Source of the DNA: Lachnospiraceae bacterium
Lineage (GTDB): Bacteria > Bacillota > Clostridia > Lachnospirales > Lachnospiraceae
Assembly (NCBI GenBank): GCA_017520425.1
Contig: JAFXFO010000031.1
Span: 1 to 64,000 of the forward strand
DNA: 64,000 nt
Reading direction: 5' to 3'
Each line of letters starts with the position of its first letter. The stretch's first letter is position 1. Both the position numbers and the translations under genes were made by a program. The notes beneath the pieces were generated by a model, which was given only the letters and a program-made list of their open reading frames with translations, was not told the origin of the DNA and did not search any database. Positions 1 to 64,000 of the stretch are shown here, one piece after another.

Positions 1-393
1 GAACTTCTTTCCTTCCTTGAAGCTGCCGTCAGGAAGCTCCCAGGCTGCCTTTGCACAGTTTAACATCACTGCAGTACCCAGTACATTGGTCTGTACGAAT
101 ACTTCCGGGTTACGGATACTTCTGTCCACATGGCTTTCTGCTGCAAAATGTACCACACGGTCAATATCGTTTTCTGCAAAAATCTTTGCAATTGCTTCTT
201 TATCACAAATATCTGCTCTTACAAAGGTATAGTTATCTCTATTCTCCACATCCTTTAAGTTTTCCAGATTACCTGCATAGGTCAGTACGTCCACGTTGAT
301 AATACGAATCTCATTGTCATACTTCTTAAACATGTAATGAATGTAATTGGAACCGATAAATCCGGCACCGCCTGTTACTAAATAAGTTTTCAT
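1..393 (-). CDS. rfbB: dTDP-glucose 4,6-dehydratase, N-terminal part (cut by window edge)
   Basis: The first 131 codons of a short-chain dehydrogenase/reductase of the RmlB/RfbB family are present; the rest lies beyond base 1. The NAD-binding motif TGGAGFIGS is at residues 7-15 and the family signature HFAAESHVDRS is near residue 84. The known reaction converts dTDP-glucose to dTDP-4-keto-6-deoxyglucose, the precursor of dTDP-rhamnose and of dTDP-amino sugars. It closes the polysaccharide locus. Its base composition resembles the conserved genes above 13490 rather than the very AT-rich cassette next to it, so it probably marks the far edge of the variable cassette. rfbA, rfbC and rfbD would be expected beyond the window but cannot be seen. 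Confidence 0.93.
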   Translation of the reverse strand, partial: MKTYLVTGGAGFIGSNYIHYMFKKYDNEIRIINVDVLTYAGNLENLKDVENRDNYTFVRADICDKEAIAKIFAENDIDRVVHFAAESHVDRSIRNPEVFVQTNVLGTAVMLNCAKAAWELPDGSFKEGKKF

Positions 394-656
394 TTTTTAT
401 CCTTTCTCTAACTATTCTATTTACGTCAAGATATTATCAAAAATATTTTTCGAGTTACAATATACACACATATTATTCGAAATATAATCTACTTAATAGA
501 AACAATTCATAATTCTAACATAGTGAATATCCATCAATATGCTTTTTAAACTTATCATTTTATCTGATCAAATAATCCGCAATATTTAAGAAAATATCGT
601 AACAACTATAAAAACGCATAATTCTTACATTCTAACAATCAAACTTACTAATTAAC

Positions 657-1175
657 TTATATAGTTTCACAAAACTCTTCTTTAAGAATCGAGAAAATAT
701 ATACATTAACAAACTTTCCATTCTTATAGCAAGCATTTCTAAGCACTCCTTCTTGCTTAAAACCAACTTTTTTATAGCACTCTTGTGCTCTATGATTACT
801 CTCAAGAACTGTTAATTCTATACGTTGCATATTTAAATTATTGAATGCGTGTTTTAACATAGCATTAATTGCAAATGTACCCGCTCCATTTCCTTGATTC
901 TTATTATCACAAATCATAATATGTAGTTCTGCAGATTGGTTTAAATAATCTATTCCAGTCAAACTAACCAAGCCTATAAAACTATCTTTTTCATCAACTA
1001 TAGTACACCGTACATTATTACTTCGATTAGCCAGATAGTTTTCATACCACATAATATCTACATCTAAATTAATATATCGAAATGGTGCACCTAATTGTTC
1101 AATTAATTTCTGATCATTTCTCCAACGATTAATATCTTCTAAATCTTTGCGTTCTAACTCTCTTAACAAATACAT
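657..1175 (-). CDS. GNAT-family N-acetyltransferase, probably sugar-modifying
   Basis: A 172-residue RimJ/RimL-like GNAT protein. The acetyl-CoA-binding segment is NKNQGNGAGTFAINAML (about residues 92-108), followed by the usual hydrophobic strand and LESNHRAQECYKKVGF. The start follows GAGGTGAG and overlaps the end of the upstream gene by 13 bases, so the two are translationally linked. In a capsule cassette with two aminotransferase-fold proteins, the likely role (inference) is N-acetylation of a nucleotide-linked amino sugar, as done by PseH-type and related enzymes. A ribosomal-protein or antibiotic acetyltransferase is a less likely alternative. The gene is very AT-rich, like the rest of the cassette. 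Confidence 0.8.
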   Translation of the reverse strand: MYLLRELERKDLEDINRWRNDQKLIEQLGAPFRYINLDVDIMWYENYLANRSNNVRCTIVDEKDSFIGLVSLTGIDYLNQSAELHIMICDNKNQGNGAGTFAINAMLKHAFNNLNMQRIELTVLESNHRAQECYKKVGFKQEGVLRNACYKNGKFVNVYIFSILKEEFCETI

Positions 1176-2137
1176 TTACTCACCTCGTTTATTATATAAT
1201 TCATATCGTTTTCATTATATCTTTGGTCAACAGGAAGTGGTAAAATATTATTAGCATACTCATATTCTACTTCATCCTTTGTACAAATCTCAAAGACATC
1301 AGGCCATAATGTTGGTATATATATCTTTCTCTTTTGTAATTTTTCACGAATTTCATAGCCATTAACAATATAAAGCGGATACATAAACGCACCTTCCGGA
1401 ATAAGCAAATCTAATTTATTTATTCCCGAAAATTCCCTATGAATGATTTCATAATTCCTTTTTCTTCTTTCCTTAATATCTAAATAATCAATTCCGTGCA
1501 AAAGATTATAAGTAAGTTTAGACATTTTTCTTAAAGGCATATCCTTATAATCATGTTCAGCTTTTACATATTCACTATAATATTGATTTGCAGTACCTTC
1601 AAATCTTCCTAACAAATGACTCATACGTATATTAGATACATCCTGAGATATTGAATTCAAATAATTTATCCCCATATCATCAATATTTGCATAAAGAAAA
1701 GCACCATCCGGAACACCGAAAAATTTTCGACAGGTGTAGATTGTATCCACATTTGAAACAGGTTTTTGATAAAATGCTTGAACGTTATCAACAATTATCC
1801 TATCATATTTTTCTTTTAATTTTGTAATAAATTCATTTGAAATTTGTCCATAATAATTTACAAAATAAAACCATTCATCTTCTGATAAAGCTATATTTTG
1901 TGGAATAAATTCGTAATTAATTGAATAATACCGAATCTCAACGTTTTCTTTCTTGCATACTTCCATAACAGAATCACATAGAAATTTAGGAAGCAATATT
2001 TTTTTGATTTTTCTTATTCTTATTAGAAATAACAGACAGTTTCTTGCACTATTAAGTTTAATAGCATCTTCATGAAGCATTGGTAACATATATGTATCTA
2101 GTTCAATAAAACCGCCTATTTCTTTCATCGAATACAT
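1163..2137 (-). CDS. DegT/DnrJ-like PLP-dependent aminotransferase-fold protein, divergent
   Basis: A 324-residue protein with a fold-type-I PLP core: Asp117 in IIVDNVQAF at the place of the pyridine-nitrogen aspartate, and Lys138 in TCRKFFGVPDGA at the place of the Schiff-base lysine. It is shorter than normal DegT enzymes (about 370 residues) and lacks a clear N-terminal substrate-binding region, so it is a divergent relative. The start follows AAGGAGAG with suitable spacing. It lies between an ATP-grasp gene (13 bases upstream) and the acetyltransferase (overlapping). This order suggests the three act on one substrate, perhaps building or attaching an amino group on the polysaccharide. The actual substrate cannot be read from sequence. 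Confidence 0.65.
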   Translation of the reverse strand: MYSMKEIGGFIELDTYMLPMLHEDAIKLNSARNCLLFLIRIRKIKKILLPKFLCDSVMEVCKKENVEIRYYSINYEFIPQNIALSEDEWFYFVNYYGQISNEFITKLKEKYDRIIVDNVQAFYQKPVSNVDTIYTCRKFFGVPDGAFLYANIDDMGINYLNSISQDVSNIRMSHLLGRFEGTANQYYSEYVKAEHDYKDMPLRKMSKLTYNLLHGIDYLDIKERRKRNYEIIHREFSGINKLDLLIPEGAFMYPLYIVNGYEIREKLQKRKIYIPTLWPDVFEICTKDEVEYEYANNILPLPVDQRYNENDMNYIINEVSKCIC

Positions 2138-2149
2138 TTTCTCTCCTTA

Positions 2150-3349
2150 TCATTTTACCTTAACCTTAATATATTTATCTTGTTGTGATAAAACCTCTTG
2201 TAAACGTTCATCCGTATCAAACTTAAGAACTAAGGTTCCTATTGCTTCGTTTGCCCCAGAAAATCCACCGACCTTTTCACCAGACACAATCCACAAATCG
2301 TTTTCTATTAGATTATTCTTAATATCATCGGAAATCCATAAACAATCAAAGATTCCAGCCACATCACTGTGTAAAACTATCTCAGCCCAATATCCATCAT
2401 ATTTTTTTTGTTCTACATCAATTACTGGTTCTCCAACTGCGGCACGTACAGCGTTAGTTATTAAATCTACTCCTGTAGCATATCGCAACATTTCAGCCAA
2501 TCGATTCCCACCACCGCGCGGAGAACATTCCATAATATAAGCTTTTCCATCTACACATTCTCTTGTTTCAATATTATATATGGAGGTTTTCATATCTAAT
2601 AAGCTTAATAATCTTTGAATTTCTTTGGTTAATTCAATTTGATTTTTGCTTGATATTGTCGCAGGCCAACTATATGCTGATGGCGCATACGGATTTTCAC
2701 AATTTTCATCAAAGCGTTGCGCTGAAAAAGAAACAAATTTCAATTCTCCATCAACAGAGAAACTATCTGTATCCGAAGAATGTCCGACTTTTTCAAGAAA
2801 ATCCTCAATAATAAATTCATTGCAATGAGAAAATGCAAGCGCATGCTTAATACTATCAACTAACATATTCGGTTTTTCGACTTTTACAACCCCTTTACTT
2901 CCAGCTGCATCTGTCGGCTTAACAATCACAGGCCAATGAAATAAATCTATATCTTCTAAAGCCATCTCTATATTATTATAACTTTTTGCCATTGGTACAT
3001 TAAAACCATTATCTGATAAAAACTTACGAAATCTTCCTTTATTTTGTAGTATTGAAACAGACTCATAAGAACCACTATGAGGTAACCCCATTTTTTCTGC
3101 TACATATGCTGCAGTAACCACTCCAGGATCACATGCAAATGACATAATGCCGTCAATACTTAATCTTCTTGCAACTTCTAAAACTGCGTCTTTATCTATT
3201 ATGCTAACATTGCAATATTCATCTGAATATTTATGTGCTATATTATTAGGCAAATAGTCACAAGTTATTGTATAATATCCCAGTTTTTGTGCTGCTTCAA
3301 TCACTGGCAATAAATATCTTGAGCCACCTAAAAGTAATAATTTCTTCAT
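2150..3349 (-). CDS. ATP-grasp ligase (carbamoyl-phosphate-synthase-like)
   Basis: About 399 residues from the start chosen here: the second in-frame ATG, which has GGAG eight bases upstream; a longer form beginning 18 bases earlier is possible. The N-terminal pre-ATP-grasp domain opens with KLLLLGGSRYLLPVIEAA. The ATP-grasp core carries the glycine-rich loop KPTDAAGSKGVV and the metal-binding ECSPRGGGNRLAEML. Such enzymes join a carboxylate, activated as acyl phosphate, to an amine or other nucleophile. In a capsule cassette next to aminotransferase-like and acetyltransferase genes it may add an amino acid to an amino sugar (inference). A free-standing metabolic ligase role remains possible. 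Confidence 0.78.
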   Translation of the reverse strand: MKKLLLLGGSRYLLPVIEAAQKLGYYTITCDYLPNNIAHKYSDEYCNVSIIDKDAVLEVARRLSIDGIMSFACDPGVVTAAYVAEKMGLPHSGSYESVSILQNKGRFRKFLSDNGFNVPMAKSYNNIEMALEDIDLFHWPVIVKPTDAAGSKGVVKVEKPNMLVDSIKHALAFSHCNEFIIEDFLEKVGHSSDTDSFSVDGELKFVSFSAQRFDENCENPYAPSAYSWPATISSKNQIELTKEIQRLLSLLDMKTSIYNIETRECVDGKAYIMECSPRGGGNRLAEMLRYATGVDLITNAVRAAVGEPVIDVEQKKYDGYWAEIVLHSDVAGIFDCLWISDDIKNNLIENDLWIVSGEKVGGFSGANEAIGTLVLKFDTDERLQEVLSQQDKYIKVKVK

Positions 3350-3405
3350 TTCTTTATCTCCATCCATATTTATTCTTTATTAAAACGCATTATCTACTAA
3401 AGCTT

Positions 3406-4512
3406 CTATTCTAAGATTATATTACAAATCCTATCTACATCATCCAATCTTAAATCGGCATATAATGGCAAAGTTAGAACACGTAATGCTATATGCTGCG
3501 CTATTGGTGTCTTCTCAGTTCCTGCTGTTGGATAATTCCTATAGCATTCAAATCCATTTGTCAATGGATAAAAATATTTCCTAGCAGCAATTCCCTTCTC
3601 TGCAAGCCTAGTAAAGACTTCATTTCTCGTATATTTATATCCATCAAAAACAACTGGAAAATATGCATAATTAGATTCTACATCTTTCTGCTTTGAAGGT
3701 AGCTTTATACCATCAATTCCACTTAATCTTTTAATATAATATTCAACAATCAATTTTCTTTTATTTATTTCTTCGTCCAAATGCCTAATATTACATAGTC
3801 CCATTGCAGCTTGAAATTCATTCATTTTTGCATTACCACCAACATATGCGACTTCTTCAGGACCATGAATCCCAAAGTTTTTCTGATCATTAAGAAGTTG
3901 TACCCACGAATCGTTCTTAAAACAAACAGCTCCACCTTCAATTGTATTGAAAACCTTTGTTGCATGAAAGCTAAACATAGAAGCATCTCCAAAGCATGCT
4001 ACTGATGCTCCCTTATATTTAACTGCAAAGGCATGTGCTGCATCATAAATAACTTTCAATCCATATTTTCTGGCAATTCTGTCTATTTCCTCAACATCAC
4101 AAATACTTCCATATACGTGAACAGGTATTATTGCAACTGTTTGATCTGTAATTAACGCTTCAATTTTATTAACATCCATTGTATAATTTTCATCGTTTAT
4201 ATCACAAAAAACCGGGACTAGTCCATTTCTTACTATAGCATGTGTAGTAGATGCAAATGTGAACGGTGTTGTAATTACTTCCCCTCCTTTTGGTAGATTT
4301 AATGCCGCAATAGCATTTTCAAGTGCTAGGTGCCCATTTGTATATAGAATAACATGAGGTACTTCAAGATAATTCTCCAATTTTTCTTGAAGCAATTTAT
4401 GCTTAATACCCATATTAGTAAGCCAATGAGTATCCCACAGTTCGCTAATCTCTTCAAAAAATTCTTCTTTGCTAGGCATTGATGAACTAGTAACTAATAT
4501 CTCATTCAACAT
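3406..4512 (-). CDS. DegT/DnrJ/EryC1-family sugar aminotransferase
   Basis: A full-length 368-residue PLP-dependent sugar aminotransferase. Asp157 (VIYDAAHAF) and the Schiff-base Lys186 (FSFHATKVFNTIEGG) are present, as is the N-terminal NGHLALENA segment that contacts the cofactor phosphate. Family members transfer an amino group from glutamate to a nucleotide-linked keto sugar. With rfbB in the same locus, a dTDP-4-keto-6-deoxy sugar is the natural substrate, giving an amino-dideoxy sugar such as a Qui4N/Fuc4N or Fuc3N type; which one cannot be told. The downstream GNAT protein would fit as its N-acetylating partner. Confidence 0.88.
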   Translation of the reverse strand: MLNEILVTSSSMPSKEEFFEEISELWDTHWLTNMGIKHKLLQEKLENYLEVPHVILYTNGHLALENAIAALNLPKGGEVITTPFTFASTTHAIVRNGLVPVFCDINDENYTMDVNKIEALITDQTVAIIPVHVYGSICDVEEIDRIARKYGLKVIYDAAHAFAVKYKGASVACFGDASMFSFHATKVFNTIEGGAVCFKNDSWVQLLNDQKNFGIHGPEEVAYVGGNAKMNEFQAAMGLCNIRHLDEEINKRKLIVEYYIKRLSGIDGIKLPSKQKDVESNYAYFPVVFDGYKYTRNEVFTRLAEKGIAARKYFYPLTNGFECYRNYPTAGTEKTPIAQHIALRVLTLPLYADLRLDDVDRICNIILE

Positions 4513-4603
4513 ATTTTTTCTCCTTGTATTTAATCATCCAATTATACTAAAAAATGGCGGAATTGATGTAAAATATTGTATTTTACATATCTTACCAAAA
4601 TTA

Positions 4604-6043
4604 TCATTTTCTTATTAAAGAATTAATTAGAAATCTAAAAGCCTTTTGTTTTGTCAAAATAGACAACAATAGGTATATAATAGCTCCCAAAAATACCTGG
4701 ATTAATATTTTTACCATATCAGATAATAATAAACTATTTACAAAACTAATGCACAAGGACATTATTATTGCTAAAATAAATGATGGTAATATATCTTTAA
4801 CCTGCTCTACATATTTATAATTTAATAATATTTTGTTCGGGAAAGAATTTATTAATGTCGAAAATAAATCAATAAAAATTACACTATATGCCATAGCAAG
4901 CGGTCCAAAATTCATTGTTAACAATACTACAACAAATCCCAATATTTTTTTAACTACTTCAATTTTTAAAAAAATGTCACTACGACCTAATGCATTAATT
5001 GCTTGTAAATTCGCAGTATGAATTGGCCAAAATCCATAAGAGAAACAAAATATTCTCACATAAGGAACACATGGCAACCATTTTTCGGTTAACACTAATC
5101 TAATTAAAGGTTCTGATATAGTGGCAAACCCTATCATTAACGGCCACATAATATATGAACTTATCTGAATAGCCCTTCTTGTCATTTGTTTCACACGATC
5201 TTTATCATCTTGAAATTGAGCTATTGCCGGAAACAAAACACTACTAATAGAATTATTAATATTAACTACTATAAGGCTTGGATATTTATCACCTTGATTA
5301 TAATAAGCAAGCTCAGAAGGAGTATACTTTTTTCCAATAATTAAACTTCGTAACTCTTTATACCCTACATCAATTAAGCCAGAAACTAAGATTTTCCATC
5401 CATAAGCAAACATTACTTTTACTCTTTGCCATGAACACTTAAATACAGGATGCCATTTTAAAGCAATCCATAAAACTATAGTCCCTATACATGTATTTGA
5501 TAAATATTGGATTACCAATGCCCATGCTCCAAAACCTCTATAAGCTAATACAATACCAATAACTCCCGAAATCAATGCTCCAAATATTGTTGAAACAAAA
5601 AAACGTTTAAACAAAAAATTCTTTGACACGTATGCCTGTTGAACCGAATTTATGGCAGCAATAATAATCCGCAATCCTAATACTCTAAGTGCCGGTGAAA
5701 GTATTGGCATTTTATAAAAATTTGCAATACACGGTGAAATAAAATACAAAATTAAATATAAAACTATACTTATAGCCAAATTTATCCAAAACACCGATGA
5801 AAAATCAATGTTATCTGCATCTTTTTTCTGTATTAACGCATTTCCCAATCCACTAGATACAAATACATTTGCAATTGTTATGAATGTCATAATTAGGCCA
5901 ACAGCACCATACTCATCAGGGGAAAGCAAACGTGCTAATATTATAGAAACAATTAAACTTATAAGTTGTGCTGAAATACGTTCACCAAACTTCCAAAAAA
6001 GGTTTCTGAAAATTTTTGTTTTTGAAATTATATTTTCTTCCAT
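4604..6043 (-). CDS. Wzx-like polysaccharide repeat-unit flippase
   Basis: A 479-residue membrane protein of the MOP exporter superfamily, polysaccharide-synthesis (WzxC/TuaB-like) group. The N-terminus has the typical NLFWKFGERISAQLISLI and LLSPDEYGAVGL segments, followed by about 12-14 hydrophobic stretches. It would move undecaprenyl-linked oligosaccharide units from the inner to the outer face of the membrane, where the Wzy-like protein polymerises them. It stops 91 bases before the aminotransferase gene and starts 3 bases after the preceding glycosyltransferase. Confidence 0.87.
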   Translation of the reverse strand: MEENIISKTKIFRNLFWKFGERISAQLISLIVSIILARLLSPDEYGAVGLIMTFITIANVFVSSGLGNALIQKKDADNIDFSSVFWINLAISIVLYLILYFISPCIANFYKMPILSPALRVLGLRIIIAAINSVQQAYVSKNFLFKRFFVSTIFGALISGVIGIVLAYRGFGAWALVIQYLSNTCIGTIVLWIALKWHPVFKCSWQRVKVMFAYGWKILVSGLIDVGYKELRSLIIGKKYTPSELAYYNQGDKYPSLIVVNINNSISSVLFPAIAQFQDDKDRVKQMTRRAIQISSYIMWPLMIGFATISEPLIRLVLTEKWLPCVPYVRIFCFSYGFWPIHTANLQAINALGRSDIFLKIEVVKKILGFVVVLLTMNFGPLAMAYSVIFIDLFSTLINSFPNKILLNYKYVEQVKDILPSFILAIIMSLCISFVNSLLLSDMVKILIQVFLGAIIYLLLSILTKQKAFRFLINSLIRK

Positions 6044-6046
6044 ATT

Positions 6047-6985
6047 TTAGTAAAACACCTCTTTATGAAAAAAATCTCTATAAATTTTGGACATAATCCA
6101 CATATAAATAGCTCTTACTTTACATTTTACTTTCTTGAATTCAGTATACACCTGCTTTATATTACAATATTTTGCTTTATACGCACCAAATAAGTGTCTA
6201 ACAAAATATGCCTCAGCAAATTTTGTTGCCTCTTTATTTTCTAACATCTGTGCATATTTAAGCAATTCTGTATTCCATCTTATTACTGAATCATAATCGT
6301 ATACATAATTTGCTGCATAGCTCGATCCCTCATCCCGAATCAAACGATATGCACTCATTTTTTTGTTCATACAATAAATTCTTCCTTGAGAAGCTAGCGA
6401 AAAATATAATGCTCTATCCCACGGCATTAACCCTTTATTCAAAATCGAAGCATCGAATCCATTATCTAAATTATAATTACGATACATAATAGTTGTTAGT
6501 TGACCTGGTAATATTCCACTAGCAAAATGTTTTAAAGTATATTCATCTTGTTTACATTCTGGATAGCATTCTCCTGTAGGTAACGAATTTTTATCAACAA
6601 TAATACAGCTATGACAAACTGCTATATATTCTGGGTTTTCATCCAAAAAACGTATTTGAGAATCGATTTTATCATTTGTAATCCAATAATCATCTCCTTC
6701 TAATGCAATAATATATCGCCCTCTACACCTAATTCGCAAATCATCAGCATTACTAGGTACTTCTTGATACATATTATGATCTCGATAAAAAACATTTAAC
6801 TTTCCCGGATTATTTTGTTCCAGTTCTCGCAAAATCATTCTAGTACTATCTGTTGAAAGATCTTCACCAATTAAAATCTCGTATGTATAGTTTGTTTTTT
6901 GCATTAAAACACTTTCTATTGCCTGGCGTATATAATTCTCGTGATTATATGTTATAATATATATACTTAAATCAATATCTCTCAT
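6047..6985 (-). CDS. Family 2 glycosyltransferase
   Basis: A GT2 (GT-A fold) enzyme. It opens with LSIYIITYNHENYIRQAIESVL; the nucleotide-sugar region is EILIGEDLSTDST and the DxD-like metal site is ALEGDDYWI. About 312 residues if translation begins at the third in-frame ATG, which has GAGAGG nine bases upstream; the first ATG, 18 bases earlier, lacks a ribosome site. It would add one sugar to the lipid-linked repeat unit at the cytoplasmic face. Donor and acceptor cannot be predicted. Confidence 0.86.
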   Translation of the reverse strand: MRDIDLSIYIITYNHENYIRQAIESVLMQKTNYTYEILIGEDLSTDSTRMILRELEQNNPGKLNVFYRDHNMYQEVPSNADDLRIRCRGRYIIALEGDDYWITNDKIDSQIRFLDENPEYIAVCHSCIIVDKNSLPTGECYPECKQDEYTLKHFASGILPGQLTTIMYRNYNLDNGFDASILNKGLMPWDRALYFSLASQGRIYCMNKKMSAYRLIRDEGSSYAANYVYDYDSVIRWNTELLKYAQMLENKEATKFAEAYFVRHLFGAYKAKYCNIKQVYTEFKKVKCKVRAIYMWIMSKIYRDFFHKEVFY

Positions 6986-7234
6986 CTTTATCATCCTCTC
7001 CATTTAATATATTAGGAATTCATTTAATCATAATCGTCAAAACGTTAGATATATGAATTTTTTCTCATATAAGAACTAGAAAACATACCATTAATATTAG
7101 ACATATTATTATATTCAAATACTTATGTTATAATGGTCCATGTCATTAATTCCATGAAATAATATATATATTCTTGTTATTGAATAAGATTGCTTCTCAA
7201 GTTTTTCGGTATTCAAATTCCAAAATACGATTCA

Positions 7235-8548
7235 TTACATACCAGAATATTCACTTTTGTCAAGTGTTTCTATACAACTTTTATATTCTTTTGATGTTTT
7301 AATAAAATAAAATATAGCCAAATATAACAAGAAAATCCTAAAAGAAGGAATTGATGTTATTGAATAAATTATCCAGTAAGCTAATGAGAAAACCAAAACT
7401 TCCTTAGACTTAAACCTTTTTGGTATCTTGATTACAGAATAATATAGTAACAAAATATGACATAAAACACCTAATCTACCATGCATAACTAGTTGTTCAA
7501 ACCATATGCTCTCATATCCACGTGCCGCATCAGTATATGAACTATATACAATATAATTTCTAAATGTCTCACCCAATCCTGCCCAAGGTGATAGCTTTGA
7601 GATTTCTTTAATTGCTTCATATTGAGATAAACGCATTTTTAAACTACTCCCCCCTACTGCTGAGGAAGAATCAATAGAAATCAAGTTCATCAAGATATCC
7701 ATATTATTACTTATTACCACAAAGAATAAAGGCATTGCTAACATAAAAAGTAGTAATATGTAGTAAAATCTCTTTTTCTTAAAAATCTTACCATTAATCA
7801 TTACAAAAGCCAATATTAGCAAAAAAATTATAGCTGAACGCATTTTTGTTAATACTATACATGGTAAACATAATATTGCAGAAATTATTGCAATATATTT
7901 ATGAGGTAAATTATTATTCTTATTTATCCACAGATACAATACAAATATCGAATACAATCCTAAAGTCATACCTGCTCCTAAAGGATGTTCAAATAAAGAT
8001 ACCAAACGATATCCCCTAGACCATAAAACATTATAAACTTCAATTGTATTATCAGATAAAATCACCTTATAATCTAATAGCGGATTTCTCCCCTCCATAT
8101 ATTCAAACAAACCATATAGGCATGCAACGCAAATAACTACTGTAATTCCACTAAACAAAAACTTAAAGTCTTCTTTTGTTTCAATTACATTCCACAACAG
8201 CCAAATAAATAGATAATCTCTAAATATTTTCATAATTGCTCGTCCAAATTCGGGTGTGAAACCCGACAATGCAAAAAAACATGTTAAAATATAAACTACA
8301 ATAATAAATATAAATGGCATTTTATATGGGAATGCAATCCTACTTAATGTATATTTCTTACGGTTTAAAAAAAATAATACACAAAAGTAAAATGGCAATA
8401 TTAAATTAGTATTTAAGTGCAATCCCCCTGCTTTTATAATCGGAGTTGAATACCAAAAAATCTGATATATAATGAATAACATAAGACTTTTTTTATAATT
8501 TATAAATCCATATAACAAAATAAGTATTGATATTAATGTAAAAATCAT
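7235..8548 (-). CDS. Wzy-like O-antigen/capsule polymerase
   Basis: A 437-residue integral membrane protein with about 10-12 hydrophobic segments and the long outer loop typical of the O-antigen ligase/polymerase superfamily (region around GLFEYMEGRNPLLDYK to LFEHPLGAGMTLGLY, then a second loop containing MRLSQYEAIKEISKLSPWAGLGETF). Such proteins polymerise undecaprenyl-linked repeat units. It is the only such gene in the locus and sits with a Wzx-like flippase and a CpsC-type chain-length protein, so a Wzx/Wzy-dependent pathway is the coherent reading. Extremely AT-rich. No ribosome site or promoter was convincingly identified in the 231 bases between this gene and the next one downstream. 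Confidence 0.83.
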   Translation of the reverse strand: MIFTLISILILLYGFINYKKSLMLFIIYQIFWYSTPIIKAGGLHLNTNLILPFYFCVLFFLNRKKYTLSRIAFPYKMPFIFIIVVYILTCFFALSGFTPEFGRAIMKIFRDYLFIWLLWNVIETKEDFKFLFSGITVVICVACLYGLFEYMEGRNPLLDYKVILSDNTIEVYNVLWSRGYRLVSLFEHPLGAGMTLGLYSIFVLYLWINKNNNLPHKYIAIISAILCLPCIVLTKMRSAIIFLLILAFVMINGKIFKKKRFYYILLLFMLAMPLFFVVISNNMDILMNLISIDSSSAVGGSSLKMRLSQYEAIKEISKLSPWAGLGETFRNYIVYSSYTDAARGYESIWFEQLVMHGRLGVLCHILLLYYSVIKIPKRFKSKEVLVFSLAYWIIYSITSIPSFRIFLLYLAIFYFIKTSKEYKSCIETLDKSEYSGM

Positions 8549-8706
8549 ATTTTATCTCTCTTCTTTACGAATAGAATTATTATATCAAATTATTTTATAT
8601 CCAATTTAACATAATATATCAACAATAAATCAACTCAAACAAAGCATTAATTTGTTTACTGATTTCACATAAAATCGCTAACAAATAAATGACTCATATA
8701 AAATCA

Positions 8707-9624
8707 TCATTTTTCAAGTATTCTTTTACCAAATAATTTGCCAAAGCCACTTACAAAAATAATTAACATTTTAAAAGTATGCAAAATAGTACTATACAAA
8801 TAATAAGTAATATGTTTATTTTTTTCTGTTAATTTAGCCATGTTATAATCATATCGCCATTTAAATATAGTTAACCATATTTTTGAAATTGTATTTTCTT
8901 TAGTCAATAAATTATACATTTCCAAATCAGATTCATAACCTTTCCTCTTATCTAATGAACAGTTTTCTCCTGTATCTACATGCGTATATAACAATTGATT
9001 ACAATACTTAATTTTTATTTCTTTAAACATTAAACACCAAAGGTATAAATCATCAGAACAATTTGTTTTCATTATATTTTCTTTCCAAAAATCAGGTATT
9101 TCATCCTTCCTTAAAAGACATTGTCCCGGTGAAGACAACAAATTGCCTATAATTAAATATGCATAATATTTTCTTGAAAAAAACACACGTCCATAAGAAT
9201 TGAGTATCATTCTTTTTCCTTTAGATGTTTCAAAAACGCCATTAGCAATTACACAATCACATTCTTCGCAACAAATTAGTTTATAAGTCTCTCTGATAAA
9301 TGCTTCACACCACAAATCATCTTGATCCAGAAAAGCAATGTACTTACCATTAGCCACTTCTAACCCTTTTACCCTTGCATTATGTATACCACCATTATCT
9401 TGTAATTCTACCAAAATCAGTTTATATAAACTTGATTGTATCTTTTCTTTCTCAATACTAACCCAAGGGCTATCATTAACTAAAATCAATTCTACTTCTA
9501 TATCAATTTCTGATTTTGCAGTTATAACATTACGTTCAATAAGATTTCTAATATTTTCTAAATACTTATTACCATTATAAAAAGGAACAATAACTGAAAT
9601 AATATCCAAACACTTAACCTCCAT
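8707..9624 (-). CDS. Family 2 glycosyltransferase
   Basis: A 305-residue GT2 enzyme: ISVIVPFYNGNKYLENI at the N-terminus, ELILVNDSP for the nucleotide site, GGIHNARVKGLEVANGKYI, and the metal-binding DQDDLW. The C-terminal 40 residues contain a hydrophobic stretch (TFKMLIIFVSGFGKLFG) that could associate with the membrane. It lies eight bases after a GT4 gene and is probably co-translated. It likely adds a sugar during repeat-unit assembly; its specificity is unknown. Confidence 0.86.
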   Translation of the reverse strand: MEVKCLDIISVIVPFYNGNKYLENIRNLIERNVITAKSEIDIEVELILVNDSPWVSIEKEKIQSSLYKLILVELQDNGGIHNARVKGLEVANGKYIAFLDQDDLWCEAFIRETYKLICCEECDCVIANGVFETSKGKRMILNSYGRVFFSRKYYAYLIIGNLLSSPGQCLLRKDEIPDFWKENIMKTNCSDDLYLWCLMFKEIKIKYCNQLLYTHVDTGENCSLDKRKGYESDLEMYNLLTKENTISKIWLTIFKWRYDYNMAKLTEKNKHITYYLYSTILHTFKMLIIFVSGFGKLFGKRILEK

Positions 9625-9632
9625 TGCATATT

Positions 9633-10769
9633 TTATATACTACTTTGTACTTTTTGATAAAAAGATAGCAAGTTTTTAGCACCTTCTTGAATTGAGTAAC
9701 CTTTTTCTTTTATAATGTCTTTTTGTTCTTTACGTGTCGCATTTTTATAAGATAAAATTCCATCACACCAAATATCCGTATCATCCGACAATGAGAAAAA
9801 CTGTACTTCATTTATTAATTTAATTTCTGAAGTTATATTTTTAGATAATATGCATGGCAATCCACTACACTGGGCTTCAACAGCAGCTACAGGTAATCCT
9901 TCGTAAAGCGAAGGCATAATATAACAATCAGCCATACTCAACAAATCTTCTACATCATCTCTAACACCCAAAAGGAAGACATCTGATACTAATTGATATT
10001 TTTCAATTAGTTCGATTACTTCATCTACTAATTTTCCGGTTCCCACTAAAATTAATTTTACATTATTACATTTCGACTTTAAAGTTTTGAAAATTTCGAT
10101 AATAAATTTTTGATTTTTTTGTTCTGTAAATCGACCTGTATGAATCAAAACATAATCATCTTCTATATTAAACTCTTTTCGTAAATATTTTCGTTTTTCT
10201 ATATTAAACTCAAATTTTTCTGTATCAATACCATTACAAATCACTTGTGATTGTCCTGATTCAATAATTTCACTTTCAAACATCCATTTTGCTGCAGCTT
10301 TTGAGCACGCAAAATAATTTGTAGCCCATTTGGTTATTTTTTTTCTACACAATTTATATATATATAATTTAAAACTAGATTTACCAGAAACCTCAGCACT
10401 ATGTGAATGATATATACGAACCGGTACTCCAGCCATTTTCGCCGCATATAAATATAATGCGTGCAATGGTGTCGTATAATGCATATGAACAATTTTATAT
10501 TCATTATTCTTTAGAAATTTATATAGCGCAAAACATTCTATTAATATTCGAAGAAAAGTATTCTTTATTTTTATATCTATATTGTATCGCCTTCCTCCAT
10601 AGCTACTTATTTCATCAGCATAGCAGTCGAATTTTTCATTCATAACCAAAAAATCAAATTGAATTTCATTCTTATCGATATTGCGATACATATTCATAAT
10701 AAAAGATTCTATTCCAGCCGCCTGGAAAACTCTTGTAATATTTAATACTCTGATTACATTTTCTGACAT
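9633..10769 (-). CDS. Family 4 (GT-B) glycosyltransferase
   Basis: A 378-residue GT4 enzyme resembling the EpsF/CapM group. It opens with RVLNITRVFQAAGIESFIMNMYRNI, where the donor-loop glycine pattern is AGIES. The C-terminal nucleotide-sugar signature is MPSLYEGLPVAAVEAQCSGLPCILS, with the catalytic-type glutamates of the E-x7-E motif. It ends eight bases before the next GT2 gene. The 320-base gap upstream suggests an internal break in the operon, though no promoter was convincingly found. Confidence 0.88.
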   Translation of the reverse strand: MSENVIRVLNITRVFQAAGIESFIMNMYRNIDKNEIQFDFLVMNEKFDCYADEISSYGGRRYNIDIKIKNTFLRILIECFALYKFLKNNEYKIVHMHYTTPLHALYLYAAKMAGVPVRIYHSHSAEVSGKSSFKLYIYKLCRKKITKWATNYFACSKAAAKWMFESEIIESGQSQVICNGIDTEKFEFNIEKRKYLRKEFNIEDDYVLIHTGRFTEQKNQKFIIEIFKTLKSKCNNVKLILVGTGKLVDEVIELIEKYQLVSDVFLLGVRDDVEDLLSMADCYIMPSLYEGLPVAAVEAQCSGLPCILSKNITSEIKLINEVQFFSLSDDTDIWCDGILSYKNATRKEQKDIIKEKGYSIQEGAKNLLSFYQKVQSSI

Positions 10770-11089
10770 TATACGTTTATGATGTTAACAGAAGCCAAAA
10801 CAACATCGACCTTTCTCAAATTATTTCTATATTAATATATCAAATTAAAATATTATATAAAATATCTACACCAAAATCAAATCATTCATTAATAGAAATA
10901 CTTCAATTTATATATTCTACGCTTTCATATTTTAATCAATGTATTTTATTATAAGCACTATTTCACGATTATGTGGCTTCATATTGATGATATTCACTAA
11001 TATCTAATCATTTTCATCAATATCACAAACAACAAAACATGTACTTATCCCCATCAAAAAAACTTTTTCAAAATAGTATAATCATAACT
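10770..11089. other. AT-rich non-coding gap inside the glycosyltransferase cassette
   Basis: No credible gene, RNA or strong terminator was found here. The sequence is extremely AT-rich and has only short chance frames. It may be a junction between cassette modules, because the genes on both sides are complete glycosyltransferases. Confidence 0.5.
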
Positions 11090-12274
11090 CTAACAATCTT
11101 TAGATTCACTCATTAAATCAAGCATAATACTTGTTCTATTACGCCAAAAACATTCACTAGGTATGCTATCTATTATTGTTCTTGCATCTATATCAGAAAT
11201 ATTTGTAATTAATTCATCTAATTTATCAACAAATTGCTTAGAGTTTTCAGCAACAAATACATATTTTGAAATAGATGAAATACCAGCCACTCCTGTTGAT
11301 ATGACAGGTTTTCCAGAAGCAAGATACTCATATAATTTCAATGGATTCATACTTTCAGTAAACTGATCGACTTTATGCGGAATGATTGTTATATCAAAAC
11401 AACGCATTTCGTTAGGTAAATTTTCATAATGAATATCGCCTTTAAACATAATATTTTTATACTTAGTTCTTAACCTATTTACTTCGTTTATTTGTGAATA
11501 TACTGGCCCCATAAAAACAAATTGAGCATATGGAAATTTGATCAAACATTCTTCTACTAACTCAAAATCAATTCTATCTTGAATCTTACCAACATATCCA
11601 ACTACAATATTGTGATCTCTTACGTTTTTTATTGCATTTGAAAAAAAATCAACATCAACTCCATTTGGAATCCAATGAACATTATTATTGTAAGGGAAGG
11701 TATTCATCAACGCTTGTGATACTGTCATTACTAAATCTGCATTTTTATCAACAAAATCATAATTCTCTCTAATCAATGATTTATCAGGCATTTGTGGGTG
11801 ATATAACCAATTATCAATGGCATCGAAAACAAATCTATTAGCTCTAAGCTTTTTTGCCACCCCAATAGCCATTGGATTTTGTAATACCAAAATAGCATCA
11901 TTCATGTTTAGATATTTTTGTGCATCTTGTATCGCTAATATTACTTTTTTATAATTGAATGCTGTAAACCACCACATTTTTTTTTGCAATACTACTTTAA
12001 AAAAATCAAACAAAAAAACATCCAAACACCATACTCGTTCACTCATTCTGGATAATTGAATATTATTTTTCTTATACTCTATTTTTCCTCCTTGAGTTGC
12101 CCATTTTTTTCTTTTGAGCAACAACTCAGCTAATGAAGTGGGACGATTAACAACCAATATTCTTTCCACCCTATTATCTTGTGTAAAATGTTGGCACATA
12201 TGTGCATCTCTTGTTCTAAACCCTTCATTTTGCCACTTTTTATAATCATGAAAAGGAACAATTACTATATTCAT
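11090..12274 (-). CDS. Glycosyltransferase (GT4-like, TuaH-type)
   Basis: About 394 residues from the second ATG, which has AGAGGT eight bases upstream; the first ATG, six bases earlier, is too close to that site. The C-terminal half has a GT-B nucleotide-sugar domain: VVGYVGKIQDRIDFELV and the motif MNPLKLYEYLASGKPVIST. The N-terminal half is divergent (IVPFHDYKKWQNEGFRTRD). The overall layout resembles the teichuronic-acid glycosyltransferase TuaH group. It would transfer a sugar in repeat-unit synthesis. Placement twelve bases after the rhamnosyltransferase-like gene supports co-transcription. Confidence 0.8.
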   Translation of the reverse strand: MNIVIVPFHDYKKWQNEGFRTRDAHMCQHFTQDNRVERILVVNRPTSLAELLLKRKKWATQGGKIEYKKNNIQLSRMSERVWCLDVFLFDFFKVVLQKKMWWFTAFNYKKVILAIQDAQKYLNMNDAILVLQNPMAIGVAKKLRANRFVFDAIDNWLYHPQMPDKSLIRENYDFVDKNADLVMTVSQALMNTFPYNNNVHWIPNGVDVDFFSNAIKNVRDHNIVVGYVGKIQDRIDFELVEECLIKFPYAQFVFMGPVYSQINEVNRLRTKYKNIMFKGDIHYENLPNEMRCFDITIIPHKVDQFTESMNPLKLYEYLASGKPVISTGVAGISSISKYVFVAENSKQFVDKLDELITNISDIDARTIIDSIPSECFWRNRTSIMLDLMSESKDC

Positions 12275-12286
12275 TGACATCTACCT

Positions 12287-13492
12287 CTATTGTTTATTAG
12301 TAAACATTTCTTCATATCTATCAGATATTAAACTCCAACTATACATGATACTTATACGTTCTCTAGCTTTGATTCCATACATTTTAACATCCTGTATGCT
12401 CAATTTATCAGAAGAATCAATTAGCTTAGCCAAATTACCTTCTTCTTTATTCCAATATATTGCTACATCCTCAGCCACTTCCCTGTTAAATCCAACATCC
12501 AATAACAAATTCAAATCAGTACTGCCCAAGGCTTCTAATAAACTAGGATTAGTTCCTCCCACCTCATGACCATGAAAATAACCATACGCATTTTCTCGTA
12601 TCTTCATAAGAAGCTCCTGGTCATATACAGTACCAACAAATTTAATTCTTTTATCCTTTTTATAGTGTAACTTATTCTCTAATTCATCCAAGAACTTATC
12701 ATTAACATTCGTAATAATAGCAAAATCTCTTTTGCTGTTGCTCTTCATAAATTCTCTTATCATTGTTTCATAATTATTTTCAGGAACAAATCTACCAACT
12801 ACTAAATAATATTCCTTCGCTATAAGTCCTTTTGACTCAAACCATTGAAGTAATTCAGGTGCATCATCAGTCAATTTACTTTTTCGTGTCTCCGCACCAT
12901 ATGCTATAAATGTTGTTTTTGGATTATATTTCGTATAACTTTCTTGTATATATCTTTCAATATTAATACTATCACATATTACTAAATCTGCATGTTTTAT
13001 CATCAATCGCTCAGATAGTTTCCAGTACTTTCGAATGGGCACACTCCATTTTTGACGTTTCCATTCATGTCCGTCAGGATTAATAAATAGCTTTCCACCC
13101 AATCGTGCTATTTTTCTTTTGAAATATCCTGTAAAAGGACCGATTCTACATGCCAAAATGTATACAATAGGACTCTCAATATTATGTTCTTTAATATATT
13201 TACAACAATACTTTAATGCAGCCACATCATAGTAAATAGCCACAGCAGGACCGATATTAGGTACTTTAATCTTAAAGCAATGTGCATTGTGATATTCAAA
13301 CTCATTGTCATTTACTCTCTTAACATCACCTAACTTATTTTCATCCATAGAACCATCACCATTTGCTTTACATGCAACATGGTACTTGATTTCACTATTA
13401 TTTTGATGATATTCTGTTAATTTATTTACAAAGGTTTCATATCCACCATATGCTCCTAAAGATTTTGCTCCAACTATAAACACATGTTGCAT
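12287..13492 (-). CDS. DUF1972-type glycosyltransferase (rhamnosyltransferase-like)
   Basis: A 401-residue GT-B protein with the DUF1972 N-terminal signature VFIVGAKSLGAYGGYETFV, seen in Cps2T-type beta-1,4-rhamnosyltransferases of streptococcal capsules. The C-terminal domain carries YLVVGRFVPENNYETMI and YFHGHEVGGTNPSLLEAL. In those systems the enzyme often adds the second sugar after the initiating phosphosugar transfer, and here it is the first glycosyltransferase after the initiating enzyme and ugd, which fits. The rhamnose donor is consistent with rfbB at the far end but is not proven. Confidence 0.85.
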   Translation of the reverse strand: MQHVFIVGAKSLGAYGGYETFVNKLTEYHQNNSEIKYHVACKANGDGSMDENKLGDVKRVNDNEFEYHNAHCFKIKVPNIGPAVAIYYDVAALKYCCKYIKEHNIESPIVYILACRIGPFTGYFKRKIARLGGKLFINPDGHEWKRQKWSVPIRKYWKLSERLMIKHADLVICDSINIERYIQESYTKYNPKTTFIAYGAETRKSKLTDDAPELLQWFESKGLIAKEYYLVVGRFVPENNYETMIREFMKSNSKRDFAIITNVNDKFLDELENKLHYKKDKRIKFVGTVYDQELLMKIRENAYGYFHGHEVGGTNPSLLEALGSTDLNLLLDVGFNREVAEDVAIYWNKEEGNLAKLIDSSDKLSIQDVKMYGIKARERISIMYSWSLISDRYEEMFTNKQ

Positions 13493-13496
13493 AATA

Positions 13497-14744
13497 TTAA
13501 TCTCTCCTAAATACGTCTCTTGTATATACCTTATCCATTACATCATTTAAGCTCTCATCATACCGATTCGCAATAATCGCATCACACTGCTCCTTAAATG
13601 CTTCCAAATCATTAACCACTTTGCTGCCAAAGAATGTATCTCCATCCTTTAAGGTGGGTTCATAAATTATAACCGTAGCACCCTTTGCTTTGATACGCTT
13701 CATAACCCCCTGTATGGAACTCTGACGGAAGTTATCACTATTACTCTTCATAGTGAGACGATAAACACCTATCGTACAATTCTTTTCTTTTTCCGGAGCA
13801 TAATCACCTTCATTGTAGTAATCATAGTATCCTGCCATATTCAGCACTCTATCTGCGATGAAGTCCTTTCTGGTTCGATTAGACTCAACGATGGCTTCTA
13901 TCAGATTCTCCGGCACATCTTCATAGTTTGCCAGAAGCTGTTTGGTATCCTTAGGCAGACAGTATCCACCATAACCAAAACTGGGATTATTGTAATGAGA
14001 TCCTATTCTTGGGTCTAAACAAACTCCTTCAATGATTTGCTGCGTATTGAGCCCCTTCATCTCAGCATAAGTATCTAATTCATTAAAATAGGATACACGC
14101 AAAGCCAAATAAGTGTTAGCAAACAGCTTCACTGCTTCGGCCTCAGTAAATCCCATAAATAACGTATCGATATTTTCTTTAATAGCCCCTTCCTGAAGTA
14201 GTCCTGCAAATACTTTTGCTTGTTCTACCAATCTGTTATTTTCCATATCCGTTCCCACGATGATACGTGAGGGATATAGATTATCATATAGGGCTTTGCT
14301 CTCTCTTAAAAACTCAGGACTAAAGAGGATATTTTCTGTACCGAACTTTTCTCTGACAGACTCCGTATATCCTACCGGTATAGTGGATTTGATCACCATG
14401 ATAGCTTTCGGATTATATTCCAACACCAACTTTATGACTGCTTCTACCGCAGATGTATCAAAGAAATTCTTTTGACTATCATAATTGGTAGGTGCTGCGA
14501 TAACCACAAAGTCCGCTTTACTATAGGCTTCATTTGCATCTAAAGTAGCCACTAAATCTAGCTCTTTTTCAGCCAAATATTTCTCGATATATTCATCTTG
14601 TATGGGTGATGTACGATTATTTATCATATCCACCTTTTCAGGTACGATATCCACTGCATATACTTTATGATGTTGTGACAATAGTGTAGCTATGGACAGG
14701 CCTACATAACCTGTTCCTGCCACAGCAATTGTATACTTGTTCAT
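13497..14744 (-). CDS. UDP-glucose/GDP-mannose dehydrogenase family, copy 1
   Basis: About 415 residues starting at [17 protein letters not shown], chosen because GAGGT lies seven bases upstream and the Rossmann motif follows at once; a longer open frame exists but overlaps the preceding gene. Domains: NAD-binding Rossmann fold, central domain with the lysine-bearing [19 protein letters not shown], and catalytic cysteine in [17 protein letters not shown]. The known reaction is four-electron oxidation of a UDP-hexose (usually UDP-glucose to UDP-glucuronate). A close paralogue lies at 19670-20872; this copy has an extra acidic insertion (about 16 residues around [15 protein letters not shown]) before the C-terminal domain. 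Confidence 0.9.
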
Positions 14745-14749
14745 TTGTT

Positions 14750-16174
14750 CTACCTCGCTCCACTGCCCTTCAATACCTGAGCAACAGTCATTAACATAAT
14801 CTTTATATCCAAACCTACATTCCACTTACTGATATACTCCGCATCCAGCTTTACCACTTCTTCAAACTCTGTGATATCGCTTCTGCCGCTTACCTGCCAC
14901 ATACCGGTGATGCCGGGACGCATGGACATACGGACTCGGTGATGAGCCTTGTACTTCTCCCACTCATCGATAGTGGGGGGTCTGGTGCCCACCAGACTCA
15001 TATCTCCCTTCAATACATTGAAGAACTGTGGAAATTCATCGATACTGGTCTTACGGATGAAGTGTCCGATGCCCTTGATGATACGGGGGTCATCCTTCAT
15101 CTTAAACATCATACCGTCAGCATGTTCATTCTGTTTCATGAGTTCCTTTTTACGCTCCTCCGCATCCGGATACATACTGCGGAATTTATACATCTTAAAA
15201 TACTTACCGTTCTTGCCCACTCTCTTCTGCGAGAAGAAGATAGGTCCCGGTGATTTGATATAGATGATAGGGGCGATGATGATGGTTAAGAGTATCGTAA
15301 AGATACATCCCACCAATCCACCCAGGATATCGATGATACGCTTGGCAAACATACCAACTGGTGACAAGTCATTGACTGCGAAGGTCATGACTGTCACACC
15401 CACCATCTTCTCCACATATTGGACTCTGTGGTAGGGATTCTCCATACCCTGAAGCTTCAGATGTACCGTAAGGCCCATCTCATTGAAGGCATCCAGCATC
15501 TTCTGGGGCAGGAAGTAGTTTCTGTCCACATCGATATAGAGCTCGTCCACCCAGCTGCGGCATACATAGCTGACTACATTAGACGCATTGGCTACCACAT
15601 CCATATCGTAGAGCTGTGTACCGGCTGCATTCTGATCCAGCAGTACCAGTCCGGTTAATACATAGTCGTGATAGTTTCTGCTCTGTATGGTTTCGATGGC
15701 CTCCTTGGCTCTGTCCGAGGTGGTGATGATGACCAGGGATTTGTGTCCCTCTTTCCTCTGGAAATGTACTTTTACCAACAGCTTCCATCCCAGTCTCACC
15801 AGATAGGACATACAGAGGTATAGGGCTCCGGTCAGTAACATGGTGGTCCGGGAGTAGAAGGAGCTTTCCTTCAGGATGAACAGGTAGAATACACTGAACA
15901 AGGTCACCAGCATGGCCTGCTTAAAAGTGGCCATAAACTCCCGGTAGAAGCCTCTTCTCAGCACATCTTTGAAGTTCTTTCCGATGATGGCTACCATCAG
16001 CTGTATTAAGATTAGCATTAATACTTCATTACGATAAATGGATATGGTATAGGGATTAGCGTCGAAACCATGCTTAATCCAAAAAGCGAAAAGAAAGCCT
16101 GCCTGTAAACATGCCAAATCCAGCAATATAAAATCAAGATGCTTCACCCAGCTTTTCTGTTGTTTGAATTCCAT
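14750..16174 (-). CDS. Undecaprenyl-phosphate phosphoglycosyltransferase (initiating sugar transferase)
   Basis: A 474-residue polyprenyl glycosylphosphotransferase of the WbaP/EpsL type. The N-terminal half has four to five membrane segments and a CoA-binding-like domain. The C-terminal bacterial sugar-transferase domain has a membrane helix (around [18 protein letters not shown]), the [18 protein letters not shown] segment, the catalytic-type motif [22 protein letters not shown], and [15 protein letters not shown]. It transfers a phosphosugar to undecaprenyl phosphate, starting each repeat unit. It stops five bases before the ugd copy. In this position it marks the switch from the regulatory module to the assembly module of the operon. 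Confidence 0.93.
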
Positions 16175-16201
16175 GGCCTTCTCTCCCTTCCTCTTTTTAT
16201 G

Positions 16202-17080
16202 TTAGTTTTCTTCTACTGCAATTAATTTACCCTGTACCAGGTACCGGCTTTCCGGCTTATTGGCGATACAGGTAGACAGGGTGATGATCTTGTCCGAGCT
16301 GTATAGGCTCATATCCCTGTCGAAATGGCCGCAGGCATCGCTGAGTTTCTTGACGCTTTCCAGATACTTCTGGTATTCACCGGCATTCTCTGTGGCAAAG
16401 TTCTTCAGCAGATGTCTGTCGTCATATTCGTAGGCACCGAAGATCTCGTAAACTCTGGTATCCTTCGCCGTGTATACGTAGATATATTTGTTATTATCAA
16501 AGAATTCCTTGTCATCGTAGTAGCGCAAGGTCTTAAACATGGTACCATTCTTCATATTGTGTCCGTAGAGGACCGTATGGTTGTCATTGAAGTCCCTGCT
16601 GTTGGCTTTCTCCGTATAGATGCTGCCGCAAGCCGCTTTCTTGCCCTTCATATCGTGGTCCAGATAGTAGGCGTCATTGTTGGGGTGCTGAAGCACCGGA
16701 TAATCCACCTCTGTGCCCGGCACATATATCCAGGCATAGATATCCATGTTTTCATTGGTCTGTATTGCTTCGAAGTCGATAGTACGTCTTGGCACACTTA
16801 AGCCTTCGAAGGTATCATACTCTCTGCCGTCGATGGTGACCTTCTCCTTCTCCACAGGGATGGGTTTTACTTCGACACCATGCTTGTCATCTGTACCATC
16901 CTCCGGATCCACCGGCAGCTGTTCCACCTTCACATAGCTGTCCATAAGGCTTTCTGTCTGCTTGGTGGTGGCGCTACTGCCCTTCATATAGAGAATGAGC
17001 CAAATGGCACATCCTAAGAAGATTAATGTACAGAGCAGGATGAGGATGATCTGTATCTGATTCTTGGTTAATTTCTTCAT
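16202..17080 (-). CDS. srtB: Class B sortase inside the capsule operon
   Basis: A 292-residue membrane-anchored transpeptidase: one N-terminal membrane helix (about residues 10-32), a linker, then the sortase B domain. Catalytic residues are visible: His174 (LYGHNMKNGTMF), Cys271 (LSTCIAN) and Arg279 (ESRYLVQG). Class B sortases cleave a C-terminal sorting signal between Thr and Gly and join the protein to a peptidoglycan amine. It lies between cpsD (11 bases upstream) and the initiating sugar transferase (27 bases downstream). A second class B sortase and its likely substrate are upstream at 21683-27338. Confidence 0.93.
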   Translation of the reverse strand: MKKLTKNQIQIILILLCTLIFLGCAIWLILYMKGSSATTKQTESLMDSYVKVEQLPVDPEDGTDDKHGVEVKPIPVEKEKVTIDGREYDTFEGLSVPRRTIDFEAIQTNENMDIYAWIYVPGTEVDYPVLQHPNNDAYYLDHDMKGKKAACGSIYTEKANSRDFNDNHTVLYGHNMKNGTMFKTLRYYDDKEFFDNNKYIYVYTAKDTRVYEIFGAYEYDDRHLLKNFATENAGEYQKYLESVKKLSDACGHFDRDMSLYSSDKIITLSTCIANKPESRYLVQGKLIAVEEN

Positions 17081-17091
17081 AGTTTTATCCT

Positions 17092-17793
17092 TTATACTTC
17101 TTCCCTTCCGTAGCTACCGTAGTATTTACCGTAGTACTTGCCATAGTAGCCGTATTTGCCACCCTTACTCATGTTCACCTTGTTCAGGATACAGCCCAGG
17201 ATGCGGCATTCCGACTTTTCCAGCTGTTCCTTCACTTTCTGGGCGAAGCGATAGCTGATCTCTCCGTTGGCGATGACCAGCATAACGCCGTCACACTGCT
17301 TTGCTACGATGGCGCTGTCGATGACGCTTCCCAGAGGTGGCGTATCTACGATGACCATATCGTATTCTTCCTTAGCTTCCTCCAACATGGTCTTAAATCT
17401 CTGGTTGCCCAGCAGCTCGCTGGGGTTCGGCGGTACGGGACCTGCGAAGGTCATATACAGGTTCTTGATATTGGTTTCACAGCACACATCCTCGAAACGG
17501 TACTTGCCCACCAGATAGTGCACCAGGCCGTAGCGTACCTTGCCCTTTAAGTGCTTACGGATGAGCACGGACTTACGAAGATCCGCATCGATGAGGAGCA
17601 CCTTCTTGCCGTTTTGTGCGAAGGAACATGCCAGCTCATAAGCGATACTGGACTTGCCCTCGTTGGGGGTACAGCTGGTGACAGCCACCACTTTGATATT
17701 GTCTCCGGAGAACTCCACATTGGTTCTCAGGGTCTTGTATGCTTCTTTTGATTTGTAGTCTAATTCCTGAGTCTTTAATTCTATACTCTGCAT
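17092..17793 (-). CDS. cpsD: CpsD/CapB-type bacterial tyrosine kinase
   Basis: A 233-residue BY-kinase cytoplasmic domain. Walker A is TSCTPNEGKSSI (residues 39-50), Walker A-prime LLIDADLR (67-73) and Walker B DMVIVDTPPLG (145-155). The C-terminus has a tyrosine cluster (about residues 214-228, KYGYYGKYYGKYYGSYG), the usual autophosphorylation tail. It needs the membrane protein CpsC (just upstream) as activator and is dephosphorylated by CpsB. The phosphorylation cycle controls polysaccharide amount and chain length. This split arrangement (CpsC and CpsD as two proteins) is the Firmicutes form. Confidence 0.94.
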   Translation of the reverse strand: MQSIELKTQELDYKSKEAYKTLRTNVEFSGDNIKVVAVTSCTPNEGKSSIAYELACSFAQNGKKVLLIDADLRKSVLIRKHLKGKVRYGLVHYLVGKYRFEDVCCETNIKNLYMTFAGPVPPNPSELLGNQRFKTMLEEAKEEYDMVIVDTPPLGSVIDSAIVAKQCDGVMLVIANGEISYRFAQKVKEQLEKSECRILGCILNKVNMSKGGKYGYYGKYYGKYYGSYGREEV

Positions 17794-17806
17794 GTATCTG
17801 TCCTCT

Positions 17807-18622
17807 CTATTCTACATCGCTTAAGTCTACTACTGCCATCTTCTTGGTATGTTCTCTGGCTTCTCTTTCTTCTCTCTCATCCTCCAGCTCTTTGCGGCTC
17901 AGTCGGCGGGGCTGGTTCTTCTTACGGTCCGCCTCCGTCTCCAGGATGGGGATCATACCCAGAGTACTCAGCTTCAGATATTTCTCGATATCCTCAGATG
18001 ATTTAATGGTATCATCCAACAGATAGATTACCACGATTACTGCCATGGCTAAGAATGCACCAATGAGGAAGCCCAGCAAAGTATATTTCTTCACACTGGG
18101 AGCGGAAGGATAAACAGGTACATTACCTTCATCCACTACATTAACTGCATCGACTGCCATGATGGTCTTGATTTTCACCGCAGCCACTTCCCGGAGCTTG
18201 TCCACCATCTCCTTGGCCAACATGGGATTGGTATGGGTCATGGTGATATCGATAATACGTGTATTGGTGGGTGAGCTGACAGCGATATTCTTCACCAGTG
18301 CTTCGTATGTAGTATTCAGTCGGAAGGTATCGATGACGGTTTCTACCACATCACGGCTACGGATCAGCTCCTTATAGTCATTGGAAAGCTGGGTACCCAG
18401 ATTCAGGTCGTTCACCGTCAGATTGTCACTGTTACTCTGATTCAGTACCACGATACGGGTGGTGGACTCATAGGTGGGGGTGATGAATAGCTTGCTGTAC
18501 AGGAAGGCGATCAGTGCCAAACCTACGGCAGAGGCTGCGATTACCCATGCCCAACGCCACAGCACCTGTATGATCTCCATCAAGTCGATTTCCAATTCGT
18601 CGTTTCTAACATTCTGTTCCAT
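17807..18622 (-). CDS. cpsC: Wzz/CpsC-type chain-length determinant and kinase activator
   Basis: About 271 residues starting at MEQNVRNDELEIDLMEII; AGGAG is six bases before this ATG and directly abuts an ATG six bases earlier. Two membrane helices (WVIAASAVGLALIAFLY near residue 30 and LLGFLIGAFLAMAVIVVIYLL near residue 185) flank an external domain of the Wzz type. A charged cytoplasmic tail (KKNQPRRLSRKELEDERE) follows; in this family the tail helps switch on the kinase CpsD. It probably sets polymer length together with Wzy. Confidence 0.92.
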   Translation of the reverse strand: MEQNVRNDELEIDLMEIIQVLWRWAWVIAASAVGLALIAFLYSKLFITPTYESTTRIVVLNQSNSDNLTVNDLNLGTQLSNDYKELIRSRDVVETVIDTFRLNTTYEALVKNIAVSSPTNTRIIDITMTHTNPMLAKEMVDKLREVAAVKIKTIMAVDAVNVVDEGNVPVYPSAPSVKKYTLLGFLIGAFLAMAVIVVIYLLDDTIKSSEDIEKYLKLSTLGMIPILETEADRKKNQPRRLSRKELEDEREEREAREHTKKMAVVDLSDVE

Positions 18623-18689
18623 AGTCATCTCCTAATATTTTAATCCTAATATATATCTAAGTTTTTATTGCTTTTTACTACTTGATTCT

Positions 18690-19442
18690 TTATAAAATGT
18701 ATTCCTCTGCATTGCCGTAGAGCAGCTGTTCCACATAGTCAGGACTGCATTTCTTCTGCAGGATCTCGATACATTCCTTCATCCTGGGGGCTCTGCCGCC
18801 GTCACTGTGGGCATCAGTTCCGATGAAGTCCACCAGCTTAAGCTTAAGCAGCTTCTCTGCCGTCTCCTTGCTGTGCTTGCCGAAGAATCCGGTGATGCTG
18901 CCTGCGTTGACCTGTATCAGTACACCCATATCCCTCAGCTCTTTGATGGTATCGAAGGGTGCCTTCACAAGGCTCATGTAACGTTCCACATGCGCTATGA
19001 TGGGCTGATATCCCATATTTTGCAGATGATTCAAGCTATTGCGGATGTATCTGGCATCATCCATGGGCGAAAACTCTACCAAGACATAACTAGTAGCCGC
19101 CAATGTGCAGATATTTCCTTCATCCAACAAATCAGCAGCTTCCTCGTGGTAATATATCTCGTTCCCCACATAGATATCCATATCATAATGACATTCATCT
19201 GCATAACTTTGTAAACGTGCTACCTGTTCCTCGATCTGCTCAGGTGACGCATTACGTCCATCCGGCATATGGTGAGGGGTGGCGATGATGGTACGTATGC
19301 CCTGTTCGTAAGCGATATCCAGTATAGCCTTTGACTGCTCGAAGCTCTTGGCTCCGTCATCCACTCCCGGCAATATATGGCAATGAATATCCACTATACG
19401 GTTTTTCACATCAGGTAGTCGCTTCTTGCCAAACAAACCCAT
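18690..19442 (-). CDS. cpsB: CpsB/YwqE-type PHP-domain tyrosine phosphatase
   Basis: About 250 residues starting at MGLFGKKRLP, chosen because AGAGGTG precedes it with good spacing; an ATG 18 bases earlier has no ribosome site. The PHP metal-binding motifs are DIHCHILPGVDDG (about residue 18), ATPHHMPDG (about residue 54), IAHVERY and GTDAHSDGGRAP. The family removes phosphate from the CpsD tyrosine tail in a metal-dependent way. It is the first gene after a strong promoter and a leader hairpin, so it heads the core capsule operon. Confidence 0.93.
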   Translation of the reverse strand: MGLFGKKRLPDVKNRIVDIHCHILPGVDDGAKSFEQSKAILDIAYEQGIRTIIATPHHMPDGRNASPEQIEEQVARLQSYADECHYDMDIYVGNEIYYHEEAADLLDEGNICTLAATSYVLVEFSPMDDARYIRNSLNHLQNMGYQPIIAHVERYMSLVKAPFDTIKELRDMGVLIQVNAGSITGFFGKHSKETAEKLLKLKLVDFIGTDAHSDGGRAPRMKECIEILQKKCSPDYVEQLLYGNAEEYIL

Positions 19443-19465
19443 GTTGCACCTCTTACTCATTTCAC

Positions 19466-19497
19466 TGACTAATCAGCCCTTCAAGGCTGAATAGTCA
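19466..19497 (-). promoter_or_regulatory. Leader hairpin in the 5' UTR of the capsule operon
   Basis: Read on the minus strand, TGACTA-t-TCAGCC and GGCTGA-t-TAGTCA form a stem of twelve pairs with matched single-base interruptions and a short loop. It lies between the promoter (19534-19562) and the cpsB ribosome site, about 25 bases before the start codon. There is no strong U-run after it, so it is not a plain terminator. It could be an mRNA-stability element or a recognition hairpin for a processive antiterminator; this is inference. Confidence 0.5.
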
Positions 19498-19533
19498 AAA
19501 ATGCACATATTTTGTCATAATAATACCTATAAC

Positions 19534-19562
19534 ATCATACTATTATTTTTCACTAATGTCAA
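19534..19562 (-). promoter_or_regulatory. Sigma-A-type promoter of the cpsBCD operon
   Basis: On the minus strand TTGACA (19557-19562) and TATGAT (19534-19539) are separated by exactly 17 bases. It is the clearest promoter within the polysaccharide region, placed about 90 bases before cpsB. The same-strand ugd copy upstream ends at 19670, so this promoter lets the core operon be expressed apart from the sortase/adhesin genes. Confidence 0.75.
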
Positions 19563-19669
19563 CGATAATGACTTTTCCAATATATAGAAAGATTCTATTT
19601 ATTAATGGTATTTTTCGTCATTATTGATAAGATTGTCTTTTTTCACTTAATCGTTTTCGTGTTGTTGGT

Positions 19670-20872
19670 TTAATCTTTTCCGAACAAATCCCTGGTGTAG
19701 ACCTTGTCCTTTACATCCTCCAGTACACTTTCGTACCGGTTGGCGATGATGACGTCACTTTGTTTTTTGAATTCATTCAGGTCGTTTATCACCTTGCTGC
19801 CAAAGCAGGTCTCTCCATCCCTTAGATTGGGCTCATATAGGATGACCTCCGCTCCTTTGGCCTTTAGGCGTTTCACAACGCCCTGTACGGAGCTTTGGCG
19901 GAGGTTGTCGCTGTCCCTCTTCATGGTCAGACGGTATACACCTATGGTATGTGGATTCATCCGAAGCACTCTGTCTGCGATGAAGTCCTTCCTTGTGCTA
20001 TTGGCAGCCACGATGGCCTGGATCAGATTCTCCGGCACATCCCTGTAGTTAGCCAGCAGCTGTTTGGTATCCTTTGGCAGGCAGTAGCCGCCGTAGCCGA
20101 AGCTGGGATTGTTGTAATGGTTACCGATACGTGGGTCCATGCAGACCCCTTCTATGATTTGACGGCTATCCAGGCCCTTACTTTCTGCATAAGTATCCAA
20201 TTCGTTGAAGTAGGATACTCGTAGAGCCAGATAGGTATTGGCGAATAGCTTCACTGCTTCTGCCTCGGAGTAGCCCATGATTATGGTAGGGATATCCTGC
20301 TTTTCTGCACCCTGATTAAGTATATCAGCAAAGGTACGAGCCTTCTTAGTAAGTTCTTCATCCTCTGTGTCCGTGCCCACGATGATACGGGAGGGATAGA
20401 GATTGTCATAAAGGGCCATGCCCTCTCTTAGGAATTCCGGACTAAAGAGGATATTTGCCTCAGGGTACTTGTTTCTTAAGTTTGCCGTATAACCCACCGG
20501 CACAGTGGATTTGATCACCACAGTAGCTTGGGGATTGTATGTATACACCTGTTCCAGGACCGATTCTACCGCCCGGGTATCAAAGGTGTTCTTCTCGCTG
20601 TCATAATCGGTAGGAGTGGCGATTATCACAAAATCTGCTTCTTTATAGGCAGCACTATCATCCGTGGTGGCTGTGAGGTCTAGTGGCTTTTCCTTCAGGT
20701 ATTGACTAATGTATTCATCCTTTATGGGGGATATTCTGTTATTCACCATGGATACCTTGGACTGCAGGATATCCACTGCAGTTACCCTATGATGCTGCGC
20801 CAGCAGCACTGCCATACTTAAGCCCACATAACCCATGCCGGCTACGGTGATTCGGTACCTTTGATCCGCCAT
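19670..20872 (-). CDS. UDP-glucose/GDP-mannose dehydrogenase family, copy 2
   Basis: A 400-residue enzyme with [22 protein letters not shown] at the Rossmann fold, [19 protein letters not shown] in the middle and the catalytic-cysteine motif [16 protein letters not shown]. It is clearly paralogous to 13497-14744, with long identical stretches in the central and C-terminal parts, but lacks that copy's acidic insertion. It probably supplies a UDP-uronic acid. It lies between the LRR genes and the cps core promoter, so it may be expressed with the surface-protein genes. Confidence 0.9.
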
Positions 20873-20921
20873 CTTCTGTCACTCCTTTTTGTTTTTGTTC
20901 TTCGCATAAGTTAAGCCCGCT

Positions 20922-21686
20922 TTAATAAGCAGGCTTATACTCGCAACCTTTAAAGGCATCATCTTCGATATATTCTATGGTGTCCGGATACATCACATCC
21001 ACGATTTCTCTATGGTTTTCAAATACTTTGTGACCGATGTACTTCACACCGTAGGGCACTACCACGATAGGGTCATCCCCACGATATGCGATCAGGCAAC
21101 CGTCTCCCACTACCAGAAATTCCTCATCGGGTAATCTCTCGCCGTTCATAAAGCTTTTCAGCCAAGGGGTAAAGCCAAAGGCGTCTTCACCGATACGGGT
21201 TACTGTATCCGGGATCAGAATATCCTCCATGTCGTCACAGTGATAAAAGGCTGCATAGCCGATTTCCATGAGTCCCTTGGGAAGTGTGATGTTTCTCAGG
21301 CCGCTGCGGGCAAAGGCGAAGTCTCCGATGTCAACACAGCCTCTTTCCACCTCCATGGAGCGTAAGTCTTTCTCCATGTAGTACTGCCAATTGGCTATTT
21401 GAAAATCTGCCGGAAACAGGGCTTCCATATCCACATCGCTGCCGCTACGGACCTGCATGGTCTCATGGTCTATCAGCACCACTGCCTCATGTCCCACCAC
21501 CTTGGTGGTACCCACCACCTGGCCGATGGGCCGGTCCGTGGGTGCCGGTGTGGTCATAGTATAGGTATCCAGATTTGCCACCTTGGGGTCCTTGGCAGCA
21601 TTTGCCTGTTGATTGGCTTTTGGTACCGTAAGCAGTAACACTGTCAAAAGCAGGCCCCCCAGGGCGATTTTATTTATTTTCTTCAT
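20922..21686 (-). CDS. Secreted BspA-type leucine-rich-repeat protein, small
   Basis: A 254-residue protein with an N-terminal signal peptide (KIALGGLLLTVLLLTVPKANQQANA) and two to three LRR_5/BspA-type repeats: DFAFARSGLRNITLP, IGYAAFYHCDDMEDILIPDTVTRIGEDAFG and IGHKVFENHREIVDVMYPDTIEYIEDDAFKGC. No sorting signal is seen at the C-terminus, so it is secreted or bound to another surface component. Its start overlaps the stop of the giant LRR gene by four bases (ATGA), a sign of translational coupling. It may be an accessory or competitor of the large adhesin. Confidence 0.85.
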   Translation of the reverse strand: MKKINKIALGGLLLTVLLLTVPKANQQANAAKDPKVANLDTYTMTTPAPTDRPIGQVVGTTKVVGHEAVVLIDHETMQVRSGSDVDMEALFPADFQIANWQYYMEKDLRSMEVERGCVDIGDFAFARSGLRNITLPKGLMEIGYAAFYHCDDMEDILIPDTVTRIGEDAFGFTPWLKSFMNGERLPDEEFLVVGDGCLIAYRGDDPIVVVPYGVKYIGHKVFENHREIVDVMYPDTIEYIEDDAFKGCEYKPAY

Positions 21687-24600
21687 GCGTTTACTTTCAC
21701 CTTCTTTGGTGTAGGCACCTGTTGCTTATCCTTCTTTAAGAACAATACGATGGATATGCACAAAAGGCCTAAGGACAGGAACCACTTTGGATGGATGCCG
21801 TCACCGGTCTTCGGTGTAGAGTCGATGACGATGTTTGCATTCAGATTGGCTGTATCCACATAAATCACATAGGGTGAGAAATGGGTAGCCGTAAAGCTGA
21901 TGCAAGGTACACCCGATATGGTCTTGAAGGTCACGGGTAACTCTTCCAGTCTTCCGTTTTTCACTGTAGCCACACGGTTATTGCCGGCGTAGGTCGCCAT
22001 GCTGTCCGGTATGGGCAAGGTGATATTGATGGAAAGACCGGTGGTATCCGTAATCTGCTTGGTTCCTGTGGAGTCATACAGGGTGATATCCATAGGGAAG
22101 TACAGAATCTTGTCCAGACTGCTGTATTTGCCCATCAAGGCCTTCAGAATGGTTTCTGTCACATCCTTGTTCTCGGATATCTTGATGACGAAATTGTCGC
22201 TGGAGCCGTTGATTTGTACTGCTACCACGCCGGTATTGGACAGTCCGTTCTTGTTGATAACCACTGTGGTACCGTTGGTATTGGTGCTGTTCGTAGCACC
22301 GCTTGAGGTGCCGCCCACATTGCCTGCGCTTCCGCTGTTGTTCTTATCGCCGCCGCTTCCCACCAGTCCGCTGCTTGCCTTGGATTTATAATTTGCTGTT
22401 ACCAGCACGTCCTTGGCAGGCATCTCGATGACGGTGGCGGTCACATATTTGCTGGCCAGCTTCACGTCAGTAGGGTCTACGGTCCAATCCTTAAATTCCT
22501 GGTTGCTTGCCGGGTCGTTGGCGATAATGATTACCTTCTCCCCTGCCGGATAGCTTCCGGAGCCGCTACCGTTACGTACCGTCAAGGTATAGAACGTGGT
22601 AGGTGCGGTCGCCGGAGGAGCCGGTGTGGCTGTGGTTCCGGGAGGTAACGGTGTAGGATATATCTTTTCATACTGGGCATAGGTGTCCAGATTTTGCTGT
22701 ACATTGGTGATAGCCGGTCTCCAACCGGTAAAGGTATAACCGTCTCTGGTAGGCGACTGAGGTGTGATTGCATCCTCACCCGGGTCTACCTTCTGTGTAT
22801 AAAGAACCTTGTCGTCATGATCTATGAATCTGACGATGTATTTCTTGTTTTCTGAGTCTACCTTTTCATACTGGGCATATACCGTCAAATCTGCGGTAAT
22901 ATTGTCGTAAGAAGGTCTCCATCCGGTGAAGAGATAGCCTTCACGTTCCGGATTATTGGGAGGCTGTGCAGTGCCGCCCTTTGCCACTCTGTCCACCTTA
23001 AGTACGGTGTCATCATGGTCTAAGAAGGTAACATTGTATTTGAATTCATCGGAATCCATCTTCTCATACTGTGCGTAAACATCGGTATCCTCCTGCACAT
23101 TAGTAAATGCAGGTCTCCATCCGGTGAAACGATAGCTTTCTCTGGTCGGATCCAAAGGCGGCTCAGCGTCCTTGCCCATTTCCACACGCTGTGTCTTAAT
23201 AATACTGTCATCATAGTCAATGAAGCGTACGGTGACACGGTAAGTATCAGGGTCGATGATTTCATACTGTGCTACGATATTCAGGTTGCCGGATACTGCT
23301 TCATAGCTGGGTGCCCAGCCCTTGAAGGTGAAGCCTTCTACTTCCGGTGCCTCCGGAGGTACGGCATCCTGTCCTTCCACCACTTCCTGCTTATCCAGGA
23401 TGGTACCGTCCATACCCATGAAGTATACGGTATAGGTGATGACCTGTTCTTTGGTGGTGGTATCAATATTTTCATAAATCTCAGCGTACACCTTTGCATT
23501 ACTGTTGTCCTCACAGTAGAAGGTAATATTCTGGCATTCGTCGGGATGATTTACGTTGGTATAGAATGCATCCGGGTCAATGTATGCGACGCTGTTCGGA
23601 ATCTCTAAGTAACGTACATTACTCTTGCCGAAAGCGTCTGCCCAAATGGCTCTACAGGTGTCGGGCAGGTATACGGAGTACAGGGTGCTTGTATTGTAGA
23701 ATGCACTCACCGGGATATCGCCCACCTTTGAAGTCTTCAAATCCACGCTACCGATGCCGCTACAATCCATAAATGCTTCCTTGGCGATGGTACTCACGCC
23801 TTCCAACTCCTTGGCTTCGATGGTACTGGAGCCGTTTACCTTTCCTCTGGTCTCCAGACACTGTACTACGCCGTCCTTCTTGCCGTCCTTCAGGCTGTAT
23901 ACGATGGAATTCTCACAGCCGAAATAGGAACCGCCCTGGAAGCTTACATTTGTCAGTCTCTCACAGCCCTTGAAGGGACGTACGCCCAGCTGGGATACGC
24001 TGGAGGATATCTCTACATTACGCAGCTTATCACAATCCTCAAAAGCATAATCTCCTATGCTGAAGGTGTCGCCGTTGATGTAGATACTTTCCACATTGCG
24101 ACAGCCCTCAAAGGTTCTTGCAGGGATTTCGTTGATACTATGGGTAGTGATGGTCTTGTTCATACCCAATAGCGCCAGGTTGTTTTCCTTGTCTTCCTTG
24201 TCCACGAACAAATCTTCCTTTACGGACTCGATTCCCTGGAACAACTGCAGGTTCATGACTGCATCCAGGATTTCTTCTTCATCCTGGGTCAGCTTATCGT
24301 CGTTTTGTTTATTCTTCAGAGCGGTATTCAATGCTGATGCCTGCTCTTCCGTGATATAAGGCATATTCGCATAATCCGTAATATCCGCAAAGGTAGGATA
24401 ATCAATCAGCTCATTCTTATCCGTCAAAGGATTGTATTTCACAGTCAGGTTGGATGGCCAACCGCTGTAATAAGTGATGTAAGTCTTTTCCTGGCTACCG
24501 ATATTGATATTACTTTCCTTGTCCATAGCATAGGTGAAAGGCACGCAATCATAGGATATGGGACCGGTAAAGGTCAGGGTCGGATTGGGAGGTGCAATAT

Positions 24601-26389
24601 GTTCGTTACAAGCTGCCGCTTCCTGTGTACGGAAAGCGTCCTTGCCTATGGTCTGTACATTAACCGGCTCATTAAAAATAACATGCTTCAGGTTATGACA
24701 GCCCTTAAATGCTCCCTCACTGATACGCTGTACGGAAGAAGGAATATATACCTTCTCCAGGAAGCAGTTGTTCTGGAAGCTGGTAGATGAAATCTCCTGA
24801 ATCTTTGCAGGTCCGATGGTCTCAGGCATATTTACTACAGTGATACCCTTCTCAATATCACAGAGCATCAGCTGATTTGCTGAGCTCACACGATAGGTGG
24901 CCTTGGGACTATTCAGAACTCCCGGCACCTCATGGATAATGATTTCATACACTTCCTTGTCCATGTATTTGAATGCAATGGCATTCTGGCTGCAAAGCTC
25001 GTGAATTGCCGAATCGTCTTCGCCCTCAAAATAAAACTCAGCAGGTACGGTATTCATAAACTGCGCTATACTATACGTGGAAGCGCTGTTATTTACGGAA
25101 GGAAGGGTACCCTCCGTAAAACTGGTGTTGCCGTTCTTTACAGATATGTATTTTAAGTTGGAGCAGCCTTCCACCAGGCTGATATCCAGTACTTCGTTTA
25201 CGTTGTAAGGAATAATCAAATATTCCAGCTTGCGGCAGTTTACAAAGAGGTGGTTGCCCAGGCTCTTTAAGTTGGGAATATTGCCCACACCGCCGAAATC
25301 TACTTTTTCTAAGTTGTAACAGTTCTCAAAGCAGTAGTCACCCATCTTCTCTACGGATACCGGGTTGGTGTACTCTAACAGATTCTGACAGTTGGAAAAT
25401 GCATGGTCACCGATGATACGGATATTGGTATTGGAAGGCAGGCTGAAGCTGGTCATATTGATACAGTTTTCAAATGCGGAATTACCGATGGTATCCACAC
25501 CTGCACCCAGGCTAACGCTCTGGATACTGGTACATCCGTAGAAGGAACGGTCACCGATACCACGCATATTGTCGCCCATCCGTACGGTGGTAATACTACC
25601 CTTTTCTGCAAAAATACCGCCGTTATTGATGTACTGTACTGCCACATTCGCCAATCTCCAGTCTTCGGGACCTTCTACACGCATGTAGTCATCAGGATTC
25701 TTAGAACCGATGGGAGTGCCGCTGCGCATAATGTATAAGCTACGATTGTCGATTGCTCCCCAATCTCCGAAGGTACGGAAATAACAGGGATATATCACAT
25801 CCTTGGTAATCAATGTAGACTCTACGGGCACCATAACAGGATTGCCCAGAGAATCCACCACAGGATTGCCTTCTTCATCTATCTGCTGCTGGTATTCGCC
25901 ATAGGTCTTGTTGCCGTAATCATCCAGTACAGGCTCTGCAATCTTGTAGAAAAGGAACTGGTCTTTGTAATTCACCGCAACATAACCGCTACCTGCACCG
26001 GTACCGGGGTCATAATACTTATAAGCATCCATGGTATTGGGCACATCCAATAAACCGGTGCTTAAATTATTATCCACGTTACTGTTGTAATTGGTGATCA
26101 CCGCAATCTTGTCACCATCCACAACTCCCTTGGGAAAAACATAGGCAAACTCATACACGCCGTCACCGGTGGTGTATCTGGGAGTGTCATCCTTGATCTC
26201 CGGAATGCGGGAATCCGCTTCCGTCAGAGTCACCTTCACAACATCTCCTGCCAGTCCGTGTACCGCCTCTGTTTGCTCTACCGGGATGGATGCTATGGTA
26301 ATGGCAGATGCCATACATAGAGAGCCGATTGTCTTTCGTATTCTTTTGCGCAATTTCATCTTATTCTTGGGTTTGTCCTTCTTTTCCAT
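21683..26389 (-). CDS. Giant sortase-anchored LRR/InlB-repeat surface adhesin
   Basis: About 1568 residues, starting at MEKKDKPKNK; the frame stays open further upstream but would overlap the sortase gene. A signal peptide with a long charged start (LRKRIRKTIGSLCMASAITIASI) comes first. BspA-type LRR_5 blocks follow at about residues 270-400, 535-590, 760-830 and 880-960 (patterns like SIGDYAFEDCDKLRNVEI). Then come four InlB B-repeats (about 1000-1270; GYTFTGWRP, VYAQYEK), a divergent fifth repeat, a Gly/Ser/Asn/Thr linker and a globular domain. The C-terminus is a sorting signal: TPKTG, membrane helix WFLSLGLLCISIVLFL, positive tail. SPKTG/PPKTG-like signals are known class B sortase substrates in clostridia, and the sortase gene lies immediately upstream. 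Confidence 0.93.
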   Translation of the reverse strand: MEKKDKPKNKMKLRKRIRKTIGSLCMASAITIASIPVEQTEAVHGLAGDVVKVTLTEADSRIPEIKDDTPRYTTGDGVYEFAYVFPKGVVDGDKIAVITNYNSNVDNNLSTGLLDVPNTMDAYKYYDPGTGAGSGYVAVNYKDQFLFYKIAEPVLDDYGNKTYGEYQQQIDEEGNPVVDSLGNPVMVPVESTLITKDVIYPCYFRTFGDWGAIDNRSLYIMRSGTPIGSKNPDDYMRVEGPEDWRLANVAVQYINNGGIFAEKGSITTVRMGDNMRGIGDRSFYGCTSIQSVSLGAGVDTIGNSAFENCINMTSFSLPSNTNIRIIGDHAFSNCQNLLEYTNPVSVEKMGDYCFENCYNLEKVDFGGVGNIPNLKSLGNHLFVNCRKLEYLIIPYNVNEVLDISLVEGCSNLKYISVKNGNTSFTEGTLPSVNNSASTYSIAQFMNTVPAEFYFEGEDDSAIHELCSQNAIAFKYMDKEVYEIIIHEVPGVLNSPKATYRVSSANQLMLCDIEKGITVVNMPETIGPAKIQEISSTSFQNNCFLEKVYIPSSVQRISEGAFKGCHNLKHVIFNEPVNVQTIGKDAFRTQEAAACNEHIAPPNPTLTFTGPISYDCVPFTYAMDKESNINIGSQEKTYITYYSGWPSNLTVKYNPLTDKNELIDYPTFADITDYANMPYITEEQASALNTALKNKQNDDKLTQDEEEILDAVMNLQLFQGIESVKEDLFVDKEDKENNLALLGMNKTITTHSINEIPARTFEGCRNVESIYINGDTFSIGDYAFEDCDKLRNVEISSSVSQLGVRPFKGCERLTNVSFQGGSYFGCENSIVYSLKDGKKDGVVQCLETRGKVNGSSTIEAKELEGVSTIAKEAFMDCSGIGSVDLKTSKVGDIPVSAFYNTSTLYSVYLPDTCRAIWADAFGKSNVRYLEIPNSVAYIDPDAFYTNVNHPDECQNITFYCEDNSNAKVYAEIYENIDTTTKEQVITYTVYFMGMDGTILDKQEVVEGQDAVPPEAPEVEGFTFKGWAPSYEAVSGNLNIVAQYEIIDPDTYRVTVRFIDYDDSIIKTQRVEMGKDAEPPLDPTRESYRFTGWRPAFTNVQEDTDVYAQYEKMDSDEFKYNVTFLDHDDTVLKVDRVAKGGTAQPPNNPEREGYLFTGWRPSYDNITADLTVYAQYEKVDSENKKYIVRFIDHDDKVLYTQKVDPGEDAITPQSPTRDGYTFTGWRPAITNVQQNLDTYAQYEKIYPTPLPPGTTATPAPPATAPTTFYTLTVRNGSGSGSYPAGEKVIIIANDPASNQEFKDWTVDPTDVKLASKYVTATVIEMPAKDVLVTANYKSKASSGLVGSGGDKNNSGSAGNVGGTSSGATNSTNTNGTTVVINKNGLSNTGVVAVQINGSSDNFVIKISENKDVTETILKALMGKYSSLDKILYFPMDITLYDSTGTKQITDTTGLSINITLPIPDSMATYAGNNRVATVKNGRLEELPVTFKTISGVPCISFTATHFSPYVIYVDTANLNANIVIDSTPKTGDGIHPKWFLSLGLLCISIVLFLKKDKQQVPTPKKVKVNA

Positions 26390-26423
26390 ACTGATAACCA
26401 CGCCTTTCTCTAAACCGTCACTT

Positions 26424-27338
26424 CTAGTCAACCTTCTTCGCCACCACCACGAATCGTCCGTCATCTACCGTGCTGTCACAGGTGGATAGGGTCAGAAGCT
26501 TATCTCCGTATTCCGCCGTCACGCCTGTATCATACAGGGATAAAGCGGCCATTTCTGTCATATTTGATTCAAATTCCTGTTCACTGTAGCAGTCTATAAA
26601 CTGATAATACTTAAATACTACCTCACCCTCGCTGTATACCTTGGAACGGAACACATACATGATTTCGTAGGTGCCTTTCTCGTATATGGTATCAAACTGT
26701 ATGGTTGGGTGTTTCTTGTAGTACTTCTCTGATTTGTAATCATCCAGGTTGCCGAACATGCGGCCGCTCTTCATATGATGACCATAGATAATCAGATTGG
26801 TACTGCGATTGACCACATCACAATCTTTGTCCAGAAACAGGGCACCGTTGCGGTCTTTCTCCTGATTTACATTGTGATCCAGATAGTATTCATTGTTATT
26901 GGTCTGCATAACAGGGTAATCTATATTAGTATCGTCAATTTTCAGCCATCCGATTAGCTTTTTATTCGAATTATATAGTTTTTTATACTCTTCTAATACT
27001 TCCGGGGCATCTTTTTCCTGATTTGTATAGTTTATGGTAGGTGCTTCCGGTTCGTTCTCCTCTTCAAAATACGGTGTGTTTTGTACACTTTCCTTGATGG
27101 CAGCCATATCCTCATAGGTCTTTCTGGTACGATAATCCTCGTATCCGTAGAAACCCACATACAAAAGACATGCTGCACCAAAGACCGCACACACACCGAT
27201 CAGAAGGCGTCTTCTACGCTCCCGCTTCTTCAGTTCCTGCTGTACCAATTCCTGTACTTTTGCTTCATAAGCGGCTTTCCCGGCATCCTTTTCATTTATC
27301 TTTTTCTTTTTATTATCGGCAGTATTTCCCGTTGCCAT
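26424..27338 (-). CDS. srtB: Class B sortase dedicated to the LRR adhesin
   Basis: A 304-residue sortase B: lysine-rich cytoplasmic N-terminus, one membrane helix (about residues 44-65, RLLIGVCAVFGAACLLYVGFY), then the catalytic domain. His187 (IIYGHHMKSGRMFG), Cys287 (LTLSTCDST) and Arg295 (DDGRFVVVA) form the catalytic set. GGAG lies six bases before the ATG. It ends 34 bases before the start of the giant adhesin and is the first gene of that operon. It is more divergent from the sortase at 16202-17080 than recent duplicates would be. Confidence 0.93.
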   Translation of the reverse strand: MATGNTADNKKKKINEKDAGKAAYEAKVQELVQQELKKRERRRRLLIGVCAVFGAACLLYVGFYGYEDYRTRKTYEDMAAIKESVQNTPYFEEENEPEAPTINYTNQEKDAPEVLEEYKKLYNSNKKLIGWLKIDDTNIDYPVMQTNNNEYYLDHNVNQEKDRNGALFLDKDCDVVNRSTNLIIYGHHMKSGRMFGNLDDYKSEKYYKKHPTIQFDTIYEKGTYEIMYVFRSKVYSEGEVVFKYYQFIDCYSEQEFESNMTEMAALSLYDTGVTAEYGDKLLTLSTCDSTVDDGRFVVVAKKVD

Positions 27339-27756
27339 ATATCACTCCAATATCTCAAGTGCCACACATCATCTTGTGGGCATAGTTATTTCACTGTACT
27401 ATATCTATTTTACTATATATACGGATTTATTCAAGAGTTTTTTAGAAATTGGTGCTATATTCCTAGCCATTTAAGCATAAAAATTCAAAATATTTGCTTT
27501 TGTAAATAACTTGTTATTCGGTATTCTTTCCCCTTTATTTCACATTTTCATTATTATTGACATCCCTATTTTCTTATGTTACATTAAGTTACATCCGTAT
27601 ATTCTATGATATTTCACGTGATATTTCTCATAGTTCTCTTTTACTTCATCAGCTTCGATGACCGATTCACGTACACATTAATTTATCTTTTATCTTTTTT
27701 ATCACCAATAATTTATATATCACTTTTCTAATCTCACATAACAAAGGAGGTCTTTT
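27339..27756. other. Divergent intergenic region between the sortase and the first nuclease gene
   Basis: It holds a possible weak minus-strand promoter for the sortase operon (TTGAAT at 27429-27434, TAAAAT at 27407-27412, 16-base spacing). It also holds a small dyad centred on the palindrome TCACGTGA (27605-27632), upstream of the nuclease gene at 27757. No gene or RNA was recognised. Confidence 0.35.
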
Positions 27757-28533
27757 ATGTATCTGAAAACCCAAAATCATTATCAAAAATTGACTTTGGA
27801 AGCCACGAAAATCAAAGGTCAATTAGTGCATCTTCCTGAAGGCAAGCTCATCTGTGTACAAAACGGCAACTATGTCAAATGGTACCACAGCCTAGACGGG
27901 CATAACACCTACATCCCCAAATCCAATCTGGCATTCGCCGAGAAACTTGCCGTCAAAACCTATTTATCACAACGCTTGAAAGAACTACAACAGGAATTGA
28001 AGGCTCTTGATTACTACCTGCGTCACCATAAGAAATCAGAAATATGTGCCGATTCCATGCTGACTCACACATCACCTTTCGCGCCATTGCTCACCCCTTA
28101 TTTTAAATCCGTCAACGAGGAACTCTATTCTTGGGCAAATGAATCCTATACCCCCAATCCCACACACCCCGAACAGCTTATCCACAAATCATGCATGAAT
28201 CTTCGGGTCCGCTCCAAATCCGAAGCTCATATTGGCATGTGTCTTTATACCAGCAAAATCCCCTTTCGTTATGAAGCACCGTTAATTTTGGATGGTCACA
28301 TCCTATACCCGGACTTTACCATTCGCCATCCCATTACAGGTGAATTCTATTATTGGGAACACTTTGGGCTCATGGACCACGAAGACTATCGAAGAAATGC
28401 TTTTTCCAAGCTGCAACTCTTTTCTAACAACGGTATTTTTCCGGGCATCAACCTTATCACCACATACGAAACCAAGAATCATCCCCTCAGCCACGAAACT
28501 ATCGAAACATATATTCAATTATATTTTCTATAA
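27757..28533 (+). CDS. Orphan PD-(D/E)XK-type nuclease-like protein, copy 1
   Basis: A 258-residue protein after a strong AAAGGAGG site (six-base spacing). The N-terminal part has a small beta motif (LPEGKLICVQNGNYVKWYH, 26-44) and TYIPK, then a long helix (about 58-92). The C-terminal part carries a nuclease-like signature: Glu156 (RSKSEA), Asp186 (LYPDFTI) and Glu201 (YYWEHFG). This PDF...EhfG pattern resembles PD-(D/E)XK domains fused to some superfamily 1 helicases. It is an orphan: no methylase, helicase or transposase is adjacent. A close paralogue is at 33306-34076, and an inverted-repeat array begins 92 bases after its stop. Function unknown; nuclease fold likely, activity inferred. 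Confidence 0.8.
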   Translation: MYLKTQNHYQKLTLEATKIKGQLVHLPEGKLICVQNGNYVKWYHSLDGHNTYIPKSNLAFAEKLAVKTYLSQRLKELQQELKALDYYLRHHKKSEICADSMLTHTSPFAPLLTPYFKSVNEELYSWANESYTPNPTHPEQLIHKSCMNLRVRSKSEAHIGMCLYTSKIPFRYEAPLILDGHILYPDFTIRHPITGEFYYWEHFGLMDHEDYRRNAFSKLQLFSNNGIFPGINLITTYETKNHPLSHETIETYIQLYFL

Positions 28534-28569
28534 TGCTTTGCGTAAGAAATATCTCCTCATCAAAGCATT
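28532..28569 (+). terminator. Possible terminator hairpin after nuclease copy 1
   Basis: AATGCTTTG (28532-28540) and CAAAGCATT (28561-28569) form a nine-pair stem overlapping the stop codon, followed by a T-containing stretch. The loop is long (20 bases), so termination would be moderate; it could instead be the boundary of the repeat region. Confidence 0.4.
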
Positions 28570-28624
28570 TCGAATGCATGGTTTTTATTGATTTATAGGG
28601 TACATTCGCCTTTTATTTGCATAT

Positions 28625-28876
28625 TTTGGACATATACGAAATTATCTTATACCAATGTCCAGAAATATGTGATTTTATATGAATTTATGCGTCTTTTTTG
28701 TTTTATTGGACATATGAGAAATTTTTATCTCTGTATGTCCATGTTTCTCCCTGTTTTATGGACATTTTACACACATTATTTTCTATATATCCAAAACTCG
28801 CTCAAAAACAGATACATATTAGCAAAAATGAGATGTTTTTGGATATAATAGCACAGTTATATTGTATATGTCCAAA
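28625..28876. repeat. Inverted-repeat array 1 (four 39-bp units, TTTGGACA/TGTCCAAA arms)
   Basis: Four units lie at 28625-28663, 28705-28743, 28757-28795 and 28838-28876. Each is 39 bases: left arm like TTTGGACA, 23 unique bases, right arm like TGTCCAAA. Gaps between units are 41, 13 and 42 bases. Interiors differ, but several extend the stem with their own complementary bases (unit 2: GAGA with TCTC). Unit 4 has GGAT facing GTCC, which keeps a G-U pair. The pattern matches array 2 beside the paralogous nuclease gene. It fits RNA hairpins or paired protein-binding half-sites; it is not a CRISPR array because the repeats are short inverted arms. Confidence 0.75.
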
Positions 28877-29047
28877 ACAACCTTCCAAAAACATAGTTTA
28901 TCGTATGGAACCTTAGGCGATTCATTTAATTATTCTTATTCTTTTAATAGTACTAATCTGAAAATCATCATATTTTCAAATTATTTCCTCACACAAATTA
29001 TCACAGTGCATATTATGTACTATAATCAAAAACTTGGAGGCTCTATC

Positions 29048-29323
29048 ATGAGTGACTTAACAGCTTCAAACTGCGGATGCGGCAGTAATTCTATTTTTGG
29101 CGGTAACGGCGGCGGATGCAGCTGGATCATCTGGATTCTTCTGTTATCCTGCTTCTGTGGCGGCAATGGCGGCGGATGCGGCTTCGGCAACATCTTCGGC
29201 GGCAATAACGGATGCGGATGCAATGACGGTTGCGGCAGCAATTCCTGCGAATGGCTCATCTGGATTCTTTTACTTTCCTGCTTCTGTGGCGGCAACAACA
29301 ATTGCGGTTCTCGCTGCTGCTAA
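29048..29323 (+). CDS. Small Cys/Gly-rich protein with duplicated hydrophobic segment
   Basis: A 91-residue protein starting at MSDLTASNCGCG, with GGAGG seven bases before the ATG. It contains two copies of a module: Gly/Asn/Cys-rich stretch, then WIIWILLLSCFCGGN or WLIWILLLSCFCGGN (about residues 27-41 and 68-82), and ends in a CGSRCC tail. The layout resembles small high-cysteine proteins annotated as chorion-class in Lachnospiraceae genomes, whose role is unknown. The hydrophobic segments suggest membrane association or self-assembly; Cys clusters suggest cross-linking or metal binding. It is followed by a strong terminator, so it is a single-gene unit. Confidence 0.82.
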   Translation: MSDLTASNCGCGSNSIFGGNGGGCSWIIWILLLSCFCGGNGGGCGFGNIFGGNNGCGCNDGCGSNSCEWLIWILLLSCFCGGNNNCGSRCC

Positions 29324-29338
29324 TCTTTTTCTGTACGG

Positions 29339-29364
29339 CAGGCCCCTTCTCGGGGCCTGTTTCT
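29339..29364 (+). terminator. Intrinsic terminator after the Cys/Gly-rich gene
   Basis: CAGGCCCC-TTCTC-GGGGCCTG is a perfect eight-pair GC-rich stem (29339-29359) followed by TTTCT, 15 bases after the stop codon. Confidence 0.88.
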
Positions 29365-29446
29365 ACGAATGTTGACTTTTTTATTAGAGAATAGTTAAGG
29401 CACCCTACACATAGATATAGTTATACTACCCCTTTCAGGAGGTCCC

Positions 29447-29938
29447 ATGGAAGATATCAGACAGGACAGCATCCTGGCATTTGACACCTGCTTTACTAAC
29501 AATCACATATGTATGCTGAAGATCCTGCTTCCCTGCTGTGACACTTCTTTGCAACGTTATCTTGCAGTATATATACACTTTTTGGAACTAAAATATACAC
29601 TTACGGATTTTAAAAAGCTTTCGAAAAATTATCCCGCCGAGAAGCCTTCGGAACCCTTGCTCCTATTTGACAAGCTGCTTCCTTATTGCACTTCCCAAGA
29701 AAAGCAGCTTTTTTCACAGTTCAAAAGTCTTTTTGAAACCATGGAGAATCTTAAGAATATGATGAGCATGATGGAGCTTATGAAAGATATGTTTCCGGAA
29801 GGAATGAATGGTGCGGACGTTGAGTCCGGTTCGCCTGCCGATATGTTTAGTGCATTACAGGGTAAGTTCGGGCAAGGAGGTTTTGACCCAGACATTTTTT
29901 CAGCCATGTCGGGCATATTTTCCGGCGAAAGTACATAG
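29447..29938 (+). CDS. Hypothetical helical protein, 163 residues
   Basis: Not recognised. CAGGAGGTCCC lies just before the ATG, giving a strong ribosome site. The N-terminal half is helical with Cys residues (LKILLPCCDTSLQRYLAVYIHFLELKYTL). The middle is a Met-rich helix (ENLKNMMSMMELMKDMF, about residues 100-116) and the C-terminus is Gly/Asp/Phe-rich with two similar DMFSALQGKF and DIFSAMSGIF segments. No signal peptide is seen, so it is probably cytoplasmic. The next gene begins 30 bases later with its own GGAGG and is likely co-transcribed. Confidence 0.7.
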   Translation: MEDIRQDSILAFDTCFTNNHICMLKILLPCCDTSLQRYLAVYIHFLELKYTLTDFKKLSKNYPAEKPSEPLLLFDKLLPYCTSQEKQLFSQFKSLFETMENLKNMMSMMELMKDMFPEGMNGADVESGSPADMFSALQGKFGQGGFDPDIFSAMSGIFSGEST

Positions 29939-29968
29939 ATTTGTAATATATATAACGGAGGTATATGT

Positions 29969-30250
29969 ATGGAACATACATCCACTAAGCCCGAATGGAT
30001 GAACGATCCGTCGGTTCAGAATATTTCTACGGACAAACTAAACTTTCTGTCCGGACTGTTTCAAGAAGGAAAGGGCAAGTCCCAAAAGGAAATGATGGCC
30101 TTTGTCTTACCCATGATGAAGAAAGCGAAAGCAGAAAACTTAACCTTTACACCGGCAGAAATCTCCGCCTGCATTCAGGCTATAAAGAAGCATTCCACGC
30201 CCGAGGAATTGACTCAAATCGATAAAATCATGTCACAGCATAAGAAATAG
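29969..30250 (+). CDS. Hypothetical small helical protein, 93 residues
   Basis: Not recognised. It starts after ACGGAGG with good spacing. The sequence is hydrophilic and helical (LNFLSGLFQEGKGKSQKEMMAFVLPMMKKAKAENLTF), with a Lys-rich C-terminus. No membrane segment or signal peptide. It shares a Met-rich helix character with the 163-residue protein immediately upstream, so the two may form a complex; this is inference. It ends just before a shared bidirectional terminator that separates it from the convergent EF-G-like gene. Confidence 0.7.
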   Translation: MEHTSTKPEWMNDPSVQNISTDKLNFLSGLFQEGKGKSQKEMMAFVLPMMKKAKAENLTFTPAEISACIQAIKKHSTPEELTQIDKIMSQHKK

Positions 30251-30296
30251 CTTTTTAGGAAAAATAGTTATTTTGGGCGTCATCAATTTCCCGTAC

Positions 30297-30334
30297 AAAA
30301 AAACGTGGCAGTGTTTCCACTGCCACGAATTATT
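30297..30334. terminator. Bidirectional terminator between convergent genes
   Basis: CGTGGCAGTG-TTTC-CACTGCCACG (30304-30327) is a perfect ten-pair stem. It has an A-run before it and a T-rich stretch after it, serving both the plus-strand small genes and the minus-strand EF-G-like gene. Confidence 0.88.
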
Positions 30335-30339
30335 TTGTA

Positions 30340-32433
30340 TTAATCTTCAATATTATTCTCTGCAACCTTAGCTGCTCTTGCTGCTACTTCCTTCTCCTGA
30401 ACATCGCTTGGTGCCTGCTCATATCTGATAAATTCATAAGCATAGTCACCGCGACCGCCGGTCATGGAACGAAGGTCGGTACAATAACCGAACAGTGAGC
30501 TCATAGGGATTTCCGCTTCTACAATCTGCTTTCCGCCGGGAATAGGATTCATACCAAGTACACGACCACGTCTCTTATTCAAATCACCCATAACATCACC
30601 GGTGTAAGAATCCGGAACAGTCACCTTTAAGCTTGCGATAGGCTCTAATAATACAGGATGCGCTTCCATGAAGCCCTTCTTAAATGCCTGAATGGTAGCC
30701 ATCTTGAAGGCCATTTCGGAAGAATCTACAGGATGGTAAGAACCATCATAAAGCACTGCCTTTACGCCTACTACAGGATACGCAGCCAAAGGTCCCTTAT
30801 CCATGGAATCCTGCAAGCCCTTTTCTACTGCCGGGAAGAAGTTCTTAGGCACTGCACCACCAACAACTTCCTGCTCGAATACGAAAGGTACTTCCATATC
30901 ATCGGAAGGACTGAAACGCATCTTTACATGTCCGTACTGACCATGTCCGCCGGACTGCTTCTTATGCTTCGCTTCCACATCTGATGACTTCTTAATAGTT
31001 TCACGGAAGGCGATCTTAGGCTTGGTCAGCTCTACTTCCACCTTGTATTCGTTGATCAGTCTGCTAACCACGATATCAAGATGCTGATCGCCCATACCAT
31101 AGATTAAGGTCTGTTTGTTTTCTGCGTCATTCACTACCTTCAATGTCTGATCTTCATGAGTCATCTTCTGAAGTGCCTGTGAAATCTTGTCGATATCAGC
31201 TTTATTCTTGGGCTTATATCTCATGTATGTATAAGGCTTTGAAATCTCAAACTGACCGTATTTAATGGTGGTCGCCTTGGTAGATAAGCTGTTGCCGGTT
31301 CTTGCAGCGGTCAGCTTAGCCAACGCACCGATATCACCTGCATGAAGCTCTTTTACTTCGATAGGCTTATTGCCCTGCATTACATAAATCTTACCAATCT
31401 TTTCTTCGATATCCTTATCCACATTGTAAAGTAAATCGTCAGTCTTTAATACGCCGGAATTCACCTTGATCAAAGAATACTTACCAATGAAAGGATCCAC
31501 GATGGTCTTCCAGATATATGCTGACTTCGCCTTGGAGAAATCATAATTTGCATGATAAATATCGTTGGTCTTCATATTGATACCGGCTACTTCTCTGTTT
31601 TCGGGAGAAGGTACATACTTGATAATATCATCAATCAAGGTATATACGCCCTGCATCATGGTACTGGAACCCATGGTCATAGGTACGATACTTCCGTCCC
31701 ATACATTGGTACGAAGAGCTGCTCTGATTTCTGCTTCTGAGAAGGTTTCTCCGCTAAAGTATCTTTCCATGAACTCTTCACTGGTCTCAGCTACTGCTTC
31801 CATCAATGTATCACGGCAAATCTGGAGATTGGGCTTGTTGTATTCGGGAATCTCGCATTCCACAACTTCCTTGCCCACCCAACGGTTTGCAGTTTCACTG
31901 ATTACATTTACGTAACCTACAAACTTTTCGTTCTCACGAATCGGCAGATGAAAGGGAGCCAACTTCTTGCCGAACATCTCGGTCATATCTTCCACTACCT
32001 GACGGAAGGAAGCATTGTCCACGTCCATATTGGATACATAAATAATTCTGGGTAATTTGTACTTTTCACAAAGCTCCCAAGCCTTGATGGTACCCACTTC
32101 CACGCCAGCCTTACCGTTAACAACAATAATCGCTGCACCGGCTGCACTCATAGCTTCTTCTACTTCACCTACGAAATCGAAATATCCGGGAGTATCCAGT
32201 ATATTAATCTTATATCCTTCCCATTCAATAGGTATCACGGATGTACTGATAGAAAACTGTCTCTTCTGTTCTTCCTTACTATAATCACTTATGGTATTGC
32301 CATCTGACACCTTACCCATTCTTGAGGTGATACCTGATAAATAAGCCATCGCCTCTGCCAAACTGGTCTTTCCGCTGCCACCATGGCCAAGTAAACATAC
32401 ATTACGAATCTTGTCAGTTGTGTAAATATTCAT
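30340..32433 (-). CDS. EF-G-like translational GTPase with altered G4 motif
   Basis: A 697-residue protein starting at MNIYTTDKIRN, where GGAGG has proper spacing. It shows the full EF-G domain order: GTPase (P-loop GHGGSGKT at 16-23, DTPG at 80-83), domain II, and domains III-V ending with GGRGDYAYEFIRYEQAP. It belongs to the EF-G-like (COG0480 second-copy) group rather than canonical FusA: the switch I segment reads KRQFSISTS in place of the usual RGITI. The G4 motif, usually NKxD, reads SNMD (134-137). That change would be expected to weaken guanine recognition. The true fusA is presumably elsewhere in the genome. Role unknown; ribosome-linked GTPase is the family expectation. Confidence 0.88.
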   Translation of the reverse strand: MNIYTTDKIRNVCLLGHGGSGKTSLAEAMAYLSGITSRMGKVSDGNTISDYSKEEQKRQFSISTSVIPIEWEGYKINILDTPGYFDFVGEVEEAMSAAGAAIIVVNGKAGVEVGTIKAWELCEKYKLPRIIYVSNMDVDNASFRQVVEDMTEMFGKKLAPFHLPIRENEKFVGYVNVISETANRWVGKEVVECEIPEYNKPNLQICRDTLMEAVAETSEEFMERYFSGETFSEAEIRAALRTNVWDGSIVPMTMGSSTMMQGVYTLIDDIIKYVPSPENREVAGINMKTNDIYHANYDFSKAKSAYIWKTIVDPFIGKYSLIKVNSGVLKTDDLLYNVDKDIEEKIGKIYVMQGNKPIEVKELHAGDIGALAKLTAARTGNSLSTKATTIKYGQFEISKPYTYMRYKPKNKADIDKISQALQKMTHEDQTLKVVNDAENKQTLIYGMGDQHLDIVVSRLINEYKVEVELTKPKIAFRETIKKSSDVEAKHKKQSGGHGQYGHVKMRFSPSDDMEVPFVFEQEVVGGAVPKNFFPAVEKGLQDSMDKGPLAAYPVVGVKAVLYDGSYHPVDSSEMAFKMATIQAFKKGFMEAHPVLLEPIASLKVTVPDSYTGDVMGDLNKRRGRVLGMNPIPGGKQIVEAEIPMSSLFGYCTDLRSMTGGRGDYAYEFIRYEQAPSDVQEKEVAARAAKVAENNIED

Positions 32434-32509
32434 ATGTCTTCCTCCAAATAAGATGTAATTTGGGAACTTTTCACAAGTTGTTTTGAAATAATTCAAATCC
32501 CATATGTGT

Positions 32510-32538
32510 ATTTTACTAAATAATTGCACTTTTTTCAA
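32510..32538 (-). promoter_or_regulatory. Promoter of the EF-G-like gene
   Basis: On the minus strand TTGAAA (32533-32538) and TAAAAT (32510-32515) are spaced by 17 bases, about 77 bases upstream of the start codon. Confidence 0.6.
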
Positions 32539-32722
32539 GTAAATTTGTAATAATTGTATATATTTTTTACAAAATGTTTTTGCAATTGGATTTTTGGATG
32601 TGATTCATTCATAGCCACTCACTATACAATGTCTCCCTGCCCTTGCAGTCCTGTTGCCTCCCGCCACATGACGTCTTTTGACACCACAGTATTCTTCTTT
32701 CAATCCCGGCCACCCCTGCGTC

Positions 32723-33027
32723 TTTAGGCATGATACTGACTTTTTCTTTTGCGTCCGCCCAACTCGCGCCTTTGGGCAGAATACTGCATATTACGATTAA
32801 CTTTGCCCAAATCTCAAGCCCATTTATGGACGAATAACCTCTCACATACACCACATGGGCAACACAAGCTTTATTCCTCCATCTCTGCCCAATTTTCAGC
32901 CACTTATTGGGCAGAGGGAATCTTAATAGTATTCCTATGCCCAATTGGAGTATTTTACCTCATTTTCGCCACGGTTTCACCAATATTTTTGGGCATAGAT
33001 ATCGCCTTTATTAACTCTATGCCCAAA
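32723..33027. repeat. Inverted-repeat array 2 (five 40-41-bp units, TTTGGGCA/TGCCCAAA arms)
   Basis: Units lie at 32723-32763, 32771-32811, 32854-32893, 32906-32945 and 32988-33027, with gaps of 7, 42, 12 and 42 bases. Arms are TTTGGGCA-like and TGCCCAAA-like; the first unit is the most degenerate (TTTAGGCA/CGCCCAAC). Interiors of 24-25 bases are all different, yet units 4 and 5 extend their stems with their own complementary bases; unit 5 has a perfect 12-pair stem (TTTGGGCATAGA with TCTATGCCCAAA). The array lies between the EF-G-like promoter and nuclease copy 2. The rest of 32539-33290 shows no gene. The spacing matches array 1 while the arm sequence differs by one coordinated base change. 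Confidence 0.78.
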
Positions 33028-33290
33028 CAGCTTAGATATTTCATAAAATATATATTCAGCCAGAGAAGTATTTCCTAAAATCCATACTAAACAAAGAGAT
33101 GTTTTTCACAAACCGCATACTCAACCAAGAGAAACCTTGCATAACTAAGCGACAAATTATAATCATCTCAATAGATACCCTTAAAATACTTTACACTTTA
33201 CTATATTTCTAATATAATAATTTCAAACAGCAAATCAATTCATCATATATTCTAACGTTCCTATCATTATGCATCCCACCATTATTTACA

Positions 33291-33308
33291 AAGGAGGTAA
33301 TCATCATT
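33291..33308 (+). promoter_or_regulatory. Strong ribosome site leading to an AUU start
   Basis: AAGGAGGT (33291-33298) is followed by ATT at 33306-33308 with eight bases between the G of AGG and the codon. No in-frame ATG, GTG or TTG occurs until 33381, which is 83 bases downstream of the site and has no ribosome site of its own. Confidence 0.6.
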
Positions 33309-34076
33309 CACACTATTATTCTATCCAGATATCATGAACTAAAAAAACAAATACAAGACATCCAAAAGCAACTATACACTATGCCGGAAGGTCATTTATG
33401 TTGTACCAATAACGGTAAATATCAAAAATGGTATCATGTAACTAACAATATATATACCTATATTCCTAAAAAACAAAAAAGGCTCGCCGAACAGCTGGCT
33501 ATCAAGAAATATCTAACCACTTTACTTGAGGATTTGAGCAAGGAAAAGGAGGCACTTCAATTTTATCTAAAGAACTCCTCTGCCGCATCAAATGCGCAAA
33601 TATTTCTTCAACAATCCGAATACCGAACTCTTTTACAATCTTATTTTCAACCGGCTTCACAGGAAACTTCCGATTGGCTCAAAACCCCATATGAACATAA
33701 TACAAGTCATCCTGAACACCTGGTACATAAATGCATCTCCGGAAATATCGTCCGTTCCAAATCAGAATCCTTAATCGATATGCTCTTATATGTAAACAAA
33801 ATCCCCTTTCGATACGAATGTGCACTCCATTTTGATGAGGAAACACTTTATCCCGACTTCACAATACTTCATCCAAAGACACATGAGCCGCATTATTGGG
33901 AACATTTTGGCATGATGGACAAACCTACTTATGTCCATAAAAACAACTCAAGGCTACAAACATATCTCACTCATAATATTATCCCGGGCAAAAATCTTAT
34001 CATAACCTACGAGACTTCAAACCATCCCCTGGATTTATATACAATCGAAAAAATTTTACAGGTATATTTTTTGTGA
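33306..34076 (+). CDS. Orphan PD-(D/E)XK-type nuclease-like protein, copy 2, AUU start
   Basis: About 256 residues if translation begins at ATT 33306; the first ATG (33381) would remove the N-terminal helix that aligns with copy 1 (RYHELKKQIQDIQKQLYTMPEGHLCC against the copy 1 N-terminus). The strong AAGGAGG at 33291 serves only the upstream start. Shared features with copy 1 are the NGKYQKWYH motif, TYIPK, a long helix, RSKSES, LYPDFTI and HYWEHFG, and the end VYFL. So the Glu/Asp/Glu nuclease-like set is intact. Array 2 lies upstream. The two proteins are clearly homologous but well diverged, so this is not a recent tandem copy. Confidence 0.78.
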   Translation: MHTIILSRYHELKKQIQDIQKQLYTMPEGHLCCTNNGKYQKWYHVTNNIYTYIPKKQKRLAEQLAIKKYLTTLLEDLSKEKEALQFYLKNSSAASNAQIFLQQSEYRTLLQSYFQPASQETSDWLKTPYEHNTSHPEHLVHKCISGNIVRSKSESLIDMLLYVNKIPFRYECALHFDEETLYPDFTILHPKTHEPHYWEHFGMMDKPTYVHKNNSRLQTYLTHNIIPGKNLIITYETSNHPLDLYTIEKILQVYFL

Positions 34077-34101
34077 AAATTATTTGTAACAGAATCAAAA
34101 T

Positions 34102-34132
34102 AAAAAGAAGCTGCGGAATTACTCCACAGCTC
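34102..34132 (-). terminator. Intrinsic terminator of the PilZ-VanZ-lipoprotein operon
   Basis: On the minus strand a stem AGCTGTGGA/TCCGCAGCT (34109-34132, with one G-U pair) is followed by TTCTTTTTA. It lies 25 bases beyond the lipoprotein stop. Confidence 0.75.
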
Positions 34133-34156
34133 CTAATCAACTCATTTACACTCTTA

Positions 34157-35620
34157 TTACTCTGCCCGCTTAATAATCTTGTATGTCTGGCAGGCTTTAT
34201 CGTTGGGAATATCAGATTCAAACATTAATGCGGACCAATCACCTGCATCAATACTTTGTACACGATCTCTCAAGCGATATGTTCTTCTGATAACCAATTC
34301 TACTTCCGTACCGTCTTCCAATAAAGCATACACAGTATCACCTACTGCTATGTTACCATAAACCATTTGACCCATAAACATATTTCTCTGCATAAGATCC
34401 ATACGATAATCTCTGGGAACAAATGCAGCAATTTCGTCTTCATCCCCACTAATTATTTCGTCAGGTATTATATATAAATCATCACACTGCTTAACATAGG
34501 AAATTGCACCAGCATCCTGCAATGCTTTATTCAAATCATTAGCCATTGTTTCACTATATATTTCCCAAACAACCAAATCCTTTGCAGACATTATCTCATA
34601 GGATTTAATAGGCGTTCCGGAGTCTCCGAAGAAATCCCTATAAGCATTTTCAACTTCAATGCCATTGTCACCAACACTTTCTATATACACCTGATAACCG
34701 GGAAAGTTGAAATAACCAAATTTACCCATTGTAAAATAATCGTCATCATCGCTTTCCTCAGTATTTACCTCAGGTACTTCCTCAGTGGTTTCGTTTTCTG
34801 CATCATCATTCTCTTCATCTTCTTCAGTATTCACTTCTTCATTTGATTCAGCCTTAGGATTTTCACCAACCACAGGATTTTCAAAGGCTTCAATAGTTGC
34901 TGTACTTCCAACCTCTGCCAATTTATCGCAAATCTCTGAAGCAGATACTAAATCACTTGCCACATAAATTATAACAGGTGCAGCCTCAACCAATTCCTTT
35001 GCCTCTTGCAATTCATAGCCCAATTCATCACGAATCACTTGAATGACTTTAACCTTTTCGGCACCTACATCTTCTAAGTAAACCGAAAACATTAACTGTC
35101 CTTCCACAACATTATCCGTAGATTCCGTGTTTAATTCTTCTCCATTAACAGACACCTTCAATACACAGCCTATACCTTCAAACGCATCAATACAAGCTTT
35201 TGCCGTCTCTTCATTGACGCCATCCATCATTACACAAGGCACATTGTCAATGGCAACCTGTGCCTCAGCAATACTTGCACCGGTATAGTCATGATACAGC
35301 GTAATCGCCAATACTTTTTCTTTACCAACTTCAATAAATTCCACCTTGTATGTAAGCTCTTCATCAGGTGCCTCAGTGGGTTCCGGAGTAGGTGTAGCTG
35401 TAGGCTCCGGAGTAGGGGTAGGCGCCTCAGTAGGTTCAGGTGTGGGCGCTTCAGTGGGTGCAGGGGTAGGTGCTTCAGTGGGTGCAGGGGTAGCCTCATC
35501 CTCCACCGTACTTTCTACCTTGTCCTTCTTGCTGCTTGATGTTTCTTCCTTTTCGCCACAAGCGGTTAAAAACATGGCAATCAGCAGCAAACTCAATAAC
35601 ATCACAATAATCTTCTTCAT
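34157..35620 (-). CDS. Lipoprotein with two ribosomal L7/L12 C-terminal-like domains
   Basis: A 487-residue lipoprotein: signal peptide and lipobox with Cys21 (MFLTAC), then a TPEPTEAP-rich linker (44-86). Residues 91-157 and 177-244 each look like the ribosomal protein L7/L12 C-terminal fold; the second has AEKVKVIQVIRDELGYELQEAKELVEAAP followed by the helix-strand ending typical of L7/L12. An acidic linker (245-297) leads to a C-terminal part where residues 344-378 look like a degenerate third copy. The start overlaps the VanZ stop by four bases (ATGA). It acts outside the membrane, so the L7/L12 fold has presumably been reused for binding. Exact role unknown. Confidence 0.8.
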   Translation of the reverse strand: MKKIIVMLLSLLLIAMFLTACGEKEETSSSKKDKVESTVEDEATPAPTEAPTPAPTEAPTPEPTEAPTPTPEPTATPTPEPTEAPDEELTYKVEFIEVGKEKVLAITLYHDYTGASIAEAQVAIDNVPCVMMDGVNEETAKACIDAFEGIGCVLKVSVNGEELNTESTDNVVEGQLMFSVYLEDVGAEKVKVIQVIRDELGYELQEAKELVEAAPVIIYVASDLVSASEICDKLAEVGSTATIEAFENPVVGENPKAESNEEVNTEEDEENDDAENETTEEVPEVNTEESDDDDYFTMGKFGYFNFPGYQVYIESVGDNGIEVENAYRDFFGDSGTPIKSYEIMSAKDLVVWEIYSETMANDLNKALQDAGAISYVKQCDDLYIIPDEIISGDEDEIAAFVPRDYRMDLMQRNMFMGQMVYGNIAVGDTVYALLEDGTEVELVIRRTYRLRDRVQSIDAGDWSALMFESDIPNDKACQTYKIIKRAE

Positions 35621-36180
35621 TTCCTCTTCCTCCTCATATGTATATGATTTAATATTTTATCACCGTAGATACAACAAATCAATCCGAAACATCCGCCTGC
35701 CGTATCCAACAATACATCCGCAAAATTACCCCAGCGTTCCGGTACAAAGAGCTGGTGTATCTCATCAAAAGCAGCCGATACAAATATCCAGGGTATAATA
35801 ATTTTCGCAAGCAAAGGGATTCTTTTCCATCGCCTCACATTTAACGGTTTTTCCACAATACCCTTACCGTACAACCCAATCCACGGATACCAGATGAAAA
35901 ACAACAAAAAAGCCATCATTGCATATTCGCAAAAATGTGCTATTTTCCGGACCGGATGTTCAAAATACAAAGCCCAGCTTTCGATTATACTTTCGGACCA
36001 GTTTTTGCCTGCGATCGTATTCCATATTTCCACACACATTTCAGATACCTTTCGGCTCAATCCTCCGGAAGCCTCTCCGTCCTGGTCAGAAAAAGTAAAT
36101 ATTAAACTGTACAATAACACAAGAAAAATAGTGGCTATACTGCTAACCACTATTTTCTTAAGCTTATTCATCTTTTCCAT
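35617..36180 (-). CDS. VanZ-like membrane protein
   Basis: A 187-residue protein with about four to five membrane segments: VVSSIATIFLVLLYSLIF near the start, then the VanZ-type core RKIAHFCEYAMMAFLLFF, the short loop AAFDEIHQLFVPERWGNFADVLLDTAGGCFG, and a final helix. VanZ family members include a teicoplanin-resistance protein, but most are uncharacterised cell-envelope proteins. It overlaps the PilZ gene by 17 bases and the lipoprotein gene by four, so the three form a tight operon. An alternative start three codons later is possible. Confidence 0.88.
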   Translation of the reverse strand: MEKMNKLKKIVVSSIATIFLVLLYSLIFTFSDQDGEASGGLSRKVSEMCVEIWNTIAGKNWSESIIESWALYFEHPVRKIAHFCEYAMMAFLLFFIWYPWIGLYGKGIVEKPLNVRRWKRIPLLAKIIIPWIFVSAAFDEIHQLFVPERWGNFADVLLDTAGGCFGLICCIYGDKILNHIHMRRKRK

Positions 36181-36517
36181 TTTCTTCCTGCTCTTCCATA
36201 ACCGTCTGATAGGTCTCTATTCTGGCCGCATCCATCTCCGGCATACCAATAAATACCGCACCATAGTGAAACTTACCATCTATCATTTCGATACGCACAA
36301 TCCGTAAAAATGCATGAATCACTTCCTTTGTCCATATGGTCAAATAGGATTCATATACATTTCCAATGGACAATACCTCATTGCAGATAAAACCCACACC
36401 TGTCTTTGAAACATCATTAACATCAATCATTACTTCCTTGTTGCCCTGTGCGTCCAGGCGCTTAATCATCAGCTTTGATTGTAATTTTGTACGTTTGCTT
36501 CTTCTTCTCTCTTGCAT
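36164..36517 (-). CDS. PilZ-domain protein (c-di-GMP receptor)
   Basis: About 117 residues from the second ATG, which has GAGGG six bases upstream; an ATG six bases earlier abuts the ribosome site. It is a single PilZ domain with the RxxxR-type motif ERRRSKRTKL at the N-terminus and the D/NxSxxG motif DVSKTGVGF about 27 residues later. Both are the known c-di-GMP contacts. Stand-alone PilZ proteins act as adaptors. Being first in an operon with VanZ and a surface lipoprotein suggests that c-di-GMP influences an envelope process. Confidence 0.85.
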   Translation of the reverse strand: MQERRRSKRTKLQSKLMIKRLDAQGNKEVMIDVNDVSKTGVGFICNEVLSIGNVYESYLTIWTKEVIHAFLRIVRIEMIDGKFHYGAVFIGMPEMDAARIETYQTVMEEQEENGKDE

Positions 36518-36601
36518 AATCATCCCTCTTTCGTCATGAAAGTATGGTAAATATTAATAAATACATTATATCACGTTATTTTCCTAAACTCAATACAGCA
36601 A

Positions 36602-37648
36602 TTACATTTTATCATTGGTTATGAGCATGGCATCTCCAAAACTGAAGAAACGATATCGTTCTTCAACCGCTTCTTTGTATGCATCTAATACATATTCTCT
36701 ACCTGCAAGTGCTGAAACCAGCATCACTAAAGTAGATTCCGGCAAATGGAAATTGGTAATCAGGCAATCCAATATCTTAAACCGGTATCCGGGATAAATA
36801 AAAATCTCTGTATTGTCACAACCGGCATGAATCACACCGTCCTCCGTGGATGCACTTTCCACGGTACGGCAGCTGGTGGTACCCACACAGAACACTCTTC
36901 CGCCGTTTTTCTTGGTTTCATTGATAATGTCTGCGGCTTCCTGCGTCACCTGATAATATTCAGAGTGCATATGATGGTCTAAGATATTCTCTTCTTTCAC
37001 CGGACGGAAAGTCCCAAGGCCGACATGCAAGGTCACATAGGCAATTTGAACACCCATTTCTTCAATTTTCTGAAGTAACTGTGGCGTAAAATGCAGTCCT
37101 GCCGTTGGTGCTGCTGCAGAACCGTCGTATTTGGCATATACGGTCTGGTAGCGGTTTTTGTCCTGCAATTTATGGGTAATATATGGCGGCAGGGGCATCT
37201 CGCCAAGCTTATCCAGCACTTCTTCAAAGATTCCTTCGTACTCGAAATGAATCAATCGGTTGCCTTCCTTCACCATCTCCATCACTTCTGCCTTCAGCAA
37301 GCCATCACCGAATACCAGACGGCTACCCGGGCGGCATTTCTTACCGGGCTTTACCAAAGTCTCCCAAACATCGCCCTCGTGACGCTTTAGCAAAAGCACC
37401 TCCACATGGGCACCGGTTCCTTCCCTTTCGCCCAACAGTCTGGCGGGAATCACCTTGGTGTTATTAAGTACCAGACAATCGCCGGGTTTCAAATAATCGG
37501 TTACATCCCTAAAAATCTTATGAGTCACTTTGCCGCTGTCCTTATCCAGTACTAAAAGCCTGGAGGAAGAACGGTCCGCCAACGGGTCCTGGGCAATCAG
37601 CTCCTCAGGTAAATCAAAATAAAAGTCTGATTTCTTTAACATAGTCAT
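36602..37648 (-). CDS. queA: S-adenosylmethionine:tRNA ribosyltransferase-isomerase QueA
   Basis: A full-length 348-residue QueA. It opens with [28 protein letters not shown] and carries [24 protein letters not shown] and [10 protein letters not shown], all family signatures. It transfers the ribosyl part of S-adenosylmethionine to preQ1 in tRNA, giving epoxyqueuosine. Its start is 14 bases after the stop of the aminopeptidase gene, so they are probably co-transcribed. tgt, its usual partner, is not in the window. Confidence 0.96.
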
Positions 37649-37661
37649 TTGTTTCTTTTCC

Positions 37662-39086
37662 TTATGCTTCTTCTAAAAAGGCCTTATATCCTCTGTATGT
37701 TTCATAAACATCCGCTTTGCTGGTGGCTTCCCAAGGGGCATGCATATTCAGTACTGCCACACCGCTGTCAATCACGTTCATGCCGTAAAGCGCCAGTATA
37801 TATGCAATGGTTCCGCCACCGCCCACATCCACCTTGCCAAGCTCTGCAGTCTGGAAATTAATCTTTTTCTTCTCGAAAATATTCCGGATATGGGCAATAT
37901 ACTCCGCATTGGCATCATTGGAGCCGGACTTACCTCTGGCACCGGTGAACTTGTTAAATACCATACCACCACCAAGATATGCTGCATTCTTTTTCTCAAA
38001 ATAAGAGCCATAGGAAGGATCAAAGCCTGCACTGACATCGGACGAAAGCATGTTGGAACGGCTCAGTGCCCGTCTGAGATTCAATTCACTGTATTCACCC
38101 AGCAGGTTCATCACCTCCGCCACAGAGTTCTCAAAGAATCTGGACTGCATGCCGGTTGCGCCTACGGAACCGATTTCCTCCTTGTCCACTAAGATACAGC
38201 AAACGGTCTTCTCACACTTCTTTACATCCAGCATGGCCTGCAATGAGGTGTATGCACAGACTCTGTCATCCTGACCGTAAGCCAGTATCATACTTCTGTC
38301 AAAACCTGCTTCTCTTGCCTTTCCTGCAGGCACCACTTCTAACTCTGCCGAAAGGAAATCTTCCTCTTCAAAATCATAGGTTTCCTTCAATATATCCAGT
38401 ACGCCGGCCTTTACGGCTTCCTTTACTTTTTCCTTTTTGCCGTCGGCGTTTTTATCTTCTTCCTTGGACTTCTCGATAAGTAAGGGCTTATTACCTACGA
38501 TAATATCCAATGCTTCGCCTTCGATTACCTTGGCAGCCTTTTTCTCCATCTGTTCGCCTGCCAGATGAATCAGTAAATCCGAAATAAAGAATACCGGGTC
38601 ATCCTCTTCCTCACCGATATTTACTTCCACGGTAGTACCATCCTTCTTCACCACTACACCATGAATCGCCAGAGGCAATGTCACCCACTGGTATTTCTTC
38701 ACACCACCGTAATAATGGGTATCCAGATAGGCAAAGCCATTGTCCTCATACAAAGGATTCTGCTTAACATCCAGGCGGGGACTATCGATATGAGCCCCCA
38801 ATATATTCATACCCTCTGATAGGGGCTTCTTGCCGATTTTGTACATGGCAACGGACTTGTTCATACAAACACTGTAAACCTTATCGCCTTCTTTCAATAT
38901 CTCACCTTTACTTACCAAAGCTTCCAGCTCACGGTAACCGGCCGCTTCGATGGTATTCACAATCACATCGATGCATTCTCTTTCCGTCTTACCATTATCC
39001 AAAAAATTACGATATTCTTTATTAAGCTTTTCCAGCTCCTTCAACTGCTTCTTATCATACAATTCCCAGGTGTTTTTTCTCTCCAT
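37662..39086 (-). CDS. M18-family aminopeptidase
   Basis: A 474-residue M18 metallopeptidase. Metal-binding residues are seen in [29 protein letters not shown] and [15 protein letters not shown], and [31 protein letters not shown] is at the C-terminus. The family forms large tetrahedral or dodecameric cytoplasmic complexes that remove N-terminal residues, often acidic ones. It contains a moderately long Lys/Glu-rich insertion ([18 protein letters not shown]). It lies just downstream of a nested palindromic element that separates it from pheT. Confidence 0.92.
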
Positions 39087-39106
39087 AGTTACCTACTAGT
39101 GTTTTG

Positions 39107-39343
39107 ATGTCGCAATTATATGATTGATAGGGTGTATCTTTATTGGACAATTGTAAATATAACATCCTACCGCAGGGCGCTCTCGCTTCTTGGAAAACGT
39201 AGCGCCACTAAGCTCGTGACGAAGCAAGCTTCGTCTTAAAACCTCGCTAAGGGGCGACGTTTTCCAAGACCTGCTTGCAGGAAATTATATTCCCAATTGT
39301 CCTTTAAATAATTTCATAATTTACAATCATTGAACTGCGACAT
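39107..39343. repeat. Nested palindromic (MITE-like) element, expanded form
   Basis: Outer imperfect inverted repeats of about 20 bases (ATGTCGCAATTATATGATTG at 39107 and its partner ending at 39343; 17 of 20 match) enclose a second pair (GGACAATTG/CAATTGTCC). Inside is a core with CATCCTACCGCAGGGCG on one side and CGTTTTCCAAGACCTGCTTG on the other. Inside that is another long hairpin with CTTGGAAAACGT/ACGTTTTCCAAG arms and the central GACGAAGC/GCTTCGTC. The core matches the element at 57170-57251. There is no open reading frame, so any movement would depend on an enzyme elsewhere. It fills most of the 338-base gap between aminopeptidase and pheT. Confidence 0.7.
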
Positions 39344-39355
39344 ATAAATATATAA

Positions 39356-39387
39356 GGGTATGATACCCAATTTAGAATATCATACCC
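39356..39387 (-). terminator. Probable terminator of pheST
   Basis: On the minus strand GGGTATGATA and TATCATACCC form a ten-pair stem followed by TTATATATTT. It lies 38 bases beyond the pheT stop and before the palindromic element. Confidence 0.65.
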
Positions 39388-39424
39388 CATTCTTATATGT
39401 TTTTCAATAAATTTGCATAACTAT

Positions 39425-41845
39425 TTAGCTACGAAGCTCAGCACCGAATTTCTTATTCATCTGCTTCAGAATCTTCTTTACGAAGCCGTCAACGCTTTCT
39501 GCGGTGAACGCTTCTTCCTTGGGAGTGAACAATACGGTGAATGCCATACTCTTCTTGTCCTCACCAATCTGTGCACCTTCGTAAATATCGAAAAGCTTGA
39601 TGCTGGTGATATATTTGCACGCTTCCTTCATGGTATCTTCGATTTCGCCGCAGGTAATTGCTTTGTCTACTACGATTGCAAGGTCACGCTGCTCCTCTGC
39701 AAACTTCGGCAACGGAGTGAACATAGCCTTCTTGCCGTAGTACTGTGACAGGCTTTCCAAATCGATTTCCATCAAATATACAGGGATACGCAGGTCGCAT
39801 TCGTCCGCAATATCATAAGCCAGTTTACCGAAGTAACCGATTTCCACACCTTCACAGCTGATGCTTGCAGTCTGGAAAGGATGCAGGAAGGTATTCTGTG
39901 TATTTGCATAGGTAAACTTCACATGAAGCACCTCGGCCACCTTTTCAGCCACTCCCTTCATAGTGAAGAAGGATTCCTGTGCACCAAACAAAGCTACGCA
40001 TAAGGTCTGACGCTCATCCGGATACTCTGTCAAAGGTAAATCCTTCGGGATAAACTTTTTAGCAACTTCAAACAATCTGCCTTCCAGATTGCCCTTCTTC
40101 TGGTTACGAACCACGGCATTAATCATAGATGCAGCCAAAGTGGTTCTCATCAGGGACAATTCTTCGCTGATCGGATTCATGATACGGATTGCATGACGTT
40201 CAGGAGCATCAGCAGGCAATTTCAACAAATCCAAATCGGAAGGTGAGAAGAAGGAATAATGGATACACTCATGTGCTCCTACGTTGCAAAGTGCCTTCTT
40301 TAAGCGCATTTCGGTCTTCTGCTGAGTATTTTCTCCACCCATGGTTACCTGTGCACTTGCAAGGAAGGTAGGTACAATATGCTCATAGCCATACATACGA
40401 ATCACTTCTTCTGCCACATCCTGATAGGTTTCCATATCTTCACGATATGCAGGAATCTGCAAGGTTAATGTATCCCCTTCCAACTTGGGTTGGAAGCTCA
40501 AATTGGTCATAATACGTACAATATCTTCATTGGGAACGGTGATACCCAGGACTGCATTTACCTTTGCGATACTTACGGAAAGCTCCTTAGGCTCCACGCT
40601 GTTACCCGCATTTACATCCACATGCATCTTGGATACTTTACCGCAGTTCAGCTCCTCGATTAGGTGCAGCGCTCTCTTCATAGCCATCACGGTTGCGTAC
40701 TCATCCACACCCTTTGCATATCTTGCACTGGAGTCGGAAGACTTACCTACGCTTCTGGAGGTACGACGTATATTGTCACGTGCAAATTTAGCAGACTCGA
40801 ACAATACGGTATTGGTGGTTTCCTTGATTTCAGAGTTTAAGCCACCCATGACACCGGCCAAAGCAACCGGCTTCACACCGTCACAAATCAGCATATTTTC
40901 GGTAGTCAAAGTCAATTCTGTCTCATCCAAGGTGACGATTTTCTCGCCATCCTTTGCACGTCTTACATTGATAGCATCGCCCTCTAAGGTGGTGTAATCA
41001 AATGCATGCATGGGCTGACCCAGTTCCTTTAAAATATAATTGGTAATATCTACTACATTGGAGATGGCACCGATACCAACCAGCGCCAAACGACGCTTCA
41101 TCCATGCAGGAGATTCTTCAATCTTTACATCAGTCACATAATGAGCACTGTATCTGGGGCAAAGCTCAGGACAATCCACGGTCACCTTGAAGTTTTCAAT
41201 GGTAACATCGCTCTCGGTATAGCTTAAATCAGGAGCTTTGAACTCTTTTTCCAGTACTGCGGCAATTTCTCTTGCAATACCTACAATACTCTGACAATCC
41301 GGACGGTTTGCAGTAATAGCAATATCAAAAATCCAGTCATCCAGTCCCAAAATAGGCTTTACATCCGCACCTACGGGAGCATCTTCAGGAAGTACCAGAA
41401 GTCCGTTGTAGCCTGCACCGGGATACATATCTTCGCTGACACCCAGCTCCACACCGCTACACAGCATACCATGGGACTCATAACCACGTAATTTTCCCTT
41501 ACCGATGGTCATTACACCTTCTACAGTCTTATGATCCTTAGCGGTAGCATATACGGTTGCACCTACCAATGCTGCCGGGAATTTGCCGCCTGCACATACA
41601 TTATCTGCTCCACAGCAAATCTGGAAGATACCATGCTCACCACAGTCTACCTTACATACATGCAAATGGGTATCCGGAATAGGCTCACATTCCAACACAT
41701 AACCAACAACAACTTTGTTGATATCCTTGCCCACTTCGTACAATTCTTCTACTTCAAAACCACAGGAGAAGAGCTTTTCCTCCAGCTCCTGAGGTGTAAT
41801 ATCAATATCTACATAATCCTTTAACCAACTTAATGGTGCTATCAT
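39425..41845 (-). CDS. pheT: Phenylalanine-tRNA ligase beta subunit
   Basis: An 806-residue PheT with the normal domain order: N-terminal MIAPLSWLKDYVDIDITPQELEEKL, tRNA-binding (EMAP-like) domain (about 40-150), B3/B4 editing region, B5 domain, class-II synthetase-like core, and a C-terminal FDX-ACB anticodon domain (PKFAEEQRDLAIVVDKAITCGEIE to the end). With PheS it forms an alpha2-beta2 enzyme charging tRNA-Phe. It starts 20 bases after pheS and is co-transcribed under the T-box leader. Confidence 0.97.
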   Translation of the reverse strand: MIAPLSWLKDYVDIDITPQELEEKLFSCGFEVEELYEVGKDINKVVVGYVLECEPIPDTHLHVCKVDCGEHGIFQICCGADNVCAGGKFPAALVGATVYATAKDHKTVEGVMTIGKGKLRGYESHGMLCSGVELGVSEDMYPGAGYNGLLVLPEDAPVGADVKPILGLDDWIFDIAITANRPDCQSIVGIAREIAAVLEKEFKAPDLSYTESDVTIENFKVTVDCPELCPRYSAHYVTDVKIEESPAWMKRRLALVGIGAISNVVDITNYILKELGQPMHAFDYTTLEGDAINVRRAKDGEKIVTLDETELTLTTENMLICDGVKPVALAGVMGGLNSEIKETTNTVLFESAKFARDNIRRTSRSVGKSSDSSARYAKGVDEYATVMAMKRALHLIEELNCGKVSKMHVDVNAGNSVEPKELSVSIAKVNAVLGITVPNEDIVRIMTNLSFQPKLEGDTLTLQIPAYREDMETYQDVAEEVIRMYGYEHIVPTFLASAQVTMGGENTQQKTEMRLKKALCNVGAHECIHYSFFSPSDLDLLKLPADAPERHAIRIMNPISEELSLMRTTLAASMINAVVRNQKKGNLEGRLFEVAKKFIPKDLPLTEYPDERQTLCVALFGAQESFFTMKGVAEKVAEVLHVKFTYANTQNTFLHPFQTASISCEGVEIGYFGKLAYDIADECDLRIPVYLMEIDLESLSQYYGKKAMFTPLPKFAEEQRDLAIVVDKAITCGEIEDTMKEACKYITSIKLFDIYEGAQIGEDKKSMAFTVLFTPKEEAFTAESVDGFVKKILKQMNKKFGAELRS

Positions 41846-41865
41846 ATCTCTATACCAACCTTTCC

Positions 41866-42894
41866 TTATTTGTCGTTTAACTGGCCAAGTACCTTTACAT
41901 CGGACTCAAATAAGAGCTTAATGTTATTGATACCGTACTTTAACATTGCAGTACGTTCAATACCGATACCAAACGCCAAACCACTGTAAACATTGGAGTC
42001 GATACCACAATTCTCCAGCACCTTATTGTTTACAATACCTGCACCCAGAATCTCGATCCAACCGGTACCCTTACAAAGCTTACAGCCCTTGCCGCCGCAT
42101 TCGAAGCAGCTGCAATCCACTTCTACAGAAGGCTCTGTGAAAGGGAAGTAAGAAGGACGAAGACGGGTCTTAGTTCCTTCTCCGTAAATCTTCTTTACAA
42201 ATTCATCCAGCATACCCTGCAAGTCACATAAGGTGATATTCTTGTCCACTACCAAACCTTCCATCTGTGTAAACATAGGTGAATGGGTAGCGTCATCATC
42301 GGAACGGAACACCTTACCCGGAGACAGAATCTTAATAGGCGGCTGCTGCTTCTCCATTACATGAATCTGTCCTGCACTAGTCTGGGTTCTAAGCAAGAAC
42401 TCAGGGGACAAATAGAAGGTATCCTGCATATCTCTTGCGGGATGGTCCTCCGGTGTATTCAATGCAGTAAAGTTATAATAATCGGTTTCGATTTCGGTTC
42501 CTTCGAAGATTTCGAAGCCCATACCTGCGAAAATATCAATAATCTGATTGCGAACCAAGGTTATCGGATGCAGATTACCCTCAGCCACAGTCACTGCCGG
42601 CAGGGAAATATCAATCTTTTCTGCTTCATAACGTGCCTGAAGTTCTTTAGCCTTCATCTTCTCATCCAGACCGCCTAAGAATTCCAATGCCCATTCCTTT
42701 AATTCATTCACACCCTTACCATAAGCCGCACGCTCCTCTGGTGCAATGTTCTTCATTTCCTTCATCAACATACCGATTTTACCGGTCTTTCCATCCAAGA
42801 ATTTCTTCTTGAATTCGTACACTTCCTTAGAGGAATTCAGTTCTTCGGAGCCGGTAATAATCTCCTGCTTAATCAACTCTAAATTTGCGTTCAT
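41866..42894 (-). CDS. pheS: Phenylalanine-tRNA ligase alpha subunit
   Basis: About 342 residues starting at [20 protein letters not shown] lies at proper spacing and the longer open frame upstream has no ribosome site. It has an N-terminal coiled-coil arm, then the class II catalytic core with [22 protein letters not shown] (motif 2 region), a Cys cluster ([19 protein letters not shown]) and motif 3 in [19 protein letters not shown]. It joins Phe to tRNA-Phe. Controlled by the T-box leader at 43063-43322. Confidence 0.97.
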
Positions 42895-42925
42895 AGTTTT
42901 CTTCCTTTCTTTAAATAAATCATTT

Positions 42926-43048
42926 GCCGTGCACACCTCGATTCCGCTTTGCTTCATCTCGGTCGCGGGCTTCGCCCTATATATGTATAAATATGTCTAT
43001 TTGTGAGCAAGCTCCCAATATCCACATTTATTTATACATATGCACGGC
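42926..43048. repeat. Inverted repeat between the T-box leader and pheS
   Basis: GCCGTGCA (42926-42933) and TGCACGGC (43041-43048) bracket a second AT-rich pair of arms, TATGTATAAATA and TATTTATACATA. On the right the two arms are contiguous (TTTATACATATGCACGGC), but on the left they are split by about 45 bases containing GCGGGCTTCGCCC. It may be a leftover of a palindromic element or an extra mRNA structure downstream of the T-box terminator. The 491 bases between pheS and the upstream lipoprotein gene hold this repeat, the T-box leader and its promoter, and no gene. Confidence 0.5.
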
Positions 43049-43062
43049 TTCATTTTTCGCGC

Positions 43063-43322
43063 AAAAAATCGCCCCATTGCATAGTGTATTCCTATGCAAG
43101 GGACGAATAAAATCCGCGGTACCACCCATTTTCCTAAGCAAATCGCTTAGACACTCAACATGCTTAACGCGCACAAACGGTTCGGACTACTTCTCCTTCA
43201 CCCAAACAGCTCCGGTGGGAAATTCAAGTTATCATTTGAACTTAAGGAAGCTTTCAGCCGGTGACTTCCTCTCTCTGATAGAAAATGATACTCTACTTTG
43301 CACCTTCATTGCCTTTCACATT
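43063..43322 (-). ncRNA. T-box leader controlling pheST
   Basis: Read on the minus strand, the conserved T-box sequence GGGTGGTACCGCGG (complement of 43113-43127) is present. After it comes a terminator: GTCCCTTGCATAG pairs with CTATGCAATGGGGC and is followed by a U-run (complement of 43063-43069). The upstream half holds the stem I landmarks AGAGAGAGGAAG and CCGGCTGAAAGCTTCC. Position directly before pheST predicts a phenylalanine (UUC) specifier; a UUC occurs in TTGAATTTCCC downstream of the apical loop and is a candidate. Uncharged tRNA-Phe would favour the antiterminator and allow transcription. Confidence 0.9.
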
Positions 43323-43328
43323 GTATGT

Positions 43329-43357
43329 ATGATACTTGATTTAAGAGAAAATGTCAA
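43329..43357 (-). promoter_or_regulatory. Promoter of the T-box-pheST operon
   Basis: On the minus strand TTGACA (43352-43357) and TATCAT (43329-43334) with 17-base spacing. Transcription would begin about seven bases before the first T-box stem. Confidence 0.72.
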
Positions 43358-43385
43358 GGGTAATCTCTCCTAACAGTATTTTTAT

Positions 43386-44924
43386 TTACATATAAAGCTC
43401 AGCCATGGCTTTGCCTAAAGCTTCCGTAAAAAATTTCATAATCTCATCAACAGACATTTCTTCACCAGACAAAACTTCATAAGGAACGCCTATTTCATCA
43501 TAATCTTCAAAATAATATTCAAAATATGTTTCTTCTGATAAAAGACCGAATTTATAAATGCTCTGACGCTCTCGATTGATATATGCACTTCCGTATGTAT
43601 CACTTCCGAGCATTATTTCTAACACATCATAGACCGTGCCGTTTATTTCTTCCGTGCCGATATAATCAATATAAGTAACATCCTCTACCATATCATTTAC
43701 CTGGCTCCAAAAGTCTATATTGAAAAGATCCTGCATCTGTTCCTCGGAATCCAAATATGCATATGCCCAACCAACAGATTCCATATTAGGTGAACCTATT
43801 ACAAGTATATAATCATCGAAATAAGCATCTATGACATAATCTCCCAAACCATATCTAATCCATGTTTCTCCATCTATAACAGTAACACCAAAATCAAAAG
43901 AAAATGCTTCCATGTTGATATTACCTTTTATGGCATAGGAATCCGGAAAGTCAACCGCTTTGTCAAAATAATCGACATAGTGTATTTCCCAAGGCTGTTC
44001 ACCCTCTTGCTCCGGTCCGTTTTCATCCTCCGTCTTGGTAATAATATATGTGTTTGTTAAAAATTCTATAAAAATTTTACTAAGCTCACTGCTATCCACC
44101 TTCTCACAGTTTTCCAACAAAGTGGTATTAACATGCTCGTATGTACTAATAATATCCGTATCCGTGAGATAATATAACACACAGCTAAGGATATCTCCAT
44201 CCTGTTCTATATCTATTTTTGATATTTCCTGTTTATCCCGATCAATGTAACAAACCACATTAAAATCGGTTTCGAAAATCGTATTTTCGGCTATGCCTTC
44301 CACCACATCATATAGGATTCCGCCTTCTGTCATTGCTTCTACATAATCGGTGTAAGTGATGTGATTCAGTTGATCCAGAAACAGTTCTGCCAAAAAGAAG
44401 TCTTTGAAATCCTCTGCATCCTCTTCTTCTATGGGTGCATAAACCTCATTCCACTCATTTTTCAAATAAGAGTTCAAATACAAGGCATCCTTTGTCATGT
44501 ATAATTCACAATACTCGTCCCCTATAAACAGGGCCATTCCTTTTACCATTTGATTATAGGCATATCTGATATTAAACTCTATGCCATTAAAATTCGTTTC
44601 TGCATTAACCGAAACATTTTCCTTTATTACCGGACCGTAATCCTCGAAGAAATCCTCATATTCCGTTTCCCAATTTATAGGTTTCGTCGTGGGTTCGGGA
44701 GTAGGTTCCGGAGTCGGTTCAGGAGTAGTTTCCGGTTCTTCTTTCCCTTCGGACTCCTCTTCCTCATCAGTCTCATCCGCCTCATCTTCTACAGAATTTT
44801 CTTTTCTAACCTTACGCTCCTTGTCGTCATCGCTATCCTTTTCGCCACAAGCTGTCAACCCTATCGCTAATAATACAGTCAGCAACAATAGATATATTAT
44901 CTTTTTACAACCATTCTTCCTCAT
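43386..44924 (-). CDS. Lipoprotein with two related extracellular domains (family copy 1)
   Basis: About 512 residues from the second ATG, which has AGGGG seven bases upstream. Lipobox Cys26 (AIGLTAC) follows a short signal peptide. Then come a highly acidic linker and TPEPTPEP repeats (about residues 64-78), and two similar domains, each starting near a W-E-x-x-Y-x-D/E-x-F pattern (NWETEYEDFFEDYG and PWEIHYVDYFDKAVD). Each has a YxDYV/YIDYI strand and a Y-D-V-V/L motif followed by an INRE/IDRD-type strand, as in lipid- or ligand-binding beta folds. Function unknown. It is the last of three tandem paralogues separated by terminator hairpins. Confidence 0.8.
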   Translation of the reverse strand: MRKNGCKKIIYLLLLTVLLAIGLTACGEKDSDDDKERKVRKENSVEDEADETDEEEESEGKEEPETTPEPTPEPTPEPTTKPINWETEYEDFFEDYGPVIKENVSVNAETNFNGIEFNIRYAYNQMVKGMALFIGDEYCELYMTKDALYLNSYLKNEWNEVYAPIEEEDAEDFKDFFLAELFLDQLNHITYTDYVEAMTEGGILYDVVEGIAENTIFETDFNVVCYIDRDKQEISKIDIEQDGDILSCVLYYLTDTDIISTYEHVNTTLLENCEKVDSSELSKIFIEFLTNTYIITKTEDENGPEQEGEQPWEIHYVDYFDKAVDFPDSYAIKGNINMEAFSFDFGVTVIDGETWIRYGLGDYVIDAYFDDYILVIGSPNMESVGWAYAYLDSEEQMQDLFNIDFWSQVNDMVEDVTYIDYIGTEEINGTVYDVLEIMLGSDTYGSAYINRERQSIYKFGLLSEETYFEYYFEDYDEIGVPYEVLSGEEMSVDEIMKFFTEALGKAMAELYM

Positions 44925-44939
44925 TTGCATACCCCTATT

Positions 44940-44977
44940 AAAATACTCCCTATGTATCTCTACATAAGGAGTATTTT
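44940..44977. terminator. Hairpin between lipoprotein paralogues 1 and 2
   Basis: AAATACTCCCTATGTA and TACATAAGGAGTATTT form a long stem with a four-base loop; A- and T-runs on the two sides let it act in either direction. It separates the stop at 44982 from the next start. Confidence 0.8.
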
Positions 44978-44981
44978 TATG

Positions 44982-46556
44982 TTATTCATAAACACTCAAT
45001 AAACACTCTTCCAATGCTTTTTCAAAATAATCAGCCAGGTCATCTGTGGTCATTTCCTCTGCTTCATCCTGGGTAATAGGTATCTTGTTTTCTTCCAATT
45101 TATCAAAGTAAATCACAATACCGGCTTCTTCAATGCTACAATCCATTTTATAGATCTTTTGGGTTGCTCTGTTGATATATACGATTCCTTGGGTATCATT
45201 TTCATATTTTATGTTAACTATATCGTATACTTCACCTTCTATCACCTCGGCGCCTTCATAACCCACATAATCTATATCATCGGTAGCTCCTTCCACATCC
45301 TCCCAGAAAATCATGGTAATCACATCAGAAGGCTCTTCACCGTCTTCCAAGAATGCATATGCCCAATCAACGGACAACCCATTATGAACACCAACCAAAA
45401 CAGTCTCATCATCATAATAAGCATCTACGATACTACCATTAAAATCATAACGTGCGAAGGTTATACCGTCAACAGTCTTAACATTCATAAGAATCGGAAT
45501 ATTAAGCATGTTTATAGTATATTCCAATGCATAATCCTCAGGGAATACGATAGGCTCATCAAAATAGTTTGTATAATACTGAGACCAGTTTTCTTCATCA
45601 TTTTCTACTTCAACTTTGTTATCCGTTGATTGATTTAATGAAACCTCATCCAAAAATTCGATATAGAGGTCCATAAATTCATCATATGATACTTCCTCGC
45701 CGACATCCTTATAATCTTCTATCTGGTATTTCACTTCATCATTCACATCGGCTTCGTCCATATATTCAAGCATTACGTTGAATACATCACCATTCTCAAA
45801 AATCAAATCAACACTTGCGATTTCACCGGTTTCACGATTGATATAGCACTCTACTTCGCACCATTCGCCGTTATCTTTCACTTTACCTGCTACTACATCG
45901 TAAGTAGCATCATACTCAACAATCTCTTCGATATATTCCACATACTGAATATTATTCAGAAACTCCAGCATCTGTCGTGACATAAACATGTATTCATATT
46001 CGTTGAAATCTTCCACTTCGTTAGAAGCATATATGGTATAATCGTCAAGTTCCGTTTCTATCACGGCATACAAACCTTGTTTATCACCATACATTTCTAT
46101 GTATAAACCATTTACATCAAGCATCATACCAATATAATTTTTGTTATATACATAACCTGCATCTATATCGATATTTTCAAAATCGCTTTCCGCTAAAATG
46201 ACTACATTTTCTTTTATGACAGGGCCATATTCTTTAAAGAAATTCTTATAAGCCTTCTCCCATACCAAAGGCTCCTCGGTGGGTTCAGGAGTGGGTTCAG
46301 GAGTGGGTTCCGGTGTGGGTTCAGGGGTAGGCTCGGGAGTTGTTTCCGGCTCTTTCAATTCCTCTTCATCCTCATCATCTTCCTTCTCATCCTCATCCTC
46401 GTCTTCATCGTCATCGTCTACTCTTTTTTCTTTTCTGGACTTGCGATCATCGTCATCATCCTTATCCGCATCACCACAGGCCGTCAATGATAACGAAAGC
46501 ATGAGCATCATTAATAGTACATATATTAATTTTTTAATACCAAACTTATTCTTCAT
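44982..46556 (-). CDS. Lipoprotein with two related extracellular domains (family copy 2)
   Basis: About 524 residues starting at MKNKFGIKKL, with AAGGAG seven bases upstream. Lipobox Cys27 (LSLTAC) is followed by an almost pure Asp/Glu stretch (about residues 30-70), then five TPEP units. The two domains match those of copy 1: VWEKAYKNFFKEYGPVIKEN against WETEYEDFFEDYGPVIKEN at the start of domain 1, and a second domain beginning NWSQYYTNYFDEPIVFP. The IYINRATQKIYKMD strand of domain 2 matches the AYINRERQSIYKFG strand of copy 1. A role in sensing or binding at the surface is only a guess. Confidence 0.8.
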   Translation of the reverse strand: MKNKFGIKKLIYVLLMMLMLSLSLTACGDADKDDDDDRKSRKEKRVDDDDEDEDEDEKEDDEDEEELKEPETTPEPTPEPTPEPTPEPTPEPTEEPLVWEKAYKNFFKEYGPVIKENVVILAESDFENIDIDAGYVYNKNYIGMMLDVNGLYIEMYGDKQGLYAVIETELDDYTIYASNEVEDFNEYEYMFMSRQMLEFLNNIQYVEYIEEIVEYDATYDVVAGKVKDNGEWCEVECYINRETGEIASVDLIFENGDVFNVMLEYMDEADVNDEVKYQIEDYKDVGEEVSYDEFMDLYIEFLDEVSLNQSTDNKVEVENDEENWSQYYTNYFDEPIVFPEDYALEYTINMLNIPILMNVKTVDGITFARYDFNGSIVDAYYDDETVLVGVHNGLSVDWAYAFLEDGEEPSDVITMIFWEDVEGATDDIDYVGYEGAEVIEGEVYDIVNIKYENDTQGIVYINRATQKIYKMDCSIEEAGIVIYFDKLEENKIPITQDEAEEMTTDDLADYFEKALEECLLSVYE

Positions 46557-46579
46557 TTGTGTTCTCCTTATCTTAAGTT

Positions 46580-46609
46580 TACCCCTTATGCATTTTAACA
46601 TAAGGGGTA
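46580..46609. terminator. Hairpin between lipoprotein paralogues 2 and 3
   Basis: TACCCCTTATG-CATTTTAA-CATAAGGGGTA is an eleven-pair stem just downstream of copy 3 and upstream of copy 2. It lacks a strong U-run, so it may be a weak terminator or an mRNA-processing hairpin. Confidence 0.55.
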
Positions 46610-46635
46610 ACTATTTGTGAAGGTATTTTATTTCT

Positions 46636-47592
46636 TTATTCTACCGACGCGGCAGAGAATAATACTGCCAGCATGGTCATCATTACTTCTTCTGCGGTGG
46701 ATTCGGTAGCATCTTCTGCTTCTGCAGGAACCTCAAGGCTTTCGATTTCATCAATCAGCATAACCATAGCCACGCCATCCTGATCCATAACACATTTTTC
46801 AATCTTCTGGGTTTCACGATTTACAAAATATGTAGCTTCGGTGCCTTCTGCTAACACATCCAAAACATCATAAATCACACCATCTTCTTCCACAGCTTCT
46901 CTATAGTTTACAGACTCTACGGCATCTGTATCAAGCACACCGGTATCAGACATGCTAAACATAGTATCCACATCTTCTTCACTTTCTACAGGCGCCCATA
47001 TCCACTGGGATTCACCCTGCATCTCAACAAATGCGTACATCTTTTCTTTTGTGGCATACATATCAAACATAGCTTCATCAAATTCATAGCACATTCTCAT
47101 ATTGTCGCCATCCATAGCGATAATCAAATCAAAGGTCATTTCATCTGATACAGCAGCGCATGTTATCTGTGTTTTTTCGCTCATGATGTCGTCTCTTGAG
47201 AAATAATCATCATAAGCATTTGACCAATCTTCGTCGTCTGCAATTACAGTTTCTTCTTCCTCTGTTTCAATAACTTCTTCGGTTTCAACAACATCCTCAG
47301 TTTCAACAACTTCTTCGGTTGATTCTACTACTTCTTCGGTTGATTCTACTACTTCCTCAACTACTTCTTCGGTTGATTCTTCTGCAACTTCTTTGGATTC
47401 TTCCTTTGATTCCTCTTTGGATTCTTCTTTAGATTCTTCCTTAGATTCTTCCTTGGATTCTTCCTTTTCTTCTTTGCTTTCTTCTACAGAAGCCTTTACA
47501 TCATCAGAATCAGCTTCTTTTTCACCACAACCGGTAAATAACATAGCAGTCATGGTCAGAGCCATAACAAGTGTTAATAATTTTTTCTTCAT
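46636..47592 (-). CDS. Lipoprotein with one domain of the same family (copy 3) and EESK repeats
   Basis: A 318-residue lipoprotein with Cys22 in MLFTGC. The linker (about residues 36-115) is made of ESKE repeats and then VVESTEE repeats, encoded by 12- to 21-base tandem DNA repeats that can expand without changing frame. A single C-terminal domain begins DWSNAYDDYFSRDD and contains WIWAPVESEEDVDTMF, YDVLDVLAEGTEATYFVNRETQKIEKC, matching domain 1 of the two neighbours. It is probably the founding form of the tandem family, with the other two having a duplicated domain (inference). Confidence 0.82.
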   Translation of the reverse strand: MKKKLLTLVMALTMTAMLFTGCGEKEADSDDVKASVEESKEEKEESKEESKEESKEESKEESKEESKEVAEESTEEVVEEVVESTEEVVESTEEVVETEDVVETEEVIETEEEETVIADDEDWSNAYDDYFSRDDIMSEKTQITCAAVSDEMTFDLIIAMDGDNMRMCYEFDEAMFDMYATKEKMYAFVEMQGESQWIWAPVESEEDVDTMFSMSDTGVLDTDAVESVNYREAVEEDGVIYDVLDVLAEGTEATYFVNRETQKIEKCVMDQDGVAMVMLIDEIESLEVPAEAEDATESTAEEVMMTMLAVLFSAASVE

Positions 47593-47789
47593 AATTTTCT
47601 CCTCTCTTTTGCTCCCTCACATGGTATCATCCTAGCAAAACACTTTATCATTGTCAAGTGATAACAAAATAAAATGCCCTGTAGAAATCCTCCCCCTCAT
47701 AATTACAAAATCATTATAACAATAATCATTCAAGGAGAAAAGTTGAAATAATGCACTATATAATCCTATAAAATATCACATACTGCACA

Positions 47790-49238
47790 TTAAAAGGTTA
47801 CGGGCTGCACATTTTCGTCTATGGGACAAAACTTATATTCCGGAAACAGTTCCAAAAGTTCCTCCAAAGCTTCCGCAGTCACACTTACAGTATCATGGGC
47901 CAGCATTACCACTACTTTGCGTCCCAAGGTGCTTTCCTTTGCATTTTTAAGTAATTTTTCCTTATTTGGCTTCTTTACCGCATCCTCCAGACTTGCATTC
48001 CAGTCGAAATATACATATCCGGCAGCAGTCATCTTTTCTATGATTTCTTTATACACCTTTTTATTGTAGCTATTAATACTTCCGCCCGGAAAACGGAACA
48101 ATTTGGTTTCCACACCTGTAATATTCTCTATGATATTCTTAGCCTCCTCAAAATCTGCCATATATGCTTCCGCATTCTCATAGATAACATTGTAATCATG
48201 ATTGTAGCAATGAATACCGATGGTGTGACCTTCTTCTGCGATTCTTTTTGCTGTTTCCGGATTCTTTTCTACATTCTTACCAATCAGGAAGAATGTGGCC
48301 TTAATGTTCTTTTCTTTTAAAACATCCAGTACCTTATTGGTACTATCCGTATAGGGACCGTCATCAAAGGTTAAATACATGGTTTTCGGATAAAAATACA
48401 ACTCTATCGCATCTGCCATGCCCTGTACCAGCTTTTCACAATATTCCTCTGTTTGCAGTTTTGTTCTTTCTGCCTCATTGGAAAGAAAGCCGGTTTCCAC
48501 CAGGCAAGAAGGTACTGCGCTATCCCGTATTATTACAAGATTATCGGCATCCATAATCCCTCTGTCCTTTGCCTTGGTATAAAGAATCGTATATTGCTGA
48601 ACTAATCTTGCTAAACGTCTGCTATCCTCACCCGATGCCTCACAATACCAGGTTTCAATCCCCTGTACGCCATAATCTTCACAAGCATTTTGATGAATAC
48701 TGATTAAAATATCTGCATTTGCTTCTTTTACGCATTCCAGTCTGCTAAGTAATTCTTTCTTTTCATCACCATTCGTAGTCAAAACCACCTGAAATCCCAG
48801 CTGCTCCAGCTTCTCTTTCAAAAGCATTCCTAATTTCTGATTGATGACTTTTTCTTCCGCACCTTCAAAGCTACAGCCCTCATCCATACCGCCATGTCCC
48901 ATATCGATGGCCACTATATTGATTCCGTCATCCTGATTACGGATGATATTATCTTCCATGTTATTTGAAGAGGATTCTTCCTGAATTTCTTCATCACATT
49001 TCACAGGCGCATCCGATTCTGTTTTCGCATCTTCCTCCGCTTCCTGAGCCAGTACCTGCTCCGGAATATTTATGCTATGACCTTCTACCGGGAAGTATTT
49101 GCCGTTTAAGGGTACGAACCAGACTCCCGAAAATACAGAAAGCAACAAAATCAAACACATGACATATCCTTTCACTCTTTTTTGCCATGCCTTTTTCTTT
49201 TGCTGCTTCTGAAACCAAGATGCTTCCTGTACGTACAT
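47790..49238 (-). CDS. Bifunctional N-acetylmuramoyl-L-alanine amidase and polysaccharide deacetylase
   Basis: A 482-residue envelope protein with one N-terminal membrane helix (about 24-42) and a linker. Residues about 106-280 are an Amidase_3 domain: His115 (DMGHGG), Glu129 (AEEKVIN), His182 (ISIHQN), Glu248 (VETGFLSNEAE). Residues about 285-475 are a NodB-type deacetylase: Asp292 and Asp293 (TFDDGP), His343 and His347 (HCYNHDYN), and FRFPGGS. All known catalytic and zinc residues appear intact in both halves. GGGAGGT precedes the ATG. The amidase cuts the peptide from muramic acid; the deacetylase acts on N-acetylated glycan. Both halves would act outside the membrane on peptidoglycan. Confidence 0.93.
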   Translation of the reverse strand: MYVQEASWFQKQQKKKAWQKRVKGYVMCLILLLSVFSGVWFVPLNGKYFPVEGHSINIPEQVLAQEAEEDAKTESDAPVKCDEEIQEESSSNNMEDNIIRNQDDGINIVAIDMGHGGMDEGCSFEGAEEKVINQKLGMLLKEKLEQLGFQVVLTTNGDEKKELLSRLECVKEANADILISIHQNACEDYGVQGIETWYCEASGEDSRRLARLVQQYTILYTKAKDRGIMDADNLVIIRDSAVPSCLVETGFLSNEAERTKLQTEEYCEKLVQGMADAIELYFYPKTMYLTFDDGPYTDSTNKVLDVLKEKNIKATFFLIGKNVEKNPETAKRIAEEGHTIGIHCYNHDYNVIYENAEAYMADFEEAKNIIENITGVETKLFRFPGGSINSYNKKVYKEIIEKMTAAGYVYFDWNASLEDAVKKPNKEKLLKNAKESTLGRKVVVMLAHDTVSVTAEALEELLELFPEYKFCPIDENVQPVTF

Positions 49239-49327
49239 TGACGGTACCTCCCTATGTTTGTCTCTTTATAATACAAGCATATTCGTAGCACTCATCAAAT
49301 GTTCATAATCTTTGCATAAAATCTGCA

Positions 49328-50158
49328 TCATTCTGTAATTTTCAAAAATAATTCGTTAATTCCCTCATAGAAACCTATGGTAACCGTAGTTATACCACTC
49401 TCTCCCCCGGGGAAGCAATAACGTTCAAAATAGGGGGTAGTCTCTAAAAGAGGATTGTCGGAAGTATCCTTCGTCATGCCCTTAAGCTCCAGATAGTCGC
49501 TCCAACTCTTTACCATCTTTTCCGGCTCCAGTTCCTCCCAGGTCTCATCAATTCGTACATAAAACTCATATATTTTTCCGGTCCGGGCATCTATATAAGC
49601 ATCCAATAATCGATTGGATTTGTCCGCATTTTGCTGGCTGGTATACAGACTCACCTTCCAAACAGGCATATTATTTCTGGGATCCAATACATCAATGGCA
49701 GAATATAATTGTGCTTCATATGCGGACTTTTCAATGGCTTTGATACCGCCAGGCAATACCCCTAAGTCTTTTAACTCATCTATTTCCTGATTGCATATCT
49801 CATAAACCTGCTCTTCCTTGATCTCCTTGTCGGTAGGTCCCTTTTTATTGATAATAAATGCATAGGAACCTGACAATTCCTCATACATCATGTTCTCATT
49901 GGCCAATCTGTTGTTTTTGCTCTGTTCTGTTTCCGGCAATTCCTGATATTTCAGACACATGGACAAAATATATAGCTTTTCATTACTGGTAAGTTCATAT
50001 CGGTATCCTTCACCGGTGCTTTCCAATTCCTCCACGGAAACCTTATTCATGGAATACTTGTCTCGGTAGTTTGATAGCTTTTCCGGGCCCCATATAGCGA
50101 AACACAATATCAGTACCACAAAGAGTGCCAATATACTGTATTTAATCCAGCACTTCAT
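49328..50158 (-). CDS. Membrane-anchored PepSY-like partner of the histidine kinase
   Basis: About 276 residues from the ATG that has AGGAGG nine bases upstream; a GTG six bases earlier is too close. One N-terminal membrane helix (YSILALFVVLILCFAIW) anchors an external domain. Residues near 170-205 (MPVWKVSLYTSQQNADKSNRLLDAYIDARTGKIYEF) look like a PepSY-type fold with a product strand DARTGKIY. No enzyme motif is visible. It overlaps the kinase gene by 17 bases, so translation is coupled. The likely role (inference) is to modulate the sensor domain, as YycH/YycI-like proteins do. Confidence 0.75.
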   Translation of the reverse strand: MKCWIKYSILALFVVLILCFAIWGPEKLSNYRDKYSMNKVSVEELESTGEGYRYELTSNEKLYILSMCLKYQELPETEQSKNNRLANENMMYEELSGSYAFIINKKGPTDKEIKEEQVYEICNQEIDELKDLGVLPGGIKAIEKSAYEAQLYSAIDVLDPRNNMPVWKVSLYTSQQNADKSNRLLDAYIDARTGKIYEFYVRIDETWEELEPEKMVKSWSDYLELKGMTKDTSDNPLLETTPYFERYCFPGGESGITTVTIGFYEGINELFLKITE

Positions 50159-51569
50159 GCTCACTTACCTCCTCCCATGGTATCAGGAAGCTGAATCTGC
50201 TACCTTCGCCCACTTTACTTTCTATGTGCAATTCACTATTATGAAGCCTTAGTATTTCCACGCACAATGCCAATCCCAAACCTGCACCGTTTCTGCTTCT
50301 GGAACGGGACTTATCCACCATATAGAACGCATTGGTGATTTTATCACATTCCTCTTCCGGAATACCCATACCATAATCTTTTACAGAGAATAAATATCCC
50401 TGTTCCAATCTTTTTCCTATGATTTCTACCTTGCCACCTTCATCCGAGGCTTTGCAGGCATTATCCACCAGATTTATCATGACCGACTTCAGCAAATCAC
50501 TTTCGACTTTTATGGTAGCTTTCTCATAATGACAACGAATCTTTACACGGTCATATTCCCCATAGATTTCCTTCAGATAGTCAAATATTTTCTCCGTATC
50601 TATCTTCTGCTTCTCGATATCCAATCGTTTGGTCACGATAATATCCAAAAGACGAAAGGCCATGGCCTCCAGGCGTTTTCCTTCCGTAAATATATAGTTA
50701 GCGGACACAAATGCCTTTTCTTCATCCATTTTCCTGGAACGAAGCATATCCGCATAACCGATAATAGCAGTCAAAGGTGTCTTAAGTTCATGGGCAAATG
50801 CTGCAATAAACTCTTCTCTGGCTTGAATCTCATTCTCCAGCATATTGATATTCTGCTCCAGATTTGCGGCCATCATATTAAAATCATCTGTTAACTGTCC
50901 CATTTCATCGTTACTGATAACCTTAGCCCGATAAGAATAATCGCCCTCCGTCATTTTGTGAGTGGCCTTGGTCAGCAAACGAATGGGCTTGGTCAGCCAT
51001 CGGCAGATCAGATACATAATAACCGATGCAATCACCAACACAAAGAGGATTACTTTACGATAAACTTCAAAGCCCTCCTTGCGCTCCTCATATATTTGCG
51101 TAATATCCTTCATGGTTTCCAAGTGAAGTACTCTGTCAAGTGCCTCCATTTTACAACCGGTGTGAATATAATAGCGGCCATTCACTTCCCGAAGCTGATA
51201 TATCTTACCATCCTTGGGGATTTGTTGCAGAAAACCTTCATCTACTCCAAACCCTTGTCCCAAATATAAGGTATTTCTTTCCTCATCGGATATATGCAGC
51301 ATACGGGTACTGTTATTCTGTCCGCCATGCTCCAGGCTGTAACCGATTTCTTCGATGGTGGTATCCTGTAACATATCATATCTTGAAGGAATATTAAGTG
51401 CTGCTGTTTCAAAGGCAAACTGCAAAATACTGCTTTCATCAAGTGCCTGTTTTGTTTCACGTTCCAGAGACGTTTCAAACACGAAATTCACAAAGCTGTA
51501 TCCGCCCACGCCCAAACATACAGCTACTATTACGATATTCCACAATAAAATCTTGTATAGTAGTTTCAT
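50142..51569 (-). CDS. Membrane sensor histidine kinase
   Basis: About 475 residues from the ATG with GGAG six bases upstream (a TTG twelve bases earlier overlaps that site). Two membrane helices (about 5-30 and 173-190) flank an external sensor domain of roughly 140 residues. A HAMP domain (TKPIRLLTKATHKMTEGDYSYR) follows, then the dimerisation/phosphoacceptor helix with His260 in FAHELKTPLTAIIGYADML and the ATPase boxes (NLVDNACKASDEGGKVEI; VKDYGMGIPEEECDKI; GAGLGLALCVEIL). It phosphorylates the adjacent OmpR-type regulator. The signal is unknown. Confidence 0.95.
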   Translation of the reverse strand: MKLLYKILLWNIVIVAVCLGVGGYSFVNFVFETSLERETKQALDESSILQFAFETAALNIPSRYDMLQDTTIEEIGYSLEHGGQNNSTRMLHISDEERNTLYLGQGFGVDEGFLQQIPKDGKIYQLREVNGRYYIHTGCKMEALDRVLHLETMKDITQIYEERKEGFEVYRKVILFVLVIASVIMYLICRWLTKPIRLLTKATHKMTEGDYSYRAKVISNDEMGQLTDDFNMMAANLEQNINMLENEIQAREEFIAAFAHELKTPLTAIIGYADMLRSRKMDEEKAFVSANYIFTEGKRLEAMAFRLLDIIVTKRLDIEKQKIDTEKIFDYLKEIYGEYDRVKIRCHYEKATIKVESDLLKSVMINLVDNACKASDEGGKVEIIGKRLEQGYLFSVKDYGMGIPEEECDKITNAFYMVDKSRSRSRNGAGLGLALCVEILRLHNSELHIESKVGEGSRFSFLIPWEEVSEHEVLD

Positions 51570-51583
51570 TTTCTTCTCCAAAC

Positions 51584-52237
51584 TTATATCTCTAAACGAT
51601 ATCCTACTTTATATACTGCTACCAGATGCTGTTCCCAGCCCATCTTTTTGCGCAATCTCTGCACATGCAGCTCCAAGGTCCTGCTATCTGCAATATATTC
51701 ATCCCCCCAAACCTTTTCATAAAGGGTTTCCTTAAACAATGCCACATTCTTATTACGTATAAACAATAAAAGCAGACCATATTCTTTGTTAGTCAGCACA
51801 ATGGTTTTACCGTTCTTCATAACCTTTCTGGCCTCCGTATCCACCAATACATCTCCTGCCTGTAGAACCGATTGGGTCTTATGAAATCTTCTTAAAACCA
51901 CTTCCACTCTGGCGATCAGTTCCACCACATCAAAGGGTTTGACCAGATAATCTTCCGCTCCCAGCTTTAATCCTTTCACCCGGTCCTTTACCTCATGCTT
52001 GGCAGTGATAAATATAACCGGAATCTTCAGCGGCCGGATATATTCTATAATGTCATATCCGTCCGCACCCGGAAGCATAATATCCAAAAGAATCAAATCA
52101 AACTGTTCCTTTTCTATCAAATCCAAGGCATCAAAACCATTCTGTACAGTCTTACAACTATAACCCGCTGCAGACAAATTCATATCTATCAAATCGCAAA
52201 TCGCTTTTTCATCATCTACAATCAAAATCCTTATCAT
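51584..52237 (-). CDS. OmpR/PhoB-family response regulator
   Basis: A 217-residue regulator starting at MIRILIVDDEKA, with GAGGGG well spaced before it; a longer open frame has no ribosome site. The receiver domain has acidic pocket DDE (8-10), phosphoacceptor Asp52 (LILLDIMLPGADGY), conserved Thr in IFITAKHE and Lys in DYLVKPFD. The C-terminal winged-helix domain (LTNKEYGLLLLFIRNKNVALFKETLYEKVWG) binds DNA. It is 14 bases before the kinase gene. Confidence 0.96.
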   Translation of the reverse strand: MIRILIVDDEKAICDLIDMNLSAAGYSCKTVQNGFDALDLIEKEQFDLILLDIMLPGADGYDIIEYIRPLKIPVIFITAKHEVKDRVKGLKLGAEDYLVKPFDVVELIARVEVVLRRFHKTQSVLQAGDVLVDTEARKVMKNGKTIVLTNKEYGLLLLFIRNKNVALFKETLYEKVWGDEYIADSRTLELHVQRLRKKMGWEQHLVAVYKVGYRLEI

Positions 52238-52248
52238 TTTTATCCCCT

Positions 52249-53334
52249 CTAGTTCTTTGTATTTTCTATCTGCCAGCCCCAATATTTTCTGATTTCCTGT
52301 ACCACATCATCCAATTTATGGTCATTTGTACAGACGAAGCTGTTTATAAATTCTGTATCTTCCACAAAACCGCCGGTACGCTGATAATAAATGGAACATG
52401 CACTCTTTACAAGTCGCTCTCCGGATGGCGATTCATAACTGTATCTGGCCAACACTATAATATCCTTCATGCCGTCACCGTCCACATCCTTACAGGTGAT
52501 TCCTCGTAATGAGTATAGATTATCGTATTCTCCCATGGGCTGGAAGCTCCAAACGATATCTCCGTTGTCATTTATCAAATAAATCATAAACACTTCATAA
52601 TCACCCATACTGTATGTACCGGGAACCACCTGTAGCTTACCCATTTTTTCAAAATTTCTGGGATAGCTTTGTTCATTGATAATATCAAATCCCTGTTCCA
52701 AAAGTTCTTCTGTAGTGGTTGCGGTATACAGAAATTCCGTTGATTTGCCGTCTCTCACAAAGGAAATAATACATCTGGCACTTTTATTCATGCCAAAGCG
52801 ATTGATTTTTTCAGACACACGATAGTCTCTGTAAAAACCACCATTCTTTTGAAACAGCACATCACCCACTTTATACTTCTTGGTCACATTATCCGCAGTC
52901 ACTTTCCTACATTTGGTGATTAATACAATATCCTTCAGATTGTCTCCGTTCACATCCAAAAAGGATACTGCAGCTATTTCTACATTGGGCTGACGCATCA
53001 CACCCATTTTCTGATAGTTGGTCTCCAGCTGATTGGTTTTGTACAAAACTTTCCCCGTATAATCCGTGATAAAAACAGCCATTCGATTGTATTTTTTGTC
53101 CAATGCAGGAACAAAAGTGACAGGTTCCTCACCAAATCCCTCAAAAACTTCTGAAAAGACCTGTCCTTCAATAATACGGAATCCGCATTTCGATATATCT
53201 TCATAATTATGAATCTTTTGAAAACGATTCTCAAATTCTTCATACTGTTCTTTAATCTGACCGGCTGCTTTCGCATGTATGGGCAGTAACAAGCTTATTA
53301 ACATTATCACTATCATTAAAATGTATTTTTTCAT
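52249..53334 (-). CDS. Secreted FG-GAP/VCBS-like repeat protein upstream of the two-component system
   Basis: About 361 residues starting at MKKYILMIVIMLIS; other ATGs lie 15 and 54 bases earlier but without good ribosome sites. A signal peptide (YILMIVIMLISLLLPIHAKA) is followed by a beta-rich domain with two calcium-type loops, DVNGDNLKDIVLIT and DVDGDGMKDIIVLA. These resemble the loops of FG-GAP/VCBS beta-propeller repeats. It ends eleven bases before the regulator, so it heads the four-gene operon. A role as an extracellular input to the sensor is an inference from position. Confidence 0.75.
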   Translation of the reverse strand: MKKYILMIVIMLISLLLPIHAKAAGQIKEQYEEFENRFQKIHNYEDISKCGFRIIEGQVFSEVFEGFGEEPVTFVPALDKKYNRMAVFITDYTGKVLYKTNQLETNYQKMGVMRQPNVEIAAVSFLDVNGDNLKDIVLITKCRKVTADNVTKKYKVGDVLFQKNGGFYRDYRVSEKINRFGMNKSARCIISFVRDGKSTEFLYTATTTEELLEQGFDIINEQSYPRNFEKMGKLQVVPGTYSMGDYEVFMIYLINDNGDIVWSFQPMGEYDNLYSLRGITCKDVDGDGMKDIIVLARYSYESPSGERLVKSACSIYYQRTGGFVEDTEFINSFVCTNDHKLDDVVQEIRKYWGWQIENTKN

Positions 53335-53486
53335 CTTTTGTTTCCTCATAAACAATACATTTCCAAAGTACCTATCATAGTATAACATTATTTTACTGAA
53401 AATAGGGCATCATTTTTGCATCAAAAATTACCGCCCGGTACGACAAAAAATTGTCGCCATTGTACTCGTGAAATTTCCTATCACAC

Positions 53487-53512
53487 AAAAAACTCCCCGC
53501 ATCTGCGGGGAG
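53487..53512 (-). terminator. Intrinsic terminator of pta-ackA
   Basis: CTCCCCGC-ATCT-GCGGGGAG (53493-53512) is a perfect eight-pair stem followed on the minus strand by TTTTTT (complement of 53487-53492), twelve bases beyond the ackA stop. Confidence 0.93.
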
Positions 53513-53524
53513 CCTGATTTAATA

Positions 53525-54721
53525 CTATTTTACTAATCTTACGGTTTCTCTGGCAATCGCTAATTCTTCATTGGTAGGAATCACCATAACCTTGGTACGG
53601 GAATCTGTGGTGGTTACCACCAGGTCTAAACCTCGCTTGTTGTTTAACTCCTGATCCAATTCTATACCAAGATATCCTAAGTACTCACAGATGATATTTC
53701 GAATAATAGGACCGTTTTCACCCACACCTGCGGTAAAACAAATCACATCCACACCATTCATGGCTGCCACAAAAGCACCGATATACTTCGCCACGCGATA
53801 GCAGAAAGTCTTCATGGCACGTACCGCATGCTCATCTCCTGCAAGATAACCGTCTTCAATATCTCTAAAGTCAGAGGATAAGTTGTTTGACAAACCGTAA
53901 ACACCGGACTTTTTATTCAGGATGTTCAGCATTTCAGTCACATTCTTGTCTTCTTTATTGGCAATAAACTCTACGATGGCAGGGTCAATATCACCGGAAC
54001 GGGTACCCATAATCAATCCCTCCAAAGGAGTCATACCCATTGATGTATCTACACATTTACCATTCTTCACTGCAGATACAGAGGCACCATTACCTAAATG
54101 ACATACTATGGTCTTTATGGAATCATAAGGAACACCCAACACTTCTGCAGCTCTCTTGGATACATAAGAATGGCTGGTTCCGTGAAAACCATATCTTCTC
54201 ACCTTATAATTTTTGTAATACTCATACGGCAAACCATACATATATGCTTCTTCCGGCATGGTCTGATGGAAAGCGGTATCAAATACTGCTACCATAGGTG
54301 TATCCGGCATCAGAGTCTTACATGCATCAATACCGATTAAGTTTGCAGGATTATGAAGAGGTGCCAAATCATTACATTCTTCAATCGCCTTAATCACTTC
54401 ATCATTAATCAAAGTGGCTTCTGAGAACTTCTCTCCTCCATGAACCACGCGATGTCCCACTGCACCGATTTCGCCCAAATCCTTCACTACACCGGTCTTT
54501 TCGTTGGTTAATGCCTGTAATACCAGACGGATACCCTCTTTATGATTAGGGATATCTACCACTGTCTTTTCTTTATCACCGCCTGCCGGTGCATAAGTGA
54601 TAAAGCTTCCGTCGATACCGATTCTTTCACAATTACCTTTTGCAATGCATTTCTCTGATTCGCTGTCAATCAGCTGGAATTTCAAAGAAGAGCTACCGCA
54701 ATTGATTACTAAAATATTCAT
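53525..54721 (-). CDS. ackA: Acetate kinase
   Basis: A full-length 398-residue acetate kinase. It opens with NILVINCGSSSLKFQLID (phosphate loop). Other signatures are AVGHRVVHGGEKFSEA, VFDTAFHQTMPEEAY, RRYGFHGTSHSYV, CHLGNGASVSAV, MTPLEGLIMGTRSGDIDP and CFTAGVGENG. It makes ATP and acetate from acetyl phosphate. It lies 12 bases after pta and shares its promoter; together they form the acetate branch of fermentation. Confidence 0.98.
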   Translation of the reverse strand: MNILVINCGSSSLKFQLIDSESEKCIAKGNCERIGIDGSFITYAPAGGDKEKTVVDIPNHKEGIRLVLQALTNEKTGVVKDLGEIGAVGHRVVHGGEKFSEATLINDEVIKAIEECNDLAPLHNPANLIGIDACKTLMPDTPMVAVFDTAFHQTMPEEAYMYGLPYEYYKNYKVRRYGFHGTSHSYVSKRAAEVLGVPYDSIKTIVCHLGNGASVSAVKNGKCVDTSMGMTPLEGLIMGTRSGDIDPAIVEFIANKEDKNVTEMLNILNKKSGVYGLSNNLSSDFRDIEDGYLAGDEHAVRAMKTFCYRVAKYIGAFVAAMNGVDVICFTAGVGENGPIIRNIICEYLGYLGIELDQELNNKRGLDLVVTTTDSRTKVMVIPTNEELAIARETVRLVK

Positions 54722-54733
54722 AATTCTTTCTCC

Positions 54734-55735
54734 TTATACTAACTGGGCCTGCACTGCAGTAAGAGCTACAACACCCACAATATCCTGCCATGAGCAACCT
54801 CTGGACAAGTCATTTACAGGTCTGGCTATACCTTGAAGCATGGGACCGTAAGCTTCTGCGCCACCCAATCTCTGTACCAATTTGTAGCCGATATTACCCG
54901 CATCCAGATTAGGGAATATCAATACGTTCGCTTTGCCTCCAACAGGGCTTCCGGGTGCTTTTGACTTAGCTACGCCGGGTACCAGTGCCGCATCAGGCTG
55001 CAATTCACCATCAATCAACAGGCTGGGATATTCTTCCTTGGCAATTCTGGTGGCCTCTACCACCTTGTCCACCAATTCATGACTGGCGCTTCCCTTGGTA
55101 GAATGACTCAACATAGCTATACATGGTTTCGGTCCTACCAAAGCCTTAAAGCTTCTGGCTGAAGAATCTGCGATCGCAGCCAACTCCTCTGCATTGGGAT
55201 CCTGATTCAGCCCGCAGTCTGCAAAAATAAAGGTACCGTTTTCGCCCAAATCCCTAAACTGGGTATCCATAATAAAGAAGCCGGATACCAGCTTTACACC
55301 GGGAGCAGTCTTCAATATCTGAAGCGCCGGTCGTAAAGTAGCTGCTGTGGAATGATTGGCACCTGCCACCATACCATCCGCATCATTGGCTTTAACCATT
55401 ACAATACCATAGGTTAAATAATCGGTAAGCAAAGTCTCTCTTGCTTTCTCCATGGTCATTCCCTTTGCTTTACGGGTTTCATATAATAAATTTACATAAT
55501 CTTCAAATTTAGGGTCAGTTTTTGGATTAACAATCTTCACACCGGTCAAATCTACTTCCAACCAGCCCGCACCATCTGTAATCTTTTCTTCATCACCAAT
55601 CATAATGATATCGGCAATCTTCTCTTCCATAATCTTTGCTGCCGCAATCAATGTTCTTTTGTCATTAGATTCCGGAAGAACAATGGTCTTCTTATCCAAT
55701 CTTGCACGATCTTTAATCATATCAATATATGACAT
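54734..55735 (-). CDS. pta: Phosphate acetyltransferase
   Basis: A 333-residue phosphotransacetylase of the short (single-domain) type. Signatures are [111 protein letters not shown]. It interconverts acetyl-CoA and acetyl phosphate. GGAAAGGAG lies just upstream of the start. First gene of the pta-ackA operon. Confidence 0.98.
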
Positions 55736-55799
55736 GGTAACTCCTTTCCGCGAAATCTACGCAGTAAACTTTCTATTTGTCGTGATTCTATAAAAACTC

Positions 55800-55828
55800 T
55801 TAACAAAATTCATTAAATATATTATACT
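55800..55828 (+). promoter_or_regulatory. Promoter of tmcAL
   Basis: TTAACA (55800-55805) and TATACT (55823-55828) with 17-base spacing, 88 bases before the tmcAL start. It overlaps the -10 box of the opposing pta promoter. Confidence 0.55.
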
Positions 55829-55849
55829 AAATACACTAGTCAGAAACAA
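55821..55849 (-). promoter_or_regulatory. Promoter of pta-ackA
   Basis: On the minus strand TTGTTT (55844-55849) and TATAAT (55821-55826) with 17-base spacing, about 85 bases before pta. The perfect -10 makes this the main promoter of the divergent region. Confidence 0.65.
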
Positions 55850-55916
55850 GGAAAACAATGCAGAAAATTGTATAATTTCAGATACATTTTTCATCCATTG
55901 GAAAGGGGGAGATACT

Positions 55917-57155
55917 ATGAAAGTTTGTGGTATTATCGCTGAATATAATCCATTTCACAACGGACACCTTCATCAATTACAGGAAGCCATTCGTTTATCA
56001 CATGCCGACTATACTATTGTTGTCATGAGCGGAAATTTTATGCAAAGAGGCACGCCTGCTTTGATGGATAAATATTATCGTGCGAAAGCCGCATTATCCT
56101 GTGGTGCTGATTTGGTATTGGAGCTTCCCTCCTACTATGCAGCCGGAAGCGCAGAATATTTTGCATTAGGTGGTGTTTCTCTCTTGGACAAATTAGGAAT
56201 TGTCACCCATCTTTGTTTCGGAAGCGAATGCGGAGATATCACCTTTTTATCAAAAATTGCAGATATTACTGCCGATGAAAGCCCTGATTACCAAGCCTGT
56301 TTACAGTCCCACCTTCGTAGTGGTAAGACGTACCCTTCTGCCAGAACGGCAGCCATCCTGGAAGTTTGTCCCAATCTGTCAGCTTCTATCAGTGAACTTT
56401 CAAGCCCTAACAATATTCTGGGTATCGAATATCTGAAAAACATAAAACGCTTAAACAGTACCATTTCACCTATTACCTTAAAACGATGCGGCTCTGATTA
56501 TCATGATATCCGCTTAGGCATTAATCAAAGCTCTGCTACAGCGATCAGACAAGCCATATTAAGTGAAATCCCTTTAACCGAGCTGACAGAACAAATGCCG
56601 GAAGCATCCTTTGACATACTATCCGGCTATCTTTCAGAAAACAAGCCGGTCTTCTTACGAGACTTTTCTGAAATCCTGTACTATAAATTACTGACCGAAC
56701 GGGACAAAGGTTTCACGGAATATTTGGATGTTTCACAGGCCCTATCCGACCGTATCGTGAAACATTTATATGAATTTGACGGTTTTGAAGCCTTCTGTAA
56801 TTTGTTAAAGACAAAGGAAGTCACCTATTCCAGAATCAGCCGTTGTTTACTGCACATTTTATTGGATATGCGAAAAAGTGAGTTGGAACATTATATCAGC
56901 GAACTCGAAATCACCTCTTATGCCCGTATTTTAGGCTTTCGTAAGAGTTCTTCGGCTTTGCTTACGGCGATATCCAAAACCTCTGCCATACCGCTTATTA
57001 CCAAGCTGGCGGATGCTCAAAACATACTCTCTGACGATGCCTTTAATATGCTTAGGAAAGAAATCCTGATTAATGATATCTACAGCAGCATCCGAGCTTC
57101 AAAATCTAAGGCACCTATGATCAACGAATACACTACACCGATTGTGATTGTTTAA
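55917..57155 (+). CDS. tmcAL: tRNA(Met) cytidine acetate ligase TmcAL
   Basis: A 412-residue YlbM/TmcAL protein. The nucleotidyltransferase core opens with CGIIAEYNPFHNGHLHQL (HxGH motif) and has VVMSGNFMQRGTPALMDKYYRAKAAL, DLVLELPSYYAAGSAEYFALGGV and SPNNILGIEYLK. The known enzyme activates acetate with ATP and acetylates the wobble cytidine of elongator tRNA-Met. It uses acetate directly, and here it is divergent from the acetate-forming pta-ackA genes. AAGGGGGAG precedes the ATG. Confidence 0.93.
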   Translation: MKVCGIIAEYNPFHNGHLHQLQEAIRLSHADYTIVVMSGNFMQRGTPALMDKYYRAKAALSCGADLVLELPSYYAAGSAEYFALGGVSLLDKLGIVTHLCFGSECGDITFLSKIADITADESPDYQACLQSHLRSGKTYPSARTAAILEVCPNLSASISELSSPNNILGIEYLKNIKRLNSTISPITLKRCGSDYHDIRLGINQSSATAIRQAILSEIPLTELTEQMPEASFDILSGYLSENKPVFLRDFSEILYYKLLTERDKGFTEYLDVSQALSDRIVKHLYEFDGFEAFCNLLKTKEVTYSRISRCLLHILLDMRKSELEHYISELEITSYARILGFRKSSSALLTAISKTSAIPLITKLADAQNILSDDAFNMLRKEILINDIYSSIRASKSKAPMINEYTTPIVIV

Positions 57156-57169
57156 TATATAGAAAATCA

Positions 57170-57251
57170 AAAGGCAATCAGCGATATAATTTCCTACAAG
57201 CCGGTCTTGGAAAACGCCCTGCGGTAGGATGTTATATCGTCGATTGCCTTT
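57170..57251. repeat. Compact palindromic element acting as bidirectional terminator
   Basis: Outer arms AAAGGCAATCAGCGATATAA (57170-57189) and the complementary stretch at 57232-57251 match at 18 of 20 positions. They enclose a 42-base core (TTTCCTACAAGCCGGTCTTG, then GAAAACG and CCCTGCGGTAGGATG) with inner TCCTAC/GTAGGA. The same core occurs, expanded by an inserted hairpin, at 39107-39343. It fills the gap between the convergent tmcAL and UPF0210 genes and ends in a T-rich tail, so it can terminate both. Confidence 0.75.
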
Positions 57252-57281
57252 ATTATACTTATTAAACACAATCACTATCGG

Positions 57282-58646
57282 TTAATTCTTGAAGCTGTGA
57301 ATCGGTGCCGGAATTCTTCCGCCGCGGTTTACGAAAGCATCACAAGAGAAAGGATTGACGGGCATAATAGGTGCATATCCTAATAATCCGCCGAATTCTA
57401 CGGTCTCACCCACTCCTTTGCCGATTACGGGAATTATACGTACGGCAGTGGTCTTCTGATTAATCATACCGATAGCCATTTCATCCGCAATGATACCTGA
57501 TATGGTGGTAGCCTTGGTATCTCCCGGGATAGCGATCATATCCAGACCTACGGAACAAACACAGGTCATGGCTTCCAGTTTCTCTAAGGTTAAAGCGCCT
57601 GCTACTACTGCGTCAATCATACCCTGATCTTCACTGACGGGGATAAATGCACCGCTTAATCCGCCCACATAAGAAGATGCCATCACGCCGCCCTTCTTAA
57701 CCTGATCATTTAAAAGGGCCAAGGCAGCAGTCGTACCGGGAGCACCTGCATATTCCAAACCGATTTCACATAATATGTCTGCCACACTATCGCCGATTGC
57801 AGGGGTAGGTGCCAAAGACAAATCTACGATACCAAAAGGTACCTGCAATCTCTTGGACGCTTCCTGGGCTACCAACTGACCCACACGGGTCACCTTAAAT
57901 GCGGTCTTTTTTATAGTCTCACAAAGAATTTCGAAATTCTCACCACGCACCTTTTCCAAAGCAGTTTTAACTACGCCCGGGCCACTGACACCGACGTTAA
58001 TAATCTTATCGGCTTCTGTCACGCCATGGAAGGCACCTGCCATAAAAGGATTGTCATCCGGTGCGTTACAGAATACAACAAGCTTTGCACAGCCTAAGGA
58101 ATCATTTTCCTTGGTGTATTCAGCAGCTTCCTTTATCATCTCACCCATTAACTTAACCGCATCCATATTGATACCGGTCTTGGTAGAGCCTACATTAACG
58201 GAGCTACATACTCTTTCTGTGGTGGAAAGTGCCAGCGGAATGGAACGAATCAACAGTTCCTCTGCAGGAGTCATACCCTTACTGACCAAAGCGGAGTAAC
58301 CACCGATAAAGTTTACTCCTACTTCCTTTGCTACCTTATCCAAGGTTTGTGCAATCCCTGCAAAATCCTGTATGGTTTTACAAGCTGCACTTCCGATTAA
58401 CGCAATAGGTGTTACGGAAATACGCTTATTTACAATAGGAATACCGTATTCCTTTGAGATTTCCTCTCCTACCTTTACCAAATCCTTGGCTGCGTTATAA
58501 ATCTTATTATAAATTTTCTCATTTAACAGCTTTAAATCCGCATCAATACAATCCAACAAACTAATTCCCAGAGTGATGGTACGAACGTCCAGATTTTCTT
58601 TTTCAATCATTTCATTTGTTTCAGCTACTTCGTAACGATTTATCAT
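57282..58646 (-). CDS. UPF0210 (DUF711/PFL family) protein
   Basis: A 454-residue member of the UPF0210 family, whose structure is related to pyruvate formate-lyase/ribonucleotide reductase barrels but whose reaction is unknown. Recognisable segments are [22 protein letters not shown]-like [55 protein letters not shown] and [23 protein letters not shown]. It always travels with an ACT-domain protein, as here (11 bases upstream), and the two probably work together. Confidence 0.93.
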
Positions 58647-58657
58647 GACAGACTCTC

Positions 58658-58930
58658 CTAGATTCTATGCATTTTATCAAAAATTTCTTCCTTCTGGCAT
58701 TTGATTACCACACCGATTTCCTCGCCCAGTGCTTTCAAGTCATCTGCCAAGTCTCCGTGCATTTTGGTCATAGCACCGGTATCCACGATCATCATCATAT
58801 TAAAATATCCCGATACAATGGTCTGGGAAATATCTAAAATATTCACCTTATTCTCTGCCAGATATGTACAAACCTTTGCAATGATACCTACGGTATCCTT
58901 TCCAACTACTGTGATAATTGTCTTTTCCAT
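58658..58930 (-). CDS. ACT-domain protein (UPF0237)
   Basis: A 90-residue single ACT domain: [36 protein letters not shown], then a second beta-alpha-beta half. UPF0237 proteins are thought to bind a small ligand, perhaps an amino acid, and to regulate the adjacent UPF0210 protein. It starts after a GGAGG-like site and is first in the pair. Confidence 0.94.
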
Positions 58931-59051
58931 TTCGCATCCTCCGCGTCATTCATTTGTGGTCTTATATGCCCACATGATTCAAATATATTATATACGGATT
59001 CCTTTATTTTTCAAGTATCCCGCTTGTATCTCTTTTCGTACAATAAATACC

Positions 59052-59852
59052 TTAAGCAAGCTGTATCACAGGAGATACCTCACTTCGTTGTGCTACCTGA
59101 ATCTCAAAATCCTCAGCCTTATAGGGATTGTCACCATAAGTAATCTCCATACGAACTGCCTCATAAGCCAGTTCAGGAAGATTATTCTCTTTGCTTAAAT
59201 GCCCCAGAATAATGGTTTTTAAGTTGTCATGCAAAATACAGCTCAGAAGCTTTCCCGAATTCTCATTGGACAAATGACCTCGGTCTCCCAGGATTCTTTG
59301 TTTCAGATAATAAGGATAAGGTCCCACCTGAAGCATATTTACATCATGGTTTGCCTCGATAAGCAAGGCATCCATCCCTCGCAAAGCCTCCACCGTATAT
59401 TCATTAAACACTCCCAAATCCGTACAGATTGCCGCTTTTTGGTTGCCATAAGCAAACCGATAAGCCACTGGCTGTGCCGCATCATGTGATATTCTCATGG
59501 GATTTACCACAATGTCCTTTATGGTGAATTTATTGTCAGACTGTACCTCTACAAACAAATCCTCATCTATCTTTCCCACTGAAGAGGATGAACGTATGGC
59601 TTTAATGGTGCCGGGTGTGGCATAAATTGGAACTCCGTACTTCCTGGCCATGACACCTATTCCTGCAATATGGTCCGCATGCTCATGGGTAATCAGAATA
59701 CCGTCCAAATCTTTGGGTGAAACGTCCAAACTATTCAAACCTTCTTCTGTTCTCTTGCCACTGATGCCCACATCCACCAGTAAATGAGTAGCTTCCGAAC
59801 CAATATAAATACAATTACCACTGCTTCCACTGGCAATACTACATAATCTCAT
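59052..59852 (-). CDS. walJ: Metallo-beta-lactamase-fold hydrolase, YycJ/WalJ type
   Basis: A 266-residue MBL-fold protein of the YycJ/WalJ group: MRLCSIASGSSGNCIYIGSE at the start, metal ligands in ITHEHADHIAG (His56, His58, Asp60, His61), ICTDLGVFNEYTVEALRGMDALLIEANHD, and a final ILGHLSKENN. In Bacillus this protein is encoded with walRK and has 5'-3' exonuclease-like features. Here it follows the FtsA-like gene by three bases instead, the usual Lachnospiraceae setting. Confidence 0.92.
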   Translation of the reverse strand: MRLCSIASGSSGNCIYIGSEATHLLVDVGISGKRTEEGLNSLDVSPKDLDGILITHEHADHIAGIGVMARKYGVPIYATPGTIKAIRSSSSVGKIDEDLFVEVQSDNKFTIKDIVVNPMRISHDAAQPVAYRFAYGNQKAAICTDLGVFNEYTVEALRGMDALLIEANHDVNMLQVGPYPYYLKQRILGDRGHLSNENSGKLLSCILHDNLKTIILGHLSKENNLPELAYEAVRMEITYGDNPYKAEDFEIQVAQRSEVSPVIQLA

Positions 59853-59855
59853 GTC

Positions 59856-61970
59856 TTAATTCTCCCAATAAATGTCAATAATATCGCCTTCTGACAGGGT
59901 TTCCATATACTGCGCCTGTCTGCCGTTCAGCAAGGTAATAATATTCCTTCCGCCTGCTTCACGCAAATCAAAATTGATATAGTCGAATACATCCACAAAG
60001 ATATATTCATCCTTCCCACGCATGACTATTGGCTGCTTATTCACCATTACCACCATACAGTCGTTAGTGTTTGACTGTGCTGTGGTTGAAGATTCTTCTT
60101 GAGGATTTTCAGTAGTTTCCTCATTTCCTGCATCTGTTCCGGCTTCTTCCGCAGGCTCTGATTCTTCTGTCCATTCTTCTGTCGCTTTCAAATTCTCCGC
60201 CTGTTCGTCCTCCTCTGTACGGGGAACAAACTTTACCGTAAAGTCATGATACACCTTAGTTTCAGAGTTTGCAGGCACATCATTGACTAATATAGTCACA
60301 GTTCCGTCCAATGCAATATCCGCCAGTTGCGCAATCTGCTGTACGGTATACCAACCGCGAATCTCTATATCATCTTTATTCTGAATCTGATAAGAAGTCA
60401 GCTGGGGAACTCCGTTCACCATGGCAAACTTGTCTAAAAGCACTTCCGTATCATTCACAATAATCTTTATCTTCTCACTCAATTCCGGAAGCTTCTCCAA
60501 GGTAATGTGTGCATCCTCGCCCACTGTTGAAGGTTTTACCACAATCTTATCGCCGTTGGTAATCTTGGTATGTATGTCCGCTTCCTTCCTATTTATGGTG
60601 ATGGTAGCTGCTTCTCCGGGCAGACCTCTTTGCATCTTGGTCTTGCCGTCCAGCTGGTAAACTACTGTTTTGCCGCGCTTAGGGAACAAATCCTCATTAG
60701 CAAAGCCGGCCGCTATGGCAGCATCCACCACCAAAAGTTTACCATTGTCATAAAGCTTAATCTGCTCATCATTAAACTGTACAAACATGAAATTGTTGTT
60801 TTGTTCATAATAACTTAAGCAGATACCAATAGGCGTAACCATGGTAGAATCCTTCATGGGATTCTCATTATCAAAATCAATATTTTGCATCACTTCCTGA
60901 CCGCGAATAGCCACTCTGGGTGCATCTACGTCCAGTTCCTTGGCCAGAGCCTGGGTATAACCCGGGATTACTCCGCCGCCTCCGACTACAAATACAGCAC
61001 TTACTGTCTTGTCACCATTTAATTCCCTGATACAGTCAGCCACCTGCTTCGTCATATTGGCAATGGCAGGTGCCAGCATATCTGTCACCTGTTTAGAGGT
61101 AATCGTCTGAGGCAATCCTAAAATATCCGTATATTCGATGGTTTCACATGTTCCAACGGACTTTTTAATCATTTCTGCGGTATCAAATTCAACCAGACAA
61201 TTCTGAACAATAATATCCGTCAAACTATCTCCTGCAACCGGTATCATTCCGTATGCGGTTATGGTACCTTCCTTGGTGATGGAAATATCACTTGTACCGG
61301 CGCCCACATCCACCAATGCCAGATTTAAGAGACGGAATTTCTCGGGGATAGCAATTTGAATTGCTGCAATAGGCTCCAAGGTGAGATTAGCCACCTGTAG
61401 GCCTGCACCATTCACAGCCTTATATAAACCATCCACCACATCATCAGGCAAGAAGGTGGCGATCAAATCCACCCCTATGCTCTTTGCCTTATGTCCTGCC
61501 AGATTAGAAATGGTATAACCGTTCAAATAATAACGGATAGCGGTATAACCAACACAGTAAAACTGCATATCCGTATCATTGGAGGCAGTGAACTCTTCAA
61601 AAGCCTTCTCCACACCCATGGTATCCAAGGCATAGATATCCTCCTGTGTTACTTCCCTTTCACTGTTATAGGTATGTACCACATTGGTGGTCACAGTACG
61701 AAGCACACGTCCTGCAGCCGCAATACAAACAGTTTTCAGCTTTTTCTCCAGCTGCTTTTCCAGCTCCGTCTTAACGTCACGAATGGTTTCACTTACCTTG
61801 CCGATATCATGAATCTGTCCGTCAAGCATGGCTCTGGTATCATGTTCTTTTGCATATTGTGCCATTACACGGAAATTTGCCCCATCACGGTATCCCACTG
61901 TACCAACAATACTTCTGGTACCGATATCCAATCCAAATACTAATTCCTGTTCCTTTTTACCTCTAGCCAT
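59856..61970 (-). CDS. FtsA-like actin-fold ATPase with extended C-terminus
   Basis: A 704-residue protein. The N-terminal 400 residues are an actin/Hsp70-fold FtsA/PilM-like domain: LVFGLDIGTRSIVGTV (phosphate 1), ALVDVGAGTSDISI (phosphate 2) and VFVVGGGGVIPGY (adenosine). The rest is unlike FtsA: two small beta domains (about 480-610), an acidic Glu/Thr-rich linker (about 615-645) and a final ubiquitin-like beta domain ending YMETLSEGDIIDIYWEN. FtsA is usually about 400 residues, so this is a large fusion form. It overlaps coaE by 31 bases. A role in division or envelope assembly is the family expectation. Confidence 0.85.
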   Translation of the reverse strand: MARGKKEQELVFGLDIGTRSIVGTVGYRDGANFRVMAQYAKEHDTRAMLDGQIHDIGKVSETIRDVKTELEKQLEKKLKTVCIAAAGRVLRTVTTNVVHTYNSEREVTQEDIYALDTMGVEKAFEEFTASNDTDMQFYCVGYTAIRYYLNGYTISNLAGHKAKSIGVDLIATFLPDDVVDGLYKAVNGAGLQVANLTLEPIAAIQIAIPEKFRLLNLALVDVGAGTSDISITKEGTITAYGMIPVAGDSLTDIIVQNCLVEFDTAEMIKKSVGTCETIEYTDILGLPQTITSKQVTDMLAPAIANMTKQVADCIRELNGDKTVSAVFVVGGGGVIPGYTQALAKELDVDAPRVAIRGQEVMQNIDFDNENPMKDSTMVTPIGICLSYYEQNNNFMFVQFNDEQIKLYDNGKLLVVDAAIAAGFANEDLFPKRGKTVVYQLDGKTKMQRGLPGEAATITINRKEADIHTKITNGDKIVVKPSTVGEDAHITLEKLPELSEKIKIIVNDTEVLLDKFAMVNGVPQLTSYQIQNKDDIEIRGWYTVQQIAQLADIALDGTVTILVNDVPANSETKVYHDFTVKFVPRTEEDEQAENLKATEEWTEESEPAEEAGTDAGNEETTENPQEESSTTAQSNTNDCMVVMVNKQPIVMRGKDEYIFVDVFDYINFDLREAGGRNIITLLNGRQAQYMETLSEGDIIDIYWEN

Positions 61971-62566
61971 GTAAATGCCTCCAGCTTATTCTTAATCTGT
62001 TTATAGGTATTTCTCAGTGTTTTGCTGTTATCTATCACAAAATCACAGGATGCACGAAATTCTTCTTCACTAAGCTGTGCGTCCATAATCTGCGTAATCT
62101 TTTCATCTGAGTATCCGCGATTCTTTTTCAGTCGTTCCCGACGGACTTCTTCATCCGCATAGATATACCACATTTCATCCACAACTTCCTTATAACCGGC
62201 TTCTATCAGAAGTGCTGCTTCTATAAACATCAGCTCCACATCCTTTTCTTCTCTGGCTTCCCGAATTCTATCTTCAAGATAAACCCGCACGCCCGGATGT
62301 ACAATATTATTTACTTTTTCCAGCAAATCCTCGTCCTCAAAAATCATGTCAGCCATTTTCTTTTTATCAATCTGACCGGTTTTCGAATCCAGCACTTCCT
62401 CCCCCAGCAATTCCACCAGTTTGAAATAACACCATTCTCCCTTTTTCTTAATTAAATGAGCCACTTCATCCGCTAAATAAATGCGGCATTTGTAATGCTT
62501 TTGTATATAGGACAAAACCTGTGATTTTCCGGCTCCCACTCCGCCGGTAACACCGATGAGTCTCAT
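61940..62566 (-). CDS. coaE: Dephospho-CoA kinase
   Basis: A 208-residue CoaE with the P-loop GVTGGVGAGKS (5-15), DEVAHLIKKKGEWCYFKLVELLG in the CoA-binding region, and the lid segment around RRERLKKNRGYSDEKI. It adds the last phosphate in coenzyme A synthesis. Its 3' end overlaps the FtsA-like start by 31 bases, suggesting coupled translation. It lies 17 bases after polA. Confidence 0.95.
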   Translation of the reverse strand: MRLIGVTGGVGAGKSQVLSYIQKHYKCRIYLADEVAHLIKKKGEWCYFKLVELLGEEVLDSKTGQIDKKKMADMIFEDEDLLEKVNNIVHPGVRVYLEDRIREAREEKDVELMFIEAALLIEAGYKEVVDEMWYIYADEEVRRERLKKNRGYSDEKITQIMDAQLSEEEFRASCDFVIDNSKTLRNTYKQIKNKLEAFTWLEVKRNRN

Positions 62567-62583
62567 TTGTAATATCCTCCCGC

Positions 62584-64000
62584 TTAATGCGCTTCATACC
62601 AATTATTTCCTACATGCAACTCCACTTCCAGATTGACCTTTAAATCAGCTGCCTGCTTCATATTCTCTTCCAGAATATTTTTCACCTGCTCTACTTCTTC
62701 TTCAAAGGTTTCAATCAGCAATTCATCGTGAACTTGCAATATCAGCTTGGACTTTAACCCCGCCTCTTTCAACGACTTCCAAACCTTTATCATGGCAATC
62801 TTAATGATATCTGCCGCTGTTCCCTGTATGGGAGAATTCATGGCAACTCTCTCACCAAAGGACCGTTGCATGAAATTTGATGAAGAAAGCTCCGGAATGG
62901 GACGTCTTCTGCCAAACATGGTAGTAATATATCCATTCTCCTTCGCATCACTTACCAGCTTGTCCAAGAATCCCTTCACCTTAGGATAGGTGGCAAAATA
63001 CTGTTCTATATATTCTGCCGCATCTTTTCTGCTGATACTTAAATCCTGACTTAGTCCAAAAGAACTGATTCCGTAAACAATACCGAAATTTACAGCTTTG
63101 GCATTTCTTCTCTGTAAATCCGTCACTTCCTCAAAAGGAGTATTAAATACCTTAGAAGCCGTGATTCTGTGTATATCCTGATTCATCTGATATGCCTGTA
63201 TCAACTCTTCATCACCCGACATATGTGCCAGAACTCTTAACTCAATCTGGGAATAATCCGCATCCATTAAAAGGCAACCTGTTTTAGGCACAAATACCTT
63301 TCGAATCTTTCGGCCCAGCTCCATACGCATAGGAATGTTCTGCAGGTTCGGTTCTGTGGAACTAATACGTCCCGTAGCCGTAATGGTCTGATTAAAGTTG
63401 GTATGAATACGGCCATCCTCCTGAATATAATTAGCCAATCCTTCTGCATAAGTGGATTTCAACTTGGTCAAACCTCTGTATTCCAGAATATCCTTCACAA
63501 CAGGGTAATCGCCGGCCAGTTTTTCCAGTACATCGGCAGCAGTGGAATATCCGGTCTTGGTCTTCTTTCCTCCGGGAATGTTCATATGCTCAAACAGTAC
63601 CTCTCCCAACTGCTTGGGCGAATTAATATTAAAGGTCTCTCCTGCCTGTTCATAAATCAATTGTTCCAGTTCTTCGATGCGACCTGTTAATGTCTCTCCG
63701 TAATCCTTTAACTCTTCTCGCTTTACGGAGATTCCTTCCTTCTCCATATCATACAAAACATAGGAAAGGGGCATCTCAATATCCTTCATTAAAGGCAACA
63801 TTCCTGCCTTTTCCAGCTTCTCTGTTAATATATCGCAGGCAACAAAAGCAGTATATGCCTGATACATATAGAACTCTGCTACAGCATTAGGATTTTCCTT
63901 ATACAACTCCCTAACTGTTCGTTTTCCGAACACTTCCTTAAAGCCGGGGATCTGTATCCCCATATGTTCTCCCGCCACTGCTTCTGCATCATAATCACTC
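62584..64000 (-). CDS. polA: DNA polymerase I, C-terminal part (cut by window edge)
   Basis: The frame stays open to the window end, so this is the last roughly 472 residues of a longer PolA. Visible are part of the inactive or weak 3'-5' exonuclease-like region, then the complete polymerase domain: motif A LLMDADYSQIELRVLAHMSG, motif B RRNAKAVNFGIVYGISSFG, and motif C LQVHDELLIE. It fills repair gaps and removes Okazaki primers. The 5' nuclease domain would lie outside the window. Confidence 0.97.
   Translation of the reverse strand, partial: SDYDAEAVAGEHMGIQIPGFKEVFGKRTVRELYKENPNAVAEFYMYQAYTAFVACDILTEKLEKAGMLPLMKDIEMPLSYVLYDMEKEGISVKREELKDYGETLTGRIEELEQLIYEQAGETFNINSPKQLGEVLFEHMNIPGGKKTKTGYSTAADVLEKLAGDYPVVKDILEYRGLTKLKSTYAEGLANYIQEDGRIHTNFNQTITATGRISSTEPNLQNIPMRMELGRKIRKVFVPKTGCLLMDADYSQIELRVLAHMSGDEELIQAYQMNQDIHRITASKVFNTPFEEVTDLQRRNAKAVNFGIVYGISSFGLSQDLSISRKDAAEYIEQYFATYPKVKGFLDKLVSDAKENGYITTMFGRRRPIPELSSSNFMQRSFGERVAMNSPIQGTAADIIKIAMIKVWKSLKEAGLKSKLILQVHDELLIETFEEEVEQVKNILEENMKQAADLKVNLEVELHVGNNWYEAH

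Follow-up and report, generated by a model that had tools for sequence, protein, structure and literature searches.

A PD-(D/E)XK-like protein family associated with private, helically phased palindrome arrays in Lachnospiraceae

The DNA analyzed, referred to as the window, was the first 64,000 nt of contig JAFXFO010000031.1 in the assembly GCA_017520425.1, a 2.9-Mb genome of a gut Lachnospiraceae bacterium. Two paralogous genes, each with an array of spaced palindromes beside it, were located in the window as follows.

27757..28533, plus strand: gene P1, 258 aa with an ATG start, from the ORF listing; an N-terminal part of ~130 aa without database match and a PD-(D/E)XK-like C-terminal domain (E156, D186, E201-H202), assigned from profile matches and residue invariance.
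28626..28875, no strand assigned: Array 1 (family A), four 37-nt spaced palindromes, TTGGACATA...TATGTCCAA; units start at 28626, 28706, 28758, and 28839 (spacing 80/52/81).
32724..33026, no strand assigned: Array 2 (family B), spaced palindromes, TTGGGCATA...TATGCCCAA, three units being exact; units start at 32724 (weak), 32772, 32855 (weak), 32907, and 32989 (spacing 48/83/52/82).
33306..34076, plus strand: gene P2, a paralogue of P1, with ATT or ATC as its probable start codon, downstream of AAAGGAGG; the alternative ATG is at 33381.

Array 1 sits ~92 bp downstream of P1 and Array 2 ends ~280 bp upstream of P2, so that the array side differs between the two genes. The repeated unit is of near-constant length with the G-rich half-site first, and the two weak units of Array 2 carry four arm mismatches each. 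In the original prediction these were hairpin arrays; the inverted arms were found, but the unit is a spaced palindrome and need not form a hairpin. The homology of P2 begins at ~33306–33327, upstream of the ATG predicted by the ORF listing. Since AAAGGAGG was read at 33290–33297, followed by in-frame ATC/ATT codons, a non-ATG start is likely. P1 and P2 are 46% identical, and the genome search placed them among four paralogues. The pairing of two paralogues with one array each was confirmed and proved larger, as all four adjoin a private array. Each of the four arrays also has its own arm sequence, as had been proposed for the two in the window, with the consensuses of families A and B differing at a single base of the nine-base arm (TTGGA/TTGGG).

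The gene neighbors in this genome resemble housekeeping genes, as judged by eye. At the P1 locus, the sortase gene and the next shared gene lie 2109 bp apart, compared with 785–908 bp in all five sister genomes fetched, where P1 and its array are missing from the syntenic place. At the P2 locus, the distance from EF-G to vanZ is 3185 bp, compared with 1347–1518 bp in four sisters. This extra length cannot be credited to P2 alone because the neighboring lipoprotein gene is likewise unmatched in the four sisters.

The proposed Glu/Asp/Glu nuclease signature was retained in its acidic residues, as E156, P185-D186, and E201 were invariant in 52/52 aligned proteins, while the lysine of the ExK motif is replaced (E201-H202-F203). 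The alignment (A2) held 52 of 75 rows; L051, which has stop codons, and 22 others were left out, and since those rows were mostly loci without a detected array, it leans toward array-bearing members. The PADLOC profile HEAT_CxxC_PDDEXK matched three of the four paralogues (E 5.9e-5 for P1, 8.6e-5, and 0.0054), and the C-terminal domain of P1 matched the C-terminus of PADLOC PDC-S68 with E 1.3e-27. No Pfam or NCBIfam family scored above its cut-off for the protein, and a search by sequence among solved structures gave no relative (best E 0.36). Of 13 gene pairs, nine had a finite dS, and in these dN/dS was 0.04–0.22. Carriage as phage or plasmid cargo was considered without gaining support: three matches were obtained in the phage collection, of which one covered >80% of the query and lies on a 4.2-kb scaffold that is unverified and bears no more than two same-arm units; none of nine plasmid matches covered 80%, and viral contigs gave one partial match only. 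Among the matches listed by the literature search, with bioRxiv outside its scope, no publication described the protein or its arrays.

The association with arrays recurred in relatives. At least three same-arm units were found near the gene at 38/80 loci in set 1 and at 37/59 loci in set 2, the latter taken from 60 stretches that were hand-picked from match lists, mostly full-length matches, and are non-random. In set 1, three same-arm hairpins were present in 15/71 upstream and 25/76 downstream 1-kb flanks, whereas the same kind of test reached three in 1/140 control windows 3–4 kb away; seven of the 38 array-positive loci depend on AT-rich words. In set 2, 39/112 flanks were positive compared with 0/112 dinucleotide shuffles, and the arrays with at least three units, which reach up to 15, lay upstream in 31 cases, mostly 25–160 bp from the gene, and downstream in nine. 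A family commonly free of arrays had been named beforehand as evidence against the association, and this was found in part: at the threshold of at least three units, no array was detected at 42/80 and 22/59 loci, or at 31/67 set 1 loci with both flanks complete. The gene itself is patchily distributed and often multicopy within a genome, with a match in 21/61 genomes of the genus sample and in 68/200 of the family sample, some of the latter to the C-terminal domain only. Beyond common families, no recurrent partner gene was seen within 2.5 kb of the gene loci. Thus, the proposal of an undescribed nuclease-like family with private arrays was supported, as no family passed its cut-off and the association recurs.

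Across 67 arrays, the modal unit spacings match the helical repeat of DNA (R 0.667 at 10.5 bp, p ~1e-13), which points to recognition of double-stranded DNA rather than of a single-stranded hairpin. Between sites, loops were 0.33–0.44 identical and arms 0.79–0.91, the arm figure being inflated because the units were found by their arms; six locus sides were omitted from the half-site consensus comparison because their words were doubtful.

Arm bases covaried with residues 34 and 39 of the protein, which supports computationally the idea that each protein recognizes its own arm. Among 30 loci, base 2 of the arm was G at 8/8 loci with R39 and at 0/21 without it (Fisher 2e-7; L047 combines R39 with a mixed base 2 and was not counted). 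Base 6 was T at 11/11 loci with A34 and 3/19 without (Fisher 7e-6), and base 5 was A at 5/5 loci with V34 and 0/25 without (Fisher 7e-6). The arms W3 and W4 were excluded from this main table; the values for all 32 were 1.5e-6, 2.8e-6, and 3.0e-5, respectively. W4, the arm of L004, violates the R39/G2 rule, and its register is uncertain. Arm state changed 6–14 times on the tree, in which 5/36 inner branches were well supported; the pairs on those branches were 3:0, ~3:0, and 2:0, counts too small to reach significance. Outside the alignment, a rule linking S/T34 to C6 was followed at 2/4 loci. That test used 8/53 loci, of which L174 and L180 had two units each. Five loci (L215, L176, L210, L183, and L220) were dropped because their register was unclear or their units were few, and the others were too distant or lacked an array. 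The Mantel test gave partial r 0.145 (p 0.039) and 0.147 (p 0.050) and did not separate the N-terminal from the C-terminal half. As protein changes accompany site changes, an undescribed partnership of enzyme and repeat is indicated.

The arrays are not limited to the two genes first noticed; each family also occurs away from the genes. For three array families in the same genome, 30, 9, and 10 exact units lay away from the genes, while the corresponding reversed patterns, used as controls, gave 1, 0, and 0. Arrays of at least three units were present in 16/20 stretches fetched from this genome, and the dispersed arrays are mostly intergenic. In eight other genomes, the dispersed units of one arm numbered 4, 0, 2, 11, 6, 7, 0, and 0 (controls 0, 1, 0, 1, 0, 0, 0, and 0), and those of another arm numbered 42 and 46 in other genomes (controls 1 and 1). 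In 40 gene-less genomes of the genus sample, the TTGGRCA pattern was at background, with 22 hits summed compared with 20 for the control.

These elements have defined ends. In six family A elements of the same genome, homology stops at the outer half-sites, and one relative contains four dispersed copies and one gene-side copy of ~250 bp, 73–89% identical in pairs, that end likewise. Movement is not frequent, as 10/16 array places of genome G265 were also present in G266. Half-sites are conserved in place between these two relatives: across the seven of the 10 shared places with equal unit number, substitutions were 5/366 in arms, 25/494 in loops, 45/716 in spacers, and 158/1951 in flanks. Neither an exact empty site nor a target duplication was observed at any site, the intergenic DNA of sister genomes being too diverged, and in the direct G265-to-G266 insertion test at one place the array place was present in the relative too. 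At L023/L034, a 3.7-kb flanking block is 91% identical while the gene dS is 2.8, an apparent allele replacement at a fixed locus.

Several other explanations were weighed against these data. A defense or toxin nuclease might be held on the phased arrays and attack foreign DNA, the dispersed arrays being selected as a buffer, that is, a sponge or "DNA antitoxin". The C-terminal domain is indeed related to PDC-S68, a PADLOC phage-defense candidate (E ~1e-27), and to plasmid AAA/RecD-like proteins; half-sites are conserved in place, the presumed catalytic residues are invariant, and the allele replacement recalls restriction specificity genes. The PDC-S68 models span ~1200–1270 positions, and the C-terminal-only genome matches are ORFs of 656–1269 aa, whereas this family joins the domain to a small N-terminal part and arrays. 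With no recurrent partner gene, housekeeping-like neighbors, a single place in the phage and plasmid records covering 80% of the query, and ~250-bp element copies with defined ends that defense alone does not explain, this explanation is considered rather unlikely. That the arrays are operators of their own nuclease gene, with distant arrays as by-products, would suit the upstream positions in set 2, but downstream arrays are commoner in set 1 (15 upstream, 25 downstream) and arrays reach 15 units. Moreover, pure autoregulation, as originally suggested, is insufficient because whole arrays with half-sites conserved in place also lie far from genes; it is judged improbable. MatP/matS and ParB/parS are examples of proteins with chromosomal binding sites, and a domesticated factor that organizes DNA or regulates genes through dispersed phased arrays would agree with the helical phasing, the mostly intergenic positions, and the in-place conservation. 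The invariant nuclease-like residues, the patchy presence, and the co-occurrence in a genome of several paralogues that have different sites make such a chromosome-scale role quite improbable.

In type III toxin–antitoxin systems (ToxIN-like), an RNA repeat acts as the antitoxin, and there too a repeat array lies next to a nuclease gene. Since the arms here can pair and the array adjoins the gene, transcribed hairpin RNAs could be imagined to guide or inhibit the nuclease, in an omega-RNA-like or type III antitoxin-like manner. This earlier suggestion is disfavored because spacing tracks the DNA helix, arm mismatches on the gene strand of 69 arrays show no RNA-wobble bias (111 G·T, 110 A·C), arrays occur on either side of the gene, and Rfam gave no match in the arrays; loops are also little conserved between sites. 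The wobble count omits seven locus sides whose words were doubtful and scores some arrays on C-rich-first pairing. With the evidence pointing to double-stranded DNA, an RNA role is very improbable. Finally, the elements could be ordinary MITEs of another transposase with the nuclease gene merely nearby. Like MITEs, they are non-coding and dispersed with inverted, defined ends, but each end is formed by the outer half-site of an internal array made up of equivalent sites, no target duplication was seen, and the partner is a nuclease-like family rather than a recognized transposase. The recurrence in two locus sets over controls, one array family per paralogue, and the arm–residue covariation stand against coincidence, which is strongly disfavored and extremely improbable.

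The reading considered probable, from sequence comparison, is a sequence-specific nuclease for double-stranded DNA that is partnered with, and probably spreads, its own arrays, resembling RAYT/REPIN systems without being homologous to them. DNA binding is suggested by the residue–base covariation, and dimerization by the palindromy and the constant unit length. In this model, the N-terminal domain would read a half-site of ~8–10 bp, two protein copies would bind each spaced palindrome, and helical phasing would let many dimers share one DNA face. Gene and arrays would form a two-part system, gained and lost as a unit, in which the nuclease spreads and/or maintains array copies around the chromosome. 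We infer that the protein cuts and that its cuts drive the copying of arrays, break repair being one conceivable route. One objection is that a nuclease with so many sites in the chromosome would, if active, have to be restrained, for which the model does not account.

Of the roles first suggested, the REP/RAYT likeness fits best because the arrays are dispersed. As far as the cited sources describe them, REP/REPIN elements are short palindromic repeats in inverted pairs, scattered through intergenic DNA, with a dedicated nuclease gene beside them, with one repeat family per paralogue and with elements devoid of any gene (PMC3116915, PMC3733652). The inverted-pair repeats described here are similarly dispersed in the genome and found beside a dedicated gene. 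However, the family is not recognizably HUH/Y1, the IS200/IS605-type transposase class marked by an HUH motif and a catalytic tyrosine, as H-hydrophobic-H occurs in 3/52 proteins and Pfam gave no match. Its units form arrays phased to the double helix, whereas the REP repeat is recognized as a single-stranded hairpin. According to PMC8049555, RAYT genes occur in single copy and are passed on vertically, whereas the present genes are often multicopy and patchy. The GTAG tag described for REP repeats (PMC3733652) was absent from the half-site consensuses; it occurs in two distant loci (L203, L230) and so is not a shared tag.

A fuller version is put forward tentatively, as one that may well not hold: a PD-(D/E)XK-like nuclease would build and keep genome-wide phased arrays as a convergent counterpart of RAYT/REPIN on double-stranded DNA, with a simple amino-acid-to-base code at residues 34 and 39 that would allow each paralogue to start a private repeat family, and with persistence by selection or drive. 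The REPIN problem is how one nuclease gene and a short palindromic repeat can be kept side by side in a bacterial genome. If true, the present reading would add a second solution, unrelated to the first, from a common gut family that offers natural specificity variants. Owing to the covariation, specificity can be tested directly, and a nuclease with a readable code for spaced half-sites could become a useful tool. The partnership may also lie behind intergenic repeats that carry no annotation, and behind contig breaks, in assemblies of Lachnospiraceae.

The two nuclease-like paralogues of the window, P1 and P2, shared 46% identity, and the organism's own genome contained four matches to the protein in total, located as follows.

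27757-28533, + strand: P1, ORF, paralogue of P2
33306-34076, + strand: P2, paralogue of P1
C4:49342-50130: L003 gene, match in own genome
C21:18648-19436: L004 gene, match in own genome

The motifs RSKSE, YPDFT, YWEH and TYET were common to all four proteins, and E156, D186, E201 and H202 were invariant in 52/52 aligned proteins and in 59/59 proteins of a second set that included six near-repeats from the first alignment. The C-terminal half weakly matched a PD-DEXK model. Nothing above cut-off was found for the N-terminal 130 residues in Pfam or NCBIfam, and sequence search found no related solved structure. The dN/dS was 0.04–0.22 in nine of 13 gene pairs, namely those with finite dS. At the start of P2 (window 33290-33381), a strong Shine-Dalgarno-like sequence was followed by in-frame ATC ATC ATT, with the first ATG at 33381; P2 may either start at a non-ATG codon or have lost its start codon.

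As originally noticed for the two paralogues, each gene was accompanied by its own array with its own arm, and this held for all four genes of the genome.

Family A, beside P1: four 37-nt units TTGGACATA...TATGTCCAA
Family B, beside P2: 38-39-nt units TTGGGCATA...TATGCCCAA
Family C, beside L003: nine 33-34-nt units CAKATAGA...TCTATMTG, spacing about 64 nt
Family D, beside L004: four 48-nt units GCTTAGTTTT...AAAACTAAGC, spacing 73 nt

When at least three same-arm hairpins were required within a 1-kb flank, 15/71 upstream and 25/76 downstream flanks of the first set of gene loci were positive. Overall, 38/80 loci were positive, seven of them (L015, L019, L021, L035, L045, L063 and L066) depending on AT-rich words, compared with 1/140 control windows located 3-4 kb away; with both flanks complete, the count was 36/67. 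Two of the 80 loci, L072 and L073, were stretches of one contig (JAGAQI010000047.1) with identical outcomes in all flank tests, which reflects either misassembly or duplication of a large region. In the second set (60 stretches, 59 genes), where detection was blind to the arm, arrays were found at 37/59 loci (33/53 after excluding near-identicals to the alignment) and in 39/112 flanks, compared with 0/112 dinucleotide shuffles. On whether the family commonly occurs without an array, the answer was divided: the positive loci support the pairing, but at the threshold of at least three units none was detected at 42/80 and 22/59 loci, some of which had two units.

Arm distance and protein distance were correlated (r 0.36, permutation p 0.0002; 32 loci, descent uncontrolled), best in residues 22-58, although the N- and C-terminal halves were inseparable in this test. 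When 1762 arm-base/residue pairs were scanned, the top rank went to residue 34/arm base 6 and the next to residue 39/arm base 2. Across 30 loci, G2 accompanied R39 in 8/8 cases and other residues in 0/21 (L047, with R39 but a mixed base 2, was uncounted), T6 accompanied A34 in 11/11 and others in 3/19, and A5 accompanied V34 in 5/5 and others in 0/25. On a quick tree built without residues 30-45, in which 5/36 inner branches were well supported, arm states changed 10, 14 and 6 times and residues 9, 11 and 6 times; R39 was present in 12/13 G2 rows, T6 in 13/13 A34 rows and A5 in 6/6 V34 rows. Agreement among pairs on supported branches was 3:0, about 3:0 and 2:0; numbers this small do not allow a sign test. 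Among eight loci outside the alignment, R39 occurred with G2 (4/4), other residues without G2 (4/4), A34 with T6 (2/2) and V34 with A5 (1/1), while the pairing of S/T34 with C6 held in just 2/4. Especially instructive were L018 and L064, which at one chromosomal place encoded proteins 79% identical, H39 with TTGGG versus R39 with CGGGG. The idea of protein-arm specificity gains support from this covariation of arm bases with residues 34 and 39 (30 loci and, S/T34-C6 excepted, the eight further loci).

Unit length within one locus mostly varied by about 1 nt. Modal unit-to-unit spacings in 67 arrays were 48, 51-54, 60-64, 70-75, 80-85, 92-93, 106, 125 or 132, and were absent at 55-59, 65-69, 76-79 and 86-91, though individual spacings of 66, 69 and 78 do exist. 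The Rayleigh test at 10.5 bp gave R 0.667 and p about 1e-13 for these arrays, which are not fully independent by descent. The best period was 10.15 for all arrays, 10.45 for the first set and 11.0 for the second (R 0.763, versus 0.752 at 10.5). Arm mismatches on the gene strand in 69 arrays comprised 111 G·T versus 110 A·C, and no Rfam family matched the arrays, a weak L20-leader match lying elsewhere. The helical spacing, the mismatch balance and the Rfam result disfavour an RNA guide or antitoxin, as once proposed; judged by these patterns, the arrays very probably act as double-stranded DNA, not RNA.

Exact-unit patterns for families A plus B matched 30 places in the own genome, versus 1 for the reversed-pattern control; the corresponding figures were 9 versus 0 for C and 10 versus 0 for D. 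Of the matches, 27, 6 (one off-length) and 8, respectively, lay away from gene-side arrays. Among 20 stretches fetched around dispersed matches, 16 contained arrays of at least three units in family layout (A 81/52/81, B 82/53/82, C about 64 x n, D 73 x n). By a looser scan, L121 and L136 had a single unit each, and L127 and L130 none; L127 shared an 88-bp match with the B array of L124. By mechanical ORF calls, dispersed arrays lay mostly in gaps between longer ORFs, a few overlapping short ones. In six aligned A elements, homology started and stopped at the outer half-sites.

In one array (L131:1541-1795), TTGGA (P1 type) and TTGGG (P2 type) half-sites were mixed within single units, which suggests that P1 and P2 may cross-read or that the elements are hybrids. 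At L004:2710-3060, inspection by eye showed a tRNA-like sequence and, about 250 bp further along, an incomplete inverted copy of its 3' portion, resembling a remnant of an integrated element.

Similar dispersal was found in other genomes. G256 carried five copies of about 250 bp, four dispersed and one beside the gene (73-89% pairwise identity), likewise ending at outer half-sites, though some shared up to about 20 bp beyond on one side. TGGGTAT...ATACCCA gave 4, 0, 2, 11, 6, 7, 0 and 0 matches in eight genomes (control 0, 1, 0, 1, 0, 0, 0 and 0), and AGGGTAT...ATACCCT gave 42 and 46 in two (control 1 each). In the genus sample, 21/61 genomes had a protein match. TTGGRCA...TGYCCAA matched 30 times in the own genome, eight times in G256 and five times in G231, almost always at a length of 37-39 nt; five matches in G239 were rejected as units (36-44 nt). 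The remaining 17 gene-bearing genomes had 0-4, which is what differing arms would predict, and the 40 genomes without a protein match summed to 22 while the control summed to 20. Among genomes sampled from the family, 68/200 matched, in some cases solely where long proteins carry the C-terminal domain; counting fragments, a genome had up to 8 matches. In the phylum sample, 8/398 genomes matched at 1e-20, and the five full-length matches, including the own genome, all lay within the own family. Named relatives were labelled Lachnospiraceae or other Clostridia.

P1 and its array were missing between the same neighbours in five fetched sister genomes (785-908 bp versus 2109 bp). Between G265 and G266, 10/16 fetched array places of the former matched one of 14 fetched in the latter by flank, unit number differing at two or three of the ten, and an eleventh was found by search. 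At seven common places (six dispersed and the gene-side L251/L267), the substitution counts were 5/366 for arms, 25/494 for loops, 45/716 for spacers and 158/1951 for flanks (Fisher 0.004, 1e-4 and 1.5e-7), with a modest bias remaining as units were picked in one genome only (at most three mismatches). The low count in arms indicates that half-sites stay conserved in place, through either selection or repair-driven conversion.

At L055/L080 and L023/L034, divergence of the nuclease gene far exceeded that of the syntenic flanks, as though alleles had been swapped at a fixed chromosomal place; for L023/L034 this is suggested because the 3.7-kb flanking block was 91% identical while gene dS was 2.8. 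Beside one G265 array, a separate stretch of about 104 bp (L247:963-1066) matched about 20 places in G266 and thus represents another dispersed repeat family. The place of the L247 array was split between G266 contigs C69 and C30, the first match stopping inside the array; arrays may therefore fragment assemblies.

A literature search of limited reach found no description of the protein or its arrays. Unlike REPIN/RAYT, with its HUH signature and GTAG tag, the P1/P2 family had no HUH signature and its arrays no common GTAG tag; therefore, the system was not classed as REPIN/RAYT. In the main rival reading, the arrays serve as sponge for a defence or toxin nuclease; the C-terminal half resembled the C-terminus of PDC-S68, a phage-defence candidate (E about 1e-27). 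We favour a RAYT/REPIN-like partnership built on a putative double-stranded DNA nuclease, in which the N-terminal domain very probably binds the half-sites, one dimer would probably occupy each unit, the protein is likely to have nuclease activity, and the chances are even that this nuclease drives array spread.
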